Shown piece by piece: positions 1 through 64,000 of a stretch of DNA of 64,000 bases; positions within the stretch are counted from its first letter, which is position 1; the number at the start of each line of letters is the position of its first letter. The translations under genes and the position numbers were made by a program. The DNA lies in contig NZ_CP015600.1 of NCBI RefSeq assembly GCF_001647715.1, positions 372,001 through 436,000 on the forward strand, given 5' to 3'. Below the pieces are notes generated by a model. The model was not told the origin of the DNA and did not search any database. It saw only the letters and a program-made list of their open reading frames with translations. This DNA is from Pseudomonas antarctica. GTDB lineage: Bacteria > Pseudomonadota > Gammaproteobacteria > Pseudomonadales > Pseudomonadaceae.

Positions 1-291
1 GGACAATCGGTTTTGCGCGGTGGCGATGCCAATAGCGCCTTGTTCAACTTGGTGACGCAGATGCTCCGCGTAATCCAGCAAGGTCTGCCGATCAATCTGC
101 CGCGCATCGTTAAGCCCCGGCCCATCTTCCGACCGACACCAGCGCACGAACGCCTGCCAGCGATCGCTGTGCGCTTTGACCGTGCCGTAATGGCCGCCGC
201 CAAAAAGATCTTTGAGCGCTTGCGGCCCGGCATAGCTCAGTTGCCGGCCATAGCCAAAATTGCGTCCATCTCGCCTGCTTATCAGTGCCAT
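1..291 (-). CDS. Tyrosine recombinase/integrase, N-terminal part only (runs off left edge)
   Basis: An open frame of 97 codons starts at an ATG at 291 and reads leftward to the window edge without a stop. A good Shine-Dalgarno (AGGAG, about 8 nt upstream) supports the start. The translation begins MALISRRDGRNFGYGRQLSY and continues through GGGHYGTVKAHSDRWQAFVR. This resembles the N-terminal DNA-binding domain of integrases found on pseudomonad genomic islands and ICEs. The catalytic domain, which would carry the R...H-x-x-R...Y residues, lies outside the window, so activity cannot be judged. It points the same way as the complete integrase at 1201-2523, with about 0.9 kb between them. The family assignment is from memory of similar proteins. 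Confidence 0.75.
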   Translation of the reverse strand, partial: MALISRRDGRNFGYGRQLSYAGPQALKDLFGGGHYGTVKAHSDRWQAFVRWCRSEDGPGLNDARQIDRQTLLDYAEHLRHQVEQGAIGIATAQNRLS

Positions 292-720
292 GATCAATCT
301 CCTCTCGAAGCCAAAACCTTTGAAACCTTCCCCACGTCATCCCGCCAAGAATGTTGAGTGTTATCAGGGATCAAGGCCCCTGCGACCTGTGAGGGTTGTC
401 CACTAACGCGGGACTGGCGGCTCTTTACGACCGGGAGCTTGGGTATCTCATGATCTGGCCTCCTGAGCACTTCCGAGGAAGTGGGCGGGTGGAGGCTGCG
501 CTGGCTGACGAGACCAATGCCACGAGATCCTGAGTCGAGTGAAGGCAGTGATGCGATGACCGAGGCGTGCCTGACTGTCAGTCAGGTGCAGTCCATTCCG
601 TGGTCTGCGGCACCATCATCTGCGTCGCTGTTGTTGGTGACTTCGGTGTTTGTCACGCCGATTGTCACGAGTGGAGTTGCCGCAAAGCCACGTGCGATAT
701 GGGCTGCAGCAGAGGTAGGA

Positions 721-755
721 GCGCCCGTCTCTTTCCGGGAGAAAGAGACGGGCGC
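721..755. repeat. Perfect 15-bp inverted repeat
   Basis: GCGCCCGTCTCTTTC is followed by a 5-nt loop and its exact reverse complement. A stem this long and perfect would form a stable hairpin in RNA from either strand. There is no T-run on either side, so a simple intrinsic terminator is not indicated. It lies in the gene-poor part of the integrated element. Confidence 0.7.
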
Positions 756-992
756 AGGTTGGCGCAATGAAATGGCCAAGCGGATAGGTTGCTGCAGGGC
801 AGCTAGGAAGGGGATGAGTTGCCGCAATGGGCACATTGGTAAAAGTAGGCATCCATCACATTGCTGTGACCGTGCGAGCCGCCGGACGCTAATCGCACTT
901 GGGGTGAACCACCACGGTGTGGCGTAGCCTCAAAGGTTCGGGCTACCTGGGTTGCTGTCAACGACAGCTCATTGCCCGATCTTTTCTACGCC

Positions 993-1058
993 TGTGGATA
1001 ATTTGGGTCAAGGCTCGAATTTTTGGGAGTTTTGCGGCTGTGGATGAAATTATCCACC
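993..1058. promoter_or_regulatory. Cluster of DnaA-box-like nonamers
   Basis: Within 66 bp there is TGTGGATAA (993-1001, exact complement of the consensus TTATCCACA), TGTGGATGA (1039-1047) and TTATCCACC (1050-1058), in mixed orientation. The surroundings are locally AT-richer than the flanks. This could be a DnaA-binding or replication-related site of the element. Chance occurrence cannot be excluded. Confidence 0.35.
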
Positions 1059-1114
1059 GGTGGAAATCTGTGGTTTTCCTCAGACAGTTGTGTGGGCTTT
1101 AGATTTTTAAGTGA

Positions 1115-1159
1115 GGTCCATCCAAGCAGGGCGGCTTTGCAGCCCTGTTTGGATGGACC
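1115..1159. repeat. 18-bp inverted repeat downstream of the integrase
   Basis: GGTCCATCCAAGCAGGGC and GCCCTGTTTGGATGGACC form an 18-bp stem with one G-T pair around a 9-nt loop. It starts about 40 bp beyond the integrase stop. It has no T-tract on the integrase's sense strand, so it may be a factor-dependent terminator or an element-specific recombination or replication structure. Confidence 0.6.
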
Positions 1160-1200
1160 CGCGTGGACAAGCGGATCACTGAGATATGAAGGCCGAGCGC

Positions 1201-2523
1201 TTACTCGGTTGCGCCACGTTTTGCTTTTAGGCGAGTAACGTTCGCTCCGGTCTGGTTCGCAAATTCGTGTGGAGTGACATGCTCCTGCCGGTTGGTCTCT
1301 AGGTACCGGCTCCACCAGTTCATGATCAGCCTGCGCTCCTCGATGAACTCTGCTTTGTGGATGTAAGCGGCGCGTACGTTGTTGCGCTCCTTGTGGCTCA
1401 TCTGCCGCTCAATGGCTGTCTCCGACCACAATCCTGACTCGATCAGTGCGCTGCAGGCCATCGAACGGAACCCATGCCCGCAGATATCGGTTTTGGTGTC
1501 GTATCCCATCGTTCGAAGCGCGTTGTTCACGGTATTTTCGGACATGGGCTTCCAGGGCTTGGCATCGCCTGCGAAGACCAATGCGAAGTTACCTGTGAGC
1601 GTATGGATTTGTTCGAGTAGAGCCACGGCTTGCGGCGATAAGGGTACAAGGTGGATGTCCCCGGCCATCTTCGTACCCCTTGTGGAAAAGGGTACTCCCT
1701 CCAGCGCTGGCCGAGTGTCTGGGATTTCCCAGGTGCCGCGCTTGAGGTCGAATTCGCTCCAGCGTGCGAAACGCAGCTCGCTGGAGCGTACAAACACATG
1801 CAGCGACAGCATCACCGTCAGACGGGTAAGTGCCCGGCCTTTATAGGTGTCGATCCGCTCCTGCAGTTCCGGCAGTCGCGATAAGGGTAGAGCGGGGCGA
1901 TGTACCACCCGCGGGGCTTTGATCGAGCCTTCGAGGTCGTAAGCAGGGTTTGTGGTGATAAGCCGGAGGCGTTTTGCCTCGCGCATGATGCTCTGCAGGT
2001 AGTTTTGTACCCTTAAAGCAACGTCTATCGTTCCGCGTTTCTTGATGGCTTCCAAGGGCTGCATGAGGTCATGGGTGTCGAGATCGACAATGGCGCGGGC
2101 GCCGATCAGCGGGAATACGTGGGTTTTGAGGCGGCTCATCACCGTCTTGGAATGGCCTGGTGCCCACTTGGCCGACATTTCTGTATGCCAGTCCAGTGCA
2201 ACGCTTTCAAAGGTTCTGCCTTTGATCACGGCCTCCACCTTGGCTTGGTGCTTGGACTCTATAGGGTCTATGCCGTTCGCGAGCATCTGTTTGATCTCAA
2301 GCCGCTTACGGCGTGCATCGGCGAGCCCTACAACGGGGTAACTGCCGAATGCGGTAAGGCCTTCCCGGCCATCAGGTTTGACATATCTGAGGCGCCAGCC
2401 TTTGCGGCCATTGGGTTGGACTAGAAGGTAGAGGCCGTCGCCGTCGAAAAGCTTGTAGGCGCGGTCGGTGGGCTTGGCTGAGCGGCAAGCTGCGTCGGAG
2501 AGTGGAGCAGTGGTGCGCGACAT
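1201..2523 (-). CDS. P4-type tyrosine recombinase integrase
   Basis: This 440-residue protein is a site-specific recombinase that inserts and excises a genomic island at a tRNA gene. The N-terminal ~90 residues, with LFDGDGLYLLVQPNG and a GREG...LGSYP-like segment, are the arm-binding domain (DUF4102 type). The middle holds the core-binding SAM-like domain. The C-terminal catalytic domain contains R in VFVRSSELRFARW, the H-G-x-R box (GHGFRSMACS) and a late tyrosine in NNVRAAYIHKAEF. All expected parts are present, so it looks functional. The gene starts about 170 bp from the 3' end of tRNA-Thr and points away from it, the usual arrangement at an attachment site inside a tRNA. Most of the island should therefore lie to the left, outside the window. 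Confidence 0.93.
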   Translation of the reverse strand: MSRTTAPLSDAACRSAKPTDRAYKLFDGDGLYLLVQPNGRKGWRLRYVKPDGREGLTAFGSYPVVGLADARRKRLEIKQMLANGIDPIESKHQAKVEAVIKGRTFESVALDWHTEMSAKWAPGHSKTVMSRLKTHVFPLIGARAIVDLDTHDLMQPLEAIKKRGTIDVALRVQNYLQSIMREAKRLRLITTNPAYDLEGSIKAPRVVHRPALPLSRLPELQERIDTYKGRALTRLTVMLSLHVFVRSSELRFARWSEFDLKRGTWEIPDTRPALEGVPFSTRGTKMAGDIHLVPLSPQAVALLEQIHTLTGNFALVFAGDAKPWKPMSENTVNNALRTMGYDTKTDICGHGFRSMACSALIESGLWSETAIERQMSHKERNNVRAAYIHKAEFIEERRLIMNWWSRYLETNRQEHVTPHEFANQTGANVTRLKAKRGATE

Positions 2524-2626
2524 AAGGGTACTCCCTTTTATCGAAGTGACCTTCTACCCCAAACTCTATCCTTAAAACGGTTGGAATCAACCAGAATTCA
2601 CCGGAAACCGACGGAACGCCAAAACG

Positions 2627-2653
2627 AAAAAACCCGCCAGAAGGCGGGTTTTT
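2627..2653 (-). terminator. Intrinsic terminator of tRNA-Thr
   Basis: An A-rich run followed by ACCCGCC, a 4-nt loop, GGCGGGT and a T-run forms a GC stem with A/T tails on both sides. On the minus strand it lies 44 bp past the tRNA 3' end, so it fits termination of the tRNA transcript. It is symmetrical enough to act in both directions. Confidence 0.8.
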
Positions 2654-2696
2654 CGGGGGTTCCAGAGATTTTGAAAGCCTTCTATGGAACCTTGGA

Positions 2697-2772
<76 letters not shown>

Positions 2773-3387
2773 GTGTTAGGGCGACGATTATAGCGATTGG
2801 CAAGCTTCTGTAAACCCCTGAATTCTGACTATTTTTGCAGAAACCAAGGTTTTTTTGCGATGGCTGCGTTTTCGTCGTCTCTGGAGCTGCAAATCAGCTT
2901 CAATTCCCCCCCCGTAACGGTCGGCAAATTCCATGTACCCCAACGCCTGCGTCGGGCCTTTCGAGTCGGGATACGTCACGGCGCATTCACCACGCCGCAT
3001 CCCGGCGGGGTCCACAGGGTTGGAGAATACGCGTTGCGTATCCGGCTTGTGGCTTACGTCCGCAGGGTTTGTGTCGTGAGGTGGGTGTTTTGGCTTGTTG
3101 TGTAGGCGTGTAGATATATGTGTGTGCTGATACGAAGTCGGTTTGAGCGATACCCACCTGTCTCTCAATCACGAAAAAATCAGCAAGGTTTGTCTAAAAA
3201 AGGCTCATGAGTCGGCTAGCGCATTGTTGTAGAAGTGAATATTCAAAAAAAACGACAAGCCATAAAAATGACGTCATGCCGCTTATCTGAAAGGATTCTG
3301 ATACAAGCACCAAAACACTGACACTATCATTGTGATATCACACAATGCCGCCCTTGTTTGATCAGCAGTGCAAAAGGGGAGCAGTCA
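2773..3387. other. Intergenic region between tRNA-Thr and the BcsQ-like genes
   Basis: No supported gene. A leftward frame reaching a stop at 2788 (possible start near 3000, about 70 residues, rich in Arg and Lys) has no recognised domain, and I leave it uncalled. The right part is AT-rich and contains a perfect palindrome ATGACGTCAT (3268-3277) and the dyad listed next. It probably holds the promoter of the first ATPase gene. Confidence 0.5.
3328..3347. promoter_or_regulatory. Operator-like dyad upstream of first BcsQ-like gene
   Basis: CATTGTG, six bases, CACAATG forms a 7+7 inverted repeat 40 bp before the start codon. The position and symmetry suit a dimeric regulator. The regulator is unknown. 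Confidence 0.4.
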
Positions 3388-4341
3388 GTGGGGCGTGCAG
3401 ATCACCTTTCAAAACCATACACCGCGCCCGCTGTGCCCGATTTGCGCGAGCCGCGGTTGGCTGAGCCCCTGCAGCGTTTGCTGGATCACTTGAACCGAGG
3501 AGGAGCAGAGTCTCTTCACCCGCCTGAGGTGTTGGACGGTTCACCTGCCGCTGTTTATTCAGATGGGTCTGCGCCGAAGGTGGTGGTGGTGGTTTCTGCG
3601 ACAGGCGGCGTGGGCCGCAGCACGCTGGCTGCTGCACTTGCCAATGGTCTGCAACGCCAGGGGCACCCGGCGCTGGCGTTGGACCTGGACCCGCAGAACG
3701 CGCTGTTTCATCACTTGTGCCCAGGGTTTGATCTGCCGGGCCTTGGCGCAACCAGCCTGCTTAACCAGACCTGGCAAGCCTTGCCCAAACGAGGTTTTGC
3801 CGGGTGCCGTCTGGTGACCTTCGGGAAGACCAATGCTGTGCAGCAACAGAGCCTGAACCGCTGGCTGGGGCAGGACCTCGAATTTCTTGGCAAGCGCCTG
3901 GCTGGGCTTGGGCTGAATGGCGAGGACACGGTGGTCATCGACGTCCCTGCTGGCAACACGGTGTATCTGACCCAGGCGATGTCCGTGGCGGATACGGTGC
4001 TGGTGGTGGTTCAGCCGGATGCGGTTTCGTTTCGTGGTTTGGCCAGGATGGACGAGGTGCTCGCGCCGTATCTTGCGAACGCATCGTCACCTCAACGGTT
4101 TTACGTGATCAACCAGGTCGATGGCGGCCATGCTTTCAGCCAGGACATGGCAGGTGTCTTCACGTTACACCTGGGTGATGCCGTATTGGGAACCGTGCGG
4201 CGTGACTTAGCGTTCAGTGAGGCGCAGGCCTATGGGCGAGACCCGCTCGACCCAGTGATCAACAGCGTCGGTTGCCAGGATGTAAATGCGTTGTGCCGTG
4301 CCTTGAGTGCGCGCATGCAGTTAGCAAGTGCCGGCCATTAA
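3388..4341 (+). CDS. BcsQ/WssA-like MinD-family ATPase (copy 1)
   Basis: This 317-residue MinD/ParA-superfamily protein is closest by eye to BcsQ (YhjQ) and the Pseudomonas WssA/WssJ proteins, which are linked to polar placement of cellulose synthase. I chose the GTG at 3388 because GGGGAG lies 7 nt before it; a TTG at 3358 would add 10 residues. After a ~65-residue linker comes the deviant P-loop GGVGRST (about 73-79), then ALDLDPQNALFHH, VVIDVPAGN (switch II region) and the late YVINQVDGG. The P-loop position normally held by lysine is arginine and the MinD signature lysine is threonine, so ATP hydrolysis may be weak or altered. It is followed 169 bp later by a paralogue. No bcsA/B/C gene is nearby. 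Confidence 0.8.
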   Translation: MGRADHLSKPYTAPAVPDLREPRLAEPLQRLLDHLNRGGAESLHPPEVLDGSPAAVYSDGSAPKVVVVVSATGGVGRSTLAAALANGLQRQGHPALALDLDPQNALFHHLCPGFDLPGLGATSLLNQTWQALPKRGFAGCRLVTFGKTNAVQQQSLNRWLGQDLEFLGKRLAGLGLNGEDTVVIDVPAGNTVYLTQAMSVADTVLVVVQPDAVSFRGLARMDEVLAPYLANASSPQRFYVINQVDGGHAFSQDMAGVFTLHLGDAVLGTVRRDLAFSEAQAYGRDPLDPVINSVGCQDVNALCRALSARMQLASAGH

Positions 4342-4510
4342 ATTGACTATTTACCGTCTGTCTAAAAAGCAATCAGTGAAAACATCAAAATAATGACACT
4401 TTGTTGCTCCTGTCACAGAATGCGACAACTGGGACGCCTACAAGAAGACCTGCGGTAAGTGCTGCTTGCCGACCTTTCACGTCTTTAAGCTGCGTCGTGA
4501 GGAGCAGGCT

Positions 4511-5416
4511 ATGAGCCTTAGCGAAGAACTGTTGGCATTGTTCGGCAAAAACGTGACCCATGATGCCCAAGGCATTAATGCGCGCATGCACTTTTTTGGC
4601 AGCGTGCCTGCTAATGAAACCACCCCTGCCCAATCCCAATTGACTGATATTGCAGCGCTGCGCCCCAAAGTGGTGGCGTTGGTGTCGATGAATGGCGGTG
4701 TCGGCCGTAGCACCCTGGCCACGGCCTTGAGCAGTGGTTTACAGCGCCACGGCGAGTCGGTGGTGGCGCTGGATCTTGACCCGCAAAACGCCTTGCACCA
4801 TCACTTCGGCGTCAGTGCCACATTGCCCGGTATCGGCCGCACCAGCCTGGAGCATGGGCAATGGCGCCCGTTACAGCAGATTGGCTTCGCCGGTTGCCAG
4901 GTGATTACCTTTGGCGATATCGACATTGAGCAGCAGGAAAACCTCGAACGTTGGCTCAAGCACGAGCCTGCCTGGCTGGCGCAGCGGCTCGCGTCGCTGG
5001 GCCTGAGCGAGCGGCAGACGGTGATTATCGATACGCCCGCCGGCAATAACGTCTACTTCCATCAAGCGCTGAACGTTGCCGATGTGGTGTTGGTGATCAC
5101 GCAAGCCGACGCCGCATGCCTCGGTACGCTCGACCATTTCGACGTACTGCTCGCGCCGCACCTTGAGGGTGAGCGCCCGCCAGTTGTGCATGTGGTGGTC
5201 AACCAAGTGGATGAGAGCAGTGCATTCAGTCTGGATATGGTTGAAGCGTTCAAGCAGCGGTTGGGGAAAGCGCCGCTGGAGATTCATCGCGACATGGCCA
5301 TCAATGAAGCCTTGGCGTTTGCAACTGACCCGTTGGATACCGTGGCAAAAAGGCTGTTCACTGACGATCTGAATGAGATTTGCCGGTTGTTGAAGGCCCC
5401 GAAAAAAACGGCCTAA
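4511..5416 (+). CDS. BcsQ/WssA-like MinD-family ATPase (copy 2)
   Basis: This 301-residue paralogue of the preceding gene shares most motifs: SMNGGVGRSTLATAL (P-loop near residues 59-73), LDLDPQNALHHHFG, FAGCQVITFGD, IIDTPAGNNVYFHQA and VVNQVDESSAFS. I chose ATG 4511 over an upstream GTG/TTG because GAGGAGC sits 6-12 nt before it and MSLSEELLALFGKN is a natural start. The P-loop again has arginine in place of lysine. The two genes are separated by 169 bp with AT-rich sequence that partly resembles the region upstream of copy 1 (both contain TGTCTAAAAA and TGACACT), so each may have its own promoter. The likely role is in exopolysaccharide or polar localisation, but no partner gene is in the window. 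Confidence 0.8.
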   Translation: MSLSEELLALFGKNVTHDAQGINARMHFFGSVPANETTPAQSQLTDIAALRPKVVALVSMNGGVGRSTLATALSSGLQRHGESVVALDLDPQNALHHHFGVSATLPGIGRTSLEHGQWRPLQQIGFAGCQVITFGDIDIEQQENLERWLKHEPAWLAQRLASLGLSERQTVIIDTPAGNNVYFHQALNVADVVLVITQADAACLGTLDHFDVLLAPHLEGERPPVVHVVVNQVDESSAFSLDMVEAFKQRLGKAPLEIHRDMAINEALAFATDPLDTVAKRLFTDDLNEICRLLKAPKKTA

Positions 5417-5623
5417 AGTGCTGTTTATTCGCTTGACGCTAAATGCTTATGCACAATCGGTTGGTTGCTGCTGCCACGAAACAGCGATTTTGTGGCGCTG
5501 TTCTCAATGCGCTGCAACTGCCTGTTTTGTGTGCGTTTTATTTTGTGAACAAAAAATGACCAGGGTGGCTTTTGGTCTGTAGCACTGATAGCTACAGCCT
5601 CTGTGAATAAACTATCAACAGAG

Positions 5624-5632
5624 TTATCCACA
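5624..5632 (+). promoter_or_regulatory. Single consensus DnaA box
   Basis: TTATCCACA matches the DnaA-box consensus exactly, in the 241-bp gap between convergent genes. A lone box can be a chance match or a DnaA titration or regulatory site. Nothing else in this gap stands out. Confidence 0.3.
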
Positions 5633-5657
5633 GGGCGCATGCAGGAAAAATTGCTCC

Positions 5658-6845
5658 CTAATCGCGCTCAGCCAGCACCATCAAGTTGCGCGGGGTCAGC
5701 GTGGGTTCGCAGAAGCTGCCTACCTCGACTTTATAGCCTTGGTCCGCCAGGAAAAGTGCCCGGTCAAGCACCAGCCACATTTCCAGGGGCCGCCGAAACA
5801 GCGCTCGTACCAACTCCAGGTTTCGCACTTGCGCCAAGCGGCGCCAGCCGTGCGCCTCAAGCGTTACCCAATCCTGTTCGCCTGTGGCAAACCCCTTGAG
5901 GCCTGCCAGCTCCCGGCAATAGTCGGCAAAGGGTTTGTCCAGCCAGTGGGCGGGCAGGGAGGGCGTGGCCAGGTATTCGTCACGGCCGCGTAACTGCCTT
6001 TGCAACTGATCAAAGCCCAGGCGCCGGGCCATGGAGGTGTCGCGTTGCTGGCGTACACGGTTGCCAGCGGTGACGGTTTCGCTTAGCGGCAGCCCCAGAT
6101 CATCGACCGACAGTTGCAGCCGTGACGCACGGCCAACCCTCGATAACGCTTGATAGTGGTCAGCGCTGATGCGGTTGTAACAGCAAGGCGCCAGCGCCAG
6201 TTGCTTGCAGCCCGCTGCGCTGGCCAGTTGCAGCAGGCGCACGTGCAGGTCGCCGCAGGCATGCAGGGCGACGGGTGTGTGGTCGGCGCTGATCGACACA
6301 GGCGCCATCACGTCTTGCAGGCGATGGTTAGCGGGCAGGCCGTGATGGTCGCTCAAGGCCTGGCCCGAGGCGATCAGGGCCGGGTCGTATTCGAGGCAGG
6401 TCAGGTGTTGACCGGCTTGCAGCAAGCGGCGGCCGAGGTGGCCTTTGCCGGCGCACCAGTCCAGCCAATGGGTGGGTGTTTCGGCGAAATTAAGTGCGGT
6501 GCCGAAGGCTTCAATCTGTTGCCACTTGCGGCCAGGTACGTCGACATTCAGGCGATGGCGAGCGGGTGCAAGCGCGTGTGTCGGTAACCTGTCCACAGCA
6601 CTGAGCTGCAACGCCTGCGCAGCCAATTGTGCAAAGGGGGCGGGCGCCGGCAGGTCATGGGGGTGGTTGTGACAGCTTTCAGCCTCGGCCAACGAGCGCT
6701 GGCGCAGCCACTGGGCCAGCTCGGGATGTTGGGTTTCCCAGGGTAACTGCAGGTGCGTAAAGGGCCGTGGTCGCCACAGCCCTTGGTGCTCGATCAGAAA
6801 CGCATCCAGCGCTTCAAAGCGCGCTTCAGCGTCCCTGGCAGGCAT
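5658..6845 (-). CDS. SAM-dependent methyltransferase of the GSTCD-like type
   Basis: This 395-residue protein has a Rossmann methyltransferase core in its middle third: WLDWCAGKGHLGRRLL is the SAM-binding motif I, LEYDPALIASGQ supplies the acidic end of strand 2, and ALHACGDLHVRLLQ with LAPCCYNRIS resembles the HACGD...CCYH signature of the Methyltransf_32/GSTCD group. The substrate is unknown. The start ATG at 6845 lies inside the upstream permease gene, overlapping it by 20 bp, so the two are probably translationally coupled and this is the last gene of the ABC-transporter operon. Membership may be positional rather than functional. No signal peptide or membrane segment is seen. Confidence 0.82.
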   Translation of the reverse strand: MPARDAEARFEALDAFLIEHQGLWRPRPFTHLQLPWETQHPELAQWLRQRSLAEAESCHNHPHDLPAPAPFAQLAAQALQLSAVDRLPTHALAPARHRLNVDVPGRKWQQIEAFGTALNFAETPTHWLDWCAGKGHLGRRLLQAGQHLTCLEYDPALIASGQALSDHHGLPANHRLQDVMAPVSISADHTPVALHACGDLHVRLLQLASAAGCKQLALAPCCYNRISADHYQALSRVGRASRLQLSVDDLGLPLSETVTAGNRVRQQRDTSMARRLGFDQLQRQLRGRDEYLATPSLPAHWLDKPFADYCRELAGLKGFATGEQDWVTLEAHGWRRLAQVRNLELVRALFRRPLEMWLVLDRALFLADQGYKVEVGSFCEPTLTPRNLMVLAERD

Positions 6846-7515
6846 CGACGCGCAGCCAGCGTTCGAGCAGTTTGAAGCCTTGCACTAGGATGCAGGAGAG
6901 CAGCAGGTAAAACACACCAGCTGTGAAGAACATTTCTACGTTCAGGTAGTTACGCGCGATGATTGTCCTAGCCATTCCGGTCAGTTCCAGAAGTGTCACG
7001 GTACTCGCCAGTGAGCTGGCCTTAAGCATCAAAATGACTTCGTTGCTATAGGCCGGCAGGCCGATGCGGGTCGCGCGAGGCAAGATGATGTAGAACAGTG
7101 TCTTCGGCTTGGACATGCCCAGCGCCCGTGCCGCTTCGATTTCACCCGGTGGTATAGCCTGGATGGCGCCGCGCAGGATTTCGGCAATATAGGCGGCCGT
7201 GTGCAACGTCATGGTCGCCGTGGCACACCAGAAAGGGTCGCGCAAGTACGTCCACATGAAGCTCGCGCGCACGGCATCGAATTGGGCCAGGCCGTAGTAG
7301 ACCAGGAACAACTGCACCAGTAGCGGTGTGCCACGAAAGAAAAAGATGTAAGCGTAAGGCAGGGAGCGTACGTACCAGCGTTTGGATGACCGCGCGATGC
7401 CCAGTGGAATGGCGAGTAGCAGCCCGAATATTACCGCGATACCTACCAATTCCAGCGTCAGAATGGCGCCCTGAATAAATTTCGGCAGCCACTTATAGAT
7501 GACTTCCCATTCCAT
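6826..7515 (-). CDS. Amino-acid ABC transporter permease (HisM/AotM type)
   Basis: This 229-residue inner-membrane permease belongs to a polar or basic amino-acid importer. It has about five hydrophobic segments (for example LTLELVGIAVIFGLLLAIPL near the start). The cytoplasmic EAA loop reads GEIEAARALGMSKPKTLFYI, the site that docks on the ATPase. I set the start at ATG 7515, where the upstream permease's TAA overlaps it as TAATG. A much longer upstream frame is only read-through of the neighbouring gene in another frame. By resemblance the system is of the arginine/ornithine/histidine (Aot/His) kind; the exact substrate is not readable. Confidence 0.9.
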   Translation of the reverse strand: MEWEVIYKWLPKFIQGAILTLELVGIAVIFGLLLAIPLGIARSSKRWYVRSLPYAYIFFFRGTPLLVQLFLVYYGLAQFDAVRASFMWTYLRDPFWCATATMTLHTAAYIAEILRGAIQAIPPGEIEAARALGMSKPKTLFYIILPRATRIGLPAYSNEVILMLKASSLASTVTLLELTGMARTIIARNYLNVEMFFTAGVFYLLLSCILVQGFKLLERWLRVDACQGR

Positions 7516-8207
7516 TACGTCGTCCTCACGAAGCCGCGGGCGGCGCGTTTTTCCAGGAAGTGCATAGCGATCATCGACAGCGACGTTAGGCCCAGATATA
7601 TGATCGCGGCGGCAAGATAGAAGGTAAAAGGCAGCTTGGTCCCAGTCACGCCGATCTGCGCATGGCGCATGATTTCTTCCAGCCCGATCACCGACACCAG
7701 TGCGGTATCTTTCATCAAAATCATAAACAGGTTGCCCAACCCCGGCAGGGCGATGCGCCACATCTGCGGCATGATCAACCGGGTGAAAATCCGAAACTTC
7801 GACAGCCCCAACGCCACACCGGCTTCGTGGTGGCCTTTGGGGATGGCGAGGATCGCGCCACGAAACACTTCGGTGGCGTAGGCGCCAAAGCACAGCCCCA
7901 GGGCGATAACCCCGGCAGCAAAGGCACTGAGCGAAAGGTCGGGGTTACCGAAAAACTCGCCGAGGGCACGCATCAGGTTGACCGTGCCGAAGTAAATCAG
8001 CAGCACCCACAGCAGCTCGGGAATGCCACGAACGATGGTCGAGTAAGCACCGCCAAGCCATTGCAACGGCTTGTAGGGGGACGTCTTGGCCAAGGCGCCG
8101 GCAAGGCCCAGCACCAGCCCCAGGCACAAGGCCGTGAGCGCCAGTTTGACGGTCATCAGCGCGCCGGCGGCGAGGGCCGGGCCGAATCCGTAGAGATCGA
8201 AATTCAT
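7515..8207 (-). CDS. Amino-acid ABC transporter permease (HisQ/AotQ type)
   Basis: This 230-residue permease is the partner of the next gene. Hydrophobic segments alternate with short loops. The EAA-type loop is KGHHEAGVALGLSKFRIFTR, and RGIPELLWVLLIYFG is typical of the family. It ends in TAA overlapping the next ATG by one base. Upstream lies a short hairpin after the binding-protein gene, an arrangement that usually leaves less message for the permeases than for the binding protein. Confidence 0.9.
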   Translation of the reverse strand: MNFDLYGFGPALAAGALMTVKLALTALCLGLVLGLAGALAKTSPYKPLQWLGGAYSTIVRGIPELLWVLLIYFGTVNLMRALGEFFGNPDLSLSAFAAGVIALGLCFGAYATEVFRGAILAIPKGHHEAGVALGLSKFRIFTRLIMPQMWRIALPGLGNLFMILMKDTALVSVIGLEEIMRHAQIGVTGTKLPFTFYLAAAIIYLGLTSLSMIAMHFLEKRAARGFVRTT

Positions 8208-8245
8208 GGTGTTTTCATATCGCGGCAGGCATTGCTAAAAGCCGG

Positions 8246-8263
8246 CGCGCTCAAGCGAGCGCG
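8246..8263 (-). promoter_or_regulatory. Intercistronic hairpin after the binding-protein gene
   Basis: CGCGCTC, loop AAGC, GAGCGCG is a perfect 7-bp stem with no T-run, 18 bp after the stop of the binding-protein gene. Such hairpins in transporter operons typically protect upstream message or attenuate downstream message. Confidence 0.5.
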
Positions 8264-8281
8264 TCGGTCAGGCCGTTCAGA

Positions 8282-9034
8282 TCATTCGATGCTGAACGGG
8301 AAGTACTTGTCGTTGATCTTCTTGTAGGTGCCGTCTGCCTTGATCTCTGCCAGGGCTTTGTTCAGGCGCTCGCGCAGTGGGTCGCCTTTACGTACGGCGA
8401 TACCGATCTTGTCGCTTTCTACAACCGGGTCGCCTTTGAATTCATAGGCCGAACCGTCTTTGCTCTTGAGCCATTCGTACTGCACGTACTTGTCGGCGAG
8501 GATACCGTCGAGGCGGCCGGAGGTCAGGTCGAGGTAGGCGTTTTCCTGGGTGTCGTAGAGCTTGGCCTCGGTGTCCGGCAGCTTGTCTTCCAGGTAAGTA
8601 CCGGCCAACGTCGCGCGCTGGGCGCCGATGATCTTGCCCTTCAGGTAAGCCGCGTCGGTCTTGAAGTCCGCAGTGGCTTTAGGTGCGATGAATTGCAGCT
8701 TGTTGGAGTAGTACGGGTCGGTGAAGTCGACAGCCTGCTTGCGTTCATCGGTGATGGACAGCGAGGACACCAGGAAGTCGAACTTCTTGGCGTTCAGGGC
8801 CGGGATGATGCCGTCCCAGTCAGACACATACACTTCGCACTTCTCGACTTTCATCTTGGCGCACAGGGCGTCGCCGATGTCTTTGTCGAAGCCGACGACG
8901 TTGCCGCTGGCGTCTTTATTGTTGAAGGGCGGGTAGGCCGCCTCGATCCCCATTTTCAAGGTTTCTGCCATGGCCGTGGCGCTGAACGCCATCGAAACGG
9001 CCGCGGCCAGAAGGAATTTTTTATAGTTCTGCAT
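8282..9034 (-). CDS. Periplasmic amino-acid-binding protein of the ABC importer
   Basis: This 250-residue protein starts at ATG 9034, preceded by GGAG; upstream in-frame codons fall in the ATPase gene region. A clear signal peptide (MQNYKKFLLAAAVSMAFSA, cleaved after TAMA) is followed by the family-3 solute-binding fold. It shows LKMGIEAAYPPFNNKD at the mature N-terminus, GFDKDIGDALC, DWDGIIPALNAKKFD and SSLSITDERKQAVDFTDPYY. This is the LAO/HisJ/AotJ type, binding a cationic amino acid such as arginine, ornithine, lysine or histidine. It lies 13 bp after the ATPase gene and is followed by the two permeases. Confidence 0.93.
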   Translation of the reverse strand: MQNYKKFLLAAAVSMAFSATAMAETLKMGIEAAYPPFNNKDASGNVVGFDKDIGDALCAKMKVEKCEVYVSDWDGIIPALNAKKFDFLVSSLSITDERKQAVDFTDPYYSNKLQFIAPKATADFKTDAAYLKGKIIGAQRATLAGTYLEDKLPDTEAKLYDTQENAYLDLTSGRLDGILADKYVQYEWLKSKDGSAYEFKGDPVVESDKIGIAVRKGDPLRERLNKALAEIKADGTYKKINDKYFPFSIE

Positions 9035-9047
9035 GCATGTTGCTCCG

Positions 9048-9821
9048 TTAGCGGTTGCTGGACATGAATTGTTTGCAGCGCGCCGAAAGCGGGTTTTCAA
9101 ACACCTGCTGTGGCGATCCTTGCTCTTCGACCAGGCCCTGGTGCAGGAACACCACTTCACTGGAAACCTGACGGGCGAAGCCCATTTCATGGGTGACCAG
9201 CAGCATGGTGCGGCCTTCTTCGGCCAGCGCGCGGATCACATTAAGTACTTCCTGGACCATTTCCGGGTCAAGCGCCGATGTCGGCTCATCGAACAGGATG
9301 ACCTTGGGCTGCATCGCCAGGGTGCGCGCAATGGCCGCCCGTTGCTGCTGGCCGCCGGACAGTTGCGCAGGGTAGGCGTGGCGTTTATCGCTGATGCCGA
9401 CCTTGGCCAGCAGGGCTTCGGCCACTTCTATCGCTTCGGCCTTGCTCTGGCCAAGCACACGACGGGGCGCCTCGATGATGTTGTCGAGGATGCTCATGTG
9501 CGGCCACAGGTTAAAGTTTTGAAACACAAAACCGATTTCGCTACGCAGGCGGTTGATCTGCTTGCCGTCGGCGGCCATCAGCTCGCCGTTCTTTGCAGCC
9601 TTGAGCTTGAGCTCCTCACCGGCGACCAGGATCTGACCCTGGTGCGGGTTTTCCAGCAGGTTGATGCAGCGCAGGAATGTGGACTTGCCGGAACCGGAGG
9701 AACCCAGGATCGAGATCACGTCGCCGTCGCGAGCGGTCAGCGAGATACCTTTAAGTACCTCCAGCTCACCATAGCGTTTGTGCAAGTTGCGGATTTCAAG
9801 CGCGGGCGCGGCCTGGGCCAT
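9048..9821 (-). CDS. Amino-acid ABC transporter ATPase (HisP/AotP type)
   Basis: This 257-residue nucleotide-binding subunit is the first gene of the leftward operon. Walker A is GSSGSGKST, the Q-loop is VFQNFNLWPH, the ABC signature is LSGGQQQR, Walker B is VILFDEPTSALDPE and the switch histidine is in LLVTHEMGFA. Its length matches HisP. It energises import by the two permeases downstream. The order ATPase, binding protein, permease, permease is one of those seen in pseudomonad basic amino-acid transporters. Confidence 0.94.
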   Translation of the reverse strand: MAQAAPALEIRNLHKRYGELEVLKGISLTARDGDVISILGSSGSGKSTFLRCINLLENPHQGQILVAGEELKLKAAKNGELMAADGKQINRLRSEIGFVFQNFNLWPHMSILDNIIEAPRRVLGQSKAEAIEVAEALLAKVGISDKRHAYPAQLSGGQQQRAAIARTLAMQPKVILFDEPTSALDPEMVQEVLNVIRALAEEGRTMLLVTHEMGFARQVSSEVVFLHQGLVEEQGSPQQVFENPLSARCKQFMSSNR

Positions 9822-10376
9822 GTGCGGTCCTCATTGTGTTCATTGCGTTCTTGCTGTTGGGCCGCCTTCCTGGCGAGGCGCCAAGCTAGCATAGCGTTCG
9901 GATGGCAGCCAACAGCGCTACGGACTGTTAACGGGTGGTGTGCGGCAGGGTGTCGCATCGGCACAGCAGCGTGTCGCGCCATCAACAACCTAACAGACGT
10001 TTGAACCCGATAAATCCACAGGCTTCGCGTAAAAAAGGGCGCGATGGTGCCAGCTTTGGCCGGGTGTTGGAAGGGTTAACCGGGCAAACGGTCCATATCA
10101 GCCCCCTAATGGGGCGTCACGCACTTTTCGTGTGTGTTTTTGGTGCGCGCAGGCGTCTTGAAAGTGAGTCGCTCGGTAACGCTATAGCGGAATGCCATTG
10201 TTCTCAATGACTTGCGACGGCTGATCAATTGTCCTACAGCCCGCGTCAATCGCGACCTTGTAACATTTTGGCGCAAATCTTGCGTAAAAAATAAAGAACG
10301 CCCCGTTGGTTTCTTTTCACGAGAAAGATCGCAGGTCGGGCGGACCGTTTTCGCAATTCCTCGCAAAGGTGTGTCA
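9822..10376. other. Divergent promoter region of the ABC transporter and the APC permease
   Basis: This 555-bp gap separates two divergently transcribed genes. I see no gene in it. It contains a small hairpin GCCCC-CTAAT-GGGGC (10101-10115) and AT-rich stretches near 10260-10310 just upstream of the permease gene, where its promoter probably lies. No operator could be identified. Confidence 0.5.
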
Positions 10377-11768
10377 ATGAGTAGTACGCAAAGCTCCAAT
10401 GACCTCGAACAGGGGCTCAAACCGCGTCACGTCACCATGCTGTCGATTGCCGGCGTTATTGGTGCCGGTTTGTTTGTCGGCTCCGGCCACGCGATTGCTG
10501 CCGCCGGCCCTGCAGTGCTGCTGGCCTACGCGGCTGCCGGTACGCTGGTGGTGTTGGTGATGCGCATGCTCGCCGAAATGGCCGTGGCCTCGCCGGACAC
10601 CGGTTCGTTCTCCACCTACGCTGACCGCGCGATCGGTCACTGGGCCGGCTTCACCATCGGCTGGTTGTACTGGTGGTTCTGGGTGCTGGTGATTCCGTTG
10701 GAAGCCAACGCGGCGGCGACCATCCTCCATGCCTGGTTCCCCAATGTGGCGATCTGGGCGTTTACCTTGATCATCACCTTGCTGCTGACGGCGACTAACC
10801 TGTTCAGCGTGAAACATTATGGTGAGTTCGAGTTCTGGTTTGCCCTGATCAAAGTCGTGGCGATCGTGGGCTTTGTGATCCTTGGTCTGGCTGCCATTTT
10901 CGGCTTCCTGCCGACCAGCCAGGTCAGCGGCGTTTCGCACCTGTTTGACACCCAGGGCTTCATGCCGAACGGCATGGGCGCGGTGCTGGCGGCAATCCTG
11001 ACCACCATGTTCTCCTTCATGGGCACCGAGATCGTCACCATCGCAGCAGCGGAATCGAAGAACCCGGGCCAGCAAATCACCAAGGCCACCAACTCGGTGA
11101 TCTGGCGGATTGGTTTGTTCTACCTGCTGTCGATCTTCATCGTTGTGTCCCTGGTGCCATGGAATGATCCGACCCTGGCGGCCGTAGGTTCCTACCAGAC
11201 CGTGCTGGAACGCATGGGCATTCCAAACGCCAAGTTGATCGTTGACCTGGTGGTGTTGGTTGCCGTGACCAGTTGCCTCAACTCGGCGCTGTACACCGCG
11301 TCGCGCATGTTGTTCTCCCTGGGTCGTCGCGGTGATGCACCGGCTGTGGCCAAGCGCACCAACAAGAGCGGCACGCCTTACTGGGCGGTGATGTTGTCGA
11401 CTGGCGCGGCGTTCCTGGCGGTATTCGCCAACTACGTGGCCCCGGCGGCGGTGTTCGAATTCCTGTTGGCCAGTTCCGGCGCTATTGCGTTGCTGGTGTA
11501 CCTGGTGATTGCCGTGTCGCAACTGCGCATGCGCCAGAAGCGCACGGCAGCGGGCGAGAAGATTGTCTTCAAGATGTGGCTGTTCCCCGGCCTGACCTAC
11601 GCGGTGATGGTGTTCATCGTGGGTACGCTGACTATCATGCTGTTCCAGGAAGCACACCGGGTCGAGATCATTGCGACCGGGATCCTGAGCTTGCTGGTGG
11701 TGTTGGCGGGGTTGTATGTGTCGAGCCGTCGCAAGGCTCAAAGGGCAGGCGCTGCGGTACTCAATTGA
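10377..11768 (+). CDS. Amino-acid permease, GabP-like (APC superfamily)
   Basis: This 463-residue inner-membrane protein has about 12 hydrophobic segments. I chose ATG 10377, preceded by AAAGGTG; an open frame extends further upstream without support. The N-terminus reads LKPRHVTMLSIAGVIGAGLFVGSG, the substrate- and ion-binding helix 1 of the amino-acid transporter family. WLYWWFWVLVIPLEA and FSFMGTEIVTIAAAES are also characteristic. The closest family by eye is the GABA permease GabP, importing 4-aminobutyrate or a similar amino acid. No gabD/gabT gene is adjacent, so substrate remains an inference. Confidence 0.85.
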   Translation: MSSTQSSNDLEQGLKPRHVTMLSIAGVIGAGLFVGSGHAIAAAGPAVLLAYAAAGTLVVLVMRMLAEMAVASPDTGSFSTYADRAIGHWAGFTIGWLYWWFWVLVIPLEANAAATILHAWFPNVAIWAFTLIITLLLTATNLFSVKHYGEFEFWFALIKVVAIVGFVILGLAAIFGFLPTSQVSGVSHLFDTQGFMPNGMGAVLAAILTTMFSFMGTEIVTIAAAESKNPGQQITKATNSVIWRIGLFYLLSIFIVVSLVPWNDPTLAAVGSYQTVLERMGIPNAKLIVDLVVLVAVTSCLNSALYTASRMLFSLGRRGDAPAVAKRTNKSGTPYWAVMLSTGAAFLAVFANYVAPAAVFEFLLASSGAIALLVYLVIAVSQLRMRQKRTAAGEKIVFKMWLFPGLTYAVMVFIVGTLTIMLFQEAHRVEIIATGILSLLVVLAGLYVSSRRKAQRAGAAVLN

Positions 11769-11774
11769 TGTGAC

Positions 11775-11798
11775 GGCGTGCTGCTTCTGGAGCACGCC
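11775..11798 (+). terminator. Hairpin after the GabP-like gene
   Basis: GGCGTGCT, 8-nt loop, AGCACGCC is a perfect 8-bp stem 6 bp past the stop codon. There is no T-run, so intrinsic termination would be weak. A REPIN follows immediately and may add to transcript-end processing. Confidence 0.4.
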
Positions 11799-11806
11799 AT
11801 CAACCA

Positions 11807-11895
11807 TGGGGGAGCGGGCTTGCCCGCGATGACGGACTGACAGTTGAGATCTTCTTCGACTGACACGCCGCAATCGCGGGCAAGCCCGCTCCCAC
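11807..11895. repeat. REPIN (REP doublet)
   Basis: Two REP sequences in inverted orientation (GGGAGCGGGCTTGCCCGCGAT and its near complement) surround a short variable centre. This is the common Pseudomonas REPIN form, non-autonomous and mobilised by a RAYT transposase that is not in this window. It sits between convergent genes. Confidence 0.9.
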
Positions 11896-11908
11896 ATTTG
11901 GTTTTGTA

Positions 11909-12322
11909 TCAGTCCTGGGCGCCAATCAGCGCTTGGGACGCGGCAACATAATCGGCCTGGAATTGCGGCGACTCGACCCACGCCAGTGCCGCGGCTTCAT
12001 CCTCGGTATCCGTCGCCCATTGCCGATACTCGATCAGCGCCGCCAGAATAAAGTCGGTCGCCTCTTCCTCACCTTCCTGCTCCAGCACCACCGCCAACAA
12101 CGGGTGCGCCAGGAACACCGCACACAGTGCCTGCTGGCTGGTCTCGCCTGCGGTGCGCATTTCGACAAACAACTCGGTTAAATCCACTGACTCAAGGTCA
12201 ATACGGCTGTCGTCGCCTGCGAATGCATCCGGCTTGGTCGCAACGGCGCGCTGCGTACGGTTTTGCTTGGCCTTGGCCTTGGCCCGGTGGGCACGTTTTT
12301 GCTGCTTGTTCGGCGAGGCCAT
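11909..12322 (-). CDS. Hypothetical acidic protein with a basic N-terminal tail
   Basis: This 137-residue protein has no domain I recognise. ATG 12322, preceded by AAGGACG, is the best start. The first ~27 residues are strongly basic (MASPNKQQKRAHRAKAKAKQ and onward). The rest is acidic and helical with many Glu, Asp and Ala (for example VVLEQEGEEEATDFILAAL). The tail suggests nucleic-acid or ribosome contact, but this is only composition. It is followed by a REPIN and stands between a hydrolase gene and the convergent permease. Confidence 0.7.
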   Translation of the reverse strand: MASPNKQQKRAHRAKAKAKQNRTQRAVATKPDAFAGDDSRIDLESVDLTELFVEMRTAGETSQQALCAVFLAHPLLAVVLEQEGEEEATDFILAALIEYRQWATDTEDEAAALAWVESPQFQADYVAASQALIGAQD

Positions 12323-12394
12323 GGGCTCAACGTCCTTGGGGTCTGGATCTGGGTGGCGTATTGAAGCGCAGGTTGGTGCAAATCCCAAGGGTTT

Positions 12395-13303
12395 CTAGAC
12401 GCGCTGTCCGGGTGTGCCTTGCGCCAGCGCGCCGTGTTGCAGCCACTTCAGCGCAATTGGCCACAGCCGGTCCTGATAGTCGCTGCGGAAGAAGGCGAAA
12501 TGCCCGACAGCTGTTTCGCCGATATCTTCGGGAGCAATCCGCAGATGAGTGCGCTCGCTGCTATCGAAATAGCGCAGCAACCGCTCGATGGCCTCTACCG
12601 TGCCAAACGGGTCGTCGGTGATGCTGATGGCCAGCAGTTGCGCCTTCACCCGGGTGAAGGGCAACTCACCCAAGGTGCGCCCGCTGGGCCGCGTCTCGTA
12701 CCTGGGCGTTGGCGTGCCCCAGTCGCGCACCACACCGGCCGGCGTATCTTCCAGCCAGCCCAGGCGTTTGCCGGGGAAGTACCCGCACAGCGCCGTCACC
12801 AACGGCATTACCACATGCCACTTGCCAAACATGCGCCAGCGCCCGCCCGCCGCGTAATCGCGCCAGTACGCAAACTGCGCGCCGACCGTCACGACTCGCC
12901 GAATCACCGCGCCTGACGCCCCCAGTCCCGCCGCGCAGCCACCAAAACTGTGGCCGACCACATCAATCGGCTGCCCCGGAAACTCCCGTTGTGCGCGCTG
13001 CAACATCGCTTCGAAATCCAGCGCGCCCCAATCCGACCACGACGCCTTGAAACCGCGCAACGAGCCATTGCGGGATTCGCCGATTCCACGGTAGTCGTAC
13101 GTAATGACGTCGAAGCCGTTGGCGAACAGATAGTCGGCGAAGCGTGAGTAGTGGCGGCAGCGTACCGAGGTGGCGGCGTTGATGATGACGACCGGGCGTG
13201 TCGGGTCGGGTCTGCTAGGGCGCCAGGTGAAGCCGCTGAGAGGGTAGCCGTCGGCAGCCGACTCGCGGAAGGCTTCTGGGGCAACTCGGGTGGGCAGGTT
13301 CAT
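12395..13303 (-). CDS. Alpha/beta hydrolase
   Basis: This 302-residue cytosolic serine hydrolase has the nucleophile elbow GHSFGG near the middle (IDVVGHSFGGCAAG), an oxyanion-side segment VVIINAATSVRCRHY, and YDYRGIGESRNGS typical of lipase/esterase-like hydrolases. The late H in ETAVGHFAFFR is a candidate for the catalytic histidine. The start ATG 13303 is preceded by AAGGATCG; a longer frame upstream lacks a site. The substrate is unknown. Confidence 0.85.
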   Translation of the reverse strand: MNLPTRVAPEAFRESAADGYPLSGFTWRPSRPDPTRPVVIINAATSVRCRHYSRFADYLFANGFDVITYDYRGIGESRNGSLRGFKASWSDWGALDFEAMLQRAQREFPGQPIDVVGHSFGGCAAGLGASGAVIRRVVTVGAQFAYWRDYAAGGRWRMFGKWHVVMPLVTALCGYFPGKRLGWLEDTPAGVVRDWGTPTPRYETRPSGRTLGELPFTRVKAQLLAISITDDPFGTVEAIERLLRYFDSSERTHLRIAPEDIGETAVGHFAFFRSDYQDRLWPIALKWLQHGALAQGTPGQRV

Positions 13304-13473
13304 CGGTCGGCTCGATCCTTGCGCTTTTGGGTGTGGGCTTGGGAGCCACGCGCTTTTATAAGCATTCGAAACTAACAAATTTAGCGCGGCATGAGCGCAG
13401 GAAATTTTCGATGCTCGACCTTGGCGCCCTGTGTGCTTAGGCTTGCGGTCTATTGATCAGCCAGAGTCAGCCC

Positions 13474-14439
13474 ATGACCCGCGACACTCTCGAGCACAAC
13501 CAGATCCCTGTCTACTTTGCCGCCGTCTTGCTGGCGGCTGCATTCGGTGTGCTCGCGCCTTTGTCGGCCCAGGGACTTGGCGTGCTGGTCACGCCCGCCA
13601 TCGCTGTGCTGATGTACGCCATGTTTCTGCAAATTCCATTTCTGGATCTGCGCCAGGGCCTGGGCAACAAGCGCTTTATATCGGCCGTGCTGTTGGCCAA
13701 TTTCATTCTGGTGCCGTTGCTGGTGTGGGCGTTGACCCGTGGTCTGGTAGAGCGCCCGGCCTTGCTGGTGGGCGTGTTACTGGTGTTGCTGACGCCATGT
13801 ATCGACTACGTGGTGGTGTTTACCCATATCGGCAAGGGCGATTCGCGGCTGATGCTGGCGGCGACGCCAGTGCTGTTGTTGCTGCAGTTGGTGTTGTTGC
13901 CGGTGTACCTGAGTTTCATGCTGGGCGCGCAGTCCGCCGTGGTGGTGGCGGCCGGGCCGTTTGTCGAGGCGTTCTTGTGGTTGATCGTGCTGCCGATGGT
14001 CCTGGCGGTGCTGACGACTTCTCTGGCGCGGCGTTCAAGCGCCATCAACCTGTGGAGCAATGCCTGGGCCTGGCTGCCGGTGCCGGCGATGGCGCTGGTG
14101 CTGTTTGTGGTCATCGGCTCGCAGATCACCTCGGTGGTGCGCGATATCGCGTTGTTGTTGCCGGTGATTCCGGTCTACCTAGGCTTCCTGTTGCTGGCGC
14201 CATTGATGGGCGCGTTGGCTGCGCGGCTGTTCGCCTTGCCCGCCGTCACGGCGCGGGCGGTCACGTTCAGTGCGTCGACCCGCAACTCCCTGGTGGTATT
14301 GCCGCTGGCGCTGGCCTTGCCCGAAGACGTGCGCGGGCTGGCCGCGACGGCGGTGATTCTGCAAACCCTGCTTGAGCTGGTGGGCGAGCTACTCTACATC
14401 CGGCTGATTCCCGCGCTGGTATGGCGCGCTGGTCGATAG
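13474..14439 (+). CDS. Bile acid:sodium symporter / ACR3-like membrane transporter
   Basis: This 321-residue protein has about ten hydrophobic segments and belongs by eye to the BASS/ACR3 superfamily. Indicators are AIAVLMYAMFLQIPFLDL, LVGVLLVLLTPCIDYVVVFTHIGKGD and TFSASTRNSLVVLPLALALP, the last two resembling the ACR3 arsenite-efflux signature segments including the conserved cysteine. I chose ATG 13474; a TTG 21 bp upstream is possible. No arsR or arsC is adjacent, so arsenite export is uncertain and an organic anion substrate is equally possible. Confidence 0.75.
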   Translation: MTRDTLEHNQIPVYFAAVLLAAAFGVLAPLSAQGLGVLVTPAIAVLMYAMFLQIPFLDLRQGLGNKRFISAVLLANFILVPLLVWALTRGLVERPALLVGVLLVLLTPCIDYVVVFTHIGKGDSRLMLAATPVLLLLQLVLLPVYLSFMLGAQSAVVVAAGPFVEAFLWLIVLPMVLAVLTTSLARRSSAINLWSNAWAWLPVPAMALVLFVVIGSQITSVVRDIALLLPVIPVYLGFLLLAPLMGALAARLFALPAVTARAVTFSASTRNSLVVLPLALALPEDVRGLAATAVILQTLLELVGELLYIRLIPALVWRAGR

Positions 14440-14527
14440 ATCCATAAATATTCGGGTTTGTTCAGGCGCTATTCAGGGGCAGAGTCGGCACCATGGAGTT
14501 GGCGCACCCTACCTGAAAGGACATTCA

Positions 14528-16135
14528 ATGGATCACCGCAGTCGTTTTCGCCTGGAGTCCCTGGGCATTTTTCTGATCGCTTTATTGCTGTTTACGTTGG
14601 GTGTCTGGGACGAACAACCCCAAGGATTTGACGGGCGCTGGGCGCTGTTCATGCAGGAAATGTTTCGCCACGGCGCGAGTCTTTTCCCTACCACCTACGG
14701 CGAGCCGTATCCCGACTACCCGGGTACCGCCACCTTCTTCAGTTTCGTATTTGCTCGAATATTCGGTGCGCCGAACCATCTCGCGAATGTACTGCCGACG
14801 GCGCTGGCTTCGGCGGGCGTGATCGCCCTGATCTATCGCCTGTTGGCGCCGTCCAGCCGGCCCTGGGCGTTGCTGACGGTGTTGCTCACGTTGCTCACCA
14901 CCCAACTGCTCGATAAGTCGCGTTCGGTGTGCCTGGACCTGATGGTTGCGCTGTTATGCGTGGGCAGTTTCTACCTGCTGCACACTGGTGAACGCCTGGG
15001 GTCTCGCGTCAGGCAGTTGGCCGTATTCCCGTTGTTTGTCCTGGCCTTTGCGATTCGCGGGCCATTGGGGCTGATCGAGGTCTGTGGTGTGGTGTGCGTG
15101 TATTGGGCGCTGGGCCGGCCGGGGGAGCGGGTCAAGCAGGTGTTGATCCACGGTTTCGTGGGGTTGGCGCTGCTCGTGGCCTGCTGGTGGGTGTTGATGA
15201 AGCTGGCGCGGTTCAGTGGTGGCGATGCTTTTGCCGATGACGTGTTCAGGATGCAAGTCAGCGGGCGGCTCGATGAGAGTGGTGAGCCGTTCTATTTCTA
15301 CTTCAAGCTGAGTCTGTACCGTTACTTCCCGGTGGTGCCGCTGGCGCTGGCTGCCTTGATTGCGCTGCGCCATCGTTGGTCTGAGCGGTGGGTCAATGAC
15401 GACGTACAGTTGGTGGTGCGGCTGGGGGCGTGCGGCTTGATGATTTTGCTCGGGCTGTCGGTGCCGCACTTCAAGCGCGCTTACTACATTCTGCCGATGG
15501 TACCGATGTTTGCCGCTGTCGCCGCCTATGGGCTGCTCCAGGCGCAAGGCTGGCTTGTCGGCGTGCGCCGCTGCTACGAAGGGCTTGTCGCGGCGCTGCC
15601 GGCGTTGTGCGTGGTTGTGTTGTTTGTGTGTCGGTACAGTTGGCAAAAACGCGGTTACTGGCCTGACGTTTCGTTGCCGCTGTTGATTGGCGGGTTGGTG
15701 ATTCTGCAAGTGGGGGCGTTGGTTGCCTGGCGTCGGTCAGTGCGCTTGGTCTGGCTCAGCCTGATTGCACTGGTAGCGCAGTGGTTGCTGCTGGTGGTGG
15801 TGATAGAGCCGTCCAAGGACCTGCAGTTCGACACTCACAATTTCGTCAGCCAAGTGGAGACGCTTCGTGCGTCGCAGCCGGGGCCATTGGTGTTTGTCGA
15901 CCTCGGCCGCGACACGTGGGCGATACGCTACATGATGAACCTTACGCACGACGAGCAGCCGTTGTTCGTGGCAGGCAACGAGCCTGAGAAGCTGCTGACC
16001 TTGCCCCGGCCATCCTGGGTGATCGTGCCGCGCAAAGAGGCTGTGCTGCTCAAGGGCACGCCGATGCAGCAGCAGACGCCAGATTTCGAAGGGCGCTTGA
16101 ACGACAACCCGCTGATGGTGTTTTTACTGAAGTAA
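14528..16135 (+). CDS. ArnT-like membrane glycosyltransferase (GT39/GT83 type)
   Basis: This 535-residue protein has about 11-12 hydrophobic segments. An acidic periplasmic motif in the first loop (LGVWDEQPQGFDGRWALFMQ) and the following segment EPYPDYPGTATF match the layout of polyprenyl-phosphate-sugar transferases such as ArnT. RSVCLDLMVALLCVGSFYLL corresponds to a later conserved region. Such enzymes transfer a sugar from undecaprenyl phosphate to lipid A, a protein or a glycan on the periplasmic face. AAAGG precedes the start. No arn operon is near, so the acceptor and donor are not known. Confidence 0.8.
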   Translation: MDHRSRFRLESLGIFLIALLLFTLGVWDEQPQGFDGRWALFMQEMFRHGASLFPTTYGEPYPDYPGTATFFSFVFARIFGAPNHLANVLPTALASAGVIALIYRLLAPSSRPWALLTVLLTLLTTQLLDKSRSVCLDLMVALLCVGSFYLLHTGERLGSRVRQLAVFPLFVLAFAIRGPLGLIEVCGVVCVYWALGRPGERVKQVLIHGFVGLALLVACWWVLMKLARFSGGDAFADDVFRMQVSGRLDESGEPFYFYFKLSLYRYFPVVPLALAALIALRHRWSERWVNDDVQLVVRLGACGLMILLGLSVPHFKRAYYILPMVPMFAAVAAYGLLQAQGWLVGVRRCYEGLVAALPALCVVVLFVCRYSWQKRGYWPDVSLPLLIGGLVILQVGALVAWRRSVRLVWLSLIALVAQWLLLVVVIEPSKDLQFDTHNFVSQVETLRASQPGPLVFVDLGRDTWAIRYMMNLTHDEQPLFVAGNEPEKLLTLPRPSWVIVPRKEAVLLKGTPMQQQTPDFEGRLNDNPLMVFLLK

Positions 16136-16155
16136 GGCAGGCGATCCAGTGCAGG

Positions 16156-16830
16156 CTATTTGCACTGGTACCCCTCGGGCATCGTGACGGTGTAGTTGCG
16201 GTGCACGCGGTCCTGGAAATTCAGGTTCTGCAAGCCTTGCTCCACCAGGAAGGTTTCGATCTTGGCGGCCTGGCAGTCTTCGTTGTAGGACATCGCCCGG
16301 AGCAGGTACACCGCGCGCCTGCTCACTTCATCCCGCGCAGTGGCGGTGAACGTGGTGAGCGTGGTGTAGCCGGTTCGCTCGGAGGTGCCCACCGGGCCAT
16401 AGGTGGTGTTGGGCTTGCTGGTGCAGGTCAACTGGTCTTCTTTTTTCTTGTTTTTCTTGCACTGGGTGGTCGTGGTGGTTGGCACCTGGCCGTAGTCGGT
16501 GGCGGTGTAACGGTAAGTGACCTGCCGGCTGTCGACATCAAGGGTGATGGTCATTTTGATCGGTGCATGGTTCTTGGGTAGGGTCGTGTCGGTAAACACC
16601 TCCCGAAAGCCCTGGTCCTTCATGGCATTGACCATGTCCCGCAAGTAGTAGCGGGCATTCAGCGTGCTTTGCGCACTGCCGCCCACGGACGTCGTCACCA
16701 GTACCGTTGCCTGTCGATCAAAGTGATAGTCCGGATCAGGTGTCGCGTCGATCGAGACGTCCATTTGGGTGGCGCATCCACTGAGTAACGCCGTCAGCAG
16801 CAAAAGCGCGCAGAACAAATACCGGGTCAT
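16156..16830 (-). CDS. Outer-membrane lipoprotein (DUF4136-like)
   Basis: This 224-residue protein has a lipoprotein signal peptide with lipobox LLSGC (Cys about residue 19). ATG 16830 follows AAGGTAG. The mature part resembles small DUF4136-type lipoproteins (DPDYHFDRQATVLV early, then NARYYLRDMVNAMKDQGFREV). It carries an insertion rich in Thr and Lys (TTTTTQCKKNKKKEDQLTC) bracketed by cysteines that could form a disulfide. The function is unknown. It is convergent with the glycosyltransferase gene. Confidence 0.75.
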   Translation of the reverse strand: MTRYLFCALLLLTALLSGCATQMDVSIDATPDPDYHFDRQATVLVTTSVGGSAQSTLNARYYLRDMVNAMKDQGFREVFTDTTLPKNHAPIKMTITLDVDSRQVTYRYTATDYGQVPTTTTTQCKKNKKKEDQLTCTSKPNTTYGPVGTSERTGYTTLTTFTATARDEVSRRAVYLLRAMSYNEDCQAAKIETFLVEQGLQNLNFQDRVHRNYTVTMPEGYQCK

Positions 16831-16951
16831 CAAATAACTACCTTGCAACAGAAAATTCAGTAACACCTAAACGAATGAGCCTTGCGATAAATAACCCCCA
16901 GGCAGGGATAGGGGTGAGCGTCGCCCGGCAACCACTAAATCGCAGGCAATA

Positions 16952-16987
16952 AAAAACCCCAAGGAATCATCTTCGCTTGGGGTTTTT
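16952..16987 (-). terminator. Intrinsic terminator of tRNA-Phe
   Basis: AAAAACCCCAAG and CTTGGGGTTTTT form a 12-bp stem around a 12-nt loop, ending in an A- or T-run. On the minus strand it lies just beyond the 3' end of tRNA-Phe. Confidence 0.85.
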
Positions 16988-16996
16988 CGGTATTAG

Positions 16997-17072
16997 TGGT
17001 GCCCAGAGACGGAATCGAACCGCCGACACGGGGATTTTCAATCCCCTGCTCTACCGACTGAGCTATCTGGGC
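16997..17072 (-). tRNA. tRNA-Phe(GAA)
   Basis: The complete 76-nt tRNA with CCA reads GCCCAGATAGCTCAGTCGG at the 5' end on the minus strand. The anticodon stem GGGGA/TCCCC encloses TTGAAAA, giving anticodon GAA (phenylalanine). Its flanks show no integrase or attachment-site duplication. Confidence 0.97.
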
Positions 17073-17175
17073 AACGGGGCGCATTAAACTGGTTTTTCAG
17101 GGGGTCGTCAAGCAAGTTTTCAAAAAATATTTAATTATTACCGTCGCTTACGTGCCGACCCCGGGTTTTGATCAA

Positions 17176-17448
17176 TTATTGAGCAGGCGGCACGTAACCG
17201 TCGGCCTTGGCGTAATCCTCGCCGGAAAAGAACTTATCCATTTCGCCAGCCAGGTATTTGCGATCTTCGCCGTTCATCATGTTCAGGCGTTTTTCGTTGA
17301 TCAGCAGAGTCTGGTGTTTCAGCCAGTCGCCCCAGGCTTTGGCGGAGACGTGGTCGAAAATGTCCTGACCCTTGGCACCCGGGTACGGAGGGCGTTCGAG
17401 GCCTGGCAATTCTTCTTTGTACTTGCGGCACATGATGGTGCGGGTCAT
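17176..17448 (-). CDS. yggX: Oxidative-damage protection protein YggX (iron trafficking)
   Basis: This 90-residue cytosolic protein is full length for the YggX family, which protects Fe-S clusters and influences iron trafficking. The family's conserved N-terminus with a single cysteine is present ([20 protein letters not shown]), followed by the W-x-x-W-L-x-x-Q-T-x-L-I-N-E region ([19 protein letters not shown]). It overlaps the mutY stop by 4 bp, so it is translated from the same message. Pairing of yggX with mutY is widely conserved and joins oxidative DNA repair with Fe-S protection. Confidence 0.95.
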
Positions 17449-18512
17449 GACAGAACTCCTGCGTTCAATACTTCAGCCGCGCGCTTCAGCAGTTTTTTAA
17501 CCGGGGCGGCAAGGCCCAGGCGCGGCGGGGTGGCGAGGTTATACCAGAGCCAGTCGGCCTCGGCCACGTGATGGGCGGATTCCTCGACCTGCACCAGCCA
17601 GGGTTCAATGGCCAGCTGGAAGTGGCTGAAGGTGTGGATCAGCCCCGGCAGTGCCTGTGGGTTGCCCAGCGCCAGTGAGTGCTGGTTGGCCAGGTGTTCC
17701 AGGTCTTCGAGGTCGTCCAGTTCCGGCAAACTCCACAAACCGCCCCAGAGGCCCGTGGACGGACGGCGGTAAAGCAGAATCGCACCCTCGGCATTGGCCA
17801 GCATCGGCATCAGCGTGCGCTTCTGCGGGATGGTTTTGCGCGGTTTGGGGATCGGGTAGCGCGTCTCCAGGCCGAGCATGTGGGCTTCACAGCCCTTTTC
17901 CAGTGGGCACAGCAGGCAGCTGGGCTTGCTGCGGGTGCAGAGCGTGGCGCCCATGTCCATCATCGCCTGGGTGTAGGCGTTGACGCGATCGTGTGGCGTG
18001 AAGCGCTCAGCGGTCGCCCAGAGCTGCTTGGCGACCTTGGGTTCGCCTGGGTAGCCCTCTTGCGCGGTAAAGCGCGCCAGCACGCGCTTGACGTTGCCGT
18101 CGAGGATCGGCGCACGCAGGCCCATGCTCAGGCTGGCGATCGCTCCGGCAGTGGACAGGCCGATCCCGGGCAATTCGGTGAGCTTCTCGACATCCCTTGG
18201 AAACTCGCCACCGTACTCGGCGACGACAATCCTGGCGGTCTTCTGCAGGTTGCGTGCGCGGGTGTAGTAACCCAGGCCGGTCCACAGGTGCAGCACTTCG
18301 TCTTCCGGCGCGGCAGCCAGCGCTTCGACCGTCGGCAACGAGGCCATGAAGCGGTCGAAGTAGTTGAGCACAGTGCTGACCTGAGTCTGTTGCAGCATGA
18401 TCTCCGAGACCCACACCCGGTAAGGCGTGATGCCCTGTTGCCAGGGCAGGTCATGGCGACCGTGGCGGTCGTACCAATCCAGCACCGCCTGTGAAAACTG
18501 CTCGTTTCTCAT
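17445..18512 (-). CDS. mutY: Adenine DNA glycosylase MutY
   Basis: This 355-residue enzyme removes adenine mispaired with 8-oxoguanine. It shows the helix-hairpin-helix [12 protein letters not shown], the catalytic aspartate in [12 protein letters not shown], and the Fe-S cluster cysteines C-x6-C-x2-C-x5-C in [20 protein letters not shown]. The C-terminal NUDIX-like 8-oxoG recognition domain follows (about 225-350). Length and order match the family. It overlaps the asmA-like gene upstream and yggX downstream by 4 bp each, forming a coupled operon. Confidence 0.96.
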
Positions 18513-20725
18513 CGTTTGAACAGGCCCTTCAGAGCGTCTTTCAACTGTGGGTTGACCTTGTCGAGCTTCTCTTCAAGCTTTTCGCTTAGCTTGTTGCCAG
18601 CCGCTTTTATGGCGACCTGCGTCAAGCCATCCTTGTCCAGGCGGCAGGCCTTGGCGCCCAGTTCCAGCGGGCCGCGGCAGCGCAGCGGCACTTCAATGCC
18701 CTGGAAGTTGCTGCCGACCTGGCAGGCCGGGTCCGGCACGTCGCGCTGGTCGCCTTCGACAATGATGCCGACGCGGTAGTCCATGCCCAGCACGCGCAGG
18801 TCGACGTCACCGTTGCCGTTGACGGTCAGGCCGGGGATGCGCACTTTGAGGTCAGGGTTACTGGCCACGCCGTTACGGAAGGTCAGGTTGCCGCGCAGTT
18901 CCTGGAACGGCGTGTCCTTGCCCTGTGGCGTGGTGCTCAAGGTCTTGCGGTTGAGCAGGGCAATGCCGGTGCACAGTTGTTGTTCGATGTTGGCGTTGAG
19001 CAGCGCGCCGTTATTGATCACAAAACTGGCGGTGCCATTGAGGCTGTCGATCAGCGCCTTTTGGCTGTTGCCACGGCCGGTGAGGTTGCTGTCGAGGGTG
19101 ATTTGGCCTTTCACCGGCGGGGTTTGCCCCTGGGCTTGCAGGATGCGCTCAACCGGTACCTGTTTGATGTGGGTTTGCAGCGCCAACACCGGGATGTCCT
19201 GGCGCACATCGAGTGTGCCGTTGGCCTGGAAGGTGCCGTTGTAGAGGCCACCGCTCAGGGTGTCGAGCTTGAGCTGCCCATCGATGCCGGAGGCTTTGAG
19301 CCCTGCATTCTGGATCGGCAGCTTGCTCAGGGTCAGTTGGCCAAAGGCCAGGTCGGCGTTCACGTCCAGGGTGCGCAGGCGGGTCAATGGCAGCAGCTTG
19401 TCGGTGCTCCACGCGCCTTTGGTCGGAGCTTCCGGCAGCGGTGTGGTGCCACCAGCGGCCATGGCGCCGACTTCGCTGTTCTGTACTTCGGCCTGGCGTG
19501 CTGCGGTCGCCCCTTTGGCGGATTCGGACTTGGCCGGCAAGTAGTTGTCGGCGTTGAACGTGTCGCCCTTGAGCTGTACGCGCAGGGATTGCTTGGCGAA
19601 GTCATCTACCGCAATGCGACCGGTGAAGGTGCTGGCGTCGAGTTTCAGGTTCAAGTCTTCCAGGGCCACGCTGGTGGGCGAGCCCTTGAGACGGCTGACC
19701 AGTTCGACCTTGCTCAGGCTGCCCTCGGCCATGGCCGGCAGCGGATGGCCGACGCTGTCGAGGAACTTGGCCAGGTCAAACTGGGCAATGGACAAGGCGC
19801 CGCTGAGTTGCGGGGTTTTGTCCAGGTTGTTGACCTTCAGTTCGCCCAGGGCGCGCAGCTGGTTGGCGGAGAGTTTCAGGTTGGTCCATTCGGCGACGTT
19901 GGCCGCCAGGTCCACCAGTAATTGGCCCTGGGTGGAGAAGGTCACGGTCTTGCCTTGCAGCGGCTCGCCGGTGGCTTCGCCGCTGAGCTTCATGTCTTCG
20001 AACTGGTAGCGCTTGAGGGCGTTCTGGATGCGCAAGTTACCGTTGAGCTCGGTCTTGACGCGCAACAGCGGCTGGTTGCTGCCCAGGAAGGCGGTGAGCT
20101 TGAGCGGAATGCTCGCACCTTCGTGCACGGCGCCGGCGCTCAGCTGGATACTTTCGGCGCTGTACTGTTTGCCGGTCTGCTCATCGTTGTATTCAACGCG
20201 GGCGTTGTTGATGGTCAGGCTGTCGATGTCCAGGCGGATCGGCTTTGGCGGTTTTTCCGGTTCCGGTTCGGCCGGCGTTTGCACGGGGGCGGGAGCTGGC
20301 GCATCGGCGCTGGCGACAGGCACGTTCTTGCCGATGTCTTCCCAATTGCCATGGCCCTGCTTGTCGCGGTTGAGGCGCAGGTTCAGGCCTTCGACACGCA
20401 CATCGCTCATCTGCACTTCGCGGCGCAGCAGCGGCAGCACGCGCACCGACAGGCCGAGCATTTGCAGGTCGGCGAACGGTTGGGTGGGGTTGGTCAGGGT
20501 CGCCACGCTGGCTTCGTGCAGTTCCAGGCCTAGCCAGGGGAACAGGCTCCAGCCGATATCGCCATTGAGCGTCAGCTCGATGTGGGCCTTGTCGCGGGCA
20601 ATCTGGCGAATCTCGTCTTTGTAATCGTTGGGATCGAAGAGGTGGGTCAGGGCAAAGCCCAGGGCCACAATGATCAGCAACAGCCCGAGAAGTACCAGAC
20701 CCAGGATTTTGCCGAACGCTTTCAT
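18509..20725 (-). CDS. AsmA family protein
   Basis: This 738-residue envelope protein has one N-terminal membrane helix (GKILGLVLLGLLLIIVALGF) and a long periplasmic beta-rich region. The AsmA N-terminal segment DPNDYKDEIRQIARDK is clear, as is the C-terminal conserved region with GNGDVDLRVLGMDYRVG. A Pro/Ala/Glu linker lies near residues 145-165. AsmA-like proteins are thought to carry phospholipid across the periplasm or affect outer-membrane assembly. ATG 20725 follows AAGGACT. Its last bases overlap mutY. Confidence 0.9.
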   Translation of the reverse strand: MKAFGKILGLVLLGLLLIIVALGFALTHLFDPNDYKDEIRQIARDKAHIELTLNGDIGWSLFPWLGLELHEASVATLTNPTQPFADLQMLGLSVRVLPLLRREVQMSDVRVEGLNLRLNRDKQGHGNWEDIGKNVPVASADAPAPAPVQTPAEPEPEKPPKPIRLDIDSLTINNARVEYNDEQTGKQYSAESIQLSAGAVHEGASIPLKLTAFLGSNQPLLRVKTELNGNLRIQNALKRYQFEDMKLSGEATGEPLQGKTVTFSTQGQLLVDLAANVAEWTNLKLSANQLRALGELKVNNLDKTPQLSGALSIAQFDLAKFLDSVGHPLPAMAEGSLSKVELVSRLKGSPTSVALEDLNLKLDASTFTGRIAVDDFAKQSLRVQLKGDTFNADNYLPAKSESAKGATAARQAEVQNSEVGAMAAGGTTPLPEAPTKGAWSTDKLLPLTRLRTLDVNADLAFGQLTLSKLPIQNAGLKASGIDGQLKLDTLSGGLYNGTFQANGTLDVRQDIPVLALQTHIKQVPVERILQAQGQTPPVKGQITLDSNLTGRGNSQKALIDSLNGTASFVINNGALLNANIEQQLCTGIALLNRKTLSTTPQGKDTPFQELRGNLTFRNGVASNPDLKVRIPGLTVNGNGDVDLRVLGMDYRVGIIVEGDQRDVPDPACQVGSNFQGIEVPLRCRGPLELGAKACRLDKDGLTQVAIKAAGNKLSEKLEEKLDKVNPQLKDALKGLFKR

Positions 20726-21051
20726 GGGCGAGTCCTTGTATGTCGATTTCAAAATTTAGCCGCAGAGTATAACGCCCGAAGGCTTACGTCAGTTCACGCA
20801 TCGTTACATTGTATCTGGCGTCGGCAAAATCGGATTTTGTCGCTGAACAGACCAGATCGCGTGAAAAAGGTGATGTCAGTTTGGTTTTTCTGTCATCCAC
20901 TGGTGCTAATCTTCGTAGGTTCGTCTGTCGTCTGCGACACAGCGTCGCGCTCAAAAGGAGCTTTACTCAACAACAACGGCCAACGCTCTGCGTGCAAGGC
21001 CGAGGGAGAGAGCGCCTGACGGACACATACTAATAACTGGGGGAAACACCA
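20726..21051. other. Divergent region between asmA-like and MFS genes
   Basis: This 326-bp gap holds promoters for both directions, but I cannot place them with confidence. An inverted-repeat-like run CGTCTGCGACACAGCGTCGC sits near 20930-20950. A strong GGGGGAA ribosome-binding site precedes the MFS start. No RNA gene is recognised. Confidence 0.4.
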
Positions 21052-22713
21052 ATGAGCACTAGCACTGCGGCGAGCAGTCATGCCGCACAGCCTGCGTTCC
21101 TGTCCAAGGAACGCATTATCGCCAAGCCGGGGTTCAACCGCTGGCTGGTTCCACCGGCCGCCCTGGCCATCCACCTGTGCATCGGTATGGCCTACGGGTT
21201 CTCGGTGTTCTGGCTGCCACTGTCCAAGGCGCTGGGTATCACCGCACCGGTCGCCTGTGCGCCGGACATGAGTTTCATCGCGCAAGTCTTCTCTTCCCAA
21301 TGCGACTGGCCCATCTCCATGCTGGGCTGGATCTACACCCTGTTCTTCATCTTCCTGGGCTGCTCGGCAGCGATCTGGGGCGGTTGGCTTGAGCATGCCG
21401 GGCCACGCAAGGCCGGCGTTGTTTCGGCGCTGTGCTGGTGCGGCGGCCTGCTGATCTCGGCGTTGGGTGTCTACACCCACCAGATCTGGCTGATGTGGAT
21501 CGGCTCCGGCGTGATTGGCGGTATCGGTCTGGGCCTGGGCTATATCTCGCCTGTATCGACCCTGATCAAGTGGTTCCCGGACAAGCGCGGCATGGCCACC
21601 GGCATGGCGATCATGGGCTTCGGCGGCGGAGCGATGGTGGGTGCCCCGTTGGCCGCAGCGCTGATGGGCCACTTTGCTTCGCCAACCAGCGTGGGCGTGT
21701 GGCAGAGCTTCGTGGTCATGGCTGCGATCTACTTCGTGTTCATGATCGGCGGCGCATTGTCGTATCGCGTTCCGCCAACCGGCTGGAAGCCTGAGGGCTG
21801 GACTGCCCCGGCGAAAAAGGCCAGCAATGCGATGATTACCCATCGTCACGTTCACGTGAGTGTGGCGTGGAAAACCCCGCAATTCCGTTTGGTATGGCTG
21901 GTGCTGTGCCTGAACGTGTCTGCCGGTATCGGTATTCTCGGCATGGCTTCGCCACTGCTTCAGGAAGTGTTCGGTGGCAAGTTGTTGGGCAATGGGCTGA
22001 CGTTCGGTCAGCTGGATGCCGGGCAGTTGGCGTCGATCGCCGCCATCGCTGCGGGTTTTACCGGTTTGTTGAGCCTGTTCAACATTGGTGGCCGGTTCTT
22101 CTGGGCGTCGTTCTCCGACTACCTGGGCCGTAAAAATACCTACTTCGTGTTCTTCGCCCTGGGCTTTGCCCTGTACGCGCTGATTCCGAACCTCGGTCAC
22201 CTGGGCAACGTAGCGCTATTCGTGGCAGCGTTCTGCATCATCCTGTCGATGTACGGCGGTGGTTTTGCGACCGTCCCGGCTTACCTGGCCGACCTGTTCG
22301 GCACCCAGATGGTCGGTGCGATCCACGGTCGTCTGCTGACCGCATGGGCTGCGGCGGGCGTGTTGGGCCCGGTGCTGGTGAACTACCTGCGTGAGTATCA
22401 GCTGAGCATCGGCGTTGAACGCGCTGCTGCCTACGACATCACCTTGTACATCCTCGCGGGCCTGTTGGTGCTGGGTTTCATCTGCAACCTGCTGGTGCGC
22501 CCGGTGGCCGACAAGTACTTCATGACTGACGCAGAGCTGGCGGCCGAACAGGCGCTGGGCCATGACAAAGGGGCTGACGCCAGCACTTCGCTGGAGTGGA
22601 AAGCGTCGTCTGGCAGCGTGCCGCTAGCAGTTGCGGCGTGGTTGGTCGTGGGTGTTCCGTTGGCGTGGGGTGTGTGGGTGACCCTGCAAAAGACGGCGGT
22701 ACTGTTCCACTGA
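21052..22713 (+). CDS. OFA (oxalate/formate antiporter-like) MFS transporter
   Basis: This 553-residue inner-membrane protein has 12 or more hydrophobic segments. The features are those of the OFA subfamily of the major facilitator superfamily: an N-terminal segment GFNRWLVPPAALAIHLCIGM, the loop WLEHAGPRKAGVVSAL, the GFGGGAMVGAPLAAALMGHF segment, and a large cytosolic loop near 240-275. A C-terminal extra helix (PLAVAAWLVVGVPLAWGVWV) makes it longer than most. Substrates in this group are small carboxylates; which one is not shown. It is convergent with the next gene. Confidence 0.88.
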   Translation: MSTSTAASSHAAQPAFLSKERIIAKPGFNRWLVPPAALAIHLCIGMAYGFSVFWLPLSKALGITAPVACAPDMSFIAQVFSSQCDWPISMLGWIYTLFFIFLGCSAAIWGGWLEHAGPRKAGVVSALCWCGGLLISALGVYTHQIWLMWIGSGVIGGIGLGLGYISPVSTLIKWFPDKRGMATGMAIMGFGGGAMVGAPLAAALMGHFASPTSVGVWQSFVVMAAIYFVFMIGGALSYRVPPTGWKPEGWTAPAKKASNAMITHRHVHVSVAWKTPQFRLVWLVLCLNVSAGIGILGMASPLLQEVFGGKLLGNGLTFGQLDAGQLASIAAIAAGFTGLLSLFNIGGRFFWASFSDYLGRKNTYFVFFALGFALYALIPNLGHLGNVALFVAAFCIILSMYGGGFATVPAYLADLFGTQMVGAIHGRLLTAWAAAGVLGPVLVNYLREYQLSIGVERAAAYDITLYILAGLLVLGFICNLLVRPVADKYFMTDAELAAEQALGHDKGADASTSLEWKASSGSVPLAVAAWLVVGVPLAWGVWVTLQKTAVLFH

Positions 22714-22763
22714 TAGCCGGTTTCCCGGTGCCCTCTCATGCAAGGTGAGTGGGCGTCGGGCAA

Positions 22764-24104
22764 CTAGTCCTGCTTCTTGTCAGGCAAGGTCCTGGCTGAA
22801 GCGCCGCGCCATGGAATGCGTTGAAACCATGGGCGCGGCACCGGATGAACAATCACCCGCAAGGCACGTGCATAGTCCATGACCAGGCCGGGTGTCCACG
22901 CCATGGTCATGGCGCGCTTGCGTACTTGCGCGGCAATCCACAACTCAGGCATGAGCAAGGTCTGCAGGACCGAGCGCCAGCGCCGGGACCGTTCCGACAA
23001 CACGCCATCCATCGATGCTTCCAACGCAAAGGCCACGCTGCTGGAACAGTTGCGGTAGGTCAGGTTGTAGGTGGCCTGTTGGCGATAGTTATTCGAGAAC
23101 TCGATCAGCGCTTTGCGGCTGTACTGGTGAAAAATAATCTTGCGGTCCGAGTCGCACCAGTTGGCCACTTCAGTGGCGTAGTCCGGCTGGAATGTGCCTG
23201 GCACGTCGTTATTGCGCGTGGCCTTGAGGATGCGGAAAAACTCCGCCGGTGAGCGATCGATGTCCGCGACCGGGTACAGGCTCAGGTACACCGAGGGCGA
23301 CAGCTCAATCGCTGCGTGCCCGGTTGAAATCACGCCTTGTGCATCCACCGCCGCAATGTAGCGATTGATGATCGGGCGAGGAATTGTCGTTGCGCCGGCG
23401 GTGCCTTCCGGCGTCCAGATATGCACGATCAATGGGTCCTGCAAGTCAGGCTCTTGCTCCAGGCGCGGCTCCAGCGGTTTTTGCGGTGGCAGCTTCTTGA
23501 AGTCTGACAGTAAATCCCTTGGTACAAGCAGCTCAAACGTTGAAGTGCCGTTGCGCAATCGCCTCACGCGATTCGCAATGCGCACCGTGTTGAAGCCGCT
23601 GACGATCATCAATGCACCGAGGAAAAACGACACCGTTGCACTGAGGGCGATGGGATAAGGACTGACCAGCAACCCCGCGAACGCCAGCTGAGCGCCGCCG
23701 CTGATCAACGACGATCGCCAGTGCGGGAACCTGACGACCCAGGCCGAGCTAATGGTCAGCAAGCCGATCACGAAGTAGGTCAGGCCAAAGATGATCGCCA
23801 GCAACAGGTGGCTATAGACATTGTTCGCGAGAATCAACACGGCGACGAAGAAGAAAATGCCACCCTTGAAATACAGCACGGCCCGCTGAGCGCCTACGCC
23901 GCTGGCAGCCACGCTGAGGGTGACAATGCTTTCCAGCAGCAACATCAAACCGAATGCGCGCATCGGAAAGTACAGTGCACCGTCCAGGCCGTCGTACATC
24001 ACGCCCAGGCCCAGCGAGCCCCACAGGATACCCACCAGGCCGAGAATCCAGAATTTGGATCGCACGAACTCAACGCCGAACAGCAGTAAAGCAATCTGAA
24101 TCAT
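22764..24104 (-). CDS. HdeD-like membrane domain fused to a permuted NlpC/P60-like domain
   Basis: This 446-residue protein has two parts. Residues ~15-175 form about six hydrophobic segments resembling HdeD/DUF308 acid-resistance membrane proteins. Residues ~220-400 are soluble and contain STGHAAIEL (His263) followed about 90 residues later by TYRNCSSSVAFAL (Cys353). The order His then Asn-Cys is that of circularly permuted papain-fold enzymes (LRAT/YiiX/DUF4105-like), which are peptidases, amidases or acyltransferases. A membrane-tethered lipid- or peptide-modifying enzyme is my inference. It follows the MASE1-PAS gene by 43 bp on the same strand and is probably co-transcribed with it. Confidence 0.7.
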   Translation of the reverse strand: MIQIALLLFGVEFVRSKFWILGLVGILWGSLGLGVMYDGLDGALYFPMRAFGLMLLLESIVTLSVAASGVGAQRAVLYFKGGIFFFVAVLILANNVYSHLLLAIIFGLTYFVIGLLTISSAWVVRFPHWRSSLISGGAQLAFAGLLVSPYPIALSATVSFFLGALMIVSGFNTVRIANRVRRLRNGTSTFELLVPRDLLSDFKKLPPQKPLEPRLEQEPDLQDPLIVHIWTPEGTAGATTIPRPIINRYIAAVDAQGVISTGHAAIELSPSVYLSLYPVADIDRSPAEFFRILKATRNNDVPGTFQPDYATEVANWCDSDRKIIFHQYSRKALIEFSNNYRQQATYNLTYRNCSSSVAFALEASMDGVLSERSRRWRSVLQTLLMPELWIAAQVRKRAMTMAWTPGLVMDYARALRVIVHPVPRPWFQRIPWRGASARTLPDKKQD

Positions 24105-24147
24105 TAAGTACCCCTACAGGGAAAAGCAGGCTGTCACAGGCGAAGGT

Positions 24148-25404
24148 TCAGGAGTAGCGGCCGCTTTGCCAGTTGCCGACAATCACTTGGCCATGGGCAT
24201 CACGCAGGGCGCCGGGGCTTTGGTCATACAGGGTCAGCCATTCACCATTGCCCTTGTCGATGCGAAAGGCCAATGACGCGGCGCGGGTATGGGTTTCCGG
24301 CGACCAGTGGCGTTTGAGTCTGTCGCGGTCCTCTGGGTGTACACGCTCCAGGACCTGCTGCACGGTGCGCAGGGGCTGGGCACTCACGTCCAGCAGCGTT
24401 TCAAGGTTGTCGTCCCAGAGAATTTCCCCGGTTCCCGGGTGCAGTTGGTACATCACACCGCTGCCCGCCAAGCGCCCGGTTTCCAGGTCATAAGGTTGAG
24501 CGGATTGCCTCATCAAGCGTATTACCAACACCAGTAATGCCGTGATGGACAGGTAGCTTTGCGCAAGCAGCAAGGGCTCGCCTTCCAGCAGGCCGTGCAC
24601 ATAAAACGGCCCGGTCTTCTGGTCGGTGAAATTGACCACGATACCGCCCAGCACCAGTAGCGCGATCGAGCCGCCAGGGCTGCGCCACGTTATGCAAACG
24701 GCGAGCGTAAGGGCGATGGGCAGGCAGGCCAGGATGAAATACGCCGCTGCGCCCGCGTCGGAGCCCAGCCTGTTGATGAGCCAGAGCGGGGACGCCCCGA
24801 AAACGTACCAGGTGTTCAATGCCAGCAGCAGCAACCATACCCCGCCGGCCAGTCTCGTGCGCGTGCGCGCAGGAAAGTCGCGCAGGTTGCTGTTCAGTAC
24901 ATTCATCACCACGACGGTTGAGAAGAACACGCCGCTCATGCCGGACATCCAGTTGGTCATGAACGTGTGCGGTGATACTTCCCCGGCCAGCATCAGCCAG
25001 CCTTTCCTGATCAATGCCAGGACGCAGCAAACGCCCACGGTTGCCAGCAACCACAGCAAAATGGCATGCAGTTCGTCGCCGCGCCGAGCGAAGCGCCGAA
25101 CCAGCCAGGCAATCGTAACAGAGCCTGCCAGTGCCATCGCTGAAAGCGCCACGGCGGCCGGCAGATGTTGCCAGCCATGCTCATCCAGCAGCACCCGTGC
25201 GACCAGAAACACCGCAAACAACATCGGCCAGTGAGCGCGTCGCGAGCTGAGGAACGCCGACACGGAAATACCCGCCGGGAACCAGATAATCGCCATCTGC
25301 GAGACGGGATCTTCAAAGGCCAGCGACATGACGCCGGTCACGTAGTAGGTCACCGCCCACAGGAGGAGGACGCCGCTGCGCTGTAAGACTGTCGGTATCG
25401 TCAT
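24148..25404 (-). CDS. MASE1 membrane sensor with PAS domain, no output domain
   Basis: This 418-residue protein has an N-terminal MASE1-type membrane sensor of about eight hydrophobic segments (residues ~8-300, with AIIWFPAGISVSAFLSSRRA typical of MASE1). It ends in a short PAS-like domain: SGVMYQLHPGTGEILWDD, the VHPEDRDRLKRHW motif, then LYDQSPGALRDAHGQVIVG. Usual MASE1 proteins continue into GGDEF, EAL or histidine-kinase domains; this one stops after PAS. It could signal through a partner, possibly the co-transcribed HdeD-NlpC/P60 protein. It is divergent from hisB with 220 bp between. Confidence 0.78.
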   Translation of the reverse strand: MTIPTVLQRSGVLLLWAVTYYVTGVMSLAFEDPVSQMAIIWFPAGISVSAFLSSRRAHWPMLFAVFLVARVLLDEHGWQHLPAAVALSAMALAGSVTIAWLVRRFARRGDELHAILLWLLATVGVCCVLALIRKGWLMLAGEVSPHTFMTNWMSGMSGVFFSTVVVMNVLNSNLRDFPARTRTRLAGGVWLLLLALNTWYVFGASPLWLINRLGSDAGAAAYFILACLPIALTLAVCITWRSPGGSIALLVLGGIVVNFTDQKTGPFYVHGLLEGEPLLLAQSYLSITALLVLVIRLMRQSAQPYDLETGRLAGSGVMYQLHPGTGEILWDDNLETLLDVSAQPLRTVQQVLERVHPEDRDRLKRHWSPETHTRAASLAFRIDKGNGEWLTLYDQSPGALRDAHGQVIVGNWQSGRYS

Positions 25405-25580
25405 TGTTGAATATTCATTAGGTTTTAAACATTGCGCTCATATTACCGCGAAGCCGCCGGGGGCATCGGGTAAATGCGCTGAGCGCACCATCCTGGGGCG
25501 GTCACTTGTATGCACATGTCTATCCTCGACACTCCATCAGTCTTATGCCCTTCGATGTTTCTGTTTGGCGCCCGCGCCCC

Positions 25581-25586
25581 TATAAT
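25581..25586 (+). promoter_or_regulatory. Candidate -10 box of the hisB operon
   Basis: TATAAT lies 39 bp before the hisB start. The matching -35 position (TTTCTG) is poor, so an activator or another start site may be used. Confidence 0.4.
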
Positions 25587-25624
25587 GGCTGCCTTTTTCG
25601 CCCAATGATTTTGCGGAGCTGGTG

Positions 25625-26218
25625 ATGGCCGAACGTAAGGCGTCCGTCGAGCGCGACACTCTGGAAACCCAGATCAAAGCCTCGATTAACCTGGATGGCA
25701 CCGGAAAGGCCCGATTTGATATCGGTGTACCTTTTCTTGAGCACATGCTGGACCAGATCGCCCGTCATGGGCTGATCGACCTGGATATCGTCAGCAAGGG
25801 CGACCTGCATATCGACGACCACCACACGGTGGAAGACGTAGGCATCACCCTCGGCCAGGCGTTTGCCAAGGCCATCGGCGACAAAAAAGGCATCCGTCGC
25901 TACGGCCACGCCTATGTCCCGCTGGACGAAGCGCTGTCGCGTGTGGTCATCGACTTCTCCGGCCGCCCAGGCCTGCAGATGCACGTGCCCTACACCCGCG
26001 CCACCGTGGGCGGCTTCGACGTCGACCTGTTCCAGGAATTCTTCCAGGGCTTCGTCAACCACGCACTGGTCAGCCTGCACATCGACAACCTGCGCGGCAC
26101 CAACACCCACCACCAGATCGAAACCGTGTTCAAGGCTTTCGGCCGCGCGCTGCGCATGGCTGTAGAGCTCGATGACCGCATGGCCGGTCAGATGCCCTCG
26201 ACCAAAGGCGTTCTGTAA
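25625..26218 (+). CDS. hisB: Imidazoleglycerol-phosphate dehydratase
   Basis: This 197-residue monofunctional HisB catalyses the dehydration of imidazole-glycerol phosphate to imidazole-acetol phosphate in histidine synthesis. The metal-binding histidine motifs are present: [31 protein letters not shown], and the second half [16 protein letters not shown] and [15 protein letters not shown]. It lacks the phosphatase domain found in the E. coli enzyme. ATG 25625 follows GGAG; a GTG just before is less likely. It is the first gene of the hisB-hisH-DUF2164-hisA-hisF group and overlaps hisH as TAATG. Confidence 0.97.
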
Positions 26219-26856
26219 TGCAGACGGTCGCGGTTATCGACTACGGCATGGGTAACCTGCACTCGGTGGCCAAGGCCCTCGAGCACGTAGGTGCCGGCAA
26301 GGTGCTGATCACCAGCGATGCCAGCGTGATTCGCGAAGCCGACCGGGTGGTGTTTCCGGGCGTCGGCGCGATTCGCGATTGCATGGCCGAGATCCGCCGC
26401 CTGGGCTTTGACAGCCTGGTGCGCGAAGTCAGCCAGGACCGCCCGTTCCTCGGCATCTGCGTGGGCATGCAAGCCCTGCTCGACAGCAGTGAAGAGAACG
26501 GCGGCGTTGACTGCATCGGCCTGTTTCCCGGCCAGGTGAAGTTCTTCGGCAAAGACCTGCATGAAGACGGCGAGCATTTGAAAGTCCCGCACATGGGCTG
26601 GAACGAAGTGCGCCGCACCGTGGACCACCCGCTGTGGCACGAAATCCCGGACATGGCGCGTTTTTACTTTGTGCACAGTTACTACATCGCCGCCGGTAAC
26701 CCGCGCCAGGTGGTGGGTGGCGGGCACTACGGCGTCGACTTCGCCGCGGCGCTGGCCGAAGGTTCGCGCTTTGCCGTGCAGTTCCACCCGGAGAAGAGCC
26801 ATACCCATGGCCTGCAATTGCTGCAGAACTTCGCCGCGTGGGATGGCCGCTGGTAA
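26218..26856 (+). CDS. hisH: Imidazole glycerol phosphate synthase, glutaminase subunit
   Basis: This 212-residue class I glutamine amidotransferase supplies ammonia to HisF. It shows [11 protein letters not shown], the nucleophile motif [17 protein letters not shown] with the catalytic cysteine, and the late [18 protein letters not shown] with the His-Glu of the triad. Its start overlaps the hisB stop. It ends directly at the start of a small DUF2164 gene. HisF is encoded about 1.2 kb downstream. Confidence 0.97.
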
Positions 26857-27117
26857 ATGGCCAAGCAGCCCAAGGTGCCGATCTTGAACCTCACGCCCGA
26901 GCAGGAGCGTGAGGCTACCTTCAAGATCAAGCGTTTCATGGAGGACCGTTTCGAGCTCAAGCTGGGCTCGTTCGAGGTCGCCGAGCTTCTTGAACTGTTC
27001 ACCACCGAAGTTGCGCCGCACTATTACAACAGGGCGATTTTCGACACGCAGACGCTCCTTAAAGAAAGGTTCGAAAGCATCGAAAGCGACCTGTGGGCTT
27101 TAGAAAAAAGCAGCTGA
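26857..27117 (+). CDS. DUF2164 family protein
   Basis: This 86-residue protein is recognised as DUF2164 by its pattern: LTPEQEREATFKIKRFMEDR, the ELLELFTTEVAPHYYNRAIF core and a C-terminal helix. The start ATG follows the hisH stop with no gap, so it is translated from the his message. No function is known. The insertion of this gene between hisH and hisA occurs in pseudomonads. It may act in the pathway or simply ride the operon. Confidence 0.85.
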   Translation: MAKQPKVPILNLTPEQEREATFKIKRFMEDRFELKLGSFEVAELLELFTTEVAPHYYNRAIFDTQTLLKERFESIESDLWALEKSS

Positions 27118-27118
27118 A

Positions 27119-27182
27119 AGCCTCAAGCTGCAAGACTTAATACGCGTGCTTGCTTGCAGCTTATAGCTCGCAGCTTGCAGCT
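27119..27182. repeat. Palindromic repeat before hisA
   Basis: Elements AAGCTGCAAG, CTTGCAGCTT and a further imperfect copy form overlapping inverted repeats in the 83-bp gap before hisA. They share sequence with the repeat that follows hisA, so they belong to one repeat family. Confidence 0.6.
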
Positions 27183-27200
27183 CTTTGACGAAGGAAAAGC

Positions 27201-27950
27201 ATGCTCATTATCCCCGCTATCGATCTCAAGGACGGCGCTTGTGTCCGCCTGCGCCAAGGCCGCATGGAAGATTCCACCGTGTTCTCCGACGACCCGGTGA
27301 GCATGGCTGCCAAATGGGTGGAAGGGGGCTGCCGTCGTCTGCATCTGGTGGACTTGAACGGCGCCTTCGAAGGCCAGCCGGTCAATGGCGAAGTGGTCAC
27401 TGCCATCGCCAAGCGCTACCCGAACCTGCCAATCCAGATCGGTGGCGGTATCCGCTCCCTGGAAACCATCGAGCACTACGTCAAGGCCGGCGTGAGCTAC
27501 GTGATCATCGGCACCAAGGCCGTGAAAGACCCGGCGTTCGTCGCTGAGGCCTGCCGCGCGTTCCCGGGTAAAGTGATCGTGGGCCTGGACGCTAAAGACG
27601 GTTTCGTCGCCACCGACGGCTGGGCTGAAATCAGCACTGTCCAGGTGATCGACCTGGCCAAGCAGTTCGAAGCTGACGGCGTGTCCGCCATCGTTTATAC
27701 CGACATCGCCAAAGACGGCATGATGCAGGGCTGCAACGTACCGTTCACGGCTGCGTTGGCTGCGGCCACCAGGATTCCGGTTATCGCTTCCGGTGGCATT
27801 CACAACCTGGGCGACATCAAGTCGCTGCTGGACGCCAAGGCCCCCGGCATCATCGGCGCTATCACAGGCCGCGCGATTTATGAGGGCACGCTGGATGTGG
27901 CCGAAGCCCAAGCGTTTTGTGATGGCTACGCGGCCAGCTCCAAGTCGTAA
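27201..27950 (+). CDS. hisA: ProFAR isomerase (HisA)
   Basis: This 249-residue TIM-barrel enzyme isomerises ProFAR to PRFAR, the substrate of HisF/HisH. The N-terminus [17 protein letters not shown] carries the catalytic aspartate. The phosphate-binding segments [14 protein letters not shown] and [14 protein letters not shown] and the second aspartate in [13 protein letters not shown] are present. Length is standard. A ribosome-binding site (GAAGGAAA) precedes ATG 27201. It is flanked on both sides by related palindromic repeats, the second beginning in its stop codon. Confidence 0.97.
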
Positions 27951-28002
27951 GCTATAAGCTGCAAGCAAAAGCAAATCCGCTTCTACTTGCAGCTTATAGC
28001 TT
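27949..28002. repeat. 17-bp palindromic repeat between hisA and hisF
   Basis: AAGCTATAAGCTGCAAG and its exact complement CTTGCAGCTTATAGCTT surround a 20-nt centre. The left arm includes the last two bases of the hisA stop codon. In RNA it would form a long hairpin ending about 28 bp before the hisF start, able to affect relative expression of hisA and hisF. Confidence 0.85.
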
Positions 28003-28029
28003 GAAGCTTCTTAATCGGAGATTAAGTCT

Positions 28030-28800
28030 ATGGCTTTAGCCAGACGCATCATCCCTTGCCTGGACGTCGACAACGGTCGCGTGGTCAAGGGCGTCAAGTT
28101 CGAGAACATCCGCGATGCCGGCGACCCGGTGGAAATCGCCCGTCGTTATGATGAGCAAGGTGCCGACGAGATTACCTTTCTCGACATCACCGCCAGCGTC
28201 GACGGCCGCGACACCACGCTGCATACCGTCGAGCGCATGGCCAGCCAGGTGTTTATCCCACTGACCGTCGGCGGTGGCGTGCGCACCGTGCAAGACATCC
28301 GCAACCTGCTCAACGCCGGCGCGGACAAGGTCTCGATCAACACCGCTGCCGTGTTCAACCCGGAGTTCGTCGGCGAGGCCGCGCAGCACTTCGGCTCGCA
28401 GTGCATCGTGGTCGCTATCGACGCCAAAAAAGTCTCTGGCCCGGGCGAAACCCCGCGCTGGGAGATTTTCACCCATGGCGGTCGCAAGCCGACCGGCCTG
28501 GACGCGGTGGAATGGGCGATGAAGATGGAAGGCCTGGGCGCCGGTGAAATCCTGCTGACCAGCATGGACCAGGACGGCATGAAAAACGGCTTCGACCTGG
28601 GTGTGACCCGCGCCATCAGTGATGCACTGGGTATCCCGGTGATCGCGTCCGGCGGCGTCGGCAACCTGCAGCACCTGGCCGACGGCGTGATCGAAGGTCA
28701 CGCCAGCGCGGTGCTGGCAGCGAGCATTTTCCACTTTGGCGAATACACCGTTCCCGAGGCCAAGGCCTACATGGCGGCGCGCGGTATCGTCGTTCGCTAA
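28030..28800 (+). CDS. hisF: Imidazole glycerol phosphate synthase, cyclase subunit
   Basis: This 256-residue TIM barrel joins HisH to convert PRFAR to imidazole-glycerol phosphate and AICAR. The N-terminal catalytic aspartate is in [15 protein letters not shown]; the second is in [15 protein letters not shown]. Phosphate loops VGGGVRTV and IASGGVGNL are intact. Its start is preceded by CGGAG. It is the last his gene in the window; hisG, hisD and hisIE are not here, as usual for pseudomonads, where his genes are dispersed. Confidence 0.97.
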
Positions 28801-28813
28801 ACGCTGCTGGACA

Positions 28814-28851
28814 CCATGGCAGGCGCGCGGCACTCTCTGCGCTTGCCATGG
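28814..28851 (+). promoter_or_regulatory. 13-bp hairpin between hisF and the binding-protein gene
   Basis: CCATGGCAGGCGC, a 12-nt loop and GCGCTTGCCATGG pair over 13 bp with one G-T. No T-run follows and the next start codon is 16 bp away. It could stabilise the hisF message or restrain translation of the next gene. Confidence 0.5.
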
Positions 28852-28866
28852 ATTCCGGTAGCCTTC

Positions 28867-29622
28867 ATGTTCAAGACCCTGCTGCTCGCTCTCGCCAGTA
28901 CCTCCGTGCTCATCGCCGGTGCTGCCCACGCCGAAGAACCGTCCGACGCCTCCCTGGTGTTGCTGACGGAAAATTTCCCGCCTTACAACATGGCGAAAAA
29001 CGGCAAGAACTTCGCCAAAGACGAGAACATCGAAGGCATCGCTGTGGACGTGGTGCGGGAGACTTTCAAGCGCGCCGGCATTTCCTACAACCTCACCCTG
29101 CGCTTTCCTTGGGAGCGAATCTACAAACTCGCCCTGGAAAAGCCTGGCTACGGCGTCTTCGTCATGGCCCGCCTACCGGACCGGGAAGCCCTGTTCAAAT
29201 GGGTCGGCCCTATCGGCCCGGACGATTGGGTGATGCTGGCCAAGGCCGACAGCAAGATTCAACTGGACGACCTCGAGCACGCGCGCCGCTACAAGATCGG
29301 CGCATACAAGGGCGATGCCATTGCCGAGTCCCTGGAAAAGCAGGGTCTCAACCCACTGGTGGTGTTACGCGACCAGGACAACGCGAAAAAGCTCATGGAC
29401 GGCCAGATCGACCTGTGGGCCACCGGCGACCCGGCCGGGCGTTATTTGGCGCGCCAGGTGGGTGTGACGGGGTTGAAGACGGTCCTGCGCTTCAACAGCG
29501 CCCAGCTCTACCTCGCGCTGAACAAGGATGTACCGGACGAGTTGGTGGCCAAGCTTCAGGCTGCGCTGGACCAACTGCGTAAAGATGGCGTGGTTGATGA
29601 GATCATGGCCCGTTACCTGTAA
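28867..29622 (+). CDS. Periplasmic family-3 solute-binding protein
   Basis: This 251-residue secreted protein has a signal peptide MFKTLLLALASTSVLIAGAA cleaved near AHA. The mature part is of the amino-acid-binding fold: LLTENFPPYNMAKNGKNF, EGIAVDVVRETFKRAGISY and GPDDWVMLAKADSKI. The sequence differs from classical amino-acid carriers and resembles stand-alone YckB/PA5139-type proteins without adjacent permeases. ATG 28867 gives the signal peptide; the upstream frame has none. The Shine-Dalgarno is weak. The role is unclear: transport or sensing of an amino-acid-like ligand. Confidence 0.82.
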   Translation: MFKTLLLALASTSVLIAGAAHAEEPSDASLVLLTENFPPYNMAKNGKNFAKDENIEGIAVDVVRETFKRAGISYNLTLRFPWERIYKLALEKPGYGVFVMARLPDREALFKWVGPIGPDDWVMLAKADSKIQLDDLEHARRYKIGAYKGDAIAESLEKQGLNPLVVLRDQDNAKKLMDGQIDLWATGDPAGRYLARQVGVTGLKTVLRFNSAQLYLALNKDVPDELVAKLQAALDQLRKDGVVDEIMARYL

Positions 29623-29638
29623 CTGGCAGGAGGCAATT

Positions 29639-30281
29639 GTGGGAGCTGGCTTGCCTGCGATAGCGGTCTTTGAGTGACAAATATGCCAGCTGACCCACCG
29701 CTTTCGCGAGCAAGCCCGCTCCCACAGGTTTGACTGCATTCCAAATACAGCCCTGTCGTGCACGGCAATCAGCAGGATGGCCATGCGACGGTCGTCAGCC
29801 TCTGGATGCACACGGTCAAAAATGTGGGAGCTGGCTTGCCTGCGATGGCGCTCTTTCAGTGACAAATATGCCACCTGACCCACCGCCATCGCAGGCAAGC
29901 CAGCTCCCACAGGTTTGACTGCATTCCAAATACAGCCCTGTCGTGCACAGCAATCAGCAGGATGGCTATGCGACGGGCGTCAGCCTCTGGATGCACACGG
30001 TCAAAAATGTGGGAGCTGGCTTGCCTGCGATAGCGGTCTTTGAGTGACAAATATGCCTGCTGACCCACCGCCATCGCAGGCAAGCCAGCTCCCACAGGTT
30101 TGACTGCATTCCAAATACAGCCCTGTCGTGCACGGCAATCAGCAGGATGGCCATGCGACGGTCGTCAGCCTCTGGATACACACGGTCAAAAATGTGGGAG
30201 CGGGCTTGCTCGCGAAAGCGCTGTGTCAGTCACTAAATCTGCTGACTGATGCACCGCTTTCGCGAGCAAGCCCGCTCCCAC
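29639..30281. repeat. 185-bp tandem array of REPIN plus spacer (four REPINs)
   Basis: REPINs start at 29639, 29824, 30009 and 30194, an exact 185-bp period. Each REPIN is 87-88 bp. The three spacers of 98 bp (beginning AGGTTTGACTGCATTCC) are nearly identical. The REPIN arms vary between a GAGCTGGCTTGCCTGCGAT and a GAGCGGGCTTGCTCGCGA type, and the first unit mixes both. The period is not a multiple of three, so the open frames here are not genes. The array lies between convergent genes. Confidence 0.95.
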
Positions 30282-30302
30282 TTTGGTTCTTCGCCGTCGT
30301 AT

Positions 30303-31076
30303 CTAGCGGTAGATGCCGTTTTTACCGTGGGCACTCATGGCCTGGTTGCTGCGTACGCTGATCATCAACTTGATATCAATCCAGTCGACGCCTTGGGCCT
30401 TGAGCTTGGGCAACTCGCGCTCAAGCACGGCCAGGGTCTGTGGATAAGGATGGCCGATCATCACCGCTGAACCCTGTTTGTGCGCCAGCTTGATCGCGGT
30501 TTGCAGCTGCGTGGTAATCGCCGCTTCGGTGCGTTCGTCATCGAGGAATACATCCCGCGAGACATGGGCCAGGCCAATCTTCTGTGCTTCGGCGGCCGCG
30601 ACGGTTTGTGCGCTGGTGCGGCTGTCCACAAAGAACTTGTTACGCCGTTGCAGCTCGGCCATCAGCCAGGCCATGGCGGCCGGCTGGGCGGTCATGCGGC
30701 TGCCCATGTGGTTGTTGATGCCGGCGGTGTAAGGCACGGCCTTGAAGGCGGCGTCCAGGCGCTTGCCGAGTTCTTCGATGGGCAGGTCAGGGTGCCAGGC
30801 AAATGGGCCGGTGGCCGGGTCCATGGGCATGTGCAGGATCACGATTTTGCCGGCCTTGTGCGCCTCGCGAGCGAATTCGGCGGCGTGGGGTGTGTCGGGC
30901 ATGATCGCCGTGGTCACCGGCCCGGGCAGGGCCAGCACGCGACGATCCCGGGGCAGGTTTTGCCCCAGGTCGTCGATGATGAGGGTCAGGTAGGCTTTGC
31001 GAGGCTCTTCGGCCGGAGTCGCATGGGCGACTCCGGCCAGGCTGCACAGCACAGCGATGATCAGGGCAAAACGCAT
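30303..31076 (-). CDS. Divergent polysaccharide deacetylase family protein (YibQ-like)
   Basis: This 257-residue secreted protein has a signal peptide (MRFALIIAVLCSLAGVAHA). It belongs to the Polysacc_deac_2 (DUF610) family: YLTLIIDDLGQNLPRDRR with the two aspartates, VILHMPMDP, GINNHMGSRMT and the late MIGHPYPQTL. These keep the deacetylase-like metal site residues. It lies 1 bp after ctpA in the leftward gpmI-envC-ctpA unit. It is probably a periplasmic hydrolase acting with EnvC and CtpA on cell-wall material, but activity is unproven for the family. Confidence 0.88.
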   Translation of the reverse strand: MRFALIIAVLCSLAGVAHATPAEEPRKAYLTLIIDDLGQNLPRDRRVLALPGPVTTAIMPDTPHAAEFAREAHKAGKIVILHMPMDPATGPFAWHPDLPIEELGKRLDAAFKAVPYTAGINNHMGSRMTAQPAAMAWLMAELQRRNKFFVDSRTSAQTVAAAEAQKIGLAHVSRDVFLDDERTEAAITTQLQTAIKLAHKQGSAVMIGHPYPQTLAVLERELPKLKAQGVDWIDIKLMISVRSNQAMSAHGKNGIYR

Positions 31077-31077
31077 A

Positions 31078-32394
31078 TCAACGGCTGCGCGTAATGCTCA
31101 GGCCTTTAAGCAGGCTCAGTGCCTGGGCCAGTTGGTAATCATCGTCCTGTGGCATTGGCTTGGCTTTGGCGCCGCTGCCGGTCGGCTGGTCGGCGCCGCC
31201 GTTGCCATTGCCCAGGTGACCTTGCAGGTCCGCCTCTTTGTAGTACTCGCTGTCGATCTCGTTGGTGATCTTGGCTTTGCGTACTTCGATGTCCGGCACA
31301 ATGCCCTGGGCCTGGATCGAGCGACCGTTCGGCGTGTAGTACAGCGCCGTGGTGATCTTCAATGCGCGATCGTTGTTCAGCGGCAACACGGTTTGCACCG
31401 AGCCTTTGCCGAAACTGGTGGTGCCCATCAGCACGCCGCGCTTCTGGTCTTGCAGGGCGCCGGCGACGATTTCCGACGCCGAGGCGCTGCCGCCGTTGAT
31501 CAGCACAGCCAGCGGCACGTTTTCGCTGAGGTCGTTGCCGGTGGCCGAGAAGCGCAGTTCGGAGTTGGCGATACGGCCCTTGGTGTAGACGATCAGGCCT
31601 TTGGTGATGAAGTGGTCGACCACTTCCACCGCAGACTGCAGCACGCCGCCCGGGTTGTTACGCAGGTCGAGGACGATGCCGTTGAGCTTCTTGCCGTTGT
31701 CTTTACGCAGCTTGGCCAGGGCCTTGGCCACTTCGTCGCCGGTCTTGACCTGAAACTGGGTGATACGGATATAGCCGTAGCCCGACTCCAGCAGCTGGCT
31801 CTTCACGCTTTTGACCGTGATGGTCGCGCGGGCCAGGGTCACGTCAAACGGGTTGCCGCCATCGCGCACCAGGGTCAGGGTGATTTTCTGGCCGAGCTTG
31901 CCGCGCATCTTGTCGACGGCTTCGGTCATGCTCTGGCCACGGGTCGGCTGGCCGTTGATCTTCACGATCAAGTCGCCGGCCTGGATGCCGGCCTTGGACG
32001 CCGGGGTGTCGTCGATCGGCGAGACCACTTTGATCTGGCCGTCTTCAGAGCCGACTTCGATGCCCAGGCCGCCGAACTCACCGCTGGTGCTTTCCTGCAG
32101 CTCGGCGAAATCTTCCGGGCCCAGGTAAGCGGAGTGCGGGTCGAGGTTGCTGAGCATGCCCTTGATGGCATTTTCCAGCAGGGTCTTGTCGTCTACGGGT
32201 TCGACATAGGCTGCCTTGATCCGGTCCATGACCTCGGCAAAGGTGCGCAGCTCGTCCAGCGGCAGCGGCGCCTTGGTGGTCGCGGCTGTGGCAGCTTGTG
32301 CAGCCGGTGCAGCCTGGTCGGCAAAAGCCAGAGGCGCGCCGATCACCAGGGCGATCGTCAGGGCCAGCGAAGTGAGGCGGGACAAATGCAGCAT
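31078..32394 (-). CDS. ctpA: Carboxyl-terminal processing protease, S41 family
   Basis: This 438-residue periplasmic serine protease has a signal peptide and a linker, then the PDZ domain (GGLGIEVGSEDGQIKVVSP and on to about 190), then the catalytic part. The nucleophile is in INGGSASASEIVAGAL and the general-base lysine in GTTSFGKGSVQTVLPL. In pseudomonads CtpA cleaves cell-wall cross-link hydrolases with a lipoprotein partner. It is the middle gene of a leftward unit with envC 30 bp upstream and the YibQ-like gene 1 bp downstream. Confidence 0.94.
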   Translation of the reverse strand: MLHLSRLTSLALTIALVIGAPLAFADQAAPAAQAATAATTKAPLPLDELRTFAEVMDRIKAAYVEPVDDKTLLENAIKGMLSNLDPHSAYLGPEDFAELQESTSGEFGGLGIEVGSEDGQIKVVSPIDDTPASKAGIQAGDLIVKINGQPTRGQSMTEAVDKMRGKLGQKITLTLVRDGGNPFDVTLARATITVKSVKSQLLESGYGYIRITQFQVKTGDEVAKALAKLRKDNGKKLNGIVLDLRNNPGGVLQSAVEVVDHFITKGLIVYTKGRIANSELRFSATGNDLSENVPLAVLINGGSASASEIVAGALQDQKRGVLMGTTSFGKGSVQTVLPLNNDRALKITTALYYTPNGRSIQAQGIVPDIEVRKAKITNEIDSEYYKEADLQGHLGNGNGGADQPTGSGAKAKPMPQDDDYQLAQALSLLKGLSITRSR

Positions 32395-32424
32395 GTCGAA
32401 CGAACTCCTAATGTAGATGCGGCC

Positions 32425-33720
32425 CTATCCTTGGGAACGGCACCATTGTGCAGGGTCGCTCGGGCGGCCCTGCTGACGAATAGCGAAGTACAGCGCCGGA
32501 GTGTCCTGGCCGCCACTGTTACCGACAGTGGAGATGGATTCACCGGCTTTTACAACATCACCTGCCGACTTGAGTAAAGTCTGATTGTGGCCGTAAAGGC
32601 TCAAATAGCCATTACCGTGGTCAAGAATCACCAGCAAACCGGCGCCTCGCAACCAATCGGCAAACACCACACGCCCACCGTGGACGGCGTGGACCTGGCT
32701 ACCGGCGGCAGCACTGATCATCACGCCATCCCACTTGGCGCGGGTGTCATCGCCACGGGTTTCACCGAAGCGTGCCAGTAGTCGACCATCAACAGGCCAT
32801 GGAAGTTTTCCACGGGCTGAAGCAAAAGGTCCGCCGAAAGACTCGCCGCTGCTGGAAACCACTGGGCCAGGGGCTGCATGCGCCGGTTTACGCGGCGCTG
32901 GCGCGTCGCTCGTGGCGGCCAGCTCGGCCTCACGCTGGCGCTTTTTTTCCGCTTCCTGCTGGGCAATCAGCGCTTTTTGCCGCGCTTCTTCGGCCTCACG
33001 TGCCTGGCGGGCCAGGGTTTCTTCGATGGTTTTGAGGACTTTGCCCAGGTCGGCCTGGTCTTGCTCGCGGGCTTGCAGCTTGGCGTCGCGGGCTTTTACA
33101 TCGTCATTAAGCTTGGCCAGGGCCTGCTGGCGTTCCTTGCGCACTTTGTCCAACTGATCGCGCTGGGTATCGAGGGCGGTCTTCTGGTCGAGCAATTGCG
33201 ACTGCTGGTCGGCTATTTCCTGTTCGACGTTGGCCAGTTGCCGCAGGGTTTCGTTAAAACCCTTCAATTGCGCCAGGCGCGCCTTGCTCAGGTAGTCGTA
33301 ATAGGTGAGTGTGCGCGCGAATTTTTCCGGGTTCTGCTGGTTGAGCAGCAGCTTGAGGTATTCCTGGCGGCCGCTCTGGTAAGCGGCGCGGGCCTGGATC
33401 GCGATCAGGCGTTGCTGTTCAACGCGTGCGCTCTGGAGTTTTTTTTTCTCAGCGTCGAGTCGCTCCAGTTCCGACTCGCTCTTCTTTAATTCTTTTTGTA
33501 GCTCCTGGACCTGCTTCTCCAGCTTGCCCATCTCGGTTTCCGTGCCGCGCAGGTCTTTCTGCACCCCGGATTTCTCTTCCTGGAGCTTGCCGAGCAGCTT
33601 TTTAAGCTCGGTAATGTCCTGACGCGTAGCGTCCAACTGTTGTTGGGTTTGTGCGCGCTCATCGGCAAACGCCGGTTGGAGCAGGCAGACTAGAGCGAGG
33701 GTAATCAAGGCGCGAAGCAT
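32425..33720 (-). CDS. envC: Murein hydrolase activator EnvC
   Basis: This 431-residue periplasmic protein activates division amidases. A signal peptide (LITLALVCLLQPAFA) is followed by a long coiled coil (residues ~22-270, heptads rich in Gln, Lys, Leu) and a C-terminal LytM/M23 domain. The metal site is degenerate: the usual H-x-G-x-D is replaced by KWDGVMI and the H-x-H by ALYFAIR, as in EnvC-type activators that do not cut peptidoglycan themselves. ATG 33720 fits the signal peptide; a longer frame upstream is not supported. It sits between gpmI and ctpA. Confidence 0.93.
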   Translation of the reverse strand: MLRALITLALVCLLQPAFADERAQTQQQLDATRQDITELKKLLGKLQEEKSGVQKDLRGTETEMGKLEKQVQELQKELKKSESELERLDAEKKKLQSARVEQQRLIAIQARAAYQSGRQEYLKLLLNQQNPEKFARTLTYYDYLSKARLAQLKGFNETLRQLANVEQEIADQQSQLLDQKTALDTQRDQLDKVRKERQQALAKLNDDVKARDAKLQAREQDQADLGKVLKTIEETLARQAREAEEARQKALIAQQEAEKKRQREAELAATSDAPAPRKPAHAAPGPVVSSSGESFGGPFASARGKLPWPVDGRLLARFGETRGDDTRAKWDGVMISAAAGSQVHAVHGGRVVFADWLRGAGLLVILDHGNGYLSLYGHNQTLLKSAGDVVKAGESISTVGNSGGQDTPALYFAIRQQGRPSDPAQWCRSQG

Positions 33721-33867
33721 AGAGGCGGGCGACACCAGGGAAAGGGACGGCCTAGTATGCCCGCCAAGCGCCGCAAAAAAAACGCCCAATTCGGGCTGGA
33801 AGGCAAGATAGGTGCCGAGTGGCGGGCATATGGCAAAAAGACATCTGCCAAACGCTGGAGATCAAAT

Positions 33868-33954
33868 GTGGGAGGGGGCTTGCTCCCGAAGGCGGTGAGT
33901 CAGTCAAATAGATGTCGACTGATCCACCGCTTTCGTGAGCAAGCCCCCTCCCAC
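33868..33954. repeat. REPIN
   Basis: GTGGGAGGGGGCTTGCTCCCGAA and its near complement enclose a short centre. This is the GGGGGC-arm variant of the REPIN family. It lies between gpmI and envC inside the leftward gene group. Confidence 0.9.
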
Positions 33955-33978
33955 AAGGTTTTGCGGTGTGTTTTAAAG

Positions 33979-35505
33979 TCAGACGAGGATTGAGGTGCCG
34001 GTCATCTCTTTCGGCTTCTCCAGCCCCATGAGCATCAACATGGTTGGCGCCACATCTGCCAGCACGCCGCCGCGCCGCACGTTGAAGTCGCGCTTGCCAA
34101 CGTAGATGAACGGCACCGGCTCGGTGGTGTGGGCGGTATGGGCCTGGCCGGTGGATTCGTCGGACATCTGCTCGCAGTTGCCGTGGTCGGCGGTGATCAG
34201 TGCCTCGCCGCCGACTTTCTCCAGGGCGTCGACGATACGGCCGACACACAGGTCCAGGCATTCCACTGCTTTTACAGCCGCTTGCAGATTGCCACTGTGG
34301 CCGACCATGTCGCCGTTGGCGTAGTTGACCACGATCACGTCGTAACGCTGGTGTTCGATGGCATCGACGATCTTGTCGGTGACTTCCGGCGCGCTCATTT
34401 CCGGCTGCAGGTCGTAGGTGGCGACTTTTGGCGATGGGATCAGGATGCGCTCTTCGCCCGGGAACGGTTCTTCACGGCCGCCGGAAAAGAAGAAGGTCAC
34501 GTGGGCGTATTTCTCGGTTTCGGCGATGCGCAGCTGGGTCTTGCCGTTTTTCGCCAGGTAATCGCCCAGCACGTTTTCCAGGCTACCCGGGGCAAAAGCC
34601 GCCGGGGCCGGGATATTGGCGGCGTATTGGGTGAGCATGACGAACTCGACCTTCGGCTGGCGGGCGCGCTCGAAGTCTTTGAAGCCGGCATCGACGAACA
34701 CGTGGCTCAGTTCGCGGGCACGGTCGGCGCGGAAGTTCATGAACACCACGGCATCGCCGTCTTCGACCTTGACCGGCTCGCCGAGGGTGGTGGCTTTGAC
34801 GAACTCATCGCTCTCGCCACGCGCGTAGGCGGCTTCCAGGCCTTCCTGGGCGGTGGCGGCGTTGAATTCGGCCTGGCCGTCGACGATCAGGTTGTAAGCC
34901 TGGGAGACGCGGTCCCAACGGTTGTCGCGGTCCATGGCGAAGTAACGGCCGACCAGGCTGGCGATACGGCCCTTGCCGAGTGCGGCGAAGGTGGCGTCGA
35001 GCAGTTCGATGGACGATTGCGCGCTTTTGGGCGGGGTGTCGCGGCCGTCGAGGAAGGCGTGCAGGTAAATCTTGTCGGCGCCGCGCTTGAAGGCCAGCTC
35101 GGCCATGGCGACCAGGTGGTCCTGGTGGCTGTGAACGCCGCCGTCGGACAACAGGCCCATGAAGTGCACGGCCTTGCCGGCTGCGACTGCCTTATCCACC
35201 GCCGCGCAGATGGTCGGGTTCTCGAAGAACTCGCCGTCGCGGATCGATTTGGTCACGCGTGTGAAGTCTTGGTATACCACTCGTCCGGCGCCGAGGTTCA
35301 TGTGGCCGACTTCCGAGTTACCCATCTGGCCGTCCGGCAGACCCACGTCCATGCCGGAACCGGAGATCAGGCCGTTGGGTACGGTGGCGGTCAGGCGGTC
35401 CAGGACCGGCTTGTTGGCCGAGTACACGGCGTTGTCGTGGTGGCTTTCACTGTGTCCGAAGCCATCGAGAATTATCAGGACCAAAGGTTTAGGCGTAGTA
35501 GTCAT
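33979..35505 (-). CDS. gpmI: 2,3-bisphosphoglycerate-independent phosphoglycerate mutase
   Basis: This 508-residue Mn-dependent enzyme interconverts 3- and 2-phosphoglycerate in glycolysis and gluconeogenesis. It shows [18 protein letters not shown] (first metal aspartate), the phosphoserine site in [30 protein letters not shown], and the late metal motifs [12 protein letters not shown] and [10 protein letters not shown]. The start ATG 35505 follows GAGAGGAT; a longer upstream frame is not homologous. It leads the leftward group with envC and ctpA, although a REPIN lies in the 258-bp gap before envC. Confidence 0.97.
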
Positions 35506-35656
35506 AGATCCTCTCGCGGCGGTAATAAAGGAAGGCAATCTAAAAGGGAGTAGCAGTTTAAAGCGAAGTTCCGACCACGTCACCGCTTTACGGGGGTTGG
35601 CCGCCCCTGACGGCTGTGTATACTTACCGCCATTTTAACGCCCTGGAACCTCCTTG

Positions 35657-36070
35657 ATGGTTGATCACCTGATTGCATTTGCCACTGCCCACTACCTGCT
35701 CGCGGGTGCCTTCGTCATCCTGCTGGCGCTGCTGATCGCTCATGAAATGAGCCGCGGTGGCCGCAGCCTGAGCACGTCGGAGCTGACCGCGCTGGTCAAC
35801 AAGGATGAGGCCGTTGTCGTGGATATTCGCCCGGTCAAGGATTTCGCTGCCGGTCATATCGTCGGCGCACTGAACATTCCACAGGACAAGCTGATCGCAC
35901 GCCTGGCCGAGCTGGAAAAATACAAAGCCAAGACCATTATTCTGGTCGACGCCCAAGGCCAGCACGCCGGCACCCACGCCCGCGAGATGCTCAAGGCCGG
36001 TTTCACCGCCGCCAAACTGTCCGGTGGTATCGGCAGCTGGAAGGCCGATAACCTGCCGCTGGTGAAGTGA
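35657..36070 (+). CDS. Membrane-anchored rhodanese-like protein without cysteine
   Basis: This 137-residue protein has one N-terminal membrane helix (YLLAGAFVILLALLIAHEM) and a cytosolic rhodanese fold: VVVDIRPVKDFAAGHIVGAL, then TIILVDAQGQHAGTHAREML and LSGGIGSW. The catalytic cysteine position after strand IILV is aspartate, and the whole protein has no cysteine, so it cannot be a sulfurtransferase. It resembles YibN-type proteins that sit upstream of grxC and secB. It overlaps nothing but ends 1 bp before grxC. ATG 35657 is chosen over a TTG just upstream. Confidence 0.88.
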   Translation: MVDHLIAFATAHYLLAGAFVILLALLIAHEMSRGGRSLSTSELTALVNKDEAVVVDIRPVKDFAAGHIVGALNIPQDKLIARLAELEKYKAKTIILVDAQGQHAGTHAREMLKAGFTAAKLSGGIGSWKADNLPLVK

Positions 36071-36071
36071 T

Positions 36072-36326
36072 ATGAGCCAGGTTGTCGTGTATTCCAGCGA
36101 TTATTGCCCCTACTGCATTCGGGCCAAGGCCCTGCTTGAGAAAAAGGGCATTGCCTTCGAAGAGATCAAGGTCGACGGCAAGCCGCAGGTGCGCGCCGAG
36201 ATGACCAAAAAAGCGGGACGCACGTCCGTGCCGCAGATCTGGATCGGCGCCAAGCATGTCGGTGGGTGCGATGACCTGTTCGCTCTGGAGCGCGCCGGTA
36301 AACTCGATGCGCTGCTGCTCGTCTGA
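36072..36326 (+). CDS. grxC: Glutaredoxin 3
   Basis: This 84-residue cytosolic glutaredoxin reduces disulfides with glutathione. It has the active site YCPYC near residues 11-15, the cis-proline segment TSVPQIWIGAKHVGGCDDL and standard length. It lies 1 bp after the rhodanese-like gene and 42 bp before secB, the usual gammaproteobacterial order. Confidence 0.97.
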   Translation: MSQVVVYSSDYCPYCIRAKALLEKKGIAFEEIKVDGKPQVRAEMTKKAGRTSVPQIWIGAKHVGGCDDLFALERAGKLDALLLV

Positions 36327-36368
36327 CTCCAAAACCCTAAAAGACCCCAAGATCAAGAAGGATCTGCG

Positions 36369-36848
36369 ATGACTGACCAACAGAACACCGAAGCAGCGCA
36401 AGAGCAAGGCCCACAATTCTCGCTGCAGCGGATCTACGTGCGTGACCTGTCGTTCGAAGCGCCGAAAAGCCCGGCCATCTTCCGTCAGGAATGGACGCCA
36501 AGCGTTGCGCTGGACCTGAACACCCGTCAAAAGGCACTGGAAGGCGACTTCCACGAAGTCGTGCTGACCCTGTCGGTCACCGTCAAGAACGGCGAAGAAG
36601 TCGCTTTCATCGCTGAAGTGCAACAGGCTGGTATCTTCCTGATCCAGGGCCTGGACGAAGCGTCCATGAGCCACACCCTGGGTGCGTTCTGCCCGAACAT
36701 CCTGTTCCCGTATGCCCGTGAGACCCTGGACAGCCTGGTCACCCGTGGCTCGTTCCCGGCGCTGATGCTGGCTCCGGTGAACTTCGATGCCCTGTACGCT
36801 CAAGAGCTGCAGCGCATGCAACAGGAAGGTTCGTCGACCGTTCAATAA
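36369..36848 (+). CDS. secB: Protein-export chaperone SecB
   Basis: This 159-residue cytosolic tetramer keeps precursors unfolded and hands them to SecA. Conserved segments are [25 protein letters not shown]-like [31 protein letters not shown] and the [20 protein letters not shown] region. A good ribosome-binding site (AAGAAGGA) precedes ATG. It is the last gene of the rhodanese-grxC-secB group; a REPIN follows 18 bp later. Confidence 0.97.
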
Positions 36849-36865
36849 GTCGATGCGCTAAAAAT

Positions 36866-36952
36866 GTGGGAGGGGGCTTGCCCCCGATTGCGGTGTGTCA
36901 GCTGAATAGGTGTTGGCTGACCCACTGCTATCGGGGGCAAGCCCCCTCCCAC
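36866..36952. repeat. REPIN between secB and trmL
   Basis: GTGGGAGGGGGCTTGCCCCCGAT and its near complement with a short centre form a REPIN in the gap between the convergent secB and trmL genes. It probably forms the shared 3' hairpin of both messages. Confidence 0.9.
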
Positions 36953-36967
36953 ATTTGTTATGCGGTG

Positions 36968-37423
36968 TTATTTGAAACCGAGCTGGCGCCAGCCTTCGTA
37001 GACGGCAACAGCCACGGTGTTGGACAGGTTCAAGCTGCGGCAGCCCTCGCGCATCGGCAAGCGCAGGCGATGGCCCTCGGGCAGTGCGTCGAGCACCTCG
37101 GCCGGCAGGCCTCGGCTTTCCGGGCCGAACAGGAGGGCGTCGCCTTCGGCAAAGCTGGCATCGTGAAATGGCCGCGAACCCTTGGTGGTGAACGCGAACA
37201 GCCGTGGGTGGCCCAGGCTTTCCAGGCAGCTTGCGAGGTCGGCGTGGCGCTTGAGAGTGGCGTACTCGTGGTAGTCCAGCCCGGCGCGGCGCAGGCGCTT
37301 GTCGTCCATGTCGAAGCCCAGGGGCTCGATCAAATGCAGGTGGCAGCCACTGTTGGCGCACAGCCTGATAACGTTGCCGGTATTCGGCGGAATTTCTGGT
37401 TGAAAAAGGATGACGTGAAACAT
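36968..37423 (-). CDS. trmL: tRNA (cytidine/uridine-2'-O-)-methyltransferase TrmL
   Basis: This 151-residue SPOUT methyltransferase modifies the wobble base of tRNA-Leu. It shows VILFQPEIPPNTGNVIRLC at the N-terminus, LLFGPESRGLP (SAM-binding knot) and LPMREGCRSLNLSNTVAVAV at the C-terminus. Length is standard. The start ATG at 37423 forms, with the opposite-strand ATG at 37422, the shared tetranucleotide CATG, so its 5' leader must lie inside the neighbouring gene or that gene starts further in. Confidence 0.96.
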   Translation of the reverse strand: MFHVILFQPEIPPNTGNVIRLCANSGCHLHLIEPLGFDMDDKRLRRAGLDYHEYATLKRHADLASCLESLGHPRLFAFTTKGSRPFHDASFAEGDALLFGPESRGLPAEVLDALPEGHRLRLPMREGCRSLNLSNTVAVAVYEGWRQLGFK

Positions 37424-37862
37424 GCACGGCTCCGAAGGCAAAGATGCGCTGCATTCTACCCCCGAAGATGACCCAAGACCGAAGCTATTGCCGAAGGTCA
37501 TGGGCTCATTGGTGATTGTCGGTTTGATGATCGGCCTGATGATCGGCCGCCTGACCACCCCGGACCCGGTTGAGTTGCAGCAGGTAGAGACAGCTGCGGA
37601 CAGCGTGGTGGTGTGGTTCAACAGCGAGCCCAAGCTGCACGGCGAACATATCGACGGCACCGTGGCGCTGCTGTTCGACGCGCAAGGCAAGGCCGCCAGC
37701 GGGCAACTCAAGGTCAATGACAACGATGTGAATTGGCGCATCCGCAAGACCGATGGCGGCTTGCTGCTGAACCTGGTGGCGGCTCGGCCGTTGCGCGGGG
37801 AGTGGAAAGGCGAGAAGGCCGAGGGCCGCTGGCGGTTGGAGATCCTTCTCCGAGAGCAATAA
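37422..37862 (+). CDS. Membrane-anchored hypothetical protein (PA5126-like)
   Basis: This 146-residue protein has one membrane helix (VMGSLVIVGLMIGLMIGRL, residues ~26-45) and a periplasmic domain of about 100 residues with no domain I recognise (SVVVWFNSEPKLHGEHIDG and VNWRIRKTDGGLLLNLV). By position between trmL and ntrC it corresponds to PA5126 of P. aeruginosa as I remember the order. The start is uncertain: ATG 37422 overlaps the trmL start, while ATG 37500 would begin directly at the membrane helix. Its 3' end contains a possible sigma-54 promoter for the RNA downstream. Confidence 0.7.
   Translation: MHGSEGKDALHSTPEDDPRPKLLPKVMGSLVIVGLMIGLMIGRLTTPDPVELQQVETAADSVVVWFNSEPKLHGEHIDGTVALLFDAQGKAASGQLKVNDNDVNWRIRKTDGGLLLNLVAARPLRGEWKGEKAEGRWRLEILLREQ
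37780..37794 (+). promoter_or_regulatory. Possible sigma-54 promoter (-24/-12)
   Basis: CGGCTCGGCCGTTGC keeps GG at -24 and GC at -12 with the right spacing and agrees with the consensus TGGCACG-N4-TTGC at 9 of the 11 defined positions. It lies inside the 3' end of the preceding gene and would start transcription near 37806, entering the repeat region. Such matches occur by chance in GC-rich DNA. Confidence 0.35.
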
Positions 37863-38256
37863 AAGAGGGAATTCCCGGCCTGCCTGTACCAAGGTTCCCA
37901 AAACGGGCTGGGGCTATGGGCGCTGCGCCGCATAAGCCCCGGGTGTAAAGAAGGGAGTTCCCGGCCTGCCTGTACCAGGGCTCCCAAAACGGGGTGAAGC
38001 CTTACAAGGCTTCGGTATTAAAGAGGGAATCCCCGGCCTGCCTGTACCGAGGTTCCCGAAACGGGTGTGGGGCACGACGCGGTTCGCATCAAGCACCCCG
38101 GGTGTAAAGAGGGGATTCTCGGCCTGCCTGTACCAAGGTCCCCGAAACTGGGTAGTACAAGGGTTATTGCAGGGCGCGTGCCAGAGTTTGCAATGTGTGC
38201 CAAAAAAAATTTCCAGAATGCGCAAAGCCCCGGAATACGGGGCTTTGATGTTTTTG
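37806..38256 (+). ncRNA. Candidate repeat-containing sRNA beside ntrC (NrsZ/P11-like)
   Basis: Four copies of CGGCCTGCCTGTACC begin near 37876, 37962, 38034 and 38120 (spacing 86, 72, 86). Each copy is closed by a short stem whose bases change in step: GGGAA/TTCCC, GGGAG/CTCCC, GGGAA/TTCCC, GGGGA/TCCCC. Variable hairpins lie between copies (for example GAAGCCT-TAC-AAGGCTTC). A terminator with T-run ends the region on the plus strand. Compensatory change argues for a structured RNA. The place next to ntrC matches the nitrogen-regulated sRNA NrsZ of P. aeruginosa, which I recall as also modular. The 5' end is inferred from the putative sigma-54 site. Confidence 0.55.
38224..38246 (+). terminator. 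Intrinsic terminator of the repeat RNA
   Basis: AAAGCCCCG, 5-nt loop, CGGGGCTTT is a perfect 9-bp stem followed by GATGTTTTTGCG. The T-run on the plus strand sets its direction. No protein gene ends just upstream on this strand, which supports an RNA gene. Confidence 0.75.
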
Positions 38257-38370
38257 CGATTTGATTTTTTCTTGATTCGGCGGGTGTTTCAGGCTGGCTG
38301 GATGTGCGCGATGCTAGTTCATGGTGCATTGAAGCGGTGCACAGTCCTGGAACTTTGTGGAGATCCAAAT

Positions 38371-38458
38371 GTGGGAGCGGGCTTGCTCGCGAAGGCGGTG
38401 TGTCAGTCAATACATCTGCTGACTGACACACCGCCTTCGCGAGCAAGCCCGCTCCCAC
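38371..38458. repeat. REPIN between the sRNA and ntrC
   Basis: GTGGGAGCGGGCTTGCTCGCGAA and its near complement around a short centre. It lies just past the ntrC stop codon and probably forms the 3' end hairpin of the ntrBC message. Confidence 0.9.
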
Positions 38459-38488
38459 AGGGGATCTTCAGTGGATCAGGAAGAGGTG

Positions 38489-39925
38489 TTAAGCCTCATC
38501 ACCCTCATCATCATCCCCGCCATCCACCTTCATCCCCAGCTCCTTGATCTTGCGCGTCAGGGTATTGCGGCCCCAGCCGAGCAGCACAGCGGCGTCGCGG
38601 CGGCGGCCGGCGGTGTGCTTCAAGGCGGTTTCGATCATGATTCGCTCGAAAGCCGGTACGGCGCTGTCCAGCAGGTTTGACTGGCCGCGTGCCAGGGCCT
38701 GGTCGGCCCATTGGCGCAGCGCCTGCTCCCAGTTGGTCACCGGTGCCGAGTCCTGCGGCAAGCTCAACAGCTCCGGCGGCAGGTCGCTGATATGCACCTC
38801 ACGCCCGGATGCCATTACCGTGATCCAGCGGCAGGTGTTCTCCAGCTGGCGTACGTTGCCCGGCCATGGCAGGTTCTTCAGGTATTCCTCGGTCTCGCTT
38901 TTGAGCAGCTTCGGCTCGACGGCCAACTCTTGGGCGGCGCGGCTGAGGAAGTGGCGGGCGAGGGTCGGGATGTCTTCGCGGCGGTCCGACATACGTGGGA
39001 TGTGGATACGGATCACGTTCAGACGGTGGAACAAGTCCTCACGGAATTTGCCCGCGTGCACCAGCGTTTCGAGGTTCTGGTGCGTCGCCGCGATGATGCG
39101 CACGTCGACCTTGACCGGCGTGTGCCCGCCAACGCGGTAGAACTCGCCGTCGGCCAATACGCGCAGCAAGCGGGTTTGGGTGTCGGCCGGCATATCACCG
39201 ATTTCATCGAGGAACAGCGTGCCGCCGTCCGCCTGTTCAAAGCGGCCACGGCGCAGGTTGGCGGCGCCGGTGAACGCGCCTTTCTCATGGCCGAACAGCT
39301 CGGACTCCATCAAGTCCTTGGGAATCGCCGCCATGTTCAGCGCGATAAACGGCGAGGCCGCCCGTGGGCTGTGACGGTGCAGTGCATGAGCCACAAGCTC
39401 TTTACCGGTACCCGACTCGCCGTTGATCAACACGGTGATGTTGGAGTGGCTCAAGCGCCCGATAGCGCGAAACACTTCCTGCATCGCCGGCGCTTCGCCG
39501 ATGATTTCCGGGGTGCGGGTCAGGGCGGGAGGGGCTTCCTGGTTCTGCTGTTCCTGGGCGTGCTGGTTGGCGCGCTTGACCAGCGCCACCGCCTCGTCCA
39601 CGTCGAATGGCTTGGGCAGGTACTCAAAGGCGCCGCCCTGATAGGACGCGACAGCGCTGTCCAGGTCCGAGTGGGCGGTCATGATGATCACCGGCAGGCG
39701 CGGGTGCTGCTCGCGGATGCGCGCCAGCAAGTCCAGGCCACTGGCGCCGGGCATGCGGATGTCGGAGATGATCACGTCCGGCTGTTGACGCGCCAGGCGG
39801 CTCATCACCCCGTCGGCGCTGTCGAAGCTTTGGGTGGTCATGCCTTCCTGTTGCAAGGCTTTCTCGAGGACCCAGCGGATAGAACGGTCGTCATCGACGA
39901 TCCAGACGGTTTCACTACGGCTCAT
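38489..39925 (-). CDS. ntrC: Nitrogen regulation response regulator NtrC
   Basis: This 478-residue sigma-54 activator has a receiver domain (VWIVDDDRSIRWVLEKAL with DVIISDIRMPGASG holding the phosphorylated aspartate), an AAA+ domain with Walker A GESGTGKE, GAFTGA loop in KGAFTGAANLRRGR and Walker B LFLDEIGD, and a C-terminal Fis-type helix-turn-helix (AVLLGWGRNTLTRKIKELG). It is phosphorylated by NtrB under nitrogen limitation and activates glnA and other targets. Its start overlaps the ntrB stop by 4 bp (ATGA). Confidence 0.97.
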   Translation of the reverse strand: MSRSETVWIVDDDRSIRWVLEKALQQEGMTTQSFDSADGVMSRLARQQPDVIISDIRMPGASGLDLLARIREQHPRLPVIIMTAHSDLDSAVASYQGGAFEYLPKPFDVDEAVALVKRANQHAQEQQNQEAPPALTRTPEIIGEAPAMQEVFRAIGRLSHSNITVLINGESGTGKELVAHALHRHSPRAASPFIALNMAAIPKDLMESELFGHEKGAFTGAANLRRGRFEQADGGTLFLDEIGDMPADTQTRLLRVLADGEFYRVGGHTPVKVDVRIIAATHQNLETLVHAGKFREDLFHRLNVIRIHIPRMSDRREDIPTLARHFLSRAAQELAVEPKLLKSETEEYLKNLPWPGNVRQLENTCRWITVMASGREVHISDLPPELLSLPQDSAPVTNWEQALRQWADQALARGQSNLLDSAVPAFERIMIETALKHTAGRRRDAAVLLGWGRNTLTRKIKELGMKVDGGDDDEGDEA

Positions 39926-41007
39926 GTCGATGGGGCTCCTTGTTCCAGAGGCAGAAAGATCGAGAACGTGGTGTGGCCAGGATGGCTTTCACATTCGATC
40001 AAACCCTGGTGCTGGCTGATGATGTTCTGGGTAATGGCCAGGCCCAGCCCGGTACCGTCCGGGCGGCCGCTGACCATGGGAAAGAAGATGGTTTCCTGCA
40101 ATTCCGCAGGTATGCCCGGGCCGTTGTCGATGATCTCGACTTTGGTCACCAGGCGATGGCGCACATGGCCGATCGTGAACTGGCGCAGGGCGCGGGTGCG
40201 CAGGCTGATGCGGCCCAGGCGCAGCTCGTTCTGGCTGCTGATGGCCTGCATGGCGTTGCGCACGATATTGAGCACCGCCTGGATCATCTGCTCGCGGTCG
40301 ATCAATACATCGGGAATGCTCGGGTCGTAGTCGCGTACGAGGGTGATGCAGCCCTGGCTTTCGGCTTCCACCAACTGGCAAACGCGCTCCAGCACCTCGT
40401 GCACGTTGGTCATGGCCAACGATGGCAACTTGTTGGAGCCGAGCATGCGGTCCACCAGGTTACGCAGGCGGTCGGCTTCCTCGATGATGACGTTGGTGTA
40501 GTCCTTGAGGTGCTCCTCCGGCAGTTCGCGCGCGAGCAGTTGCGCCGCGCCGCGAATCCCGCCCAGCGGGTTCTTGATCTCATGGGCCAGGCCGCGCACC
40601 AGCATCTTGCTGGTTTCCTGCTTGGACAGCTGCGCTTCTTCTTTGGTGATGCGCAGCAAGCGGTCGCGGGGGTGCACTTCGAGCAACAGCAATGTCGCGC
40701 CGTTGCTCAGGATCGGGGTCACGGCGTAGTCGACGGTCAGCGTCTGGCCGGTAAGGGCGGTGAGCATCGCTTCACGCTTGGTGAACGGGTGTGCCTGTTC
40801 CACCGCCTGGCGCAACGAGCTCAAGGCTTCGGCCGACTCGGTGAACAATTCGCTGATGAACTGCCCATGGCTGCGCTGGCCGCTGATGGCCAGGAGCATC
40901 TCCGCCGCCGGGTTCATGTACTCAAGACGCAGGTCGTCATTGAGCAGAATGGTCGCGGTGGTCAGGTTGTCGAGTAACAAACGGTGCAGTGCATCGCTAA
41001 TGGTCAT
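39922..41007 (-). CDS. ntrB: Nitrogen regulation sensor kinase NtrB
   Basis: This 361-residue cytosolic histidine kinase has an N-terminal PAS domain (TTATILLNDDLRLEYMNPAA), the phosphorylated histidine in RGLAHEIKNPLGGIRGAAQ, an N-box region IVRNAMQAIS and G-boxes IDNGPGIP and DGTGLGLAITQNI. It is controlled by the PII protein GlnB/GlnK and phosphorylates NtrC. Length is standard. It is separated from glnA by a chorismate-mutase gene and a DUF6124 gene in this genome. Confidence 0.97.
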   Translation of the reverse strand: MTISDALHRLLLDNLTTATILLNDDLRLEYMNPAAEMLLAISGQRSHGQFISELFTESAEALSSLRQAVEQAHPFTKREAMLTALTGQTLTVDYAVTPILSNGATLLLLEVHPRDRLLRITKEEAQLSKQETSKMLVRGLAHEIKNPLGGIRGAAQLLARELPEEHLKDYTNVIIEEADRLRNLVDRMLGSNKLPSLAMTNVHEVLERVCQLVEAESQGCITLVRDYDPSIPDVLIDREQMIQAVLNIVRNAMQAISSQNELRLGRISLRTRALRQFTIGHVRHRLVTKVEIIDNGPGIPAELQETIFFPMVSGRPDGTGLGLAITQNIISQHQGLIECESHPGHTTFSIFLPLEQGAPST

Positions 41008-41394
41008 CAGGACCTCTTTTGGAGCAAGGCGCGGGCTTAAGGCACACGCTGATACAAGGAAAATGCAAAAACCAAACCAAGGCTCCGAAAAGAAGCGTTA
41101 AAGCCCTGAAATAGGCGTTTAAGGCGCGAAACTGTGGCGTTCTGCCAGCTTGTTCGGGAAGAATCGAACCAAAATGGGCTGGTCAGGTGGGAAGCGTGCA
41201 GGCTATCGCACCAATATAGTGCGGTTTTGTGAAAGTTGTTCAGGAAGGCTTGGAAGGCGCAACTGAATGCACCGAGTCCAAATGTGGGAGCGGGCTTGCT
41301 CGCGAAGGCGGTGTGTCAGTCAACACATGTATCGACTGATTCGCCGCCTTCGCGAGCAAGCCCGCTCCCACAGTTTTGATTGGGTTTGCAGTCT
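41008..41394. other. Region between ntrB and aroQ
   Basis: This 387-bp gap contains a REPIN at its left-middle (listed next) and the likely ntrB promoter at 41010-41230, an AT-richer part in which I cannot fix boxes. No gene is seen. Confidence 0.5.
41284..41371. repeat. REPIN downstream of aroQ
   Basis: GTGGGAGCGGGCTTGCTCGCGAA and its complement with a short centre, 23 bp past the aroQ stop. Together with the copy at 41945-42032 it brackets the aroQ gene. Confidence 0.9.
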
Positions 41395-41931
41395 TTAACC
41401 TTTGTAAATGCACAGCTCGGCCGTGGCGCGAATCATCGCCAGCTGGCGCGTCGGGTCATTCAACGGCTCATGGATGGCTGTGGTCAGCCACTGCGGGCAC
41501 TGTGGGTCGGTGCGCTGGGGGGTAAAGTCAGCCAGTTGCTGGAGCAGGCGTTTTTGCAGTTGGTCCAGTTGCGGGCGAATTTGCTTTACCAGGTCTGGGC
41601 GCGGGTCGTCGGGCGCTTTGCCTTGGAACTGCCAGTCGGATAGATGGGTGTATTGCACCAACTTATTGGCTTCGATCTGTGCCGAGAAAAATTGCTCGGC
41701 GGCGGCGGGGTCCAGTTTGTAAGTAGGCGCCTGGGCGACGACGCTGGCGATCACGTCCTCTTCGCGCTTCTTGTCCTCTACGGGCTTGTGGCTGTCCCAT
41801 TTGCTCAGGGCCACCTGGTCGGCGATCTCCAGGCGTTCGGCGATGCTGTTGAGCAGAGGCTCCAGCGTGGGCGGCGCGGCGCTGGCTGTGGCGCAGGCGA
41901 ACAACAGGGCGAATGCAAGTTTATGTTTCAA
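41395..41931 (-). CDS. Secreted chorismate mutase (AroQ gamma)
   Basis: This 178-residue periplasmic enzyme converts chorismate to prephenate outside the cytosol. It has a signal peptide (LAFALLFACATASAA) and the AroQ-type helical core: LNSIAERLEIADQVALSKWD, KKREEDVIASVVAQA and the C-terminal helix with cysteines C...C (DPQCPQWL and AELCIYKG) that likely form a disulfide, as in exported forms. The start is a TTG at 41931, preceded by AAGGAG; no ATG fits. The REPIN upstream begins 14 bp before the start codon, so it abuts the ribosome-binding site. Confidence 0.88.
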   Translation of the reverse strand: MKHKLAFALLFACATASAAPPTLEPLLNSIAERLEIADQVALSKWDSHKPVEDKKREEDVIASVVAQAPTYKLDPAAAEQFFSAQIEANKLVQYTHLSDWQFQGKAPDDPRPDLVKQIRPQLDQLQKRLLQQLADFTPQRTDPQCPQWLTTAIHEPLNDPTRQLAMIRATAELCIYKG

Positions 41932-41944
41932 CGTAGATCTCCTT

Positions 41945-42032
41945 GTGGGAGCGGGCTTGCTCGCGAAGGCGGTGTGTCAGTCACCCGATGCATTAACTGA
42001 TATACCGCCTTCGCGAGCAAGCCCGCTCCCAC
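41945..42032. repeat. REPIN abutting the aroQ ribosome-binding site
   Basis: GTGGGAGCGGGCTTGCTCGCGAA and its near complement with a short centre. The aroQ transcript, if started further right, would carry this hairpin directly before its Shine-Dalgarno. Confidence 0.9.
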
Positions 42033-42177
42033 ATTTTGATTGGGTTTGCAGATTTCTGGCAGTGTCAGCCAGAGGCTACCTTAGCTTGCGTGCTTGCCTA
42101 CAGGTGAGCCAGAATCCGCCGGCTTGTACGGCTAGCTTGTCGTCTCTAAGGTTGCTCGGTCGCTGCTCATCAGCGAT

Positions 42178-42358
42178 CAGGTTTAGTAGCCTGAGGGTTA
42201 AGTTAAGTCGTACCACTCCGACCTTCATGGCGGCTGTGCGTAGGGCACCTTCGGGTGCGCCGGCTTTTGCTTAACTTCCCCGGTCTACTAACCTGCGCAT
42301 AGCTGCCACCCTATCGTTTAGTAGCGAGTCGATGGCGGCCTCATTCGAGGAAGTTAAG
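42178..42358 (+). promoter_or_regulatory. Two-state RNA leader of the DUF6124 gene (candidate)
   Basis: A central strand B (42270-42295: CTTAACTT then CTACTAACCTG) can pair with upstream A (42178-42207: CAGGTTTAGTAG then AAGTTAAG) or with downstream C (42317-42358: TTTAGTAG then GAGGAAGTTAAG). The order of blocks in A and C is right for both nested hairpins, and the two are mutually exclusive. C contains the Shine-Dalgarno GAGG of the next gene. Between A and B a CUUCGG-type hairpin (GCACC-TTCG-GGTGC, 42245-42258) would nucleate folding. The design is that of a translational switch; no ligand is known. Confidence 0.55.
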
Positions 42359-42360
42359 AC

Positions 42361-42600
42361 ATGTTCAAAGCAAACCCAAATCCACCTCCATCCGTCTTCA
42401 CCGTCGATCCCGGCAGCGATGACGAGTCCCTGCTGGTCAACAGCTTCGAAGCCTTCTCCTCAGTCAGCACCTTGTTGCTTGATTTGTCCGAGGCGCTGGA
42501 AGGCAAACACCGCGATACCGTACTGGCGATTCATCAGCTCAGTGCTCTCGGCACCTTGATGGTTGGAAAAATGCTCGACCGCCACGCCCCGGCTCGCTAA
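42361..42600 (+). CDS. DUF6124 family protein
   Basis: This 79-residue cytosolic protein resembles the C-terminal part of the Pseudomonas DUF6124 family: a short Pro-rich start (FKANPNPPPSVFTVDPGSDD), then ESLLVNSFEAFSSVSTLLLD, LSEALEGKHRDTVLAIHQL and a final helix. Many family members are longer at the N-terminus. It is preceded by GAGGAAG, which lies in the structured leader described separately. The function is unknown. Confidence 0.78.
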   Translation: MFKANPNPPPSVFTVDPGSDDESLLVNSFEAFSSVSTLLLDLSEALEGKHRDTVLAIHQLSALGTLMVGKMLDRHAPAR

Positions 42601-42612
42601 ACGCAAGGCAAA

Positions 42613-42638
42613 AAAAGACCTCCCGAAGGAGGTCTTTT
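42613..42638. terminator. Bidirectional terminator between the DUF6124 gene and glnA
   Basis: AAAAGACCTCC, loop CGAA, GGAGGTCTTTT is a perfect stem with A- and T-tails. It can end transcripts of both convergent genes. Confidence 0.88.
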
Positions 42639-42668
42639 CGTCACGCCACGTTAAGCGGCGCTACCGGA

Positions 42669-44075
42669 TCAGCAGCTGTAGTACAGCTCGTATTCCAGTG
42701 GGTGTACGAAGGTGCGTACTTTGATTTCTTCTTCGCTTTTCAGCTCGATGTAGGCATCGATGAAGTCGTCGCTGAATACGCCGCCTTTGGTCAGGAACGC
42801 GCGGCCCTTGTCCAGCTCTTCCAGGGCTTCTTTCAGGCTGCCGCACACTTGTGGGATCTCTTTGGCCTCTTCAGGCGGCAGGTCGTACAAGTTTTTGTCG
42901 GCAGCGTCGCCAGGGTGGATCTTGTTCTGGATACCGTCCAGGCCAGCCATGACCAGGGCCGCGAAGGCCAGGTACGGGTTGGCTGCCGGGTCCGGGAAGC
43001 GAGCTTCGATACGGCGAGCGCGCGGGCTGGACACGTAAGGAATACGGATCGAGGCGGAGCGGTTGCGCGCCGAGTAGGCCAGCATTACCGGTGCTTCGAA
43101 ACCTGGGACCAGACGCTTGTAGGAGTTGGTCGACGGGTTGGTGAAGCCGTTCAGGGCCTTACCGTGCTTGATGATACCGCCGATGAAGTACAGGGCAGTG
43201 TCGGACAGGCCGGCATAACCTTCGCCAGCGAAGGTGTTCTTGCCATCTTTAGCGATGGACAGGTGAACGTGCATACCCGAACCGTTATCGCCATACAGCG
43301 GCTTAGGCATGAAAGTAGCGGTACGGCCGTAGGCATCAGCCACGTTGTGTACGCAGTACTTCAGGGTCTGAACTTCGTCAGCCTTGGCAACCAGGGTGTT
43401 GAACTTCACGCCGATTTCGTTCTGGCCTGCAGTCGCCACTTCGTGGTGGTGAACTTCGATGACCAGGCCCATTTCTTCCATGGCGTTGCACATGGAGGTA
43501 CGGATTTCGTGGTCGTGGTCGAACGGCGGAACCGGGAAGTAGCCACCTTTGATGCCTGGACGGTGGCCTTTGTTGCCGCCTTCGATGTCCTGGTCGGACA
43601 TCCACGAACCCTGTTCGGAGAAGATTTTGAACATGGAGCCGGAGATGTCGGACTTGAACTTGACCGAATCAAAGATGAAGAATTCTGGCTCCGGACCTAC
43701 GAATACGGTGTCGCCGATACCGGTCGACTTCAGGTATTCCTCGGCGCGCTTGGCGATCGCACGTGGGTCGCGGTCGTAGCCTTGCATGGTCGAAGGCTCG
43801 ATCACGTCGCAGACGATGATCAGGGTTGGGTCTTCGGTGAACGGGTCGAGAACGGCAGTGCTGTCGTCCGGCATCAGGATCATGTCGGAAGCTTCGATGC
43901 CTTTCCAACCGGCAATGGAGGAACCGTCGAACATTTTGCCTTCTTCGAAGAAAGCATCATCCAGCGCGTCGCGAGCCGGCATGGTCACGTGGTGCTGAGT
44001 ACCTTTAGTGTCCGTGAAGCGCAGATCAATCCATTTAACGTCATGATCTTTGATGAGTTGAACCGACTTCGACAT
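42669..44075 (-). CDS. glnA: Glutamine synthetase type I
   Basis: This 468-residue dodecameric enzyme makes glutamine from glutamate and ammonia. It shows [17 protein letters not shown], the metal site segment [22 protein letters not shown], the Asp50-like and flap regions, and the adenylylation-site tyrosine in [12 protein letters not shown]. Length is standard for GS I-beta. It is expressed from a sigma-54 promoter upstream and lies near ntrBC, its regulators. Confidence 0.98.
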
Positions 44076-44177
44076 GGTGTCCTCCGGGTGGCTTCGGGCT
44101 GGATAGTGGAGTTAGCCCTTAGAATGTGGGTGATGCCGGCGCGAATACTCGACCAAGGCAACCTGCCTCACAAGAGA

Positions 44178-44192
44178 GCAAATTGCATGCCA
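44178..44192 (-). promoter_or_regulatory. Sigma-54 promoter of glnA
   Basis: On the minus strand TGGCATGCAATTTGC agrees with TGGCACG-N4-TTGC except for one base (T for C). It lies 103 bp before the glnA start. GGTGC half-sites further upstream at 44236-44240 and 44307-44311 could be NtrC sites. NtrC control of glnA is established in related bacteria. Confidence 0.75.
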
Positions 44193-44360
44193 GTGCGCCA
44201 ACATGGCCTTTTTGCCTCAAAATCGCCCCTATAACGGTGCAATCCGCTGAAACGGAATAAATCACGCACTGCAATGTAGCGCTAATTCACATAAATGACC
44301 CGTTTTGGTGCGTGCTGCGTGTGATGCATATTAACTGGTTAAACCTTGAGCGATTTCCGC

Positions 44361-44366
44361 TATAAT
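44361..44366 (+). promoter_or_regulatory. Candidate -10 box of thiI
   Basis: TATAAT lies 43 bp upstream of the thiI start in the divergent glnA-thiI region. The matching -35 element is poor. Confidence 0.35.
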
Positions 44367-44408
44367 CCGCGCCCCCCTTTTTCAGCAGGCCCGGCGCGCG
44401 CTGTTTCC

Positions 44409-45863
44409 ATGAAATTAATCGTTAAAGTGTTCCCCGAAATCACCATCAAAAGCCGACCGGTACGGATGCGTTTCATCCGTCAGTTGGCCAAGAACATCCG
44501 TGCCGTGCTCCGTGACCTGGACCCGGCTGTGGTGGTGAATGGCGTGTGGGACAACCTCGAGCTGGAAACCCGTATCACCGATGCCAAAGCCTTGAAGGAC
44601 ATGACCGAGCGCCTGAGCTGCATGCCGGGCATCGCGCATTTCCTGCAGGTGGATGAGTACCCGCTGGGCGACTTCGACGACATCACCGAGAAGTGCAAAC
44701 AGCACTTTGGCAATGAGCTTGAAGGCAAGATTTTTTCGGTGCGCTGCAAGCGCGCCGGCAAGCACACCTTCAGCTCCATGGACGTCGAGAAATACGTTGG
44801 CAGCAAGCTGCGTCGCGAGTGCGGCGCCGCCGGAATTTCCCTGAAAGCGCCGCAAATTGAAGTGCGCATGGAAATTCGCGACCAACGGTTGTTTGTGATT
44901 CACAGCCAGCACAACAGCATCGGCGGCTACCCGCTGGGTGCCCTGGAACAGACCCTGGTGCTCATGTCCGGCGGTTTCGATTCCACGGTAGCGGCCTACC
45001 AGATCATGCGCCGCGGCCTGATGAGCCACTTCTGCTTCTTTAATCTGGGCGGGCGTGCACATGAATTGGGCGTGATGGAAGTCGCGCACTTTATCTGGAA
45101 GAAGTACGGCAGCTCCCAACGCGTGCTATTTGTAAGCGTGCCGTTCGAGGAAGTGCTGGGCGAAATTCTCGGCAAAGTCGATAACAGTCATATGGGCGTA
45201 GTATTGAAGCGTATGATGTTGCGCGCTGCGTCCCGAATCGCCGATCAGTTGCAGATCGACGCGTTGGTGACCGGTGAAGCGATCTCCCAGGTCTCCAGCC
45301 AGACGCTGCCGAACCTGTCGCTGATCGACTGCGTGACCGAGAAGCTGGTGCTGCGCCCGCTGATTGCCAGTCACAAGCAGGACATCATCGACCTGGCCGA
45401 AGAAATCGGCACGGCGGATTTCGCCAAGCACATGCCTGAATATTGCGGGGTCATCTCGGTGAACCCCAAGACCCACGCCAAGCGCAACCGCGTGGAGTAC
45501 GAAGAACAACAGTTCGACATGGCGATTCTGGAGCGTGCGCTCGAGAACGCTAAAATGGTCCCGATCGATCGCGTAATCGAAGAATTGGGCCAAGACGTGC
45601 AAATCGAAGAAGTCAGCGAAGCCCTGGCCGGCCAGATTATCGTCGACATCCGTCACCCGGATGCCGCCGAAGATGAGCCGCTGGAAATCGCTGGCATCGA
45701 CGTGCAAACGCTGCCGTTCTACGCATTGAACGCGCGTTTCAAGGAACTGGATAACAGCCGTCAGTACCTGCTGTATTGCGACAAAGGCGTGATGAGTCGC
45801 CTGCATGCCCACCATTTGCTCAGTGAGGGGCATGCCAATGTGCGCGTTTATCGACCGAGCTAA
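44409..45863 (+). CDS. thiI: tRNA 4-thiouridine synthase ThiI
   Basis: This 484-residue enzyme thiolates U8 of tRNA and supplies sulfur for thiamine synthesis. It has an N-terminal ferredoxin-like/THUMP region, the PP-loop SGGFDST, and a C-terminal rhodanese-like domain with the catalytic cysteine in [14 protein letters not shown] chose ATG 44409 because [19 protein letters not shown] is the family N-terminus; an upstream frame adds nothing conserved. Confidence 0.96.
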
Positions 45864-46002
45864 GAGCCCGGGGCTGTTTGCCTGTGGCCTGCGTCACCGG
45901 CCCCCCGACTCTGCCGTCAAGCTGTAACGGCAAGGCCTGACTCTACTGTTAATCGCTGCCACGACCTGTCAGCACACCGAATCCTCTGATCGAGATACAC
46001 AA

Positions 46003-47823
46003 GTGATCGAAAATCTACGTAACATCGCCATCATTGCTCACGTTGACCATGGTAAAACCACCCTGGTAGACAAACTCTTGCGTCAATCCGGCACCCTGGA
46101 GCGCAACGAGCTCAACGACGAGCGCGTGATGGACTCCAACGACCAGGAGAAAGAGCGCGGTATTACCATCCTGGCGAAAAACACCGCCATCAACTGGAAC
46201 GGCTACCACATCAACATCGTGGACACCCCGGGCCACGCCGACTTCGGCGGCGAAGTTGAACGCGTAATGTCGATGGTTGACTCCGTTCTGCTGCTGGTTG
46301 ACGCTCAAGACGGCCCTATGCCGCAAACCCGTTTCGTGACCAAGAAGGCTTTCGAAGCCGGCCTGCGTCCGATCGTGTGCATCAACAAGGTTGACCGTCC
46401 AGGCGCACGTCCGGACTGGGTTCTGGACCAGATTTTCGACCTGTTCGACAACCTGGGTGCAACCGAAGAGCAGCTTGATTTCCAAGTGATCTACGCCTCT
46501 GCCCTGAACGGTATTGCCGGTCTGGAACACACCGCCATGGCGGAAGACATGACCCCGCTGTACCAAGCGATCGTTGACCACGTTCCACCGCCGAAGGTTG
46601 ACCGTGAAGGCCCGTTCCAGATGCAAATCTCGGCACTGGACTACAACAGCTTCCTGGGTGTTATCGGCGTTGGCCGTATCGCTCGTGGTAGCGTCAAGCC
46701 GAACACCCCGGTTGTGGCTATCGGTGCTGACGGCAAGAAGCGTAACGGTCGTATCCTGAAGCTGATGGGTCACCACGGTCTGCACCGTATTGACGTTGAA
46801 GAAGCTTTCGCAGGCGACATCGTGTGCGTAAGCGGTATGGACTCGCTGTTCATCTCCGACACCCTGTGCCAGCCGGACACTGTCGAGGCGATGAAGCCTC
46901 TGACCGTTGACGAGCCAACCGTTTCCATGACCTTCCAGGTAAACGACTCGCCTTTCTGCGGTAAAGAAGGCAAGTTCGTGACTTCCCGTAACATCAAGGA
47001 ACGTCTGGACAAAGAGCTGCTGTACAACGTTGCTCTGCGCGTTGAAGAAGGCGACTCGGCTGACAAGTTCAAGGTTTCCGGCCGTGGTGAGCTGCACCTC
47101 TCGGTACTGATCGAAACCATGCGTCGCGAAGGCTTCGAAATGGGCGTTGGTCGTCCAGAAGTGATCATCCGCCAGGTTGACGGCGTGAAGCAGGAACCGT
47201 TTGAAGACGTGACCATTGACACCCCGGAAGAATCCCAGGGCAAGGTCATGGAAGAGATGGGCCTGCGTCGCGGCGACCTGACCAACATGGTGCCGGATGG
47301 CAAAGGCCGTGTGCGTCTGGAATACAACATCCCTGCTCGTGGTCTGATCGGTTTCCGTAACCAGTTCCTGACCCTGACCAACGGTGCTGGCATCCTGACC
47401 TCGATCTTCGATCGCTACGACACCATGAAGTCCGGCGACATGTCCGGCCGTCAGAACGGTGTTCTGGTATCGGTAGAAACCGGTAAGGCACTGACCTACT
47501 CCCTGGAAACTCTGCAGGCGCGTGGCAAGCTGTTCGTTGAACACGGTCAAGAGATCTACAACGGTCAGATCGTTGGTCTGAACAGCCGTGACAACGACAT
47601 GGGCGTCAACCCAACCAAAGGCAAGAAGCTCGACAACATGCGTGCTTCGGGTAAAGACGAAACCATCGCTCTGGTTCCACCAGTGAAGTTCACTCTGGAA
47701 CAAGCCCTGGAATTCATCCAGGACGACGAGCTGTGCGAAGTTACGCCTAAGTCGATCCGCCTGCGTAAGAAGATCCTGGACGAAGGCGAGCGTACCCGCG
47801 CTGCCAAGAAAGCCAAGAACTGA
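46003..47823 (+). CDS. typA: Translational GTPase TypA/BipA
   Basis: This 606-residue ribosome-binding GTPase acts in 50S assembly and stress or cold adaptation. G motifs are [20 protein letters not shown] and NKVDRPGA. The elongation-factor-like domains and the TypA-specific C-terminal domain follow. GTG 46003 is the start, giving [18 protein letters not shown]. The last 15 coding bases and the terminator are repeated in the 164-bp tandem duplication that follows. Confidence 0.97.
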
Positions 47824-47841
47824 GTTAACTCAGGCTGAATG

Positions 47842-47879
47842 AAAAACGCCCCCGGTCGAAAGGCCGGGGGCGTTTTTTT
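47842..47879 (+). terminator. typA terminator (first copy)
   Basis: AAAAACGCCCCCGG and CCGGGGGCGTTTTT form a long GC stem with T-run, 19 bp past the typA stop. Confidence 0.95.
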
Positions 47880-48005
47880 ATGCCTGTAGTTTTTGTGGTG
47901 ACTGTGCCGGCCTCATCGCGGGCAAGCCCGGCTCCCACATTTTGGATTTGTGAATGCATTCAAATGTGGGAGAAAGCCAAGAACTGAGTTAACTCAGGCT
48001 GAATG

Positions 48006-48043
48006 AAAAACGCCCCCGGTCGAAAGGCCGGGGGCGTTTTTTT
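48006..48043 (+). terminator. typA terminator (duplicate)
   Basis: An exact copy of the first terminator 164 bp downstream, made by the tandem duplication. It would act as a back-up terminator. Confidence 0.93.
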
Positions 48044-48182
48044 ATGCCTGTAGTTTTTGTGGTGACTGTGCCGGCCTCATCGCGGGCAAGCCCGGCTCCC
48101 ACATTTTGGATCTGTGAATACATTCAAATGTGGGAGCTGGCTTGCCTGCGATGAGGCCCTTGAGGGCACTACAAAATCCGGA

Positions 48183-48617
48183 TCAGAACTTGTCGAGCGT
48201 CTTGAACGTGGTTTCGCGCACCACTTCCTTCGGCTTGTACGCACAATACCCCGGGCGCGGGCCGATTTTCGGGTGGTTGCGGCAGGTATCCGGGCGCTTG
48301 TCATAAATAGTGCAGAAGCGCGTCTTACGATCCAGGTACAGGCAATCGTTGTTGCTCATGCGCTGCAGGGTAAAAATCTCGGATTTGGAGTTGTAGCGCT
48401 CGACGATGCCTTCTTTCTGCAAACGCTTGGCGATGTTCTTCGGCGGGTCGCCGCGTTCGAACTCATCGACGATGCCAATGCGGATCAGGTCCTTGATCTT
48501 CACCTCAACCGGCAGCGTGCAACAGCTGGACACACAGCCACCGCACATGTGGGCGGAATATTTCTGCCAAGTCTCGAGACGGTCGAGTTCCGCGGCGGCG
48601 ATCAGTTGAGGCTTCAT
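48183..48617 (-). CDS. YkgJ family cysteine cluster protein
   Basis: This 144-residue protein has the YkgJ (zinc- or iron-chelating) cysteine pattern: CGGCVSSCC near the start, NDCLYLDRKTRFCTIYDKRP and DTCRNHPKIG. About eight cysteines in this spacing form a metal or Fe-S site. ATG 48617 is preceded by GGAA; a longer upstream frame is less supported. Function is unknown. It is convergent with typA. Confidence 0.85.
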   Translation of the reverse strand: MKPQLIAAAELDRLETWQKYSAHMCGGCVSSCCTLPVEVKIKDLIRIGIVDEFERGDPPKNIAKRLQKEGIVERYNSKSEIFTLQRMSNNDCLYLDRKTRFCTIYDKRPDTCRNHPKIGPRPGYCAYKPKEVVRETTFKTLDKF

Positions 48618-48853
48618 CAGGGTTCCAAGGTGGGGCGCTATCTGGGCGCGCGATAATACCGGGATTGATGATTTTTTGAACAGTATTTTGCGGTTTTCAG
48701 CCCGAAGGCTGCTCAACCACCGATCGGGCACGACCCCTGCATCAATTTCCCGCAAAGGTGAATGAGTTAAAAAACTGCCGAACGAGCACGTTCACCGTCT
48801 GTCAGACCGACTAGGCTCTAGCAACTCCTTCAATCTCGCCCGAGGTCGCACCG

Positions 48854-51304
48854 ATGTCTCAGGAACCGCTTGCACGAGAAGCAGAGGTAGCCGCATTCCG
48901 CGATGCTGTCTTGACCAAACTCACTTACGCGGTGGGTAAAGACCCCGACCACGCCTTCGACCACGACTGGTTTGAAGCCATTGCCCTGGCCGCCCGCGAC
49001 CAGATGGTCGACCACTGGATGGACCATACGCGACGTATTTACCGCAAAGGCCAGAAGCGGGTTTATTACCTCTCCCTGGAATTCCTCATCGGCCGCTTGC
49101 TCTATGACAGCCTGAGCAACCTCGGCGTGTTGGAGATTGCGCGCGAAGCCCTGTCCGAACTGGGCGTCGACCTGGAACGCATCCGCCTGCTGGAGCCCGA
49201 TGCGGCGCTCGGCAACGGCGGCCTTGGCCGCTTGGCGGCCTGCTTTATGGAAAGCATGTCCACCTTGGGCATTGCCGGCCACGGTTACGGCATTCGCTAT
49301 GAGCACGGCTTGTTCCGCCAGGCGATTGTGGATGGCTGGCAACAGGAGCAGACCGAGCGCTGGCTGGACTTCGGCAACCCGTGGGAGTTTGAGCGGGCCG
49401 AAGTGATTTACCCGATCGGTTTTGGCGGCAGCGTCGAAACCCTGCCGGACGCCTCCGGCAAGCTCATCCAGGTGTGGACGCCCAACGAAACCGTGCGCGC
49501 CGTTGCTTATGACACCCCGGTGGTCGGCTGGCGCGGCGCCAGCGTGAACACCCTGCGTCTGTGGCGTGCACGGGCCGTGGAGGACCTGCACCTGGAGCGT
49601 TTCAACGCCGGTGACCACTTGGGCGCCGTCGCCGAAGTGGCCCGCGCCGAAAGCATCTCGCGTGTGCTTTACCCGGCCGACAGCACCGAAGCAGGGCAGG
49701 AACTGCGCCTGCGCCAGGAATACTTCTTCGTTTCCGCATCGCTGCAAGACTTGTTGCGCCGCCACAAAAACATGCACGGCTCGGTGCTCAGCCTGGGCGA
49801 GCACGCTGCCATCCAGCTCAATGACACCCACCCATCCATCGCCGTGGCCGAGCTGATGCGCCAGTTGGTGGACCTGCACGACATCCCGTGGGAAGCCGCG
49901 TGGGACGTGACGGTTGAAACGCTTTCCTACACCAACCACACCTTATTGCCGGAGGCGTTGGAAACCTGGCCTGTCGGCCTGATGGAACGCATGCTGCCGC
50001 GGCACATGCAAATCATCTACCTGATCAACGCCCAGCATATTGACTCGCTGCGGGCCAAGGGCATCCACGATTTCGACGTGCTGCGCGCGGTGTCGCTGAT
50101 CGAAGAAGACAACGGCCGCCGCGTGCGCATGGGTAACCTGGCGTTCCTCGGCTCCCATAGCGTCAACGGCGTGTCCGGTTTGCATACCCAACTGATGCGC
50201 AGCACGGTGTTCTCCGAACTGCACAAGCTGTACCCGGAGCGCATCAATAACAAAACCAACGGCATCACCTTCCGCCGCTGGCTGTACCAGGCCAACCCCA
50301 AGCTTACCGAGATGCTGGTGGAAGCCTTGGGCCCGGACATTCTCGACACCATGGAAACCCGCCTGACGGAGCTGGAAACCTTCGCCGAGAAGCAGGTTTT
50401 CCGCAAAGCCTTCGCCGAACAGCGCCTGCACAGCAAGCGCGCACTGGCCGAGATCATCCACGAGCGCCTGGGCATTTCGGTGAACCCGGCGGCGATGTTC
50501 GATGTGCAGGTCAAGCGGATCCACGAGTACAAACGCCAACTGCTGAACCTGCTGCACACCGTGGCCTTGTACCAGGCAATCCGCGCCGAGCCGGGCACCG
50601 ATTGGGTGCCCCGCGTGAAAATCTTCGCGGGCAAGGCGGCCGCGAGTTATCACCAGGCCAAGTTGATCATCAAACTGACCAATGACATCGCCCGCACCGT
50701 GAACAACGACCCCACCGTGCGCGGTTTGCTCAAGGTAGTGTTCTTGCCCAACTACAACGTCAGCCTGGCGGAAAGCATCATTCCGGCGGCGGACTTGTCG
50801 GAGCAGATTTCCACTGCCGGTTTTGAGGCCTCGGGCACCAGTAACATGAAGTTCGGCCTCAATGGCGCGCTGACCATCGGCACCATGGACGGCGCTAACG
50901 TGGAGATGCACGAGCGCGTGGGCGCCGAGCATATGTTTATCTTCGGCCTCAGCGCCGAACAAGTGGAAGCCCGCAAGCACGCTGGTGAATTCCACGCCGG
51001 GCCGGAAGTGGCAGCCTCCCATCGTCTCAACGATGTGTTGCAAGCGATCCGCGGCGGGGTGTTCTCGCCGGATGATCCGGGCCGTTATGTGGGCTTGATC
51101 GACGGCCTGATCGACTACGACCGCTTCCTGGTGTGTGCCGACTTCGACTCCTACTGGGATGCCCAGGCGCGTGTCGAGGCGCATTGGCACGACTCGAAGG
51201 CGTGGTGGCGTTCGGCGGTGCTCAATACGGCGCGCATGGGCTGGTTCTCGTCGGACCGGACGATCCGCGAATACGCCACCGAGATCTGGAAAGCGCTCGA
51301 CTAA
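48854..51304 (+). CDS. glgP: Glycogen/maltodextrin phosphorylase
   Basis: This 816-residue enzyme releases glucose-1-phosphate from alpha-1,4-glucans. It shows YYLSLEFLIGRLLYDSLSN, ALGNGGLGRLAACFM, the KRIHEYKRQLLN segment, and the pyridoxal-phosphate lysine in GTSNMKFGLNGALTIGTMDG. Length is standard for bacterial phosphorylases. No glgA/B/C or malQ gene is adjacent. ATG 48854 is preceded by GAGGT. A REPIN follows. Confidence 0.96.
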   Translation: MSQEPLAREAEVAAFRDAVLTKLTYAVGKDPDHAFDHDWFEAIALAARDQMVDHWMDHTRRIYRKGQKRVYYLSLEFLIGRLLYDSLSNLGVLEIAREALSELGVDLERIRLLEPDAALGNGGLGRLAACFMESMSTLGIAGHGYGIRYEHGLFRQAIVDGWQQEQTERWLDFGNPWEFERAEVIYPIGFGGSVETLPDASGKLIQVWTPNETVRAVAYDTPVVGWRGASVNTLRLWRARAVEDLHLERFNAGDHLGAVAEVARAESISRVLYPADSTEAGQELRLRQEYFFVSASLQDLLRRHKNMHGSVLSLGEHAAIQLNDTHPSIAVAELMRQLVDLHDIPWEAAWDVTVETLSYTNHTLLPEALETWPVGLMERMLPRHMQIIYLINAQHIDSLRAKGIHDFDVLRAVSLIEEDNGRRVRMGNLAFLGSHSVNGVSGLHTQLMRSTVFSELHKLYPERINNKTNGITFRRWLYQANPKLTEMLVEALGPDILDTMETRLTELETFAEKQVFRKAFAEQRLHSKRALAEIIHERLGISVNPAAMFDVQVKRIHEYKRQLLNLLHTVALYQAIRAEPGTDWVPRVKIFAGKAAASYHQAKLIIKLTNDIARTVNNDPTVRGLLKVVFLPNYNVSLAESIIPAADLSEQISTAGFEASGTSNMKFGLNGALTIGTMDGANVEMHERVGAEHMFIFGLSAEQVEARKHAGEFHAGPEVAASHRLNDVLQAIRGGVFSPDDPGRYVGLIDGLIDYDRFLVCADFDSYWDAQARVEAHWHDSKAWWRSAVLNTARMGWFSSDRTIREYATEIWKALD

Positions 51305-51321
51305 GCACCGCAGATCCAAAT

Positions 51322-51409
51322 GTGGGAGCGGGCTTGCCCGCGATAGCGCGCTGTCAGTTTGCAAATATGTCGACTGACACACCGCTATCGCGGGCAAGCC
51401 CGCTCCCAC
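51322..51409. repeat. REPIN downstream of glgP
   Basis: GTGGGAGCGGGCTTGCCCGCGAT and its near complement with a short centre, 18 bp past the glgP stop. Confidence 0.9.
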
Positions 51410-51475
51410 ATTGGTTCGGTGTCGATATACTGAGCAACGCTTACGCCCGCCTCGGGCTGCTTAGGGATATCGACC

Positions 51476-54400
51476 ATGCAATGGATTTTCATGCTGATTG
51501 GCCTGGTGCTCGGTTGGACACTCGATGAGTCGTTCACCGATGCCGGCTTCGGTGCGCTGCTGGGGTTGGGCATTGGCCAGGCGATTCGTCTGTCGAGGCT
51601 GTCCGACCAAGCAGACCAGCAAGCGCGTCAGTTAGAGACTACACAGAAGGCATTGATAGCGCTGGGTGAGCGCCTGCGGCAACTGGAAGTGCCCGCGCCG
51701 ACCAACAGCGTGATTGTCGAAGCACCCATCCCTGAACCTGCACCTGTCGTTGAAAAACCCGAACTTGTCTGGGAGTTGCCTGCCGAACTGGCGCCTGTCG
51801 CCGTGATGGCCGAGGCCAGCCAGCCACTGCTGGCTGACGTCTGGGCCCCAGCGCCGACGCCGCAACCTGAAGCACCTGCCATTCCCCGAGGCCCCAACCT
51901 GATCGAACGGGCCATCAGTGGCGCGCGCAATTGGCTGTTTGGCGGTAACACCGTGCTGCGCGTCGGCGTCGTGCTTCTATTTCTCGGCCTGGCCTTTCTG
52001 CTGCGCTACGCCACCGAAGGCGTGGTGGTGCCGATCGAGCTGCGTTACGCCGGCGTTGCCGCCGCCGCCATCGGCCTGCTTGGCCTGGGCTGGTGGCTGC
52101 GGCTGCGTAACAGCAATTACGGCTTGATGCTGCAAGGCACCGGCATTGCCGTGTTGTACCTGACCGTGTTCGCTGCGATGCGCCTGCACCCGTTGATCGA
52201 CCCAGGCGCGGCACTCGGCCTGCTGGTGGCGGTCACGGTGTTCTCGGCGATCCTGGCGATCACCCAGGACGCCCTCGGCCTGGCCTGCGCGGCAGCGTTG
52301 GGTGGTTTTGCCGCGCCGATCCTGACCTCTACCGGCGCCGGTAACCATGTGGCGCTGTTCAGCTACTTCGCACTGCTCAACGCCGGCATCCTCGCCATCG
52401 CCTGGTTCAAGGCCTGGCGCTTGCTCAACCTGATCGGCTTTGTTGGCACCTTCGGCATCGGTTTCGCCTGGGGCATGCGTTCCTACACACCGGAACTGCT
52501 GTGGAGCACCGAGCCGTTTCTGATTGTGTTTTTCCTGATGTACCTGGCCATCGGCTTGTTGTTCGCCCGGCGAAAATTGCAGGAGATGAGCGGCGCGCCT
52601 GAGGACGACAGCCGTGGCGCACTGCTGCGCTGGTCGGCGGCCAAGGGCGATTATGTCGACGGCAGCATGCTGTTCGGCCCGCCGCTGGTGGGCTTTGGCT
52701 TGCAGTTCGCGCTGGTGCAGCACCTGGACTTTGCCGCCGCGTTCAGTGCGTTGGGCCTGGGAATTATCTACATGGGCCTGGCCCGGTTGTTGAGGGGTGG
52801 GCGCGCCTTGTTGCTGGCGGAAACCTGCCTGGCGCTGGGTGTGATCTTTGCCAGCCTGGCGATTCCCCTGGGCCTCGATGCACGCTGGACGGCTGCCGCG
52901 TGGGCGGTGGAGGGCGCCGGGATCTTCTGGCTTGGCTTGCGTCAGCAGCGGCCGTTGGCACGGGCATTTGGCCTGTTGTTGCAGTTGGGGTCGGCGCTGG
53001 CGTTCCTCAGCGAGCTGCGCGTTGGCGCACAGACCTTGCTCGACGGTGCGCCGTTGGGTGCGCTGCTGCTGGGCGGGGCATTGCTGTTCAGCTTCGCTCA
53101 GTTGCGCAAGGCACCGACTGAACAGGCTGCGGATTGGGAGCGCAAAGGCCTGCCCGTGCTAGCAAGCCTGGGCCTGACCTTTTTGTACCTGCTCGCGCCG
53201 TTGCTGTTACTGACCCAAGGCACCGCCATCAGTTGGGCAATAGCCGGTCTGGTCACTCTGTTTATCGGCCTGCGCATCGGCTCGCGTACCTTCCTGTTTA
53301 CCGCCTTCGCCGTGCAATTGCTTGGCGGGGCGTTGTTCCTGCTGCGCTTGCAAGGCGGCGACGGGGCGGCGGTCTTCAGTGCGGGTTGGTCCGGCTTGTT
53401 GACGGCCTCGCTGATCGGCCTCGCCTTGATCGGCGGCATGCTGCTGGCGGCGCGCGACGACAGGGTGCGCAGCGATGTGCGGCTGCTGCGTGGCCTGTCA
53501 GTGGTGTTGCTCGCAGGTTTGGTGCTGATCAATCTCGCCGTGCTGTTTGTACTGCCTTGGGAAAGTGCCAGCGGCGTGTGGGCGGCCAGTGGCTTGTTGA
53601 TCATCTGGCTGAGCCTGTACCTGCAACAGCGTGTCAGCTTCGTGTTTGGATTGCTGCTGCAATTGATCGGCGGCGGCTCGTTCCTGTTGGCGGCGCCGCA
53701 GTTGCTCGGGCCGCTGAGCAGCGAAGGCTTGCGCCCCTTGGCGCACAGCGGTTTCTGGACGCCGATGGTGCTGGGCTTGGCCGCGATGGTGGGCGCCTGG
53801 CGCTTGCAGCGTGAACCGCATGCGCCGGTGTTTGCTGTGTTGAAGCTGCAACGCCTGTCCGACCTGCTGCTGGTGTGGGGCGCGGCCTGGTGGACGCTGG
53901 CGCTGATCGGTGAAGTGTTGCGGTTTATCCCGCAGGAGCTGCAGGGGCCATTTTTGCTCGGCATCGCGGCGGTGAGCGTGGCGATCTGGGCAGTGCTGGC
54001 CGAACGTTTGCGCTGGGCGTCGCTGGGCATGCTGTGCGCCTTGCTGATGCCGGCGGCGGGCGTGGTGTTGCTGGTGTCTGCCCATGACTACTACCACCCG
54101 GCGGCGCAGTACGGCTGGCTGGCTTGGTTGGCGGTGTTCGTTGTGCATTTCATCGCGCTGCGCCGTTTGGCTGCGCGGGTGCCGGGCAACGTGTTGAGCA
54201 TCGCTCACGTGCTCGGCTGCTGGATGTTGATCGGCGTGTTGGCGCTGGAGCTGCGTTACGGCCTGCTGTTGCTGTCGAGCGAGTACAACGCCTGGCGCTG
54301 GTTGGGTTGGGCGATTCTGCCGAGCCTGTACCTGGTGCTGGCGGCTGCGCCGCGCAGCTGGCCGTGGCCGGTGTCGGCGTATCCGCGTGAATACCGCGTG

Positions 54401-54994
54401 CTGGCCGCGTTGCCGCTGGCGGTATTGATGCTCGGCTGGTTCTGGCTGGCAAATATCTTCAGTGACGGTACGGCCAAACCGCTGCCGTATGTACCGCTGC
54501 TCAACCCGCTGGATCTGGGCCTGCTGTTTGCACTGCTGGGTGTGTATTTATGGTCGCGCAGCGTGGCGCCGCAACGCGGGCCGCGTACTGAGCTGATCGC
54601 CCAAGGTGTCGCGGGTATTTCGCTGTTTGCCTTCTTTACGGCATTGGTGATGCGTACTGCCCACCATTGGGCTGGCGTGCCCTTCGAGCTGGATGCATTG
54701 CTGGAGTCGATGTTGGTCCAGGCCGGCCTGTCGATTGTGTGGACCTTGGTCGCTCTCGGCCTGATGATCGGCGGCCATCTGCGCCATCGTCGCGAAGTGT
54801 GGCTGATCGGCGCGGCGCTGATTGCGCTAGTGGTCGCCAAGCTGTTCTTTGTCGAACTGAGCAACCGTGGCGGGCTGGCGCGGATCGTGTCGTTTATCGG
54901 TGTGGGCGGGTTGTTGCTGGTGGTGGGCTACTTTGCGCCGCTGCCGCCCAAGCGCGCCGAACCGGTGTTGGAAACTGAAGGAGCATCCTCTTGA
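51476..54994 (+). CDS. DUF2339 polytopic membrane protein
   Basis: This 1172-residue inner-membrane protein has a first helix at the N-terminus, a coiled/Pro-rich cytosolic region (residues ~40-145, Glu/Pro/Ala), then more than 25 hydrophobic segments. The segment NWLFGGNTVLRVGVVLLFLG and the following FLLRYATEGVVVPIELRY are the family mark. The function is not known. The gene overlaps the DUF3999 gene by 4 bp (TTGA), the usual pairing, so the products probably form one envelope complex. A partial resemblance to transporters is only general. Confidence 0.85.
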   Translation: MQWIFMLIGLVLGWTLDESFTDAGFGALLGLGIGQAIRLSRLSDQADQQARQLETTQKALIALGERLRQLEVPAPTNSVIVEAPIPEPAPVVEKPELVWELPAELAPVAVMAEASQPLLADVWAPAPTPQPEAPAIPRGPNLIERAISGARNWLFGGNTVLRVGVVLLFLGLAFLLRYATEGVVVPIELRYAGVAAAAIGLLGLGWWLRLRNSNYGLMLQGTGIAVLYLTVFAAMRLHPLIDPGAALGLLVAVTVFSAILAITQDALGLACAAALGGFAAPILTSTGAGNHVALFSYFALLNAGILAIAWFKAWRLLNLIGFVGTFGIGFAWGMRSYTPELLWSTEPFLIVFFLMYLAIGLLFARRKLQEMSGAPEDDSRGALLRWSAAKGDYVDGSMLFGPPLVGFGLQFALVQHLDFAAAFSALGLGIIYMGLARLLRGGRALLLAETCLALGVIFASLAIPLGLDARWTAAAWAVEGAGIFWLGLRQQRPLARAFGLLLQLGSALAFLSELRVGAQTLLDGAPLGALLLGGALLFSFAQLRKAPTEQAADWERKGLPVLASLGLTFLYLLAPLLLLTQGTAISWAIAGLVTLFIGLRIGSRTFLFTAFAVQLLGGALFLLRLQGGDGAAVFSAGWSGLLTASLIGLALIGGMLLAARDDRVRSDVRLLRGLSVVLLAGLVLINLAVLFVLPWESASGVWAASGLLIIWLSLYLQQRVSFVFGLLLQLIGGGSFLLAAPQLLGPLSSEGLRPLAHSGFWTPMVLGLAAMVGAWRLQREPHAPVFAVLKLQRLSDLLLVWGAAWWTLALIGEVLRFIPQELQGPFLLGIAAVSVAIWAVLAERLRWASLGMLCALLMPAAGVVLLVSAHDYYHPAAQYGWLAWLAVFVVHFIALRRLAARVPGNVLSIAHVLGCWMLIGVLALELRYGLLLLSSEYNAWRWLGWAILPSLYLVLAAAPRSWPWPVSAYPREYRVLAALPLAVLMLGWFWLANIFSDGTAKPLPYVPLLNPLDLGLLFALLGVYLWSRSVAPQRGPRTELIAQGVAGISLFAFFTALVMRTAHHWAGVPFELDALLESMLVQAGLSIVWTLVALGLMIGGHLRHRREVWLIGAALIALVVAKLFFVELSNRGGLARIVSFIGVGGLLLVVGYFAPLPPKRAEPVLETEGASS

Positions 54995-56337
54995 TCGGTA
55001 AGTTGAGCGTAATCGCGGTGGGCGTGTGTACGACGTTGTCGGTGTGGGCCGAGGAAACGCCCGCCGACTTCACCTCGCACGTGCCGCTGGCTGTGAGCGG
55101 CAACGGCCCCTGGTATCGCCTGGAGCTGCCATTGGCGGTGCAATTGAGTGCGCGCCAGGCTGATCTCAGTGATGTGCGAGTGTTCAATGCCGCCGGTGAG
55201 CCCCAAGCCTATGCGCTGTCGCGTCAATCGGCGCAGCGTACTGAAAGCCGCGATGTGGCTGACGTGAAGTGGTTCCCGCTGTACGCCGCAGACACCCGTG
55301 AGAACGTGCCGGACGTGGTGATGAAATCCACCGCCGAAGGCACGTTGTTGGAAGTCCGCCCAGCCAAGGCGGGCAAAGAAGTGCTGCGTGGCTGGGTGCT
55401 GGATGCCAGCGCGATCAAGGCGCCGTTGCAGCAACTGAGCCTGGACTGGAGCCGTGAGCAGGATGGCTTCCAGCGTTTCAGCATTGAAGCCAGTGATGAC
55501 TTGCAGCACTGGCAGTCGTGGGGCGATGGGCAGGTGGCACGCCTGTCGTTTGCCGATGAGCGCGTCGAACAGCATGACGTCAGCCTGCCGGGGCAGTCGG
55601 CGCGTTACCTGCGTTTGGTGTGGCAGGGCCAGGTCGCGCCGACGCTGACCTCGGCCAAGCTTGTGAGCGCCACAAGCAGCAGCCTGCCGCTGCCGTTGGT
55701 GTGGTCACAGCCCTTGTCGGGGACGCGGCTCAAGGCGGGCGAATACAGCTGGCAGCTGCCGACGGGGCTGCATGTCGAGCGCTTGCGCATTGAGTTGAAG
55801 CAGCCCAATACGCTGGCGCCGGTAACGTTGGCGGGGCGCCGTGACGCCAATCAAGCCTGGCAGCCGCTGAGCAACGGTTTGTTGTACCGCCTGACCCAAA
55901 ACGGCCAGGACGTGGTGCAGGACGAATTGCAGCTGCCTGGCCAGGCCGTGGCCGAGCTAAAACTGCAGGTGGATGAGCGCGGCGGCGGCTTGGGCATCGA
56001 AGCCCCGGCTTTGCGCTTTGCTGTGCGCACCACCCAGTTGGTATTCCTGGCGCGGGGTGAACCGCCGTTCACCCTGGCGTTGGGTAATGGCTCAGTCAAG
56101 GCAGCAAACCTGCCGTTGTCGACCCTGATCCCCGACTACAGCGCCGAGCGCCTCAAGACGTTGGGTCAGGCCACGGTCACAGGAGAGGCGGTGGTCAAAC
56201 CCCTCGCCGTTGCCCCATTGCCCGAAATGGGCACCGACTGGAAGAAACTTGGCCTGTGGGCCGTGCTCCTGCTGGGTGTGGCGGCACTGGGGGCGATGGC
56301 CTACAGTTTGTTGCGCACGCCAGCGGGCAAACCGTGA
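54991..56337 (+). CDS. DUF3999 family membrane-anchored protein
   Basis: This 448-residue protein has an N-terminal signal segment (IGKLSVIAVGVCTTLSVWA), a beta-rich periplasmic region and one C-terminal membrane helix (LGLWAVLLLGVAALGAMAYS). The family is DUF3999; no function is known. The start is a TTG at 54991 with AAGGAG 8 nt upstream, overlapping the DUF2339 stop. Together they form a two-gene unit. Confidence 0.85.
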   Translation: MIGKLSVIAVGVCTTLSVWAEETPADFTSHVPLAVSGNGPWYRLELPLAVQLSARQADLSDVRVFNAAGEPQAYALSRQSAQRTESRDVADVKWFPLYAADTRENVPDVVMKSTAEGTLLEVRPAKAGKEVLRGWVLDASAIKAPLQQLSLDWSREQDGFQRFSIEASDDLQHWQSWGDGQVARLSFADERVEQHDVSLPGQSARYLRLVWQGQVAPTLTSAKLVSATSSSLPLPLVWSQPLSGTRLKAGEYSWQLPTGLHVERLRIELKQPNTLAPVTLAGRRDANQAWQPLSNGLLYRLTQNGQDVVQDELQLPGQAVAELKLQVDERGGGLGIEAPALRFAVRTTQLVFLARGEPPFTLALGNGSVKAANLPLSTLIPDYSAERLKTLGQATVTGEAVVKPLAVAPLPEMGTDWKKLGLWAVLLLGVAALGAMAYSLLRTPAGKP

Positions 56338-56354
56338 ACTCTATTGGAGTTAAA

Positions 56355-56370
56355 TCCTCTGATTAGAGGA
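56355..56370 (+). promoter_or_regulatory. Small hairpin in the fbp leader
   Basis: TCCTCT, GATT, AGAGGA is a perfect 6-bp stem 64 bp before the fbp start. Its role is unknown. Confidence 0.3.
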
Positions 56371-56433
56371 AATACGCCTCGACTCGCGTTAAACTGCGCG
56401 GGTTTATAAGCCCCCCATTCTCCGGAGCCTTAC

Positions 56434-57444
56434 ATGTCCCGCGTTACCCTGAGTCGCTATTTGATCGAGCAGACCCGCAGCAACAACACGCCTGCCGATC
56501 TGCGCTTCCTTATCGAAGTGGTGGCGCGTGCTTGCAAGGAAATCAGCCACGCCGTGTCCAAAGGCGCACTGGGTGGTGTCCTGGGCAGCATGGGCACTGA
56601 AAACGTTCAAGGCGAAGTGCAGAAGAAGCTCGACGTCATCTCCAACGAGATCCTGCTCGAAGCCAACGAATGGGGCGGTCACCTGGCCGGCATGGCGTCC
56701 GAAGAAATGGACAATGCCTACCAGATCCCGGGCAAGTACCCAAAAGGCGCGTACCTGCTGGTATTCGACCCACTGGACGGTTCGTCCAACATCGACATCA
56801 ACGCGCCGGTCGGCACCATCTTCTCGGTACTGCGTTGCCCGAACGAGTACCTGAGCCAGAACGAAGCCCTGAACGAAAAGGCCTTCCTGCAGCCAGGCAC
56901 CGAGCAGGTCGCTGCCGGTTATGCGATCTACGGCCCACAGACCATGCTGGTGCTGACCCTGGGCGACGGCGTCAAAGGCTTTACCCTGGACCGTGAAATG
57001 GGCAGCTTCGTGCTGACCCACGAAGACATCACTATTCCTGCCTCCACCCAGGAATTTGCGATCAACATGTCCAACCAGCGCCACTGGGAAGAGCCGGTGA
57101 CTCGCTACGTCGGCGAGTTGATGGCAGGTGAGGAAGGCCCGTTGAAGAAGAACTTCAACATGCGCTGGGTCGCCGCGATGGTGGCCGACGTGCACCGTAT
57201 CCTGACCCGTGGTGGCCTGTTCATGTACCCACGTGACAGCCGCGAGCCCTCCAAGCCTGGCAAACTGCGCTTGATGTACGAAGCCAACCCGATGTCGTTT
57301 CTGGTTGAGCAAGCAGGCGGCGCGTCCACCGACGGCCACCAGCGCATCCTCGACATCCAGCCTGAAGGCCTGCACCAGCGTGTGGCGGTGTTCCTGGGTT
57401 CGAAGGAAGAGGTTGAGCGTGTGACCGGTTACCACAAGAAGTAA
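56434..57444 (+). CDS. fbp: Fructose-1,6-bisphosphatase class I
   Basis: This 336-residue gluconeogenic enzyme makes fructose-6-phosphate. Metal and substrate motifs are present: the active-site segment [20 protein letters not shown], the [20 protein letters not shown] region and [20 protein letters not shown]. The N-terminus [20 protein letters not shown] is typical. It ends 16 bp before a strong terminator. Confidence 0.97.
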
Positions 57445-57460
57445 AACTTTGCGGTAATTA

Positions 57461-57497
57461 AAAAGCCCCGAAACGTTTCAGCGTTTTCGGGGCTTTT
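57461..57497 (+). terminator. Intrinsic terminator of fbp
   Basis: AAAAGCCCCGAAA and TTTCGGGGCTTTT-type arms enclose a short loop and end in a T-run, 16 bp past the fbp stop. Confidence 0.92.
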
Positions 57498-57588
57498 TTG
57501 TTTTCGCTCGTCGGGAACCAGACACCCCTTTTCCCTTCTAAGCTTCTGGCAGATACCCCAGCTGCTTCGTCTCTTCAGGAGCTTTTCC

Positions 57589-57843
57589 ATGTCTTTACGC
57601 CGTCTCGCCTTGCTGGCTTTTTGCGTGCTGTTAGCCGCTTGCAGCAAGGTCAATCAAGAAAATTACGCGAAGCTGTCGGCTGGCATGGCCAAGGCCGACG
57701 TTGAGTCGTTGCTGGGCAAGCCGACCGATTGTTCCGGCGCACTGGGTATGTCCAGTTGCACGTGGGGCGATAAAAACAGCTTTATCAGCGTGCAGTACGC
57801 CGGTGACAAAGTTCTGATGTTTTCCGGGCAAGGCCTGAAGTAA
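57589..57843 (+). CDS. Small lipoprotein with BamE-like motif
   Basis: This 84-residue protein has a lipoprotein signal peptide with lipobox LLAAC (Cys18). The mature part reads NYAKLSAGMAKADVESLLGK, the pattern of the SmpA/OmlA (BamE)-like fold, and ends in a beta-strand region with one more cysteine pair (PTDCSGALGMSSCTWG). Function is unknown. It is followed 30 bp later by a lipocalin gene, probably in one operon. Confidence 0.85.
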   Translation: MSLRRLALLAFCVLLAACSKVNQENYAKLSAGMAKADVESLLGKPTDCSGALGMSSCTWGDKNSFISVQYAGDKVLMFSGQGLK

Positions 57844-57873
57844 ACCGGGGCGCGAGCCTGCGGGAGAAGAAGA

Positions 57874-58443
57874 ATGATCCGTTTTGTTTTGTTCCTTTGC
57901 GCCAGCCTGTTTTTGGCGGGCTGCGCCAGCCATTCTGGCGATGATCTGCAACCCAAGACAGCGAGCAACGTCAACCTGAAGCGTTACCAGGGGACCTGGT
58001 ACGAATTGGCCCGATTGCCGATGTATTTCCAGCGTAACTGTGCGCAGTCCGAAGCCCGCTACAGCCTGCTGCCGGATGGCGACATGTCGGTGTTCAACCG
58101 CTGCCTGACGCCTGAGTGGAAGTGGGAAGAAGCCAAGGGCACGGCCACGCCGCAAGTGCCCGGCAAGACCGACAAGCTCTGGGTGGAATTCAATAACTGG
58201 TTCACGGCGCTGCTGCCGGGCGTCGCCAAGGGCGATTACTGGGTGCTGTACGTCAGTGATGACTACAAGACCGCTCTCGTTGGCAGCCCTAGCCGGCGCT
58301 ACATGTGGATCTTGTCGCGCACGCCGACGGTCAGCGCCGACACCCGCGAAGACCTGCTGAGCAGGGCGCGGCAGCAAGGGTATGACACCACGCGGTTGAT
58401 CTGGCGTACGTCGGACAAGCAGATGGCGAAGACTTCGCAGTAA
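57874..58443 (+). CDS. Bacterial lipocalin (Blc type)
   Basis: This 189-residue outer-membrane lipoprotein has a lipobox (LAGC) near residue 15 and the lipocalin mark YQGTWYELARLPMYFQRNC, the VSDDYKTALVGSPSRRYMWI segment and the C-terminal R-L-I-W. Lipocalins of this kind bind fatty acids or lysophospholipids and are induced by envelope stress. It follows a small lipoprotein gene. Length is standard for Blc. Confidence 0.94.
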   Translation: MIRFVLFLCASLFLAGCASHSGDDLQPKTASNVNLKRYQGTWYELARLPMYFQRNCAQSEARYSLLPDGDMSVFNRCLTPEWKWEEAKGTATPQVPGKTDKLWVEFNNWFTALLPGVAKGDYWVLYVSDDYKTALVGSPSRRYMWILSRTPTVSADTREDLLSRARQQGYDTTRLIWRTSDKQMAKTSQ

Positions 58444-58467
58444 ACCTGGACCATCGCCAATCAAAAT

Positions 58468-58555
58468 GTGGGAGCGGGCTTGCTCGCGAATACGGAGTGT
58501 CAGTCGACAGATGTAATGACTGATACACCGCATTCGCGAGCAAGCCCGCTCCCAC
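58468..58555. repeat. REPIN between the lipocalin gene and hutF
   Basis: GTGGGAGCGGGCTTGCTCGCGAA and its near complement with a short centre, between convergent genes. Confidence 0.9.
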
Positions 58556-58574
58556 ATTTGTTTTGCAGTGTTTG

Positions 58575-59939
58575 TTAGCCCAGCATATCCCTCAGCACTT
58601 GCGTGAAGGCGCGGCTGCTTTCCTCTTCACCGGCATGATGCCCGTCCCGTACTACCCACTTCCCGTTGACCAGCACATCGCGCACCTGCCGATCACCACC
58701 GGCGAACAGCCAGCGATTGAGAATGCCGTCCTCCGTCGCCGTTGCCAGGTACGGGTCGTTGCCATCCAACACCAGCCAGTCCGCGCGTTTGCCCACTTCC
58801 AAGCGGCCAATCGTCTGGCCCAGCGCCTGGGCGCCACCGTCCAATGCAGCATCAAACAGTGTGCGGCCGACCATTGGCTGATCACCGCGGTACAAGCGGT
58901 TACGCCGCTGGTCGCGCAGGCGCTGGCCGTATTCCAGCCAGCGCAATTCTTCTACCACGCTGAGTGACACATGGCTGTCGGAGCCAATGCCCATGCGTCC
59001 GCCTTGGGCGAGGAAATCCACCGCCGGGAAAATCCCGTCGCCCAGGTTGGCTTCGGTGGTCAGGCACAGGCCAGCAATTGCGCGGCTCTTGGCCATGCGC
59101 GTGACTTCGTCAGGATCAGCGTGGGTGGCGTGCACCAGGCACCAGCGCTCATCGACTTCAACGTTGTCATACAGCCATTGCAGCGGGCGTTTGCCACTCC
59201 AGGCCAGGCAGTCATCGACTTCTTTTTGTTGCTCGGCGATGTGGATGTGCACCGGGCAAGCCTTGTCACTGGCGGCCAGCACTTCATTGATTTGCCGCGG
59301 CGTGACGGCGCGCAACGAGTGGAAGCACAGGCCCAACTGCTGCGCCGGTTGTGCGGCAAGCATCGGCTTGAGGCGTGCTTGCAGGTCCAGATAATTTTCG
59401 GTGCTGTTGATAAAGCGTCGCTGGCCTTCGTTCGGCGCCTGGCCACCAAACCCGGCGTGGGTGTAGAGCACGGGCAGCAAGGTCAAGCCAATCCCACTGC
59501 TGGCGGCCGCCTGGCTGATTTGCCGCGACAGCTCCGCACGGTCGGCATACGGCTGGCCGCTGACGTCGTGATGCACGTAGTGAAATTCCGCCACTGAGGT
59601 GTAACCGGCCTTGAGCATCTCGATATACAACTGGCGGGCGATGACCTGCAATTGCTCCGGGCTGATCTTGCCGACCATGCGGTACATCAAATCGCGCCAG
59701 GTCCAGAAGCTGTCATTCGGGTTGCCGGCCACTTCGGCCAAACCTGCCATTGCGCGCTGGAAGGCATGTGAATGCAGGTTTGGCATACCCGCCAACACCG
59801 GACCTCTAAGCCGTTCGGCGCCGTCTGCACTGGCGTTGGGCTCAACGTGGGTCAGCAAGCCATCGGCACTGACTTCAAAGCGTACATCGTTGGCCCATCC
59901 ATTAGGCAGCAGCGCGCGTTCGGCAAAGAAAGCGGACAT
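58575..59939 (-). CDS. hutF: Formimidoylglutamate deiminase
   Basis: This 454-residue amidohydrolase converts N-formimidoyl-L-glutamate to N-formyl-L-glutamate in the five-step histidine pathway of pseudomonads. It shows the metal motif MPNLHSHAFQRAMAGL, the HIHIAEQQKEVDDC segment, LVHATHADPDEV and the final metal aspartate in GIGSDSHVSLS. ATG 59939 is chosen; a TTG 6 bp earlier is also possible. It is divergent from hutC, with a HutC-type operator between. Confidence 0.95.
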   Translation of the reverse strand: MSAFFAERALLPNGWANDVRFEVSADGLLTHVEPNASADGAERLRGPVLAGMPNLHSHAFQRAMAGLAEVAGNPNDSFWTWRDLMYRMVGKISPEQLQVIARQLYIEMLKAGYTSVAEFHYVHHDVSGQPYADRAELSRQISQAAASSGIGLTLLPVLYTHAGFGGQAPNEGQRRFINSTENYLDLQARLKPMLAAQPAQQLGLCFHSLRAVTPRQINEVLAASDKACPVHIHIAEQQKEVDDCLAWSGKRPLQWLYDNVEVDERWCLVHATHADPDEVTRMAKSRAIAGLCLTTEANLGDGIFPAVDFLAQGGRMGIGSDSHVSLSVVEELRWLEYGQRLRDQRRNRLYRGDQPMVGRTLFDAALDGGAQALGQTIGRLEVGKRADWLVLDGNDPYLATATEDGILNRWLFAGGDRQVRDVLVNGKWVVRDGHHAGEEESSRAFTQVLRDMLG

Positions 59940-59968
59940 GATCAAGGCACCCCGGTCGTGTGTTTATT

Positions 59969-59984
59969 TGTATATACATATACA
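59969..59984. promoter_or_regulatory. HutC operator candidate between hutF and hutC
   Basis: TGTATATACATATACA is a near-perfect dyad (reverse complement differs at two central bases) 30 bp before hutF and 64 bp before hutC. The TGTA...TACA form matches HutC-type operators, suggesting that HutC represses both divergent genes. Confidence 0.65.
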
Positions 59985-60047
59985 GACGTTTGCCTGCTCG
60001 GTAAACTCCGGCAATCTATGCATCTTTTCCCCCTGCAAGGATTCCCT

Positions 60048-60797
60048 GTGCCGACTCCGCCCGCCAAGTCTTCGCTGGCTGCCCACATGGACGAAAGTCC
60101 GGCGCCCTTGTATGCCCGCGTCAAACAGATGATCAGCCAGCAAATCCTCAACGGCAACTGGCCGCCCCATTACCGCGTGCCGTCGGAGAGCGAGCTGGTC
60201 AGCCAACTGGGCTTCAGCCGCATGACCATCAACCGCGCCCTGCGCGAACTCACCGCGGAGGGGTTGCTGGTGCGCATGCAAGGCGTCGGTACCTTCGTCG
60301 CCGAACCCAAGAGCCAGTCGGCGCTGTTTGAAGTGCACAACATTGCCGATGAGATCGCCTCTCGCGGTCATCGGCATACCTGCCAGGTCATTCACCTGTG
60401 CGAAGAGGCCGCAGGCTCCGAGCGCGCCGTCGCCCTGGAAATGCGCGAAGGCGGGCGGGTGTTCCACTCGTTGATCGTGCACTTCGAGAACGACATTCCT
60501 GTGCAAATCGAAGACCGTTTCGTCAACGCCCTGGTGGCACCGGATTACTTGCAGCAGGATTTCACCCAGCAAACGCCTTACGCCTATTTGAATCAGGTTG
60601 CGCCGCTGACCGAAGGCGAGCACGTGGTCGAAGCGATCCTTGCCGATGCCGAAGAGTGCAAGTTGCTGCAGATCGAGCCCAGCGAGCCGTGCCTGTTGAT
60701 CCGCCGTCGCACCTGGTCCGGTCGCCAGCCGGTGACCGCCGCGCGTTTGATCCACCCCGGTTCCCGTCATAGCCTGGAAGGACGTTTCAGTAAATGA
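60048..60797 (+). CDS. hutC: Histidine utilisation repressor HutC
   Basis: This 249-residue GntR/HutC-family repressor binds urocanate. The N-terminal winged helix-turn-helix is VPSESELVSQLGFSRMTINR with RALRELTAEGLLVRMQGVGT, and the C-terminal UTRA domain (about 90-245) includes the ligand-binding segment. GTG 60048 with AAGGA is the likely start. It overlaps hutD by 4 bp. Repression of the hut genes, relieved by urocanate, is the known role. Confidence 0.95.
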   Translation: MPTPPAKSSLAAHMDESPAPLYARVKQMISQQILNGNWPPHYRVPSESELVSQLGFSRMTINRALRELTAEGLLVRMQGVGTFVAEPKSQSALFEVHNIADEIASRGHRHTCQVIHLCEEAAGSERAVALEMREGGRVFHSLIVHFENDIPVQIEDRFVNALVAPDYLQQDFTQQTPYAYLNQVAPLTEGEHVVEAILADAEECKLLQIEPSEPCLLIRRRTWSGRQPVTAARLIHPGSRHSLEGRFSK

Positions 60798-61354
60798 GTG
60801 CAGTGAAAGTCTGGCGCGCCACCGATTACATCCGTATGCCCTGGAAAAACGGCGGCGGCAGCACCGAAGAAATTACCCGTGACGCAGGCTTAGGCCTGGA
60901 TGGCTTTGGCTGGCGCCTGTCGATTGCCGATATCGGTGAGTCGGGTGGGTTTTCCACCTTCGCCGGCTACCAGCGCATCATCACCGTGATCAAGGGTGCG
61001 GGCATGGTGCTGACCGTGGATGGCGAGGAACAGCGCGGCCTGTTACCGCTACAGCCCTTTGCGTTCAAGGGTGAAAGCACGGTGTCATGCCGTTTGATCA
61101 CCGGGCCGATCCGCGATTTCAACCTGATTTATTCGCCGCAGCGTTACCACGCACGCTTGCAGTGGATGGATGGTGTGCAGCGTTTTTTCAGTACGGCGCA
61201 GACCGTGCTGGTGTTCAGCGTTGCGGATGAAGTGAAGGTGCTGGACCAAAAGCTGGGTCATCACGACTGCCTGCAAATCGACGGTAACACCGACCTGCTG
61301 GACCTCTCGGTTACCGGCCGCTGCTGCATTATCGAACTGACCGCACTCGGTTAA
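60794..61354 (+). CDS. hutD: HutD family protein
   Basis: This 186-residue cupin-like protein belongs to the HutD family (KVWRATDYIRMPWKNGGGST, FGWRLSIADIGESGGFSTF, and LITGPIRDFNLIYSPQR). It has been proposed to limit hut expression at high inducer level, possibly by binding formylglutamate. It overlaps the hutC stop and is co-transcribed with it. A REPIN follows 6 bp later. Confidence 0.94.
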   Translation: MSAVKVWRATDYIRMPWKNGGGSTEEITRDAGLGLDGFGWRLSIADIGESGGFSTFAGYQRIITVIKGAGMVLTVDGEEQRGLLPLQPFAFKGESTVSCRLITGPIRDFNLIYSPQRYHARLQWMDGVQRFFSTAQTVLVFSVADEVKVLDQKLGHHDCLQIDGNTDLLDLSVTGRCCIIELTALG

Positions 61355-61359
61355 AAACT

Positions 61360-61446
61360 GTGGGAGCTGGCTTGCCTGCGATGGCGGTGTATCAGTACTG
61401 GATGTGCTGGCTGACACACCGTCATCGCAGACAAGCCCGCTCCCAC
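61360..61446. repeat. REPIN downstream of hutD
   Basis: GTGGGAGCTGGCTTGCCTGCGAT and a near complement of the GAGCGGG-type form a mixed REPIN, 6 bp past the hutD stop. Confidence 0.9.
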
Positions 61447-61511
61447 ATTTGTTTCTGTGTTGTTCAAGGGATCTGTTTCCGGCCAGCGCACCAATTTGTT
61501 ACCGAATGCCC

Positions 61512-61534
61512 CAGCGTGGCGCAAAGCCACGCTG
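61512..61534. promoter_or_regulatory. 9-bp hairpin between hutD and hutU
   Basis: CAGCGTGGC, loop GCAAA, GCCACGCTG is a perfect stem without a T-run. It may end or process the hutCD transcript. The rest of this 314-bp gap carries the hutU promoter. Confidence 0.45.
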
Positions 61535-61675
61535 TTATGAACAATCTCCCTCGCTGCAAAACTCCTCCGTAAGAAATTTCATCAAGCTTCCAAGCCTTAA
61601 TTTCCAAGGCTTTCACACACCTTCCCAAAAAATCTCACGCCCTCGCTAAGAAAGTTGGCCGCTTGATTGCATATG

Positions 61676-61689
61676 CTTGTATGTACAAG
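61676..61689. promoter_or_regulatory. HutC operator upstream of hutU
   Basis: CTTGTATGTACAAG is a near-perfect dyad 71 bp before the hutU start. It agrees with the Hut repressor operator described for P. putida and Klebsiella as I remember it (a TTGTA...TACAA core). Confidence 0.75.
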
Positions 61690-61760
61690 TAAAGATGTGT
61701 GCGTAAGACTCTCCTTCGCACCATCAATGTTCGCGCATCGATCGCCGAGGAGTCTTAGCA

Positions 61761-63431
61761 GTGACCAAGCCTACAAAATACCGTGACGTCGAAATCCGCG
61801 CCGCCCGCGGTAACAAGCTCACCGCCAAAAGCTGGCTGACTGAAGCGCCGCTGCGCATGCTGATGAACAACCTCGACCCGCAAGTGGCCGAGAACCCGAA
61901 AGAGCTGGTGGTGTACGGCGGTATCGGCCGTGCGGCGCGTAACTGGGAGTGCTACGACCAGATCGTCGAGAGCCTCACCAATTTGAATGACGACGAGACC
62001 CTGCTGGTGCAATCCGGCAAGCCGGTCGGCGTGTTCAAGACCCACAGCAACGCTCCGCGCGTACTGATCGCCAACTCCAACCTGGTACCGCACTGGGCCA
62101 GTTGGGAACACTTTAACGAGCTGGATGCCAAGGGCCTGGCCATGTACGGCCAGATGACTGCCGGCAGCTGGATCTACATCGGCAGCCAGGGCATCGTCCA
62201 GGGTACCTACGAAACCTTCGTCGAAGCCGGTCGCCAGCATTACAACAGCGACCTGACCGGCCGTTGGGTCCTCACCGCCGGCCTCGGTGGCATGGGCGGC
62301 GCCCAGCCGCTGGCCGCAACCCTGGCCGGGGCGTGCTCGCTGAACATCGAGTGCCAGCAGGTCAGTATCGACTTCCGCTTGAGCAGCCGTTATGTCGACG
62401 AGCAAGCCACCGACCTCGACGACGCCCTGGCCCGCATCGCCAAATACACCAAGGAAGGCAAGGCCATCTCCATCGCCCTGCTGGGTAACGCGGCGGAAAT
62501 CCTGCCGGAGCTGGTCAAGCGTGGCGTGCGCCCGGACATGGTCACCGACCAGACCAGCGCCCACGATCCACTCAACGGCTACCTGCCGGCCGGCTGGACC
62601 TGGGACGAATACCGCGCCCGCGCCAAAACCGAACCGGCTGCTGTGATCAAGGCCGCCAAGCAGTCGATGGCCGTGCACGTCAAAGCCATGCTCGAGTTCC
62701 AGAAGCAAGGCATCCCGACCTTCGACTACGGCAACAACATCCGCCAGATGGCGCAAGAAGAAGGCGTGCAAGACGCCTTCGCCTTCCCAGGCTTCGTACC
62801 GGCCTACATCCGCCCACTGTTCTGCCGTGGCATCGGCCCGTTCCGCTGGGCGGCGCTGTCCGGCGACCCGCAGGACATCTACAAGACCGACGCCAAAGTC
62901 AAAGAGCTGATCCCCGACGACGCGCACCTGCACAACTGGCTGGACATGGCGCGCGAGCGCATCAGCTTCCAGGGCCTGCCGGCACGTATCTGCTGGGTGG
63001 GCCTGGGCCAGCGCGCCAAGCTGGGCCTGGCGTTCAACGAAATGGTGCGCAGCGGCGAGCTGTCGGCACCGGTGGTGATCGGCCGTGACCACCTCGACTC
63101 CGGCTCGGTCGCCAGCCCGAACCGCGAAACCGAAGCCATGCAGGACGGTTCCGACGCTGTGTCCGACTGGCCACTGCTCAACGCCTTGCTCAACACCGCC
63201 AGCGGCGCGACCTGGGTTTCGCTGCACCACGGCGGCGGCGTGGGCATGGGCTTCTCCCAGCACTCCGGCATGGTGATCGTTTGCGACGGTACCGATGAAG
63301 CCGCCGAGCGGATCGCCCGCGTACTGCACAACGACCCGGCCACCGGTGTGATGCGCCACGCAGACGCCGGTTACCAGATCGCAATCGACTGCGCCAAAGA
63401 GCAGGGCCTCGATCTTCCGATGATCAAGTAA
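61761..63431 (+). CDS. hutU: Urocanate hydratase
   Basis: This 556-residue NAD-dependent enzyme turns urocanate into imidazolone propionate. It shows [39 protein letters not shown] (NAD-binding glycine-rich part), and the active cysteine region [10 protein letters not shown] preceded by [15 protein letters not shown] 61761 with GAGGAG is the start. It is the first gene of the next hut transcript; hutH and hutI are expected to the right, outside the window. Confidence 0.97.
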
Positions 63432-63437
63432 TGCAAG

Positions 63438-63525
63438 GTGGGAGCGGGCTTGCTCGCGAATGCGGTGTGCCAGTCACCGTAATCGTTAGCTGACCCTCCG
63501 CTTTCGCGAGCAAGCCCGCTCCCAC
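63438..63525. repeat. REPIN between hutU and the permease
   Basis: GTGGGAGCGGGCTTGCTCGCGAA and its near complement with a short centre. It lies inside the presumed hutU operon, 7 bp past the hutU stop and 50 bp before the next start. Confidence 0.9.
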
Positions 63526-63574
63526 ATTTGATCTGTGTTGCAAACAAAAACAATCCATCAGAGGTTGAACACAC

Positions 63575-64000
63575 ATGGCTGCAAATGACGCACGTGCAAG
63601 CACCACACCGTTGATCGAAAGGCGTTCGATCGACTACATCCCGGAAGCGGAAAGACACGGTCGTCTGTTCAGTCAGTTCACCCTATGGATGGGTGCCAAC
63701 CTGCAAATCACCGCGATTGTCACCGGGGCCCTGGCCGTGGTGCTGGGCGGTGATGTGTTCTGGTCGTTGATCGGTCTGTTGATCGGCCAATTGATCGGTG
63801 GCGGTGTCATGGCGTTGCATGCGGCGCAAGGGCCGAAGCTTGGCCTGCCGCAGATGATCTCCAGCCGGGTACAGTTCGGTGTTTATGGCGCGGCCATCCC
63901 GATCGTGCTGGTCTGTTTGATGTACCTCGGCTTTACCGCGACCGGCACCGTACTGTCCGGCCAAGCGCTGGGCCAGTTGTTTGGCGTCAGCGACAGCGTC
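63575..64000 (+). CDS. NCS1 (CodB-like) permease, N-terminal part; probable urocanate transporter
   Basis: An open frame of 142 codons starts at ATG 63575 (ribosome-binding site GAGGTTG) and runs off the right edge. It has the NCS1 nucleobase/cation symporter N-terminus: a conserved cytosolic start (IERRSIDYIPEAERHGR), then LFSQFTLWMGANLQITAIVT and PKLGLPQMISSRVQFGVYGA. At least three hydrophobic segments are complete. A CodB-like permease in this place in P. fluorescens SBW25 is, as I recall, the urocanate transporter HutTu. That assignment here is by context. Confidence 0.88.
   Translation, partial: MAANDARASTTPLIERRSIDYIPEAERHGRLFSQFTLWMGANLQITAIVTGALAVVLGGDVFWSLIGLLIGQLIGGGVMALHAAQGPKLGLPQMISSRVQFGVYGAAIPIVLVCLMYLGFTATGTVLSGQALGQLFGVSDSV

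Follow-up and report, generated by a model that had tools for sequence, protein, structure and literature searches.

A small DUF6124 gene of Pseudomonas antarctica, situated in a 64,000-nucleotide stretch of DNA (hereafter the window, the whole stretch that was analyzed), had in a preliminary description been credited with a possible two-state RNA switch in its leader (42178-42358), built like a riboswitch or thermosensor. Judged from its sequence, this element is instead the C4 antisense RNA of phages P1 and P7, here in a chromosomal copy. The DNA itself shows to which RNA family it belongs, how its parts are laid out, that the matched pairings change together, and that they overlap the ribosome-binding site, and on this basis the processed C4 RNA most likely blocks translation of its own DUF6124 mRNA. 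We hold the proposal as a whole, i.e., that a released C4 represses its own DUF6124 mRNA, that the copies are barcoded, and that a1/b1 is a second binding site, to be highly probable.

A C4 antisense RNA in the leader of a DUF6124 gene

The features of the locus, in window coordinates, were as follows.

42094..42102, + strand: box TTGCCTACA, upstream of the promoter, common to most C4 loci of the P. antarctica genome
42124..42152, + strand: probable sigma-70 promoter, TTGTAC, 17-base spacer, TAAGGT (by eye)
42146..42197, + strand: c4-a1b1 element, RF03163, with a 5' hairpin (42159-42177) and the a1 hairpin (Rfam, fold)
42182..42189, + strand: target a1, TTTAGTAG; 42183-42189 pairs over 7 bp with 42285-42291
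42195..42207, + strand: target b1, GGGTTAAGTTAAG; 42195-42203 pairs over 9 bp with 42269-42277
42223..42313, + strand: C4 antisense RNA, RF01695 (Rfam, 76.3 bits, gathering score 45)
42245-42258: CUUCGG-type hairpin
42264..42279, + strand: loop of the P3 hairpin in C4, antisense to both b1 and b2
42285..42291, + strand: junction of C4, CTACTAA, antisense to both a1 and a2
42317..42324, + strand: target a2, TTTAGTAG; pairs over 7 bp with the C4 junction, 42285-42291
42347-42353: Shine-Dalgarno sequence GAGGAAG of the DUF6124 gene (by eye; start codon at 42361)
42349..42358, + strand: target b2, GGAAGTTAAG, overlapping the Shine-Dalgarno sequence; 10 bp with 42270-42279
42361..42600, + strand: DUF6124 gene, 79 amino acids (PF19619, E 2.7e-22)
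42616..42638, + strand: terminator-like hairpin AGACCTCC-CGAA-GGAGGTCT-TTT, 3' of the gene (by eye)

All the complementary blocks named in the preliminary description were present, with the CUUCGG-type hairpin between them. The central strand pairs, as had been claimed, with the upstream and the downstream blocks (7 bp for each copy of TTTAGTAG, 9 bp for b1, and 10 bp for b2), the block AAGTTAAG is present twice (42200-42207 and 42351-42358), and the downstream pairing of about 10 bp does include the Shine-Dalgarno sequence, as b2 overlaps GAGGAAG. The element had been thought undescribed; it corresponds to the Rfam C4 antisense RNA, with its parts ordered as in phage P1. The match to the c4-a1b1 family in the Rfam scan of the window (48.0 bits) lay just above the gathering score of 46.7.

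Against the promoter assigned by eye, a consensus promoter scanner called no promoter at the C4/DUF6124 locus; in P1, the annotated P1c4 -10 signal stands where the window has this candidate. A box like TTTCCTACA was found 125 to 166 nt upstream of C4 in 19/27 C4 loci of the P. antarctica genome, compared to 75/738 control windows, for a pattern that was defined after looking and among loci that are related to each other. The evidence that this box could be the site of a common regulator is only suggestive. The terminator-like hairpin was not called by the scanner; it occurs in the window and likewise in four orthologues of the locus. At 41944-42033 lies a near-perfect long palindrome, REP-like; miRNA matches in Rfam at this place were discarded, since they were below the cut-offs and caused by the palindrome.

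Predicted folding of the leader

The minimum-energy fold of the leader (-89.7 kcal/mol, pseudoknots being outside the model) kept the C4 stem and left loop and junction single-stranded, and C4 alone folded at -45.8 kcal/mol into a long stem, a UUCG-type hairpin, a second hairpin with the antisense loop, and a single-stranded junction. On the + strand, the fold of the leader was not reached by any of the shuffled sequences (z -3.70, 0/200), compared to z -1.95 for the opposite strand of 42150-42400, a value to be expected of a stem's complement. The P. antarctica genome held 27 C4 matches above the cut-off, and in an alignment of 26 of these (A2; L035 excluded), double compensatory changes were seen in 7 of the 22 predicted C4 stem pairs, while the ACC following the stem was invariant or nearly so. 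The RNAalifold consensus behind these 22 pairs and behind our search model R1 misses the P3 stem. R1, employed solely to locate C4 copies, also gave faint echoes of true C4s on the opposite strand.

The preliminary description had envisaged two mutually exclusive cis hairpins. When forced, the upstream hairpin cost 8.5 and the downstream hairpin 11.2 kcal/mol over the minimum-energy fold (pseudoknots again being outside the model), and so the leader does not offer the two structures of similar stability that are asked of a riboswitch or RNA thermometer. These energies, together with the Rfam identification as C4, led us to reject a riboswitch or thermosensor as the main reading. Of the earlier interpretation, an RNA element that pairs with the DUF6124 ribosome-binding site stands, and the ligand- or heat-driven two-state switch lacks support.

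A cis-acting switch, the earlier idea in a pseudoknotted version, was also considered, in which the C4 arm pairs with a1/b1 first and with a2/b2 later, and a signal (temperature, a ligand, or the timing of the ribosome or of RNase P) shifts the balance. In line with this, the sub-blocks of a1/b1 recur in a2/b2, both pairs compete for one arm, and a1b1, which has its own Rfam family, accompanies C4 both in the window and in P1. However, the alternatives are as plain hairpins costlier than the C4 fold by the energies given above, no other known RNA family was found above its Rfam cut-off in the leader, and a passage of PMC8546580 calls P1 C4 trans-acting. We regard such a switch as quite unlikely. 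Within our preferred reading, antisense repression by C4, an intramolecular (pseudoknotted) mode could still contribute, since C4 and its target would lie on one transcript.

C4 loops and junctions are mostly matched to their own targets

At this locus, loop and junction jointly matched the downstream segment in 0/4000 dinucleotide shuffles and the upstream segment in 64/4000. Single matches were weak, being reached in 117 (loop-downstream), 152 (junction-downstream), and 321 (junction-upstream) of the 4000 shuffles, and the b1 match of the window (loop-upstream), taken singly, was equalled in 764. In our judgement, the decisive support is comparative and comes from setting side by side the 27 C4 copies that P. 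antarctica carries. All 27 loops differed from each other. Loops paired with their own b1 at a mean of -12.0 kcal/mol, compared to -7.9 for the b1 of other loci, and with their own b2 at -11.6, compared to -7.5, and the own-target sums were reached in 0/20000 permutations for b1 and b2 alike. The junction behaved as the loop did in this test, and a reversed-loop control was null (3474 and 10954 of 20000). With energies summed over both targets, the own locus ranked first in 18/27 and among the top three in 23/27; two loops (L019 and L035) had no match to their own downstream segment.

The matching extended to larger sets. It was seen in 86 loci (27 from P. antarctica and 59 from other genomes, the latter being 60 minus L122 with an unparsed loop; z -21.6 and -23.9, 0/20000 permutations) and in the 34 distinct loops among 78 C4 copies of the named loci (z -13.3 and -13.8, 0/20000; 79 + strand C4 matches minus L142, in 77 loci, with one row per distinct loop). 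The 30 best-scoring C4 loci of genome G062 (out of 47 matches) and of genome G010 (out of 36) behaved likewise (z -9.2 to -14.5 for b1 and b2, 0/20000). The best loop site had its end close to the start codon, -3 to 16 nt ahead of it, in 23/27, 52/57, 26/29, and 28/29 loci. Both pairings of the preliminary description recur in related loci, with blocks that change with compensation among the 27 copies and between the alleles of the glnA-linked site (see below).

We then compared barcodes between paralogues, a full barcode being a cross-compatible loop plus the same junction. Three genomes (27, 30, and 30 C4 loci) contained 17 pairs of paralogues at least 85% identical in protein, none of which (0/17) shared a full barcode, one pair having the loop only. 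Among the named loci, 54/172 such pairs did so (Fisher p 0.004, for pairs that are not independent); pairs with a protein shorter than 60 amino acids were excluded from the counts, and the named set includes some same-genome pairs, which should weaken the contrast with 0/17. At L025 in P. antarctica, a tandem pair encodes identical 111-amino-acid proteins and has unlike loops, with energies of -13.5 and -10.4 kcal/mol on the own b2 and of -4.6 and -4.1 when crossed. In another tandem pair (L218, genome G039), the proteins are 95% identical, the loop is the same, and the junction is different. The sole full barcode shared within a genome was that of L266 and L274 of G010 (the pair of L219), outside the 17 pairs; one copy has no frame of at least 40 amino acids starting 30 to 90 nt after C4, and a DUF6124 match with a 68-amino-acid open frame lies there. 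Together, these comparisons suggest that paralogues avoid shared barcodes in the three genomes.

Two alleles at the glnA-linked site

The window locus is flanked by glnA (named by eye) on one side and by a chorismate-mutase gene on the other, and tblastn found the same setting in related species. In these relatives (L045-L048, L135-L141, and L144), glnA stands beside the C4/DUF6124 copy, and chorismate mutase was seen in all except L136, which is cut off upstream. In L143, the chorismate-mutase gene is present, other sequence follows DUF6124, and glnA was not found within the stretch examined. Two alleles were distinguished at this site, the first with loop CTTAACTT and with AAGTTAAG in both b1 and b2 (window, L045, L046, L048, L139, L140, L141, and L143), the second with loop CTACATTC, b1 ATTGTAG, and a b2 like GAATGTAG (L047, L135, L136, L137, L138, and L144). 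Loop, b1, and b2 have evidently been exchanged together here; a1 and a2 are constant between the alleles, and the promoter stretch is nearly so. In L047, the C4 stem shows a gap in its 5' strand, with b1, loop, and b2 still matching, making it a possible natural C4 mutant.

Elsewhere in the window, two tandem matches to the nitrogen-regulated RNA NrsZ (RF02695; 37793-38154, - strand) lie beside ntrC/ntrB-like genes recognized by eye, and a radC RNA motif (RF01754, 77.1 bits) was found at 849-982 (- strand).

We rejected a prophage location for the locus, given its chromosomal neighbors and the absence of phage and plasmid matches; in tblastn, the DUF6124 protein of the window matched none of 50,697 phage and none of 72,556 plasmid records. 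One IMG/VR contig matched the protein at 55% identity, and the 6.2 kb of it that were examined contained no C4 over the cut-off.

C4 is multiplied in Pseudomonas and often precedes DUF6124

Besides its 27 C4 copies, the P. antarctica genome had 23 DUF6124 matches (22 above the cut-off) and 8 DUF3077 matches, three of which overlap DUF6124 matches. By position, 19/27 C4 copies lie directly upstream of DUF6124 (16) or DUF3077 (3), one (L022, at 74749) precedes a BRO-N gene, and the remaining seven stand before small proteins without a Pfam match above the cut-off or before nothing small (L035). In other genomes, 49 genes downstream of C4 were scanned, of which 19 matched DUF6124, 6 DUF3077, and 4 BRO-N (matches may overlap). 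They belong to 60 loci drawn from the best-scoring C4 matches, one per genome, and are biased to typical C4s for that reason; L122 was unparsed, L078, L110, L125, L129, and L131 had no frame, and L085, L095, L109, L118, and L132 were cut short or doubtful.

Chromosomal BRO-N (antirepressor-like) genes preceded by C4 were also recognized by eye elsewhere (L082, L083, L086, and L089). In L012 (C4 at 862231), L075, L076, L084, and others, C4 stands before a 52-amino-acid protein without a Pfam match, and in L012 the stop codon of this gene overlaps the next start (ATGA), recalling the icd-ant overlap of P1. Three further copies in P. antarctica (L013, L017, and L021) precede another small-protein family, MNxYxxLTxxD..., for which Pfam gave no match in the two members scanned (L013 and L017).

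C4 was found in 92/99 sampled genomes of the genus, P. antarctica included, with a median of 13 copies; 39 genomes had at least 20 copies and 8 at least 39, the best 39 candidates being scored per genome. Scored more fully, G062 had 47 copies and G010 had 36. In a sample of the class, 17/273 genomes outside the genus had C4, none of them with more than 6 copies among the 15 candidates scored for each, and DUF6124 was absent from all 273 searched. In one small genome outside the genus, four C4 copies lie inside 1.4 kb (G459:C9:1700-3092). Within the genus, DUF6124 occurred in 78/99 genomes, all 78 of which had C4, and 14 of the 99 had C4 without DUF6124. The counts of C4 and DUF6124 over the 99 genomes were correlated (Spearman 0.89, with kinship ignored and at most 39 C4 candidates scored per genome). 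In named Pseudomonas genomes, 78/80 DUF6124 loci had a C4 on the gene's strand no more than 170 nt upstream of the match; these loci, the best 80 of 96, had been searched for with proteins related to that of the window, a choice that favors its subgroup. The locus search was built on four closer proteins, an alignment of 14 divergent DUF6124/DUF3077 proteins being too diverse.

Over the first 76 codons, the window DUF6124 gene gave dN/dS values of 0.10 to 0.21 against 9 homologues from named genomes, indicating that the gene is under purifying selection. This bears on the idea that the locus is a decayed remnant of phage immunity with no present role, which the phage association of C4 and of BRO-N antirepressor-like genes would fit, as would L035, which has neither a small gene after C4 nor matching targets. 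Selection on the gene, the loop and both targets staying matched across the tested loci, and the presence of C4 upstream of DUF6124 in nearly all named loci all speak against decay, and we consider it very improbable.

DUF6124 genes without C4

Seven of the 23 DUF6124 matches in P. antarctica lacked C4, and R1 found none nearby on the gene strand; on the opposite strand, it gave a weak match at L040 (19.7 bits, E 0.0037). Six of these genes (L036-L041) have an open frame and a start codon, and the seventh (L042) is a fragment. By eye, L037, L038, L040, and L041, along with the DUF3077 gene of L043, keep a promoter-like stretch, the 5' hairpin, and a Shine-Dalgarno sequence without C4. The same C4-free appearance was found in another species (L154), and L197 retains the a2/b2 end only. 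To judge from these loci, C4 has been lost more than once while the gene was kept.

The C4-free copies matter for a further alternative, an addictive element resembling a type I toxin-antitoxin system, in which DUF6124 would be harmful, C4 its RNA antitoxin, and the barcodes a means of preventing cross-neutralization. The many barcoded copies per genome, the near-identical paralogue pairs without a shared full barcode, and the annotation of icd, the target of P1 C4, as an inhibitor of cell division would all fit such a role. Nevertheless, DUF6124 genes exist without C4, most with an open frame and several with a promoter-like stretch and 5' hairpin, and their product therefore seems tolerated; repeated loss of C4 with the gene kept likewise argues against strong toxicity. 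We think this explanation unlikely.

A model for C4 action on DUF6124 mRNA

From the layout, the probable promoter just upstream would make one transcript containing a1/b1, C4, a2/b2, and the DUF6124 gene. In the computed structure, C4 would fold into its long stem and two hairpins, exposing the P3 loop (b) and the junction (a) as single strands, and RNase P would probably release it from the transcript, after its P1/P7 counterpart, whose processing by RNase P is cited in a passage of PMC11143913. C4 would then pair with a2/b2 of its own mRNA, so that the Shine-Dalgarno sequence is hidden and translation is off; this repression may act both in trans and in cis. As the loop and junction barcodes differ among copies, each C4 would mainly silence its own gene. 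The upstream a1/b1 would offer C4 another place to bind and might serve as a decoy, setting a threshold; the outcome would be a self-limiting lock that keeps a small conserved protein off by default.

More speculatively, Pseudomonas may have turned a phage immunity RNA into genome-wide, mutually insulated, barcoded translational locks (27 here and 47 in a relative) that spread with DUF6124/DUF3077. Selection would keep co-resident barcodes different and drive the concerted exchange of loop, b1, and b2, and each copy would silence only itself and like-barcoded newcomers, amounting to an immunity-like or self-recognition system of the chromosome. We offer this as a tentative possibility, which we doubt somewhat more than we believe.

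In the open-licence literature searched, DUF6124 was not mentioned, and neither a link of C4 to DUF6124/DUF3077 nor a multiplication of C4 in Pseudomonas was found; the C4 RNA itself is of a known kind, and these two aspects appear to be without precedent there. For DUF3077, a passage of PMC9630843 reports a pseudogene reopened by a base insertion in evolved, furfural-tolerant P. putida. C4 is a classic among antisense RNAs through work on two phages; our results would count it with the regulatory RNAs that occur repeatedly in a bacterial genus, and would give the DUF6124/DUF3077 family, itself unstudied, a first regulatory setting. Some genomes offer dozens of such natural pairs, in which the divergence of antisense specificity without cross-talk could be followed and from which orthogonal translational switches might be drawn. 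Direct tests of the idea are made possible by the natural C4-free copies and by the two alleles of the glnA site.

Comparison with known systems

The leader resembles riboswitches and RNA thermometers in its 5' position and in alternative pairings able to hide the Shine-Dalgarno sequence; it differs in that no sensor domain was recognized and that the recognized fold is that of an antisense RNA.

In type I toxin-antitoxin systems, an RNA blocks translation of a small protein, and paralogues have diversified within a genome. Both traits have parallels here, in the predicted block of small-protein translation by C4 and in the diversified paralogues of a genome. The differences are that C4 and its target share one strand, and probably one transcript, with C4 placed upstream, and that C4-free DUF6124 copies exist.

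The closest counterpart is the C4 of P1 and P7. According to a passage of PMC12197685, c4 RNA is essential for P1/P7 heteroimmunity; a paper cited in PMC8546580 names a processed 77-base C4 in its title, and PMC2864571 gives gamma-Proteobacteria and phages as the groups with the c4-a1b1 motif. In the P1 record, a1, b1, C4, a2, b2, and icd (annotated as an inhibitor of cell division) follow in that order, which is also the order of the window, and both Rfam models match P1 at that place (68.8 and 51.0 bits). The phage and window RNAs share the fold, an a2 that starts 4 nt after the end of C4, and a b2 near the ribosome-binding site. Between P7 and P1, loop and junction differ and the targets have changed to match; the P1 loop gave -10.2 kcal/mol on P1 b2 and -4.9 on P7 b2, the P7 loop -5.2 and -10.2. 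Spacings are shorter in the window, with 15 nt from b1 to the C4 match (60 nt in P1) and 3 nt separating the end of b2 from the gene's first base (11 nt in P1). The P1 operon is under the repressor C1, according to its record. In contrast to the immI loci of P1/P7, which target icd/ant, the C4 copies described here are chromosomal, occur many times per genome, and would target DUF6124, DUF3077, and other small proteins.
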